In this document: piece by piece, positions 1 through 24,464 of the stretch
Layout: each line of letters opens with the position of its first letter
Numbering within the stretch: position 1 is the first letter of the stretch
Virus record (IMG/VR): IMGVR_UViG_3300020198_000097
Span: 1-24,464 of that record
Length of the DNA stretch: 24,464 nt
Strand: one strand, 5' to 3'
From: a virus
Position numbers and translations under genes: made by a program
The notes under the pieces: model-generated
What the model was told of the DNA's origin: nothing
The model's database searches: none
The model's input: the letters and a program-made list of their open reading frames with translations, nothing else

Positions 1-3000
1 TGGCAAGTGCTGCTCCCTGTGCCTTAGTGTTTTGAGTAGATTCAAGCTGTGCTACAGAAAACTCTCTAATTGCCTTTTCATTAAAGGCTTTCTTAAGGTC
101 TTTGCCAGCATCTCCTAATATTACTTTTCCATTTTTTCCTATTGTTATAAATTTTGCTCTAGTCTCTTTATCCATCTCTTCAAGTGCTGAGATAAATTCT
201 CTGTTAAATCCACCCATACCCCCCTTACCAATACCAGTAAGAAGTTGCTGTGTTATGCCTTTGAATCTGGTAATTCCTTTGCCCTTAGTAATTTTGTCTA
301 ATTCTGGAATTCCGCCCGTTTCATTAATTCTTGCGTCTGCAATAAATTTTAGTCTTCTTAGAAGATTATCAGTTGGTTGAGCCTTTCTTCCACCACCAGT
401 TTCACCTCCTCCTGGAACATTCTTTGACGAAACAAGTTCTCCGTTAGGACCGATGTATGTAAATGTTTCTTTTGCTGCCTGCTCCTTTGCGCTTTTAGCC
501 ATCGCTCCGGTTATATACTGAGCAGCGCCTCTTCCCCGTAACCCCATTTTTTGCGCCTTATCCTTAAAATAAGCACGTCTTGATTCTTCGTCTGCAAATA
601 TTGTTTGATAAAGGGTTGTAAATTTAGAAACAGCTTCTTTTTGTGCTATATCTGGTAGTGCATCAAAATCTTTCCATTGGCTCATTAATAGTTCTAAATT
701 TTCTTGTGATGTTCCTTTAATACCAGCACCAGGACCTTCTTTACCTTCTTCTGTTGAAAAAAATCTAAGTATAGAATCTTTAGTTATTGGAGACGGTAAT
801 TCTTCTATTGTTGCTAAATCTGCAGCAAGCTTCTTTAACCCTTCTTCTCCTATTCCTTTAAAATCTCCCTCAAGGCTACCGAAGATAACAGTCTCTATAT
901 TAAGTTCTTTGCCACTAAGCGCCTGCAAGGTAGCAATTGCTTCTCCGACTTCTGTAAATTGTTTTGGATCACCCTTAATAAACGATACCGCCATTTTCAT
1001 TGCTTTTTCTTTATTATTCTCAAAGCCCGCAAACATGTCTAAGAATGCAACTGTTTCTGCTGCACCCTGTTTCTTAAATCCAATATCAAGCGTTGTTGCT
1101 AGTGCTGGCAATTTACCAGCAAACATTTCCATAAGAACATTGTTTTGTTCTGGATTTATAACTTTATTTGCTAACAAGAAATTCATTCTAACTTCAAAAT
1201 CTTGTGCTTCTACTTGTGATTTAAAACCAGATTTACCAAATTCACGGCGATCACTTAGTTTAGACAGTCTTGCTTGTGCATCTTTTGCCATACTTGAAAA
1301 CTGTGTACCAGCATATACATCTGTAACTTGCTGTTTTAAAGAATCAAAATAGGCAGCCTCTCTTTTTGCCGCCGCTTCGTTTTGGCCCAAAAGACCAACA
1401 TTAAAAGAACTCTTATTGGTTTGAACAAGCTTAAACCTTTTCATTTCTGTATTTAGCTGATTAGTCACAAGCGCATTCATTTTTGTCATGTCGGTACGCA
1501 TGTCACCTTGAAGTTTAGAAATTTTTTCTCTAATCTCTTCTTGTTTTTGCAAATTGTTGGTTTGTTGCATTTCTTTTTCTAGCAGCTGTATTTGTTTTTC
1601 ATAATGAAATTGAGTTGCATCTGCTTGAGCAAGTGCTGTTTGTAAATTATTAGATGAAAAAGCTGCTAGTTTTGCAGCGTCTTTTAGATAACCTGAATTC
1701 CTTAGATTCACTGGTGGTTTGTTATCAAATACTAGAGCTTCTGATCGCTGACTTGCTTCTTCTACAATTTTTGCTCTAATTGTTAATGGATCTTTAAGTA
1801 AATCTTCACCATTAAAACCAATTAGAGAATCAAGTTCGCCTTTAATTCCAAACGTATATCTTTGACTGCCAAACTCAACTCCAATTTGTTCTGCAATACT
1901 GCTTGCTTGTGCAGCAGTTAGAACTCCATCTGATATATATGCAGCTAACTGAAGAGCAAAATCTTTTGCTGCCTGCTCAGAACCAAACTGTTTCATATTG
2001 TCTGCAAAACCAGTTGCCATTTTCTTACCGATATCTGATTCTAAAAATGTATCTCCAAATTGTGTTCCTGCTCTTTGCACATCATTGTATGCACCAAAAA
2101 TACCGCCTTCTCTCATCATTCGCATTGCTTTTGATGAACTTGTCGTACCAGCAATTTCAGAAACCTGACTCATCTTGTCAGTTGTTGCAGACGTAGCCTT
2201 TACAAACTCAGATTGGCCTTTTACCATATCTTTAAATTTTTTATTTATTAGAAAAATTGATGTACCTAAAGCAAGAACTCCCGCAACTACAGCACCAATA
2301 GGATTCATTAACAAGGGGAGAAGTCCAGCAATAGCAGAAATACCAAATAGCATGTTGGTTATTTTTTGATCAGCCCCGCTCATTGCAGCAACCATAGCTG
2401 CTGTTCCTGCTGCCATAGCTACTGGTCCAGAGAAAGTTGACGCTCTCTGTATTCTTTCCATTCGAGCAGCTTTTGGATCTACGGCGGGAGCAACAGTAGG
2501 AGCCTTTACAAATCTTCCAGTAGTAGGATCTCTGGGCTGTGCTTTTGCTCTATCGGCGAACTCTTGTCTTTGAGATTTTGTTAAATCTCTGCTAGATTGC
2601 GTTTGTTTGCCTTGTTCTTTTGTGTTTTCTTTTCTTGCTTTTGTTTCTTTTTCAGTTGCCTTAATTGCTTCCCTACTTACTCTTGTTTGTTTTGCAATTT
2701 CTGGAGTAGTGAGTCCTGGTGTCTTAATTGATGATGTTGCACCACCGCCAGCGCCACCCTCTGCTGTTGCTCCAAGCGGTAGAATCATTTGACCCCTTTT
2801 CATTAACAAAGCTTTAAAGTGATTTAGCCTTTGTTCAGGTGGCATACTTGCTTTGTCTTGTGCTGTTAGCGGAACTCTTTGAGGTGGTATCTGTCTTCCA
2901 GTCTCAGCATCTCTAACTTTTTGTCCTGCCTTTACGGCAACCTTAGTTTCAGGTTCAGGTGCAGGAGTTAAACCAACTCTTTGTCTTGCCTTGGTTATGG

Positions 3001-6000
3001 TTTGTTCTGATTTAGTCAGATTTCTATATCCACCAAATCTTTCAGAACCTTTAGCACGTATTAAATCTATACTTAAACGTCCGCCTTTTTTACCCAAGTT
3101 AAGTCCAGTATAGCTTGCTGTTTTTTGCCCTGGCTCAAATATTTCGATACCTAGCAATCTTCCATCTGGACCACTATAAATTTTTACAGTTGGTTGAACT
3201 CCAAAGCTTGCCATATTCTTAAGCATTTTTTTAGAAAATACATCTCTGCTAAGCTGTTTACCTAAAAGCCTGTTTGCTTCATCAAAAGGAATTCCTGCTC
3301 CTCTTCTCATAGGAACACCATTCGTTTTTAAAAATTCTTGTATTTGTTTTGGTCTAGGTTTTTGAAATACATCCACTCCTGCTATTGTTTTTACTATGTC
3401 AGAATATGCCGGATTAGAAAGCAGGGGCTTTGTAATATTTTTATTTAACATATCATCATTTACAAAATTAACACCGCTTCTTTGAAGCCTTTCAAGCTCT
3501 TTTATGTAATCATTTCTAAACTGTTCCATAATTAAAATTGGTCTATTGCCTTGAGCAATAAGAGAATTAGAATAATTTTTTTGTAAAGAATTTGCGCTTG
3601 TTCTAATAGATCCTGGCTGCTTTATTTCGTCTATTAAACTTTGAATTGGTACTCCTGTTTTAAGAGCTGAGTTCATTTTTGCATCAATATCAAAACCAAG
3701 AGATGTATATCCATTTATTAAAGTAGATCCCATTCCAGCTTTTTGATATGCTTTAAGATCATCTAGGGCACTTCCACGAAATAGACCAGATTTAATTAAG
3801 TCGTTTACGGTTTTTGGATGAGGATCTCCAGTCATATGGGCAAATGCAATTGCCGAATTTGATTGTCTTCTTGGTTCGCTTCCTGCTCCTGTTGTTCCAG
3901 TTTGATATTTGGCAATTTCACCAGATACAAGTGCTGCAATTAATGGTTTAAATCTATCATCTTGTGCTATTGGCTCTGGGATAACTGCTTCACCAGGAGT
4001 TAGCATTGCAGGTACGGAGTCAGTTCCTTTTGCATACCCTGGAACTTTCATTGTTCCAGAAGCTAATTTCTTTGGAATTCTTCCAGCGCCAGGAATCATC
4101 ATTCCAGGATTTGCTACTGCAAATCTTGCTGCTGCTGCGGTTGCTTGTACGTAGGCATTACGAAGTTGATTTACCGCTGTAGCTTCGACATTAAATTGTT
4201 GCGTTAGCTTTGAGTGTGCTTGATTTAAAGAAGAGGCAACAATTGCTGCTTCCATTTGTTCAGTGCTTAAATATGAAGTTTGCTGTGCAAGATTTGTACT
4301 ATTTCCAGATAATTTTAAAAATCCTTGTCTCATCATCAAAAACAGTTTAATTATATTTGCTGCTCCGTTAGCAACTAATCCAAAAGTCATTAACAAGGCT
4401 GGTCCAACTAATCCAACCAATGTAGTTAAAACTACTATAAACTTTTTTGTTCCATCACTTAAATTTCCAAATTTTTCAAACAAATTTCCCAAAAACTTTG
4501 CAACTGGTGTGATTGCCTTTAAGAATTCTTTACCTATTGGAGCAATTGAAACTTTTAATTCTTCAATTGCTTCCCTGAAGTCTGTTGCTACAGAATCTTC
4601 TATTCTTCCTAATTCTCGTTCTGACAAGATTGCAAGCTCTTCAACAGATTTTCCTGCTAAATCTAAAACTCTTGCTGCCTGGTTTCCATCTTTTGTAACA
4701 TTCTCAAACAAAGCAGACAAGCGAGCAAACTGAAACTTTCCAAACAATTGTTCAATTGCTCTTGCTCTTTCAAGTGGAGCCAGCGTATCTAAGGCATTTG
4801 CAAAATCTATAACTGTATTTCTTAAATTTCCAAAATTTCCTTCAACAATTGCTTTTATATTAATTCCCATATCTGCAAGCATTCCTGCTGCTTTATCTGT
4901 AGGATTAATTAATGAGGCAAGACCAGACTTGAGTGCGTTAGCACCCTCTGATGCATTGATTCCTCCCTCTCTCATTGCTGTTAAGAAGAAGGCCAGGTCT
5001 TCTACACTACCGCCAAGTTGTTTTATAACTGGACCAGCTTTTGGAACAGCAATCGTTAAGTCTTCAATTGCTGTTACGGTTTGGTTTTCAACAGCGTTTA
5101 AGAAATTAATTTTTCCCGCTAATTCTTCTGAAGCAAGACCAAAGGCATTTGTTAAAGATATGGTTGTTGTTAGTGCCTGTTCTTGCTCAACTCCACCAAG
5201 AACTGACAATCGTGTTGCTGAAGCGACCTGTGCTGTTAGATCTGCTCCAGTCTTGCCCATGGCAGCAGCAGAAGCAGCCATTTCCATAGTCTTGCTAACC
5301 GCAACGCCATATTTAGTAAATTGTCTAGCAAGAGCCTCTATGTCTGCTAAAGCCTTGTTTGTTTCGCCTGTGGTTGTAAACATGTCTCCATAAACACGAC
5401 GAAACCTAATGGCCTGTTTTTCAATATCCATAAATGTTTTGGCAGCTGCTGCACCAAAATATGCAAGAGGCACTGTAAAACCAACCATCAACTGGCGGCC
5501 AGCCCACTGTGTATTTTTACCAAAGTTTAATAGATTGGTAGATCCTTGTTTAAGTAACTGATTTAATATTGCTTGTTTTTGTGCTGCTACGGCTACCTGA
5601 TTGCCGTAATCTTTCATATTTAATGTTGCTGGAGTTATAGAGATCGCTCTCATTGCACCAGATGCATCACGACCCATCTTCACATATTGAGTCTGCATTT
5701 TCTTAACACGTTCTTCGGCTACCTTGCCAATCGTGTTAAATTCTGATTTAAATAGTCTTCCAAATGTTCTTGTTGATCCAGCAGCAAAACGGAAATACTC
5801 ACGCATTGAGAGTTTGTTTTTCTCCAGTGCGTGAGTAAATGATTCCGTACTTGTACGAATTGTGCCCATCTGGGCGTAGAACTTACCACCAGCATTGATG
5901 GCGTTCATGAAGTTGGTAGCAAGACCCTTTTGGGCTGCCGCGGCTGCGGCACTACCTCTGTTTATACTTGTATAAAGTTGTGCTAATTGACGCTGAAGAT

Positions 6001-6067
6001 TTTTGATCTCCGCCAAAGATTGTGACGTATCTATATTTATGCCAATATTAGCATTTACGTCAGCCAC
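1..6067 (-). CDS. Tape measure protein, 3' end cut by window edge
   Basis: This reading frame starts at GTG (6067-6065) and stays open to the left edge, giving at least 2022 codons; the true C-terminus is outside the window. The start follows an AGAGGTG ribosome binding site six bases upstream. Tape measure proteins set tail length and fill the tail tube. Residues about 225-430 resemble the TP901-type phage tail tape measure core (PhageMin_Tail), containing LTTTISLTNAFG and GINASEGANALKSGL. A hydrophobic stretch follows at about 541-575. A GTDSVPAMLTPGEAVIP motif lies near residues 680-697; such motifs are common in tape measure proteins. Residues about 700-1025 form a region I do not recognise, then a Lys/Glu-rich segment (about 1130-1160), a second hydrophobic Ala/Gly-rich segment (about 1209-1275) and a probable coiled coil (about 1487-1540). 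It lies directly after the two tail chaperone genes, the standard position. Confidence 0.93.
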   Translation of the reverse strand, partial: MADVNANIGINIDTSQSLAEIKNLQRQLAQLYTSINRGSAAAAAAQKGLATNFMNAINAGGKFYAQMGTIRTSTESFTHALEKNKLSMREYFRFAAGSTRTFGRLFKSEFNTIGKVAEERVKKMQTQYVKMGRDASGAMRAISITPATLNMKDYGNQVAVAAQKQAILNQLLKQGSTNLLNFGKNTQWAGRQLMVGFTVPLAYFGAAAAKTFMDIEKQAIRFRRVYGDMFTTTGETNKALADIEALARQFTKYGVAVSKTMEMAASAAAMGKTGADLTAQVASATRLSVLGGVEQEQALTTTISLTNAFGLASEELAGKINFLNAVENQTVTAIEDLTIAVPKAGPVIKQLGGSVEDLAFFLTAMREGGINASEGANALKSGLASLINPTDKAAGMLADMGINIKAIVEGNFGNLRNTVIDFANALDTLAPLERARAIEQLFGKFQFARLSALFENVTKDGNQAARVLDLAGKSVEELAILSERELGRIEDSVATDFREAIEELKVSIAPIGKEFLKAITPVAKFLGNLFEKFGNLSDGTKKFIVVLTTLVGLVGPALLMTFGLVANGAANIIKLFLMMRQGFLKLSGNSTNLAQQTSYLSTEQMEAAIVASSLNQAHSKLTQQFNVEATAVNQLRNAYVQATAAAARFAVANPGMMIPGAGRIPKKLASGTMKVPGYAKGTDSVPAMLTPGEAVIPEPIAQDDRFKPLIAALVSGEIAKYQTGTTGAGSEPRRQSNSAIAFAHMTGDPHPKTVNDLIKSGLFRGSALDDLKAYQKAGMGSTLINGYTSLGFDIDAKMNSALKTGVPIQSLIDEIKQPGSIRTSANSLQKNYSNSLIAQGNRPILIMEQFRNDYIKELERLQRSGVNFVNDDMLNKNITKPLLSNPAYSDIVKTIAGVDVFQKPRPKQIQEFLKTNGVPMRRGAGIPFDEANRLLGKQLSRDVFSKKMLKNMASFGVQPTVKIYSGPDGRLLGIEIFEPGQKTASYTGLNLGKKGGRLSIDLIRAKGSERFGGYRNLTKSEQTITKARQRVGLTPAPEPETKVAVKAGQKVRDAETGRQIPPQRVPLTAQDKASMPPEQRLNHFKALLMKRGQMILPLGATAEGGAGGGATSSIKTPGLTTPEIAKQTRVSREAIKATEKETKARKENTKEQGKQTQSSRDLTKSQRQEFADRAKAQPRDPTTGRFVKAPTVAPAVDPKAARMERIQRASTFSGPVAMAAGTAAMVAAMSGADQKITNMLFGISAIAGLLPLLMNPIGAVVAGVLALGTSIFLINKKFKDMVKGQSEFVKATSATTDKMSQVSEIAGTTSSSKAMRMMREGGIFGAYNDVQRAGTQFGDTFLESDIGKKMATGFADNMKQFGSEQAAKDFALQLAAYISDGVLTAAQASSIAEQIGVEFGSQRYTFGIKGELDSLIGFNGEDLLKDPLTIRAKIVEEASQRSEALVFDNKPPVNLRNSGYLKDAAKLAAFSSNNLQTALAQADATQFHYEKQIQLLEKEMQQTNNLQKQEEIREKISKLQGDMRTDMTKMNALVTNQLNTEMKRFKLVQTNKSSFNVGLLGQNEAAAKREAAYFDSLKQQVTDVYAGTQFSSMAKDAQARLSKLSDRREFGKSGFKSQVEAQDFEVRMNFLLANKVINPEQNNVLMEMFAGKLPALATTLDIGFKKQGAAETVAFLDMFAGFENNKEKAMKMAVSFIKGDPKQFTEVGEAIATLQALSGKELNIETVIFGSLEGDFKGIGEEGLKKLAADLATIEELPSPITKDSILRFFSTEEGKEGPGAGIKGTSQENLELLMSQWKDFDALPDIAQKEAVSKFTTLYQTIFADEESRRAYFKDKAQKMGLRGRGAAQYITGAMAKSAKEQAAKETFTYIGPNGELVSSKNVPGGGETGGGRKAQPTDNLLRRLKFIADARINETGGIPELDKITKGKGITRFKGITQQLLTGIGKGGMGGFNREFISALEEMDKETRAKFITIGKNGKVILGDAGKDLKKAFNEKAIREFSVAQLESTQNTKAQGAALA

Positions 6068-6086
6068 TTATAGCACCTCTTACTTT

Positions 6087-6416
6087 TTAATTGTTTGCAA
6101 GCACTGTGTTCAGTAGAGCATTTGCATCTTGGAGTTTAACCCCCGAAGCAGCCTCGACAATCTTATAAACTGTTGGAAGGTCTAGAACTTCCTCTAGTTT
6201 CTTAACATCTGCCAACTCTGGGTTGTACTGCTTCATAGCAATTTCTACACATTGGACAAGAAGAGTCATTGACTTATCGTTATCCTCTGCCACCTCTGCC
6301 ACTTTTTCAAACTTGCTCATAAAGGGACGAAGCAGTGAGATTTTTAAAGGTCTGACTGCAATTTTCGTACCATCCATAAGAGTAAGTTCTTGGCTCTCAT
6401 ACGTTGTTGTTGCCAT
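6087..6416 (-). CDS. Short tail assembly chaperone (G-like paralogue)
   Basis: A 109-residue protein between the long chaperone and the tape measure gene. It aligns over its first ~95 residues with the N-terminal domain of the upstream gene, roughly 40% identical by eye: both begin MAT, both carry DGT, PLKI, LR.FM, MKQY, LEE and DLPTVYK followed by AA.G.K. By family knowledge such proteins (lambda gpG-like) coat the tape measure protein during tail assembly. It lacks the C-terminal T-like domain. Translation starts at ATG after a strong AGGAGG site, and an extended -10 promoter lies about 25 bases upstream of the start, so it is probably made in excess of the long form. I see no need for frameshifting, because the long form is already encoded as one frame. 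Confidence 0.85.
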   Translation of the reverse strand: MATTTYESQELTLMDGTKIAVRPLKISLLRPFMSKFEKVAEVAEDNDKSMTLLVQCVEIAMKQYNPELADVKKLEEVLDLPTVYKIVEAASGVKLQDANALLNTVLANN

Positions 6417-6441
6417 TTATCCTCCTATATAGGCTAATGTA

Positions 6442-6450
6442 ATTATAGCA
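6442..6450 (-). promoter_or_regulatory. Extended -10 promoter for the short tail chaperone
   Basis: The minus strand reads TGCTATAAT in the gap between the two chaperone genes. No convincing -35 is visible. The expected transcript would have a leader of roughly 18 bases carrying the strong AGGAGG site. The motif matches those in the other gene junctions of the window. Confidence 0.6.
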
Positions 6451-6469
6451 TGAAGCCTCTATTTTTATA

Positions 6470-7204
6470 TTACGATTTTATTAATGAAGGATCTCTCTGG
6501 TCTTCATAATCTAGACCCATGCCGATACCAAACCCTGCCTTTTGAGCAGATGGACCCTGTAATGCAAGAACATCATTTGCGTCTGTTGCCTTGCCACGAC
6601 TAAATACTCTTGCTTTAAGGTCTTCCCATTCTTGCTGCCCTCGCTGTTTTCCATCAGAACCTTTTCGATTAGCATCCAGGTCAACGCCCTGTATTGCTGC
6701 TAAAAATTTCTTTTCTTCATAGTCAAGTTCTCGTTTGCTAGACAATGTGGCAATTAGCTCTGTCATAGATAAAGACTCTTCTAGTTCCTGATAGTCTTTC
6801 CAAATGCCGAGCAAAAATGCTTCAGATTCAAGTTTTGCAAGGTCCAAAGAATCCCAGTTGGCCCCACTGTCTGTTGCTTGATCTTTAACTGGCTTCTCTA
6901 TTTTTCTGTCTACCTTAATTCCAGCGGCAGCATCTAAAACTTTATATACTGTGGGAAGGTCTATATTCTCTTCTAGTTCTGATATTGTTTTTGAAATGGA
7001 TGGATAGTACTGCTTCATGCATATTCTGGCACATTCTGATAAAACAAGAATTGCCTCTTGATCATTTTTTGTTACTTTGAGGGCTTGAAATGTATCCATG
7101 AATTCTCTTAGATACTTTATTTTTAATGGAACCAGTTCTATTTCTGTTCCATCAATTAAATTTGCTTTTTGTATTTTATATATTTCAGTAGCCATCTTAT
7201 CCAT
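6470..7204 (-). CDS. Long tail assembly chaperone (G and T domains fused in frame)
   Basis: A 244-residue protein. Residues ~4-100 are homologous to the following 109-residue gene (G-like). After a linker (~100-118) comes a T-like domain at ~119-180 with LESEAFLLGIWKDYQELE, SLSMTEL and KKFLAAIQGVDLD, features typical of the C-terminal part of phage GT chaperones. In lambda-like phages that part is reached only by a ribosomal frameshift; here it is in the same frame. The probable role is to bind the tape measure protein and recruit tail tube subunits. ATG at 7204 opens the frame, but the paralogue begins MAT, so the ATG three codons in (7195) is a good alternative. Neither start has a clear Shine-Dalgarno, and a terminator-like hairpin lies just upstream, suggesting low expression. 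Confidence 0.85.
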   Translation of the reverse strand: MDKMATEIYKIQKANLIDGTEIELVPLKIKYLREFMDTFQALKVTKNDQEAILVLSECARICMKQYYPSISKTISELEENIDLPTVYKVLDAAAGIKVDRKIEKPVKDQATDSGANWDSLDLAKLESEAFLLGIWKDYQELEESLSMTELIATLSSKRELDYEEKKFLAAIQGVDLDANRKGSDGKQRGQQEWEDLKARVFSRGKATDANDVLALQGPSAQKAGFGIGMGLDYEDQRDPSLIKS

Positions 7205-7210
7205 TTTACC

Positions 7211-7247
7211 ACAAACAACAAACCCACCCCCCTACTTGGGGAGTGGG
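7211..7247 (-). terminator. Terminator-like hairpin after the major tail protein gene
   Basis: On the minus strand a 10-bp stem (7247-7238 with 7232-7223, one G-U pair) with loop AAGTA is followed by the T-rich TTTGTTGTTTGT. It lies between the major tail protein stop and the long chaperone start. It would limit read-through from the abundant tail tube message into the chaperones and tape measure. The T-tract is interrupted by Gs, so termination may be partial. Confidence 0.65.
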
Positions 7248-7270
7248 AATGTTATTAATCTAAGATTAGA

Positions 7271-7924
7271 TTATGATGCGGTATGAGTACGATCTACGAT
7301 CTTACCGTATGCACCAGAGGCATCCTCTGGAAGCAAACGGAATGAAACTTCAAACATCGAAGGCTCATCGCGTTTTGCAGATACTGTTACGCTCTCAATT
7401 GAAAGTGCACGATATCCGACATAAACACGTTCTATATTCGTAGAATTAGCGCAATCTCCAGTGCCTGGACCGACAGCGCAGATTGCTCGCTCAACTGGAC
7501 ACTCACCGAGTTCGCCTGCTGAAAGATTCAGACGACGACCCGCTGAAGTGGACTTCGTACCAGAGAGTTCATCTTCGCTCATTGCAAGAGCAAAGACTAG
7601 ATTCTCAAGAGTTGCCTCAGCGAATGCTGTAGCAACATTTACCTGCATACCTTGCTTGTATAGCTTAGCAACATCTAGGACTTGATCTACTGCAACCTCA
7701 CCGAAGTCAGGAGCAAATGTCATCTCAAGGCCATTCATGGTGTAACCAACGTTATTCCAATCAGGATCTGCCATCAGAGAACTCTTGTAAGACTCTGTGG
7801 CAACAAAGGGAACTCCCGTTCCTCCTGCTGTAAAAACGTTAGCATCCTGTGTGGTATCGCAGAGAAAGAACGCTGCGGCACCAACTATGATGTTGGTCGA
7901 TGTACCACGGGTATATGCTGGCAT
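7271..7924 (-). CDS. Major tail (tube) protein
   Basis: A 217-residue protein located directly before the two tail chaperones and the tape measure gene, the usual site of the tail tube subunit. The sequence is beta-rich and soluble with no membrane segment; MTFAPDFGEVAVDQV, LENLVFALAMSED and the SFRLLPEDASGAYGKI ending look like phage tube proteins, although I assign it mainly by context and character. The start ATG follows a strong AGAGGTGA site. The gene has a 67-base upstream gap with a TATAAT box and a hairpin terminator after it, consistent with a separately and strongly expressed product. Confidence 0.82.
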   Translation of the reverse strand: MPAYTRGTSTNIIVGAAAFFLCDTTQDANVFTAGGTGVPFVATESYKSSLMADPDWNNVGYTMNGLEMTFAPDFGEVAVDQVLDVAKLYKQGMQVNVATAFAEATLENLVFALAMSEDELSGTKSTSAGRRLNLSAGELGECPVERAICAVGPGTGDCANSTNIERVYVGYRALSIESVTVSAKRDEPSMFEVSFRLLPEDASGAYGKIVDRTHTAS

Positions 7925-7978
7925 ATTTTTTCACCTCTTTTTTCCTTTTGAGTAAATGGGCGTGTTTCCTCAAACTTA

Positions 7979-7984
7979 ATTATA
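7979..7984 (-). promoter_or_regulatory. Possible -10 box for the major tail protein
   Basis: TATAAT on the minus strand directly after the stop of the preceding gene and 54 bases before the major tail protein start. The TG dinucleotide abuts the hexamer (CTGTATAAT) rather than sitting one base away, so it is a weaker match than the other promoters here. No -35 was recognised. Confidence 0.4.
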
Positions 7985-7991
7985 CAGCCTT

Positions 7992-8582
7992 TTAAGAGTA
8001 TGGATTGGTGTGACTTACGCCACTTATAGAGATTGTGTCTTTTATGTGATAGTCATATTCTATGATGATCTTGTTCACAAACAGCGTCCTGGCCGAAGCA
8101 ATCTCCGCAACATCTCTGCTTTCGTCTGCCTGATATACCCTAATATTATGAAAATATACGTTTACTGGGTTATCTGCGGTTGCCTCTGCTGCAGAAAAGT
8201 CATTGACATCTTCGGCCGCTGCATCCTCACGATCTAGAGCATCAGTAATTATTCGAACAGCATCTATTAATTTTGCAACATCAGACGAATATACAAAATA
8301 TATCAGCTGCTCTCTTTTGCGACGATAAAATGGAGATGGTCTAAATCTCATCAAGCGATCATAAACTATTAATATGGGTGAATCTACTTGCTGAATAGAT
8401 ACCGTGTCGTTATAGAGATCTTCTATGCTTGTTGGATATTGAGCTGGAACCATTGGATTGAACCCAGCCTGATTCGGAGCAGTAGGACCAGTAGCAATAA
8501 GACCAAACAATGAAAGTTGTTCGTTTACATAATTATTAATATACTTAGGTGCGAAACCAGTAGTTTTAATTTCAAGGGTCAT
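7992..8582 (-). CDS. Tail terminator / tail completion protein
   Basis: A 196-residue protein between the HK97 gp10-like neck gene and the major tail protein, the position of the tail terminator in siphoviruses. Visible features include VDSPILIVYDRLMRFRPS, a basic FYRRKREQLIYFVY strand segment, a helix LIDAVRIITDALDRED, and a C-terminal strand IIIEYDYHI. By family role it would cap the tail tube and form the joint with the head. The start ATG is four bases after the preceding stop and has no strong Shine-Dalgarno, suggesting translational coupling. Assignment is by position and general character. Confidence 0.68.
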   Translation of the reverse strand: MTLEIKTTGFAPKYINNYVNEQLSLFGLIATGPTAPNQAGFNPMVPAQYPTSIEDLYNDTVSIQQVDSPILIVYDRLMRFRPSPFYRRKREQLIYFVYSSDVAKLIDAVRIITDALDREDAAAEDVNDFSAAEATADNPVNVYFHNIRVYQADESRDVAEIASARTLFVNKIIIEYDYHIKDTISISGVSHTNPYS

Positions 8583-8586
8583 TGTA

Positions 8587-9264
8587 CTATTCTACCCCAA
8601 TTCTTGCATTTGCTATCCAACTAAATCCAGTGCTTACGCCCTTTGCTCTACCGATTTTTGATCCAGCACGAATGTTTTTCTTAAATACCGTTGGTCTCTT
8701 GATGTAATCATATAAACCAGAGGCACGAATAAAAGACTGTTTAAAATATTTTAACATAAACTCATCAAATACTCGCTCGTAGGATCCCTGAACAGCATCA
8801 CCACCTGGATTAGTAACAGTTACTGGATTTGGTGTAAACACAGACTGTCCACCAGACTCAAATGCCAAAACAGAACCGCTTTTGGGTTTGATTGTTACAG
8901 TCATACCCTGCTCCATTATTTTTGCTTTATTTACAAATGGAGTCGTTGCATCTACAGATATTGATTTTGATTGTCTAAAATTAGAAAACAAAGACAGGAC
9001 ATTTTTACTTATAGCAAAATCTATATCAAATAGTCTGGCGGCAGGACTACCTGAACGATACCATTCATAAACATGATGAAGGGCTTTTGGATTTGCCCTG
9101 GCATTTACATCAATATATTGGCCCAGGGCAGCAACAACTCCCATACCAAGTTTCTTCATGAAGATTGGCTTGCCATCTTGTACTCCATCAAGAAAGCCAT
9201 AGGAATAATCTATGACGTTGTTCATCGTTTTTCTAAAATGACGGGTATTGGTTACAACTCTCAT
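8587..9264 (-). CDS. Neck protein, HK97 gp10-like (tail completion family)
   Basis: A 225-residue protein in the head-tail connector block. The segment with HHVYEWYRSGSPAARLFDIDF and the basic C-terminal half with KRPTVFKKNIRAGSKIG are characteristic of the gp10/neck proteins that lie between the stopper and the tail terminator. The start ATG overlaps the preceding stop by one base (TGATG), indicating translational coupling. No signal peptide or membrane helix is seen. The exact structural role is inferred from gene order. Confidence 0.65.
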   Translation of the reverse strand: MRVVTNTRHFRKTMNNVIDYSYGFLDGVQDGKPIFMKKLGMGVVAALGQYIDVNARANPKALHHVYEWYRSGSPAARLFDIDFAISKNVLSLFSNFRQSKSISVDATTPFVNKAKIMEQGMTVTIKPKSGSVLAFESGGQSVFTPNPVTVTNPGGDAVQGSYERVFDEFMLKYFKQSFIRASGLYDYIKRPTVFKKNIRAGSKIGRAKGVSTGFSWIANARIGVE

Positions 9265-9722
9265 CAGTCACCCACAGTCTGATTTTCAGCCCTACGCAAA
9301 ATCATTTTGTAATATTCCGTAGACCTAAATGCTCCCACAAAGGGCTCAACAGTTGCAAGCTCATAAATAGTTCCATGGCCAGAACGAACACCAGCCGTTT
9401 CTTTATATATTAATTCATCATCAGCATGTCGCACATTTGTGATTAAAACATTTGTTATTGCGTTCTTTTCTTTCTGTGTAGAGATGCGTGGATCATTCTT
9501 GGTTCTGCCCTCTAGCTTATTTTGCACCTGCAGAAACGATTCTGCCTTTACATTTTCAGAACTTGCCGATGCGGGGCCGCCTATAGGTCCGACATTGCAG
9601 GCAATGGTCTTATCAAACACCCAATCCTTTTTGGGCTGACCATAATCGCCTTGACTAATTATGGGATAATAGACGTCTGCCTTCATGGGGAACATGAAAT
9701 CTGTATCTTCACAGATAACCAT
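9264..9722 (-). CDS. Head-tail stopper / head closure protein
   Basis: A 152-residue protein. The N-terminal strand pattern with MKADVYYPIISQGDYGQPKK and WVFDKTIACNV resembles head-closure (stopper) proteins of the SPP1 gp16 / HK97 gp9 type, which close the portal channel before tail joining. It is third in a row of connector genes and starts at an ATG overlapping the preceding stop by one base (TAATG). The acidic C-terminal end has no special motif. Assignment rests on position, size and the N-terminal pattern. Confidence 0.65.
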   Translation of the reverse strand: MVICEDTDFMFPMKADVYYPIISQGDYGQPKKDWVFDKTIACNVGPIGGPASASSENVKAESFLQVQNKLEGRTKNDPRISTQKEKNAITNVLITNVRHADDELIYKETAGVRSGHGTIYELATVEPFVGAFRSTEYYKMILRRAENQTVGD

Positions 9723-10693
9723 TATAAAACTCCAGGATTAGTAATATTTGTCACATATCTATTAAGAATTTTATCAACCAGCATGTTGCCAGTACCACTA
9801 ATTATGCTCTTGTTATATTTGACATCAAACTGGTCGGTTTTGTAAGATTCTACATATCTCTTGTAGTAGTCTAGTCTGCCACATCGAATATCATCGATAA
9901 GCATGTTTGTTGCATCTTTTATGTCGTTTGGAACTACTTTATACCCCGCCTCAATGTAAAACATATAATCAACACCCTCTGGGAAACTTACTCCACCGCT
10001 TAATGTCTGAATGTTTGCACTATCTCCTGTGTCAAAAAATCCTATTGAGTCAGAAGCGGCAAACGCCATTCTCGCAGGCTTACGCTCATATCTGTTCCAA
10101 GTTGTGACTCCTGCAACTGGATCTTTTACAATTCCAGTTTTATCTTTTGTAATGCTGTATTCGTCATCAGATAATGCTGGTCCGTCTTCATCATCAACAT
10201 CCCAAACTATTTCAGCATTTTCATATACCTTAAGAACCCTGTATCCTCTTTTCCATAATGAAAAATAGTCTGTGCCCTGTCCAACCGACTGAATCCATTC
10301 AGCCTTAAAATAGAATCCCCCTGGCACATAAGAGTCAATTATCTGTCTTGCTAATTTTTCATTTTCTGTATACTCGGCAATTTCCGTAGCCGTAGTTCCT
10401 AAATCGTTGGGGTCCACATATGGACGAACAATCTCAAGATTATCTTCAACCAGAACATCTCCACGTTCGGAACCAACCTTTTCGTATATTTCTAAAGAGT
10501 AGTGGTTATCATATTTAGAAAAAGAGTCTGGCAGAGTATATGTAATAACCTTACTTGCACTAGATGTAACCGCAGCATCAACAATTTCTTCATATCTATC
10601 ATTTGTAGAAATTACCAAATAGTGAGACGTATTAGCCGCCGTCACCGTATAGGAAATTGAAAGCGGGTATGGGGGGATACGCAAAATCTCCAT
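9722..10693 (-). CDS. Head-tail adaptor with N-terminal Ig-like extension
   Basis: A 323-residue protein. The C-terminal ~220 residues look like a head-tail adaptor: ENEKLARQIIDSYVPGGFYF begins the helical part, and IKDATNMLIDDIRCGRLDYY, YKTDQFDVKYNKS and MLVDKILNRYV close it. The first ~95 residues are different, with short alternating strands (LSISYTVTAANTSHYLVIS, KVITYTLPDSFSKYDNHYSL) that look like an Ig or fibronectin-type beta domain. Canonical adaptors are usually shorter, so this extension may be exposed on the outside of the neck. The ATG overlaps the preceding stop by one base (TAATG). Confidence 0.68.
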   Translation of the reverse strand: MEILRIPPYPLSISYTVTAANTSHYLVISTNDRYEEIVDAAVTSSASKVITYTLPDSFSKYDNHYSLEIYEKVGSERGDVLVEDNLEIVRPYVDPNDLGTTATEIAEYTENEKLARQIIDSYVPGGFYFKAEWIQSVGQGTDYFSLWKRGYRVLKVYENAEIVWDVDDEDGPALSDDEYSITKDKTGIVKDPVAGVTTWNRYERKPARMAFAASDSIGFFDTGDSANIQTLSGGVSFPEGVDYMFYIEAGYKVVPNDIKDATNMLIDDIRCGRLDYYKRYVESYKTDQFDVKYNKSIISGTGNMLVDKILNRYVTNITNPGVL

Positions 10694-11025
10694 TATTCTA
10701 CACCGTAGTATCTTGCTATCTCTTCAGGAGTTGCTTCTCTAACTCCCTTGCGAGAAAGCCACCAGTCGGCTGCCTCCTTACTAACTATATTATAACCAAC
10801 TTTCAGCGAACCCTTTTGTCTGTCTATCGAGTATTTATTATGATCTGAGTATATAGCAATTCTTTTTACAAACTCTTTGGGTTCTGGCACAACGACCTTT
10901 TTGCCCTGTAAAACATTTAACATATCTATTTTTGTTTTTGCATCTTTAAGGTCGATGTTATTTTTCTTAGCATAAGACTTTAACTCAAACACCGTTTTTG
11001 TTTTTAATTCTTCTAAATCTAACAT
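10693..11025 (-). CDS. Small protein with Rho-N/SAP-like N-terminal motif, after the capsid gene
   Basis: A 110-residue protein. Residues 4-40 (LEELKTKTVFELKSYAKKNN, then IDLKDAKTKIDMLNVL) look like the helix-extended-loop-helix pattern of Rho-N, SAP or HeH domains, which often occur in small phage proteins encoded just after the major capsid gene. The C-terminal part (KRIAIYSDHNKYSID, then EAADWWLSRKGVREATPEEIARYYGVE) is mixed alpha/beta. The role is unknown; nucleic-acid contact or a connector function are possible. ATG follows a GGAGG site, and a promoter and terminator lie just upstream, so it is the first gene of the five-gene connector unit. Confidence 0.7.
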   Translation of the reverse strand: MLDLEELKTKTVFELKSYAKKNNIDLKDAKTKIDMLNVLQGKKVVVPEPKEFVKRIAIYSDHNKYSIDRQKGSLKVGYNIVSKEAADWWLSRKGVREATPEEIARYYGVE

Positions 11026-11040
11026 TATTCCTCCACTGTC

Positions 11041-11049
11041 ATTATACCA
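11041..11049 (-). promoter_or_regulatory. Extended -10 promoter for the connector gene block
   Basis: The minus strand reads TTTCTGGTATAATGACAG, with TGGTATAAT as an extended -10. It lies just after the capsid-gene terminator hairpin and 15 bases before the start of the first connector gene, leaving a short leader with a GGAGG site. No -35 was recognised. Confidence 0.62.
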
Positions 11050-11056
11050 GAAATGC

Positions 11057-11086
11057 TAAAAGAGAGCGGTTTCTAAGCCGCCCTCT
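11057..11086 (-). terminator. Intrinsic terminator after the major capsid gene
   Basis: A 9-bp stem (AGAGGGCGG with CCGCTCTCT, one G-U pair) and an 8-base loop CTTAGAAA, followed by TTTTA on the minus strand. It lies 23 bases past the capsid stop. It would isolate the abundant capsid message from the connector genes downstream. Confidence 0.75.
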
Positions 11087-11108
11087 TCTAGTTTTTATTG
11101 GTTAGATT

Positions 11109-12233
11109 TTAGGAATCTGCGCTGTCTGCATCGACATATGCGACTGCATCCAACTCTTCCCATGCGATACCAAAGCGAACAAATACTGTATATTCTACAG
11201 TATCTTTCTTTGGCTTATATTCACGATTTACCGTGATATCGCGTTGGAAGCCCCATACTCTGTTATCAGGGAATGTAAGGTCTACATACCCTTCTGGATA
11301 GTAAGGAACTTCAAGCACATCCACACCTAGTACACGAGTTGTACGTGAATTACCAAGTGTTTGCGCTCCACCATCAAGAAAATCTTGACGATTGGATTGG
11401 GTGCTACCAATACGGTCAGCGAATGCTGCCGATATTGCATCTGCTAGAGTACCATTGTTACGAACGATACCTGCAAATGCGTCAGTGCCTGCATAAAGCT
11501 TAAGATTGCTCTTAAGTGCACGATACTTGCGTGGCATTGCCAATAGCAAGTTTTGCAGTACTGTGGTTGTGTAGTTGTTATCTGAAACTGTTGCAGACAA
11601 CTCATGAGCAGCATTACCAACGGTGCCACGGGTTTGCTTAATGAATCCAGACATAATTGAAAGGAATGATGCTGTTGCACCGTCTCCATTAATCGCTAGA
11701 TCTTCAATATCATTACCAAATGCATTGGTCATCAAGCGAACGAGACGATCTTCAAGAGCGGCTCCTTCAATATTATCTTCAAGTGACTCACTAGAAACTT
11801 CCCAATCAAGACGAATCTTTTTGGTTGTAAGCTCTACTTTGGTAAATGTTGCGCCAGTATTCGTGTATGCGCCATCTGCTTGTGCAGCAGCACGAAGTAC
11901 ACGCTCACCAACGTTGACCTTTTCGATCTCCATGGTGTTGGCTCTCATTGTAACTCTACGACCATCTTTGGCGAGAACTGTTGCATCCCACACGTAGTCG
12001 ATAAAGCGACGAGCCTGCTCTGGGTTTAGAATACCGCTGTTACTTCCTGTTGGGTTTACTGCGTTATCTCCGGTTGTTACACCGAATGCACCGCCAGAAA
12101 CGTTACCAAGAGAAGTAGCTGGGTCTACGTTGCCAGATGGATCGGTTGCGGTTGCGCTACCAATTCCACCAGAAACGAATGCACCAGATGCAGCTGCCTT
12201 AGTCAGTTTTTCTTGTATTTCTTGTTCCGACAT
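11109..12233 (-). CDS. Major capsid protein, HK97 fold
   Basis: A 374-residue protein directly after the protease/scaffold gene. The N-terminal ~65 residues are rich in Gly, Ser, Thr and Asn. The folded body starts at LNPEQARRFIDYVWDATVLA, followed by TMEIEKVNVGERVLR, KKIRLDWEVSSESLEDNIEG, a helical segment with FGNDIEDLAINGDG, and a C-terminal P-domain/A-domain region ending with FGIAWEELDAVAYVD. These are typical of HK97-type capsid proteins of actinophage-like siphoviruses. There is no obvious long delta domain, in line with scaffold supplied by the preceding gene. The start follows a strong GGAGGTGA site, and a terminator follows the gene, as expected for the most abundant virion protein. 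Confidence 0.92.
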   Translation of the reverse strand: MSEQEIQEKLTKAAASGAFVSGGIGSATATDPSGNVDPATSLGNVSGGAFGVTTGDNAVNPTGSNSGILNPEQARRFIDYVWDATVLAKDGRRVTMRANTMEIEKVNVGERVLRAAAQADGAYTNTGATFTKVELTTKKIRLDWEVSSESLEDNIEGAALEDRLVRLMTNAFGNDIEDLAINGDGATASFLSIMSGFIKQTRGTVGNAAHELSATVSDNNYTTTVLQNLLLAMPRKYRALKSNLKLYAGTDAFAGIVRNNGTLADAISAAFADRIGSTQSNRQDFLDGGAQTLGNSRTTRVLGVDVLEVPYYPEGYVDLTFPDNRVWGFQRDITVNREYKPKKDTVEYTVFVRFGIAWEELDAVAYVDADSADS

Positions 12234-12254
12234 ATATTCACCTCCATTTAGTGT

Positions 12255-12800
12255 TTAGTTAAATAGGTCGGCTGTTTTGAGGAAACGTCCGCCCCATAGG
12301 GATTTTTGAGCCTTCATTTCTGAAAACTCCTGTACGATCTCGCCTAGATCGCCAGACTTGCGGAAGGCGGTATCTGCTTCTACTGCTTCAACACGCTTTC
12401 CAAATTCATCAAAAGAACCCTTTACCTGATCTACATCAGTTGATACAGACTTTATTTTTCCTGTAACATCTTCAAGGGACTTTGTAATTGCAGCAACAGT
12501 TTCCTGTAAGGACTTAACTGTTCCAGCAAGATCGCTCAAGGCATTAGTTAGAGATTCTTGAATGTCAGTTACGTTTTTGGCGATATCTGCAACTGCATCC
12601 ATTTTATTCTCTACAACCTCTTCTGTAGAAGGAGCAACTTCATCTGTCTTAGCAATCGCTGTTTCAGCAGCAGCCTCTTCGACAACTGCTTCTGCTTCTG
12701 CTATAACCTGTTCTGTAGCCTCTGGAGCAACCTCAACATCTTCAACAACTAATGCTGCTTCGGCTGGTGCCTCTGCCGCAACTTCTGTTTCTTCTGCCAT
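12255..12800 (-). CDS. Nested scaffolding protein from an in-frame internal start
   Basis: An internal ATG at 12800 (residue 251 of the protease frame) is preceded by a clear AAAGGAG Shine-Dalgarno (12816-12810) with a 9-base spacer. Translation from here yields a 181-residue acidic product: an Ala/Glu-rich start (MAEETEVAAEAPAEAAL), a coiled-coil-like centre and a charged C-terminus, with no protease domain. This is the same logic as lambda C and Nu3, where scaffold is made from an in-frame start inside the protease gene. The product is inferred from the ribosome binding site and domain boundary. Confidence 0.7.
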   Translation of the reverse strand: MAEETEVAAEAPAEAALVVEDVEVAPEATEQVIAEAEAVVEEAAAETAIAKTDEVAPSTEEVVENKMDAVADIAKNVTDIQESLTNALSDLAGTVKSLQETVAAITKSLEDVTGKIKSVSTDVDQVKGSFDEFGKRVEAVEADTAFRKSGDLGEIVQEFSEMKAQKSLWGGRFLKTADLFN

Positions 12801-13550
12801 AGAATTATTCTCCTTTGTAATCTTAATTGTCCTAATGCCTTTTGCACTATCAACTAAGAACTTTAGCATTTCAATATTGTCATCTCCTCTTTCAACGAAT
12901 CCAATGTTTTGCATTGAAACGTCGCAAGTAGGGCAAGACTCCTTATCTTCTGGAGATAGGCGAACAATGTCGTCTTGCTTACACCAGTACACCGTGTCAA
13001 CAACTGCTTGTGCAAGATACCCGCCAAGCTCTCCCTTTTCAATTGAAAGAACGTTGGCGAATTCATTTGCTGGGTTATCAACAAGTGATAGTTCAGTTAA
13101 ATTATACTCCTTAATTATACGTATTTGACGCTTTACCTCTTCGTCAAACTCATCATCGGATTTTGTGATATTTCCTCCGATTGAGAATCCTGTCAGCGTA
13201 CCATCAAGAATCTTTTCCCAGGTATTTTGTGCACCCTTTGACACATAGGCTGAGACATAAACACCACTATAAAACTTCTTTGTTTGTGGATCAAAGTAAC
13301 GATCTTCCTTAAAAGATACGACCTTGCCAACAGCACTTGGCTGATGCATTTCACGAATATTTCCTCTAAATTTCTTAAAGGCGTTCATGCTGGCCTCTGT
13401 TGTTACAATGTCATTTTGCCTATCCACATTATCTAGAGTTGCAAAACCAGAAACAATACGGCGTTCTTGATCAATTTTGCCAATAGGCATAGAAAAGCGA
13501 ACACTGTCGCCCTCTGTTGTCCATTGAGCCTTATTCATAATCATTGTCAT
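12255..13550 (-). CDS. Prohead protease (S78-like) fused to a C-terminal scaffold domain
   Basis: A 431-residue protein between portal and capsid genes. Residues ~15-170 match the HK97-type prohead protease pattern: VSGFATLDNVDRQNDIV, REMHQP with the likely catalytic His69, LTGFSIGG with the likely nucleophile Ser123, and LTELSLVDNPAN with acidic residues Glu153/Asp158. Residues ~187-220 carry an insertion with Cys190, Cys206 and Cys209 (CPTC). After residue 250 comes an Ala/Glu-rich low-complexity stretch and a long coiled-coil-like region (~315-395), typical of scaffold. ATG at 13550 opens the frame without a Shine-Dalgarno; a promoter -10 hexamer ends only 3 bases before it, so the ATG at residue 3 (13544) is a more likely, leaderless start. 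Confidence 0.9.
   Translation of the reverse strand: MTMIMNKAQWTTEGDSVRFSMPIGKIDQERRIVSGFATLDNVDRQNDIVTTEASMNAFKKFRGNIREMHQPSAVGKVVSFKEDRYFDPQTKKFYSGVYVSAYVSKGAQNTWEKILDGTLTGFSIGGNITKSDDEFDEEVKRQIRIIKEYNLTELSLVDNPANEFANVLSIEKGELGGYLAQAVVDTVYWCKQDDIVRLSPEDKESCPTCDVSMQNIGFVERGDDNIEMLKFLVDSAKGIRTIKITKENNSMAEETEVAAEAPAEAALVVEDVEVAPEATEQVIAEAEAVVEEAAAETAIAKTDEVAPSTEEVVENKMDAVADIAKNVTDIQESLTNALSDLAGTVKSLQETVAAITKSLEDVTGKIKSVSTDVDQVKGSFDEFGKRVEAVEADTAFRKSGDLGEIVQEFSEMKAQKSLWGGRFLKTADLFN
12810..12816 (-). promoter_or_regulatory. Internal ribosome binding site for the nested scaffold
   Basis: AAAGGAG on the minus strand, nine bases before the in-frame ATG at 12800. It is stronger than the signal at the protease start itself, which lacks a recognisable Shine-Dalgarno. 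It coincides with the end of the protease domain and the start of the Ala/Glu-rich scaffold part. Confidence 0.7.
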
Positions 13551-13553
13551 CTT

Positions 13554-13562
13554 ATTATATCA
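13554..13562 (-). promoter_or_regulatory. Extended -10 promoter for protease/capsid unit, probably leaderless
   Basis: TGATATAAT in the gap between portal and protease genes. The hexamer is 3 bases before the first ATG and 9 bases before the ATG at codon 3, so transcription would begin at or just before codon 3. No -35 at proper spacing (a TTGATA upstream is only 11 bases away). Confidence 0.58.
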
Positions 13563-13586
13563 TCTGTTTATATCAATATTTGGACA

Positions 13587-15188
13587 TTACTGCGAAGAAC
13601 GGCCTTCTCCTTGAGGATTACGACCACCTATCGTAGATGGAGAATCTGAATTATTATTTGTTCTTTCTATGTCTCTTTCTCTGTTCCCTGCCAGGTCTGC
13701 CCTAGCGTCAGTAGCCTGTCTTGGACTCATAACAAAGGGAGAATCACCATCAGATCTCTGTGGTAGGTCTAACTTTTCACGAGCCTCGTTTGGCGTCATG
13801 ACCTGTGTCTTTACATACCTCTCAAGAATCTGAGACTGTGCAATCTCATCTGTAAGAGTTAATTCATTAAATTTTAACTCAAGAACGTCTGTTTTTTCTC
13901 TAATAATCTTATTAATCATCTTTTCCAAATATCTTTGGGCTGGTCTAGATACCTGCTCCTTAAATGTGCGATCTTGGGAAATGGCAGCAGCAATTGCAGC
14001 CGAATCAGAACCACCAAGTTTAGATATTGGAACCTGATGAGCAATTAAAATATCATCCCTATTCTGTTTACGATATTCTCTGAAAGATCCCTCTTGTACA
14101 CCATTTTCAATCGGCTCCATTTTGAACTCGACCTTGTTGTTCTCTGTATCTCCTGGAAGTGGAATATAAAGAGTTCTGTGTGATTGAGACTTCAAACCAG
14201 TCTGCAAGAATCTGAACATCTTATCTTCTGCATCAGCAGATAGCTTTGCACCCTTGACTGTAATGACATATCTTGGTACCGCCTTGTTTTCAAAATAATC
14301 AATATTATATTGAGAAGAAAGTTGATCTCCAATTAAAGATGGTAGCGCTGCAAGAATGTCTGGAATACCATAAAATGTATTCAAGGGCGAGTATTGTTTG
14401 AGATGAATGATTTCGTTTGGCCTTATATCCGTACTCATCGGATTAGGATTTTTAGCATTGAAATTTCTAAAGTAAACCATCTTATTTCCAATAATCTGAA
14501 CAAATCCATCACGAAGACGACGTACACGTACGGTGGTTGCTGGTATATGACCAACATATCCGATCTCTCCATTGACTTTGCGACCCACCTCAATAAATCC
14601 ATTTCCAACAGACTGAAGATCCGTGTACACCTTTTCCATAGTCGTAGTAAATGAATCGTCATCATTTAAAGACTCTATCCAGTCACGCAGCATAATCTTT
14701 GCTCGTTCAATTCTATTTCTTGCTCTATCAACCATGCCCTGATCTTCATTCATTTCAAAACTGAGCATCGTTCGATCTGTAATATCAAAGCGATATCCAA
14801 GACCAACGACATTTTCTACCTTAGCGTCAATGGCAGCATGATTGGCAAAGTTTGTATCATAGAAGTTTGCCAACTCATACATGTTGTATGGCGGAGTAAT
14901 TACATCAAACAGGCCATAGCCATTACGGTATACCGTTCCAGGATTTATTTGTTTTGATTCTGCGTTATCTCCAGAAGGATTTGCGCTAGCAGAATCCAGA
15001 TATCCTGGATTGTCGGTTACTGCTTTTGTTATATTCCGTGCGGTTCTACGACGAAAGTTGTTGTCAAGACCGCCTAGAGTTTTTAGCTGCTCCCAAGGCT
15101 TAGCGAAGGGATCTAGTGCAGCAAAAGCATCTGTCTCTTTTTGTTGCGTATTTAAACTTGCCTGTATATATTCAAAATCATCATTCAT
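13587..15188 (-). CDS. Portal protein, HK97/PBSX-type
   Basis: A 533-residue protein. Portal proteins form the dodecameric ring at the capsid vertex through which DNA is packaged. Supporting segments, in order: FYDTNFANHAAIDAKVENVVGLG, the middle region with VYTDLQSVGNGFIEVGRK and GEIGYVGHIPATTVRV, EIIHLKQYSPLNTFYGIP, the IDYFENKAVPRYVITVKG strand, and ILIAHQVPISKLGG followed by a long helical stretch with FKEQVSRPAQRYLE. The C-terminal ~50 residues (after VMSPRQATDARADL) are polar and likely disordered. It lies directly upstream of the prohead protease, as usual. ATG follows an AGAGG site and overlaps the preceding gene's stop by 8 bases. Confidence 0.93.
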   Translation of the reverse strand: MNDDFEYIQASLNTQQKETDAFAALDPFAKPWEQLKTLGGLDNNFRRRTARNITKAVTDNPGYLDSASANPSGDNAESKQINPGTVYRNGYGLFDVITPPYNMYELANFYDTNFANHAAIDAKVENVVGLGYRFDITDRTMLSFEMNEDQGMVDRARNRIERAKIMLRDWIESLNDDDSFTTTMEKVYTDLQSVGNGFIEVGRKVNGEIGYVGHIPATTVRVRRLRDGFVQIIGNKMVYFRNFNAKNPNPMSTDIRPNEIIHLKQYSPLNTFYGIPDILAALPSLIGDQLSSQYNIDYFENKAVPRYVITVKGAKLSADAEDKMFRFLQTGLKSQSHRTLYIPLPGDTENNKVEFKMEPIENGVQEGSFREYRKQNRDDILIAHQVPISKLGGSDSAAIAAAISQDRTFKEQVSRPAQRYLEKMINKIIREKTDVLELKFNELTLTDEIAQSQILERYVKTQVMTPNEAREKLDLPQRSDGDSPFVMSPRQATDARADLAGNRERDIERTNNNSDSPSTIGGRNPQGEGRSSQ

Positions 15189-15579
15189 TTTCGTATGCCT
15201 CTCGTCCGTGTGTTTTTAAAGTTTTTTGAGCATCATATACCGCCCCAAGATCGTTAACGTTTGGTATGAGCCCCTGATTCATTCTGTCTTTCATTTCTGA
15301 GTATTGTTCTTCTGATGCCCGATTCAGACCAGGCACGAAAACACATTGCCCATCCCCATCATCTCCATAATACATAGCAGCTTTTCTAAGTTCTGCTATC
15401 TTAGAAATATCATTCTTCTTTGATTGAATATTCAAAACATTACCCTGTCCGTCGCTAAACCACTTTCCATTGGACTTCTTGTAAACATAAAGACCCCAGT
15501 CATAGCTCTTGTCAATGACTTTGCGCCTTATATTTTTTACAAGAGGCTTACCAGTTTTGGGGTTAATTAAAGAATCCAT
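15181..15579 (-). CDS. Small conserved phage protein upstream of portal, function unknown
   Basis: A 132-residue protein beginning MDSLINPKTGKPLVK. Visible pattern: DWGLYVYKKSNGKWFSDGQG, LNIQSKKNDISKIAELRKAA, then GQCVFVPGLNRASEEQYSEM and RMNQGLIPNVNDLG. It resembles small conserved proteins often found next to the portal gene in actinophages; no function is known to me. GTG at 15585 could add two residues, but there is no Shine-Dalgarno for either start, and an extended -10 hexamer ends 7 bases before the ATG at 15579. That is the spacing expected if transcription starts at the A of this ATG, so I chose it. The stop overlaps the portal start by 8 bases. Confidence 0.75.
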   Translation of the reverse strand: MDSLINPKTGKPLVKNIRRKVIDKSYDWGLYVYKKSNGKWFSDGQGNVLNIQSKKNDISKIAELRKAAMYYGDDGDGQCVFVPGLNRASEEQYSEMKDRMNQGLIPNVNDLGAVYDAQKTLKTHGREAYENE

Positions 15580-15586
15580 AACCACA

Positions 15587-15595
15587 AGTATACCA
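15587..15595 (-). promoter_or_regulatory. Extended -10 promoter giving a probable leaderless transcript
   Basis: TGGTATACT on the minus strand, located between the LamG-type gene and the small pre-portal gene. The hexamer ends at 15587, and seven bases separate it from ATG at 15579. There is no Shine-Dalgarno, so the start codon probably sits at the 5' end of the mRNA. Confidence 0.62.
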
Positions 15596-15597
15596 GA

Positions 15598-18500
15598 TTA
15601 AGCTGGTGTTCCAACGATTGTGCTCCATGTTGTGTCAACATATGCCCTAAGATTGTCTGCATCTACCGTCAACCCATGATTGTCATCAATAATAATTTTA
15701 TTTATACCAATATATGTATTATAAATGCTTGTTGGATCGACTCCGTATAGCTCAGACGACCCAATAACCAATACGCCCTCCCATGTTGAAGAATTTTCCC
15801 AATACTGCCAATCAAAATTTGTTACCCCATCTGTTATTACCTGTTGCCATGGACGAGTAAGGGTCTTTTGAACTTCCTGCAAATTGGTGGACTGATAGTA
15901 AGCGATATTATTAAATACAAAGGTTCCGTTTAGATTTATAGAGCCAAGGAAATTATCATAGAGCAGGGCGGTAGAAAACCCTAAACCAAGAACTCCCCAT
16001 TCATTTCTTGTTGCCACTGGCTCTCTTACTAATTTCCCATTCCAATAATATGTTATACCATTAAACTCTTCACCCGTGCTTGCCCTTATTGCATAAATTC
16101 TTGCACGATCTCCAGTTTCGCTATCTGCCTCAAAATAAAATTTTATTGTATCTGCTTTATATTTAATATCAAACAGTTCTGTCGAACTTCCTGGAAATTG
16201 TCTTTCATCATATCTCATCCACATCTGAACCGCACTAACACGATAATCACTAGCACGAGCGGTATTGATAGGCATAGACAAACCTCTGTTTATAGAAGGA
16301 TCATAATCTCCTCTCACCTGTATGCCAGATGTTCTTGTCATATAAAGATATGGAGTGCTACCCTTATATATGCTAAATGGATTCTTTGCCTTGTAATCAA
16401 AATATATGCCAGACCTCTTAAATGGAAACAGGTCAATGCCAAACCTAGTTCCAACTGGATTGAACGAATTGTCATTAAATGCTTGAGATGCCAGTTCTAG
16501 CCTTCTTAGTTGAATTGGCTTTGTCAATATACCCCGAATCTGAAAGTCAAGGTGATAAACGATTGCAAGTTCATTAAAATTTATATTTTCTCTAGGATAA
16601 ATTAATGTATTATCAACAACCTCAAACTTTGTTGTCGGCCAATTTTCAAAATCATTAACGTCAATTATTGAATCTTCTCTGGCAGTTCTTATGGTTGTAA
16701 AGTCCGCCCTTGGAGCGTTGGCCCCATCTTCAATATATTGAAAAGTAATAAAACTTCTAATAGATGCGTCTCCCGTATCATATTCGTAGTACTTGTCTGT
16801 CTGCCCGACCATTTGAGTATAAGTATCCCAACCAGTAAACAGATAATTATCTAGTTCAGAATAAGTTCTTTGTGTAGGATATTCGTATTCGTCCTTTAAT
16901 CCTTGATATGTCCATGCGCTTGTGGATGCCTGACTAACCAGTTCAGAGGGCTTCGGATATCCTATATTGAACTGTAGAAAATCTAATTCATAAAAAAGGT
17001 CTCCGCTTTCATTTTCAACATATTGACCAAAGTAAGACAGTGGCAAATAGTCTTCCCAATAACCAGCGACGCCAATATCCAAAAAGTATGTGCCATACGC
17101 TTCTAATGGCAAAAGTGTATAGCTCGCAACGAAGGATAAAATATTGACGGCAGAGGTGGCGATGGCAAACCCATCACTAAAGTTATCATCTGCCTCATTT
17201 GCATTTAAATCAGTACAGAATCCAAAAGAGTATAGTTTGCCCTGAAATGTATTGTTAGATGCTGCCGCATCTCCAGAAACATAGAGTTCAAGACCATTCC
17301 TGTTTCCAAAAAAAGATGCAACATTTCCACCAAACCTAGAAACTAAGTCTGGAATATTAAGACCAACAGTAAATTTTTGATCTACAGCAATCGTACTGTA
17401 TGTATAAAGAGAAGTGCTCGCTCCGTTGTAATAAATACTATAAACAAGATCGTCATCATTTTGAACCGCCTTGAAATAATTTCCATTAATTTTATTGTAG
17501 ATCTTAAATAGAGTTTGCTCTACGTCTGTAACATCTCCTGCACTAAAAACTCCATAGATTGCTTTTACTTCCTCGTTTAAAACATTAAAATTTGTAAAAT
17601 TGAAATATGCATGAGTGGAGCTCCAATTATTATTAGGTCTCAACGTTATGAATTTGTGTGCTCCAGACTGAATATCTAGATTATCATCGTAAAGATCTTG
17701 TAGCGTCTCGTCTTCTATAAATACCGTCGGCAACTGATAGTTTGGTGTTCCTACATAAGTTCCAGTTGTTATCAAATTATCAAAAGATCCCTGATTCCAA
17801 TTAGCAAAATTTGGATATGTATAATTTGCAGTATAGTCTGCAAAAGAATAATCTATGAAGGCAGAAGATCCTCCATAGGCAGAGTCAATTCCTTCTGGAG
17901 ACAAGACCGCTTGACCGTAAACCCATCTACGTTTTGCAACAGGTGTCGGAACCTGATAAGAATAAACAGCAACACAGTCTATTTCAATTGGGGTGACATC
18001 GCTATAAGAATAAAATCCTAGCCAGTCTTGCTCTCTATCTGAATCATCTAATATTTCTGGTAGCACTAAGTCGTCTGTAATGATGCTAAGACTTATGACC
18101 TCTTCTCCATTTAGCAATACCGTTGCCACATTTTTAATAAGACGAATATGAAAAAGCATTGGTCTATACCATTCGCCTACAAAGTGAGAGGCAAACTTAT
18201 TTCCAATAACTAGCGTAATAAAGCCAGCCTCAACATACAAGCCATCAGAAGATGCAATTGGACCAAAAATTCTTTTAGGTGTCGTGGTGCTTGAATTTAT
18301 TTTTGCCCAAAACTCTACAGTATATTCTTTATATCGGCCCGCCTCATTTAAAAATCCCTTTCCTGGAACGACTAGCGATGGCTCGTCATCCTCATTGGGA
18401 GTCAATACAGTAACTCCAGATGCACCATAAACCATTGGTATGCTGGCATTTCTTGCAACAAGAGCATTATCGTTTATCAAATAATATCCGTTATCTCCAC

Positions 18501-19185
18501 CAAGACCATAAGCCTCTGCCTCAATACCATTAGCTGTTTCTATTGCAATGTTGGCAGAAGTTATAGATGCGGTTTCAATGCCTAAAGATGTCGCATTATG
18601 ATTTTCAGACCACTGACCAACAGATATTCCATTAAAAAATATATGTGCATTTGTTGTAGAAGAGCCACTTGAAAAGGTGGCCTTAACAACTGCTCTCATT
18701 GTTGTGTTCTCAAGAGGAATTTCGAAGGTGCCAGAAACAAAACCCCAAGACTGATTGAGATTAGTATTAAAATCATTTACTCGAACAACAGCCTCTGCGG
18801 TAGTTGTATCTGTATATTCATATCCAATCGATACTGATTCCAATCTGGCTGTTGTATCAAAAAAGTATCCACCAACAGAAAATGTGCCGAGATCTGAATT
18901 TAAATCAGAAAAGTTTACAAGGTCATCGCTAAAACATGTAATTGAAAAACTATCGTTGGCTGGCAAAATTACATTTAGCCTATTTACGGAACTGCCTACA
19001 AAGGGCTCTGTTTTTGGTGCGCTAGCAGATGCAACAGCAGTTACATTTGTCGTTGTCCAACTCGTAAATGCTCGTTGTGCCTCTGTTATAAGACTGATAT
19101 AGTCGGCGGTATCATCAAGTGCCCACAGAGTGGTAGGATGCTCCGCATAAACCTTTTCTGCATATAAATTTGATGGGTTGGACAT
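15598..19185 (-). CDS. Giant LamG-type tail or receptor-binding protein
   Basis: A 1195-residue protein lacking signal peptide or membrane segments. It opens with SNLYAEKVYAEHPTTLWALDD, as in actinophage LamG minor tail proteins. Residues ~80-200 look like a beta-sandwich carbohydrate-binding module (LGTFSVGGYFFD, FNGISVGQW). Residues ~260-420 look like a concanavalin/LamG domain (YKEYTVEFWAKINSS, EWYRPMLFHIRLIKN, VATVLLNGEEVISLSI). The C-terminal ~700 residues are Tyr/Asn/Asp-rich and beta-strand-rich, with no enzymatic motif I recognise; a further lectin-like fold around residues 1000-1100 is possible (ELFDIKYKADTIKFYFEAD, then EWGVLGLGFS). Probable job: host surface binding by the tail. 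The start follows an AAGGAG site. Its place before the portal gene is unusual. Confidence 0.8.
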   Translation of the reverse strand: MSNPSNLYAEKVYAEHPTTLWALDDTADYISLITEAQRAFTSWTTTNVTAVASASAPKTEPFVGSSVNRLNVILPANDSFSITCFSDDLVNFSDLNSDLGTFSVGGYFFDTTARLESVSIGYEYTDTTTAEAVVRVNDFNTNLNQSWGFVSGTFEIPLENTTMRAVVKATFSSGSSTTNAHIFFNGISVGQWSENHNATSLGIETASITSANIAIETANGIEAEAYGLGGDNGYYLINDNALVARNASIPMVYGASGVTVLTPNEDDEPSLVVPGKGFLNEAGRYKEYTVEFWAKINSSTTTPKRIFGPIASSDGLYVEAGFITLVIGNKFASHFVGEWYRPMLFHIRLIKNVATVLLNGEEVISLSIITDDLVLPEILDDSDREQDWLGFYSYSDVTPIEIDCVAVYSYQVPTPVAKRRWVYGQAVLSPEGIDSAYGGSSAFIDYSFADYTANYTYPNFANWNQGSFDNLITTGTYVGTPNYQLPTVFIEDETLQDLYDDNLDIQSGAHKFITLRPNNNWSSTHAYFNFTNFNVLNEEVKAIYGVFSAGDVTDVEQTLFKIYNKINGNYFKAVQNDDDLVYSIYYNGASTSLYTYSTIAVDQKFTVGLNIPDLVSRFGGNVASFFGNRNGLELYVSGDAAASNNTFQGKLYSFGFCTDLNANEADDNFSDGFAIATSAVNILSFVASYTLLPLEAYGTYFLDIGVAGYWEDYLPLSYFGQYVENESGDLFYELDFLQFNIGYPKPSELVSQASTSAWTYQGLKDEYEYPTQRTYSELDNYLFTGWDTYTQMVGQTDKYYEYDTGDASIRSFITFQYIEDGANAPRADFTTIRTAREDSIIDVNDFENWPTTKFEVVDNTLIYPRENINFNELAIVYHLDFQIRGILTKPIQLRRLELASQAFNDNSFNPVGTRFGIDLFPFKRSGIYFDYKAKNPFSIYKGSTPYLYMTRTSGIQVRGDYDPSINRGLSMPINTARASDYRVSAVQMWMRYDERQFPGSSTELFDIKYKADTIKFYFEADSETGDRARIYAIRASTGEEFNGITYYWNGKLVREPVATRNEWGVLGLGFSTALLYDNFLGSINLNGTFVFNNIAYYQSTNLQEVQKTLTRPWQQVITDGVTNFDWQYWENSSTWEGVLVIGSSELYGVDPTSIYNTYIGINKIIIDDNHGLTVDADNLRAYVDTTWSTIVGTPA

Positions 19186-19203
19186 TTTACTCCTTGCCCT
19201 TAA

Positions 19204-19212
19204 TTATAGCAT
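19204..19212 (-). promoter_or_regulatory. Extended -10 promoter for the LamG-type tail gene
   Basis: TGCTATAAT on the minus strand immediately after the reductase stop codon and 18 bases before the LamG-gene ATG. The leader would be roughly ten bases and includes AAGGAG. No -35 was recognised. Confidence 0.6.
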
Positions 19213-21243
19213 TTAGGCTATTTTAATCTCACAAATATCTGTAGTGCAGAATTTTTCCCCTACCGCCTCAAGATTGTCAACACCGTCATAAATTGGAGAC
19301 CAGTCGATTTTTTTAATTTTGCCTATATAAGACTCATATTCTTGCTTTGTAATCTCCGTATAAGGTTGTTGTGGGTAGGTGGCATTTCCTATGGGTAAGA
19401 AAGACACGGCCTTTAACTGACCCTCATACATATGAAGTGCTGCAGCAATATACTTAGTTTCTGACTTTTTGTCAAATGAAAGAGTTACAGATACTCCATT
19501 ATCGGACCAATATTTTTGCGTGGTAGCAGCAAGACCAATTTTTTCAAATAATGAAACATCCTTTTCAGAACGAGAATGGCCAGAGTGTACAGGGAAATAC
19601 ACAATAGTTGTATTGGCAGATACTAGATCTTTTTCCATCTTATATCCCGCTGCTTTAAATAAATGAATCATCGAGTCTGTATCGCCAAATCTTATAGCAC
19701 GAAGAAAATAGTTTCCTCCTGGTCCCCAATGAACGCCTGGAGTTGCACCAGACAGCAGGGAGACTGAGCCAGATGGCTTAACGGTTGTTACACGAACAGA
19801 TTCACGAACACATAGCCACTCAGAATATGCATGATCATATTTACGAATTGTTTTGTATCCCTCATCCATCCATTCACGAACGGTGGGCAGTCCGTTCTCG
19901 TCAGAGAATGATGCAATCCCAGTTAACGATGTTCCAATACGACGATTGCGCTGCATAATTCCGTTTGTAATCTGCCAATGTGTTGGAATAAGAGTTACGG
20001 TCTTGCCATACAAGTATGCAAACTTAAGTGTGCGTAAAAAATCTTCTTTGTCTACGTGTCTATTTAGATGTACCTCCACAAGAGTGCACAGCTCTTGACT
20101 CTCAAGTGGCTGCTCAGCACAAGGATTAAATCCCATAACACGATAATCTTTGCCATCTGCAGGATCTGCAAGACGACCAAAATTACGAGCAATATCTAGC
20201 CAGACAAAACCTGGTTCACCATTGTTAGCAATTAAATCTACATAATCCTCATATTGTGTTCCTACTTCTGCTGCAATAGAGTTATTGCTCATCCATGCCC
20301 ACCCTGGATTTTCTGGATTATACGAGTTGCGTTCTGCAAAGATTTCTGGATTTTTTAGATTCATAAAGTCTTTATCTGTTGGTCCACCAAGAGCAAGAGT
20401 TGCAGAACGACGAACGTTTCCAGCAACCACACATGTTCCAATAAGATTAACAATGTCTACAATTGCACGAGAGTCTAATTTTTCTCCAGCTCTATCACCA
20501 ATAACTTTATGAATTGTCTTGTGCAGTTTTATAAGTGGTTCTGGGCCCGAGGCGGTACCACCAAACCCCTTGATAGGAGAACCCAGAGGCCTAATCTTAG
20601 AATAATCAAATATTACCTTTGCCTGATTTATCTTTAAATACGAGTTAAGAATAATTCTTATGGATTCTACCCACCCCTCACGAGTATCTGGAATCTCATA
20701 TTGTATTTCTTCATCGGAATTTGAATAAATATCAAGCCCCTTATCTTGACCCAAAGTATCAAACCCTACACCTACACCTAACATCAAGGCATCCATTACC
20801 CAAGCGAATAATGCACCTGGATCATTACGGTCAATGTCTCTTGTTGATACCATCGCACAATTCTGCAGGGCAGCAGAGTTCTTGCGCTCCATGGTCATGG
20901 GAGTGCCAAACGCCCATAGGCCACGGCCAGGAGGGGTCCATTTAAGGCCAAACATGCGCTCATAGGCCTCTTGAGCAGACTTTTGTGCTTTATTGTCATT
21001 CCATGGCAAACGGTTCTCTTTGGCGTGATTCTTCTGTATTGAATACATTCCCTCAATTACCCTCTTGCAAACCTCATACCAGCGTTCTTTACAACCATCT
21101 TCTTTTATCCTGGAATAGGTACGAATAAATGTTATTTCACCTAACGAATTACTACCCGCATCTCCAAAGCCAAAAGGAGGCTCAATTTCTTTATACTTAT
21201 TTACAAACTCATCCAATAGACGAAAAGAAAATATGTCAGACAT
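19213..21243 (-). CDS. nrdJ: Class II (adenosylcobalamin-dependent) ribonucleotide reductase, monomeric type
   Basis: A 676-residue protein similar in layout to the monomeric Lactobacillus leichmannii reductase (family length ~739). It reduces ribonucleotides to deoxyribonucleotides, using coenzyme B12 to make the thiyl radical. Visible residues: Cys129 (ALQNCAMVST) and Cys386 (SQELCTLVEV) as the redox pair, the NPCAE active site with Cys375 and Glu377, the RNR signature VKPSGSVSLLSGATPGVHWG at 488-507, and a C-terminal CTTDIC (Cys666, Cys671) that would relay electrons to the active site. All key cysteines are present, so it appears functional. No separate radical-generating subunit is needed in this class. 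It has its own promoter and leader and lies between tail-fibre genes and the LamG gene; it would supply dNTPs for phage DNA. The ATG has only a distant GGAAAGG site. Confidence 0.95.
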   Translation of the reverse strand: MSDIFSFRLLDEFVNKYKEIEPPFGFGDAGSNSLGEITFIRTYSRIKEDGCKERWYEVCKRVIEGMYSIQKNHAKENRLPWNDNKAQKSAQEAYERMFGLKWTPPGRGLWAFGTPMTMERKNSAALQNCAMVSTRDIDRNDPGALFAWVMDALMLGVGVGFDTLGQDKGLDIYSNSDEEIQYEIPDTREGWVESIRIILNSYLKINQAKVIFDYSKIRPLGSPIKGFGGTASGPEPLIKLHKTIHKVIGDRAGEKLDSRAIVDIVNLIGTCVVAGNVRRSATLALGGPTDKDFMNLKNPEIFAERNSYNPENPGWAWMSNNSIAAEVGTQYEDYVDLIANNGEPGFVWLDIARNFGRLADPADGKDYRVMGFNPCAEQPLESQELCTLVEVHLNRHVDKEDFLRTLKFAYLYGKTVTLIPTHWQITNGIMQRNRRIGTSLTGIASFSDENGLPTVREWMDEGYKTIRKYDHAYSEWLCVRESVRVTTVKPSGSVSLLSGATPGVHWGPGGNYFLRAIRFGDTDSMIHLFKAAGYKMEKDLVSANTTIVYFPVHSGHSRSEKDVSLFEKIGLAATTQKYWSDNGVSVTLSFDKKSETKYIAAALHMYEGQLKAVSFLPIGNATYPQQPYTEITKQEYESYIGKIKKIDWSPIYDGVDNLEAVGEKFCTTDICEIKIA

Positions 21244-21279
21244 CCGATTTTACAAACCTTTCCACAAAATAATATGAGA

Positions 21280-21298
21280 ACTTTACGAAATGTAAAGT
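21280..21298 (-). repeat. Inverted repeat at the start of the reductase leader
   Basis: ACTTTACATTTCGTAAAGT on the minus strand, two 7-base arms around a 5-base loop. It begins about 8 bases past the -10 hexamer, so it would be at the transcription start or the first bases of the mRNA. It could be an operator or a 5' protecting hairpin. It is perfect but short and AT-rich. Confidence 0.5.
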
Positions 21299-21305
21299 AG
21301 TGTCT

Positions 21306-21314
21306 AGTATACCA
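21306..21314 (-). promoter_or_regulatory. Extended -10 promoter for the ribonucleotide reductase
   Basis: TGGTATACT on the minus strand, 62 bases before the reductase ATG. The motif matches those elsewhere in the window. It gives a leader of ~55 bases containing the 21280-21298 inverted repeat. No clear -35 was seen. Confidence 0.58.
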
Positions 21315-21383
21315 TAGAATTTTTATAAAGAAAAGTTATGATTTACAGCGTTTTTAGAAACATTAAGTGTTAAGTAAAGGTTT

Positions 21384-21408
21384 AGTACTTTTGATTTTAC
21401 AAAGTACT
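21384..21408 (-). repeat. Inverted repeat between fibre gene and reductase
   Basis: AGTACTTT and AAAGTACT arms (8 bases, perfect) around a 9-base loop, a few bases after the stop of the 212-residue fibre gene. No run of T follows on the minus strand and the stem is AT-rich, so it may be a weak terminator or an operator rather than a strong terminator. Confidence 0.4.
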
Positions 21409-21410
21409 GA

Positions 21411-22049
21411 TTAAATTCCGCCACCCAACTTAAGTTGTCCCCATGTCAAAGACGGAAAATTACCAGTAGTAACAACCGTACCGCTCACGTTTGGCAAAGT
21501 TATAGTTCTATCGGCGGTGGGATCTACTAATGTTAGGGTGGTCTCAAAATCGTCTGCTGTGGTACCCTCGAAAATAAGTTGGCTTAAAACGCTCTGTGAA
21601 GAAATCGTTGTGGTCGTTCCAGTGACAGTCAAGTTTCCTGAAATGGTTACGTTTCCACTACCGTCAGCCAAAAGAATAGTACCAGTAGAATTTGGAATTG
21701 TAATTGTGCGATCGGCGGTTGGGTCTGTTACCGTTAATGTTGTTTCATAGGCGTCGGCAGTTGCACCCTCAAAAATAACAGAGCTTCTAGTTAAAACATT
21801 TTGACTAGCATCAAGCTCTGCCACTCCATTGGCAGACCCTTTCTCGCTTATCTGAATATAGTCGCCAAGGCTTTCTCCTAGGTTATCATTTGTTAAAAAA
21901 TAAGATATGTTATCCCAAGATGTCGACCCATCGCCAATCTTAAGTTGATTGTTTGTAGTGTTAAAACCAAACTCGCCAACGTCAAGAACAGGATCTGCTG
22001 CAGCCCAAGCGGCATTCGTACCCCTGCGTACCTGAATTCTAGTTGCCAT
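21411..22049 (-). CDS. Tail-fibre protein with Mtd-N-like start and two tandem repeats
   Basis: A 212-residue protein. The first ~45 residues (TRIQVRRGTNAAWAAADPVL, GEFGFNTTNNQLKIGDGS, SWDNI) match a common phage fibre N-terminal module like the major tropism determinant N-domain. Two ~40-residue copies follow: FEGATADAYETTLTVTDPTA with DRTITIPNSTGT, and FEGTTADDFETTLTLVDPTA with DRTITLPNVSGT. These modules are common in fibres of marine and freshwater phages. The protein is short for a full fibre, so it may be a small fibre or a connector for other fibres. ATG follows AAGGATAGG, and an extended -10 promoter lies upstream. It ends before the reductase leader. Confidence 0.78.
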   Translation of the reverse strand: MATRIQVRRGTNAAWAAADPVLDVGEFGFNTTNNQLKIGDGSTSWDNISYFLTNDNLGESLGDYIQISEKGSANGVAELDASQNVLTRSSVIFEGATADAYETTLTVTDPTADRTITIPNSTGTILLADGSGNVTISGNLTVTGTTTTISSQSVLSQLIFEGTTADDFETTLTLVDPTADRTITLPNVSGTVVTTGNFPSLTWGQLKLGGGI

Positions 22050-22072
22050 TATTACCTATCCTTGTTAAAGCC

Positions 22073-22081
22073 ATTATATCA
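22073..22081 (-). promoter_or_regulatory. Extended -10 promoter for the 212-residue fibre gene
   Basis: TTCTGATATAATGG on the minus strand, with TGATATAAT overlapping the stop of the preceding gene and ending 23 bases before the next ATG. The leader would hold the AAGGATAGG site. No -35 was recognised. Confidence 0.55.
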
Positions 22082-22444
22082 GAATTGTTCATTTGGACTA
22101 CCCCCGTCAACCTGTGGAACAGCATTGGTGAACGTTGTATTTGGAGCGCCACCATCTAGTTTTGCAAATAGAGTTGGATAGGTTATTCCATTTCCATCGT
22201 ATTCTCTTTGAGCATCTAGATAGGTTGCAACAGGAGTCCACTCAGCATTATAGTAAAAATAAATACGCTCTGTTGTTGTATATAAAAATAAATCACCGTT
22301 GCTTGGTGATTGTGGAAAAGTATTGCCTACTGTTAATCCTCCGCCAGTAAAGGCGGTAGTCTGAACCGTATCATCTGGAAAGGTAACTCCAGTAGCAACC
22401 TTAAGTCCTGCTTTTACGACAAAATCCTTGTTCGTTGTTGCCAC
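22079..22444 (-). CDS. Small tail-fibre-type protein with DGG repeats
   Basis: A 121-residue protein. The start is GTG after an AGGTGA site. It opens MATTNKDFVVKAGLKV, paralogous to the opening of the next fibre gene upstream (ATVDKDFRIKNGLVV). The middle section (FPQSPSNGDLFLYTTTERIY, FYYNAEWTPVAT) matches a module common in phage fibre proteins that describes a short beta domain. The C-terminus contains two DGG repeats (LDGGAPN, VDGGSPN) with aromatic spacing. It likely belongs to the same appendage as its neighbours. There is no membrane segment or enzymatic motif. Confidence 0.72.
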   Translation of the reverse strand: MATTNKDFVVKAGLKVATGVTFPDDTVQTTAFTGGGLTVGNTFPQSPSNGDLFLYTTTERIYFYYNAEWTPVATYLDAQREYDGNGITYPTLFAKLDGGAPNTTFTNAVPQVDGGSPNEQF

Positions 22445-22473
22445 TTAGGTTCACCTATCCCTTCGTGGTCACA

Positions 22474-24033
22474 TTACGCCTCTATAAGCGTTTTGTGTAC
22501 CTTTACTGCTGTGTCTGCTGCAGCCGCTGTAACTAACAGACGAACATTTCCTGAGCTGTAATCAGCGTCAGTAGTTCCGAGAGAAGTATTGCTCATAACA
22601 TCAGCATATTCTGTAATATAAACGTTATTGTTTCCATCAACATTTAGAAGAACTTCGATAGTTTCAATATCGTTATCCTTTTTCATTTGAACAATATACT
22701 TAGCACTTCTATAAGTTGTTGCAGACCATGAGTCGATAACTGACGCAGTTGTACCAGCAGTTGCTGTAGCAGAACTTACAAGTGTTTCTGAAAGAGTTAC
22801 AGAACCCGCTGTAACAGATCCAGATCCCACCGAGAGGCCTGCAAATGTTGGTGATGCTCCAGAATGAATATTCTGTGGTAAGGACAGAGTTACATTTCCA
22901 GTTGAGGCAGATGCAGTGATCTGATTTGAAGTTCCTGCAAGAGTCCTAACACCCTCATTAGTAATCGTTAAAGTGTCTGAGGCTGCGGTGATTGCAACAG
23001 CGATACCAGTTCCAGCAGCGAATGTAAATGTATCTGAAGACGAATCTGGTTGTGCTGTGTTTGTACCATCTGTTAAATTTGAGAAGGTATTAAATGTTGC
23101 ATCTCCAACCAAGGCGATTGCCTTAGTATTAGTTGCGTCGTTTACTGTCCACTTATCTGTTGATTCATCCCAGAATAGAGATGCATTTGCAGAGCTACCA
23201 CGCTCAACTTCAATACCAGCATTGCTTGATGGGACACCTGTAACATTGCTATTTAAAAGAATAATATTATCTTCAACAGCAAGAGTTTCTGTATTAAGAA
23301 TTGTGGATGAGCCATGTACTGTTAAATCACCATTAACAACAAGGTTGTTTCCAATTGTTACGTTGTCTGGAAGACCGATTGTTACTGCCCCAGTTGAAGC
23401 AGAAACTTCAATTTCATTTGCTGTTCCTGCAAGAGTCCTAACACCCTCATTGGTAATCGTTAAAGTGTCTGTACTTGCGTTTGTTGTTAAAGATACGCCA
23501 GTTCCAGCAACAAAAGTTAGAGTGTCGGTATTGCTGTCTGCTTCAATGTTTGATTGACCAGCAACTGCAATTGTTTTGAATATATTTTGTGAAGAACCTT
23601 TGTCATCATTTGTTAGAACAATTGTTGAACCTTCTCCAATTGATCCAGTAATTGAAAGTCCTGAGCCAGATGTAACAGATTCTACGTAGTTACCTGTTGT
23701 ATCTGTGCCAAGTGCAACAGAGTTTGCTGCTATTGATGCGGTAAGAGTTGCGCCTGCAAGGTCTGTAATCGTTACAGAACCAGAAAGATCTCCACCAAGT
23801 GTAATTGTGAAATCATCAACATTAAAATCTAGTGTGTTATCGGAATCTTGGTAAGTTACCGAAATACCAGACTCTGTATTTCCTGACACCATTGCGCCAA
23901 CAACATCTGAGATGTGCTCATTTAAAAATGATGTTGAGGCTTCAGTTAAAATATTTGAACCGTTGACGGTTGCCGTGCTGCCCTCAACGACCAGGCCGTT
24001 TTTAATTCGGAAGTCTTTGTCGACTGTTGCCAT
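22474..24033 (-). CDS. Modular tail-fibre protein with repeats and shared C-terminal domain
   Basis: A 519-residue, Thr/Ser/Ala-rich, beta-repetitive protein. It opens with the ATVDKDFRIKNGLVV module. Two copies of a repeat block share LTITNEGVRTLAGT (~187-204 and ~351-368). Between them, GDLTVHGSSTILNTETL, EDNIILLNSN and SLFWDESTDKWTVND form a module common in aquatic phage fibres. The last ~88 residues (VIDSWSATTYRSAKYIVQ..., ending KVHKTLIEA) form a domain also found at the end of the neighbouring gene at the right edge. By family knowledge such domains are typical of virion structural proteins of cyanophages. ATG follows AAGGAG. Probable role: trimeric fibre for host recognition. Confidence 0.8.
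   Translation of the reverse strand: MATVDKDFRIKNGLVVEGSTATVNGSNILTEASTSFLNEHISDVVGAMVSGNTESGISVTYQDSDNTLDFNVDDFTITLGGDLSGSVTITDLAGATLTASIAANSVALGTDTTGNYVESVTSGSGLSITGSIGEGSTIVLTNDDKGSSQNIFKTIAVAGQSNIEADSNTDTLTFVAGTGVSLTTNASTDTLTITNEGVRTLAGTANEIEVSASTGAVTIGLPDNVTIGNNLVVNGDLTVHGSSTILNTETLAVEDNIILLNSNVTGVPSSNAGIEVERGSSANASLFWDESTDKWTVNDATNTKAIALVGDATFNTFSNLTDGTNTAQPDSSSDTFTFAAGTGIAVAITAASDTLTITNEGVRTLAGTSNQITASASTGNVTLSLPQNIHSGASPTFAGLSVGSGSVTAGSVTLSETLVSSATATAGTTASVIDSWSATTYRSAKYIVQMKKDNDIETIEVLLNVDGNNNVYITEYADVMSNTSLGTTDADYSSGNVRLLVTAAAADTAVKVHKTLIEA
22931..22979 (-). repeat. 49-base direct repeat, copy 2, in the fibre gene
   Basis: Identical to 23423-23471 except for one base (cattagtaat versus cattggtaat). 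It encodes the LTITNEGVRTLAGT repeat unit. The sequence around it is much less alike. Confidence 0.85.
23423..23471 (-). repeat. 49-base direct repeat, copy 1, in the fibre gene
   Basis: The partner of 22931-22979, in the same reading frame with a single difference. The nearly perfect identity at DNA level indicates a recent duplication or conversion of this block. Confidence 0.85.
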
Positions 24034-24050
24034 TTTTTTCTCCTTATGGG

Positions 24051-24464
24051 TTACGCCTTAAGTCCCGTACGGTAGTACCTTACGGTCATAGGGCTAAGGA
24101 CGGGGGTTACCGTCATGCTAATTATACCAGAACTTAATGAAGCTGAAATTGTTCCAACGTCACTAGCATTGTTCTTAACAGAGCCAAACTCTGTTATATT
24201 TTGATTGGTACCATCAAAAACCAAATTCATTTCAAGGCTTCTATAGGAAGAGCTTGAAGCATGAGACAGTTGAATTAAATACTTTGTAGTTCTAAAAACC
24301 GAAGTATCAATAGTATCAAATATCGTTGCAGACTCTATGCCATTTATAGTTACTGAGTTATTTCCATCCCCGCCCAAAGAATCGGCACGAAATGAAGTCG
24401 TATCAATGAGGTCAACAAAGTCTGCTCCAGTAGGAATGTCTCCAGTTTCAAACTTGCCTTTTAA
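24051..24464 (-). CDS. Tail-fibre protein, N-terminus cut by window edge
   Basis: The minus-strand frame is open from the right edge (24464) to its stop at 24051, 137 codons seen. The visible start (KGKFETGDIPTGADFVDLID, TTSFRADSL) is a motif common near the N-terminus of phage fibre proteins. The last ~88 residues (IFDTIDTSVFRTTKYLIQ, ITEFGSV, VRYYRTGLKA) are homologous to the C-terminal domain of the 519-residue fibre gene downstream. A start codon within the visible part (TTG) is possible but the open frame continues upstream, so the real start is probably outside. Confidence 0.75.
   Translation of the reverse strand, partial: LKGKFETGDIPTGADFVDLIDTTSFRADSLGGDGNNSVTINGIESATIFDTIDTSVFRTTKYLIQLSHASSSSYRSLEMNLVFDGTNQNITEFGSVKNNASDVGTISASLSSGIISMTVTPVLSPMTVRYYRTGLKA
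24121..24129 (-). promoter_or_regulatory. Extended -10 motif inside fibre gene, upstream of the next fibre gene
   Basis: TTCTGGTATAATTAGC on the minus strand, matching the motif found in the gene gaps (identical TTCTGGTATAAT to the connector promoter). It lies within the coding region, 87 bases before the start of the 519-residue gene, so it could be a real promoter or a chance match. Confidence 0.4.

What the first reader, a model, noticed from the sequence alone, without database searches (positions are those of the whole stretch)
6087..7204. Tail chaperones G and GT made as duplicated genes instead of by frameshift
In lambda and many siphoviruses a slippery site makes a short G and a rare long GT protein from one region. 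Here the long form (244 residues) has G and T parts in one uninterrupted frame, and a separate downstream gene (109 residues) encodes only a G-like domain, homologous to the first ~95 residues of the long form. The order is long first, short second. Gene duplication could have replaced recoding.
Basis: partly seen in the sequence, partly recalled or inferred. Interest (0 to 1): 0.82.

Follow-up and report, generated by a model that had tools for sequence, protein, structure and literature searches.

The report
Tail chaperones split into two genes
Most long-tailed phages make two tail-building helper proteins from one gene by letting some ribosomes slip; a large group of uncultured phages, including this one, has lost the slip site and makes the two proteins from two duplicated genes, each with its own start signals.

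Summary
The long protein (start corrected to 7195, 241 aa) carries a G domain and a T domain in one frame. The next gene (6087-6416) is a G-only paralogue, 44% identical over residues 4-99. Both sit between the major tail protein and the tape measure.

I classified 349 related loci. All 236 fused loci have a second G; three more fused ORFs are cut off at contig ends. All 109 unfused loci have one G, T in the -1 frame and a slippery heptamer. No complete locus is mixed. Cultured Streptomyces and Rhodococcus relatives use the frameshift. On a rooted T tree the fused state is one clade nested inside frameshifters (support 89), so recoding was probably ancestral and lost once.

The fused junction shows no slip-site enrichment and no raised synonymous constraint. 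The two genes carry opposite start signals. GT has a terminator before it, a weaker extended -10 ending 5-9 nt before ATG and no Shine-Dalgarno (probably leaderless). Short G has a perfect TGnTATAAT and a strong Shine-Dalgarno. The G:GT ratio is therefore probably set at initiation. Expression was not measured.

T4 gp26/gp51 are a paralogous precedent, so this is a new variant of a known kind.

The parts
7271..7924 (-). major tail (tube) protein gene, presumed partner of the T domain
   Evidence: phrog_2175, E 1e-33; its relatives in syntenic position are annotated major tail protein
7223..7247 (-). intrinsic terminator-like hairpin between tail protein and GT
   Evidence: 10-bp stem, 5-nt loop, T-rich tail; a terminator is found in 123 of 132 distinct upstreams of fused relatives, 0 in shuffles
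7203..7211 (-). extended -10 element TGG-TAAAAT of GT, 7 nt before the ATG (predicted leaderless start)
   Evidence: 120 of 125 fused relatives have a -10 hexamer ending 5-9 nt before ATG; 15% in shuffles; window element
6470..7195 (-). GT gene: fused long chaperone, 241 aa (ORF also open from ATG 7204)
   Evidence: no Shine-Dalgarno
6905..7195 (-). G domain of GT (residues 1-97)
   Evidence: phrog_10504 match, 44% identity to short G
6473..6868 (-). T domain of GT
   Evidence: phrog_10474 match; aligned to the -1 frame T of Streptomyces and Rhodococcus phages
6442..6450 (-). extended -10 element TGC-TATAAT of short G, 25 nt before its ATG
   Evidence: 116 of 116 distinct fused relatives carry TGnTATAAT here, 8.2 in shuffles
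6421..6426 (-). Shine-Dalgarno AGGAGG of short G
   Evidence: duplex energy -10.2 kcal/mol; stronger than that of GT in 150 of 150 relatives
6087..6416 (-). short G gene, 109 aa, paralogue of the G domain
6120..6128 (-). codons GAT GCA AAT of short G, aligned with the slip site GAC CCA AAC of frameshifting relatives such as L245 (probable mutated slip site)
   Evidence: inference from the sequences
2..6067 (-). tape measure gene (GTG start, runs off the window), presumed client of both chaperones
   Evidence: 2022+ aa open frame; tape measure protein is annotated in the same position in relatives

Best explanation
This is a tail-assembly-chaperone locus in which the two isoforms come from two genes instead of by programmed frameshifting. 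Shown from sequence: (1) the ancestral state, kept in cultured Streptomyces and Rhodococcus phages and in many aquatic virus contigs, is one G ORF with a -1 slippery site leading into T; (2) in one derived clade G and T are fused in frame and a second, G-only gene follows; (3) the slip site is gone from the fused gene; (4) GT has a terminator before it, a weaker extended -10 at the distance for a leaderless transcript and no Shine-Dalgarno, while short G has a perfect extended -10 and a strong Shine-Dalgarno, like the ancestral G. Inferred: short G is made in excess and coats the tape measure protein; GT is made rarely and its T domain recruits the tail tube protein; the ratio once set by slip efficiency is now set by transcription and translation initiation; the pair arose by duplication of G (or of G-T), the first copy being fused and the second losing T.
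For: Paralogy; order between tail protein and tape measure; 236 of 236 complete fused loci with a second G and 109 of 109 unfused loci with a single G, T in -1 and a slip heptamer; single origin of fusion on a rooted T tree; one clade each for GTn and short G, with short G nested among G of the closest frameshifters; slip heptamers at the fused junction not above background, 22 of 151 against about 21% expected; no raised synonymous constraint there, with a working positive control; purifying selection on all parts, dN/dS 0.12-0.19; opposite start signals conserved in more than 110 distinct sequences; chaperone fold, short G against 3KLU Z 5.7 and 2OB9 Z 4.5.
Against: No expression, stoichiometry or binding data. 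A leaderless start can be efficient in some actinobacteria, so the direction of the ratio is inferred. Promoter motifs are consensus matches and the host is unknown. The G tree places GTn outside short G plus its close relatives, which a simple recent duplication would not predict, though GTn+Gs as one clade is not rejected (AU p 0.07).
Confidence: 0.82

Rival explanations
1. Two genes do replace the frameshift, but the second G was not made by duplication within this lineage: it was brought in by recombination from a single-G relative, next to an already fused and diverged GT.
For: In the careful G tree short G groups with G of the closest frameshifters (99/97) and GTn lies outside.
Against: The T domain, which shares an ORF with GTn, groups with the same close relatives, so GTn's outside place may be due to its faster change (mean identity 0.59 against 0.72 for short G). 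A GTn+Gs clade is not rejected (p 0.07). No fused locus without a second G was seen.
Confidence: 0.25
2. Short G has taken a different job (for example a chaperone for another part of the tape measure) and the GT gene supplies both isoforms in some other way, such as proteolysis.
For: GTn and short G have diverged to 44% identity and GTn changes faster.
Against: Short G is the more conserved copy and the one closest to the ancestral G, with the ancestral start signals. GT has the weaker signals, unsuited to supply the abundant form.
Confidence: 0.1
3. The GT gene still recodes (hidden slip or transcriptional slippage) and makes its own short form; the second gene is an extra.
For: Some junctions have A runs or a heptamer.
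Against: Heptamers not above background; A runs of 6 or fewer in 147 of 151; no synonymous constraint at the junction.
Confidence: 0.04
4. Assembly or annotation artefact.
For: Virus contigs from metagenomes can be chimeric.
Against: The same layout appears in 236 loci (151 distinct GT ORFs) from many independent samples.
Confidence: 0.01

Closest known systems
Tail assembly chaperones of Stanwilliamsviridae Streptomyces phages (Coruscant, Samisti12, Karimac, Gilson, BillNye and others) and Rhodococcus phages Trina and Francesca
   Same: Homologous G and T domains in the same place between major tail protein and tape measure
   Different: One G gene only, T reached by a -1 frameshift; no fused ORF, no second G
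Lambda gpG/gpGT and the conserved G-T frameshift of long-tailed phages (PMC5009743)
   Same: A short G form and a long G+T form, beside the tape measure; chaperone fold shared at low Z with HK97 gp13
   Different: No recoding: two genes with separate start signals
T4 gp26 and gp51 (Pfam PF12322)
   Same: Two separate paralogous genes, the longer with a C-terminal extension; cited as T4-like tail chaperones made without frameshifting (Vladimirov 2022, title only, cited in PMC12859696)
   Different: Unrelated Pfam family by sequence (no PF12322 match here); divergently oriented in T4, tandem here; no frameshifting close relatives were examined for T4
Microbacterium phages, several subclusters of cluster EA (PMC7302621)
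   Different: Reported as two ORFs; no fused GT with a duplicated G is described in the passage read

Membership tests
Phage tail assembly chaperones (TAC-N / TAC-NC) | Genes lie between major tail protein and tape measure | tested here: met
   the same order in annotated relatives
Phage tail assembly chaperones (TAC-N / TAC-NC) | Sequence relatives annotated as tail assembly chaperones | tested here: met
   127-130 Streptomyces and Rhodococcus phage records
Phage tail assembly chaperones (TAC-N / TAC-NC) | TAC-N fold | tested here: met
   Short G: top two PDB matches are chaperones 3KLU (Z 5.7) and 2OB9 (Z 4.5), modest values; viral models of chaperones lead Foldseek. The whole GT model gave no clear PDB match
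Phage tail assembly chaperones (TAC-N / TAC-NC) | Long form = short form's domain plus an extra C-terminal domain | tested here: met
Phage tail assembly chaperones (TAC-N / TAC-NC) | Short form in excess, both absent from virions | not testable with these tools
   needs proteomics; start signals point that way
Frameshifting G/GT chaperones (lambda type) | Long form made by programmed frameshift at a slippery site | tested here: not met
   One uninterrupted frame; no slip-site enrichment, no synonymous constraint
T4-type separately encoded chaperones (gp26/gp51) | Two paralogous genes, long and short | tested here: met
   for this locus, for T4
T4-type separately encoded chaperones (gp26/gp51) | Belongs to the T4 protein family PF12322 | tested here: not met
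   No match of either protein to PF12322 at E up to 1

The most novel reading that the evidence does not exclude
Phage lineages can move control of the tail-chaperone ratio from ribosome slippage to gene expression. After one event, a large group of uncultured phages fused G to T, kept or regained a separate G, erased the slip site, and gave the rare form a leaderless start and the abundant form a strong promoter and ribosome site. If so, frameshifting is one replaceable way to set the ratio, and the two G domains, freed from sharing one sequence, have specialised.
Probability: 0.65. Interest if true: 0.78.

Novelty: new variant of a known kind. Interest (0 to 1): 0.7.

Why it matters
The G/GT frameshift is described as widely conserved among long-tailed phages (PMC5009743). 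Here a natural replacement can be seen beside its close frameshifting relatives, so one can ask what the frameshift is for: the ratio itself, or something only co-translational production gives. It is also a clear case of duplication resolving two products once made from one gene. It warns annotators that two chaperone genes need not mean a missed frameshift.

Tried and rejected
Residual recoding in the fused gene: rejected by heptamer counts, A-run lengths and synonymous constraint. A high 9-codon window at residues 108-111 in a first version of the constraint test disappeared when six-fold codon families were split.

ATG 7204 as start of GT: rejected in favour of 7195, because 7204 lies inside the conserved -10.

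Multiple origins of fusion: the first tree (tail protein) needed three changes on weak branches; the denser, rooted T tree needs one. The G tree did not settle whether GTn and short G are sisters.

Pfam gave no chaperone family for either protein; a weak DUF4778 match on GT and an Arc match on short G were below cut-off and ignored. VIA-align on the whole GT model gave only low-Z matches and no chaperone, so the fold argument rests on short G. Foldseek against viral models listed chaperones, among them N15 GT at E 0.02.

The genome-contig scan found one relative, a frameshifter in a cyanobacterial metagenome bin, so no host could be assigned.

Literature searches found no description of this arrangement; the library holds only open-licence papers and Vladimirov 2022 is not in it.

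Full report
The observation. The window is a 24.5-kb virus record that carries, on its minus strand, a head and tail module: portal, protease, capsid, connector genes, major tail protein, the long and short ORFs in question, and a very long tape measure frame running off the end. The short protein is a paralogue of the first part of the long one (44% identity over residues 4-99, E 1e-22). Both match phrog_10504, and the rest of the long one matches phrog_10474. The predicted structures share the same strands and helices in order. Chance is excluded.

What the relatives look like. The nearest cultured relatives are Streptomyces phages of Stanwilliamsviridae and a few Rhodococcus phages. In them G and T lie in the same place, but G is a single gene and T follows in another frame; four of the records read annotate the join. 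Searching with the short protein gives one place per genome in all 127 cultured records matched. Related loci from IMG/VR, the phage records and one genome contig come to 349. Profile searches class them as 236 fused GT plus second G, 109 G then T, and three GT and one G cut off at contig ends. Some loci come from the same contig; distinct sequences number 151 fused ORFs and 98 unfused regions. No complete locus is mixed: fusion and second G always go together, and so do single G and frameshift.

The ancestral frameshift. In all 109 unfused loci T is in the -1 frame, and a slip heptamer sits where the T frame opens: CCCAAAC or CCCAAAT, GGGAAAC or GGGAAAA, AAATTTG, or the imperfect CCCGGAA of one Streptomyces group. 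The closest relatives of the fused group use CCCAAAC/T or GGGAAAC. Synonymous sites of these G genes are constrained from the slip codons to the end of G, as expected of overlapping frames.

The derived state. In the fused group the junction has a heptamer in 22 of 151 ORFs, against about 21% expected from the ORF-wide rate. It shows no raised synonymous constraint. A runs there are short. In short G of the window the codons GAT GCA AAT align with GAC CCA AAC of the frameshifting relative L245, so the heptamer looks mutated away while the tail is kept (inference). On a T-domain tree rooted on Rhodococcus phages and their kin the fused loci are one clade (SH-aLRT 89) inside unfused ones. In a careful G tree GTn and short G are each one clade (97/96 and 98/95), and short G lies among the G genes of the closest unfused relatives. 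GTn lies outside these; holding GTn and short G together costs 23 log units but is not rejected (AU p 0.07). GTn is the faster copy (mean identity 0.59 against 0.72; dN/dS 0.19 against 0.13). So the short gene is the conservative heir of the old G, and the G part of GT is the one that changed. Whether the copy arose by tandem duplication or by uptake from a relative is open.

How the ratio may now be set. In lambda the molar ratio of the two products is given as 30:1 and is described as crucial for tail assembly (PMC5009743). In the fused loci the two genes have opposite start signals. Before GT, in 123 of 132 distinct upstreams, stands a terminator hairpin (0 in shuffles). It is followed by an extended -10 whose hexamer is usually TAGAAT, TAAAAT or TATACT, less often TATAAT, and which ends 5-9 nt before the ATG in 120 of 125 (extended form 119 of 123). 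There is no Shine-Dalgarno at GT (median -2.8 kcal/mol, background -2.2), against -10.2 at short G; short G is stronger in 150 of 150. Before short G a perfect TGnTATAAT stands 23-38 nt upstream in 116 of 116 distinct sequences (shuffles 8.2). This is the layout of the ancestral G genes. In the window these are TGG-TAAAAT at 7203-7211, the terminator at 7223-7247, TGC-TATAAT at 6442-6450 and AGGAGG at 6421-6426. I read this as a rare GT from a weaker, leaderless start and an abundant short G from a strong promoter and ribosome site. That reading is inference from conserved motifs; no transcript or protein was measured, and leaderless initiation can be efficient in some actinobacteria (own knowledge). 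In L148 a methyltransferase-like gene has been inserted between the two genes and both remain open with their signals, which fits independent expression.

Identity. The short protein's best solved-structure matches are YqbN 3KLU (Z 5.7) and HK97 tail assembly chaperone 2OB9 (Z 4.5); PMC9603447 names both as phage tail assembly chaperones. These Z values are modest, but together with gene order and sequence relatives annotated as chaperones they make the assignment secure. The T part was not identified by fold.

Novelty. Chaperones without frameshifting are not unheard of. T4 gp26 and gp51 are paralogues of one Pfam family, and a 2022 paper on T4-like phages argues in its title for a mechanism other than frameshifting (cited in PMC12859696 and PMC12846349; not held, so its content was not checked). 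Some Microbacterium phages have two chaperone ORFs without an evident frameshift (PMC7302621). What appears new is a replacement in a clade whose close relatives still frameshift, with a strict link between fusion, second G and loss of the slip site, and with the start-signal switch. Hence a new variant of a known kind.

Noticed in passing
window 6421-6436, and upstream of short G in many fused relatives: A palindrome CCTATATAGG overlaps the Shine-Dalgarno of short G (CCTATATAGGAGG). It might form a small hairpin or a protein site that tunes short G; not tested.
   Followed up: no
L148, 781-nt gap between GT and short G: A methyltransferase-like ORF is inserted between the two chaperone genes; both genes and the promoter and ribosome site of short G are kept.
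   Followed up: partly
major tail protein 7271-7924 and relatives: In the tail-protein tree the fused group and its closest frameshifting kin sit together on a very long branch (length 1.53), as if the tail tube protein had been replaced or changed fast before GT fusion.
   Followed up: no
L089 and L090 (Rhodococcus phages Francesca and Trina): G is much longer (about 160-165 aa), with an insert in the middle that splits the profile match in two, and the slip site is GGGAAAA.
   Followed up: no
window 13550, 11025, 19185 (gene starts): Several other genes of this phage also have a TATAAT just before the start codon (3, 15 and 17 nt), so per-gene promoters with very short leaders may be general in this group.
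   Followed up: no
L351, contig CAINGU010000031.1: The only relative in the genome collection is a frameshifting locus in a metagenome bin labelled cyanobacterium; probably a binned phage contig, not evidence of host.
   Followed up: no
window 19213-21243: A 676-aa protein that looks like a ribonucleotide reductase (by eye, no search run) sits on the same strand just upstream of the structural genes.
   Followed up: no
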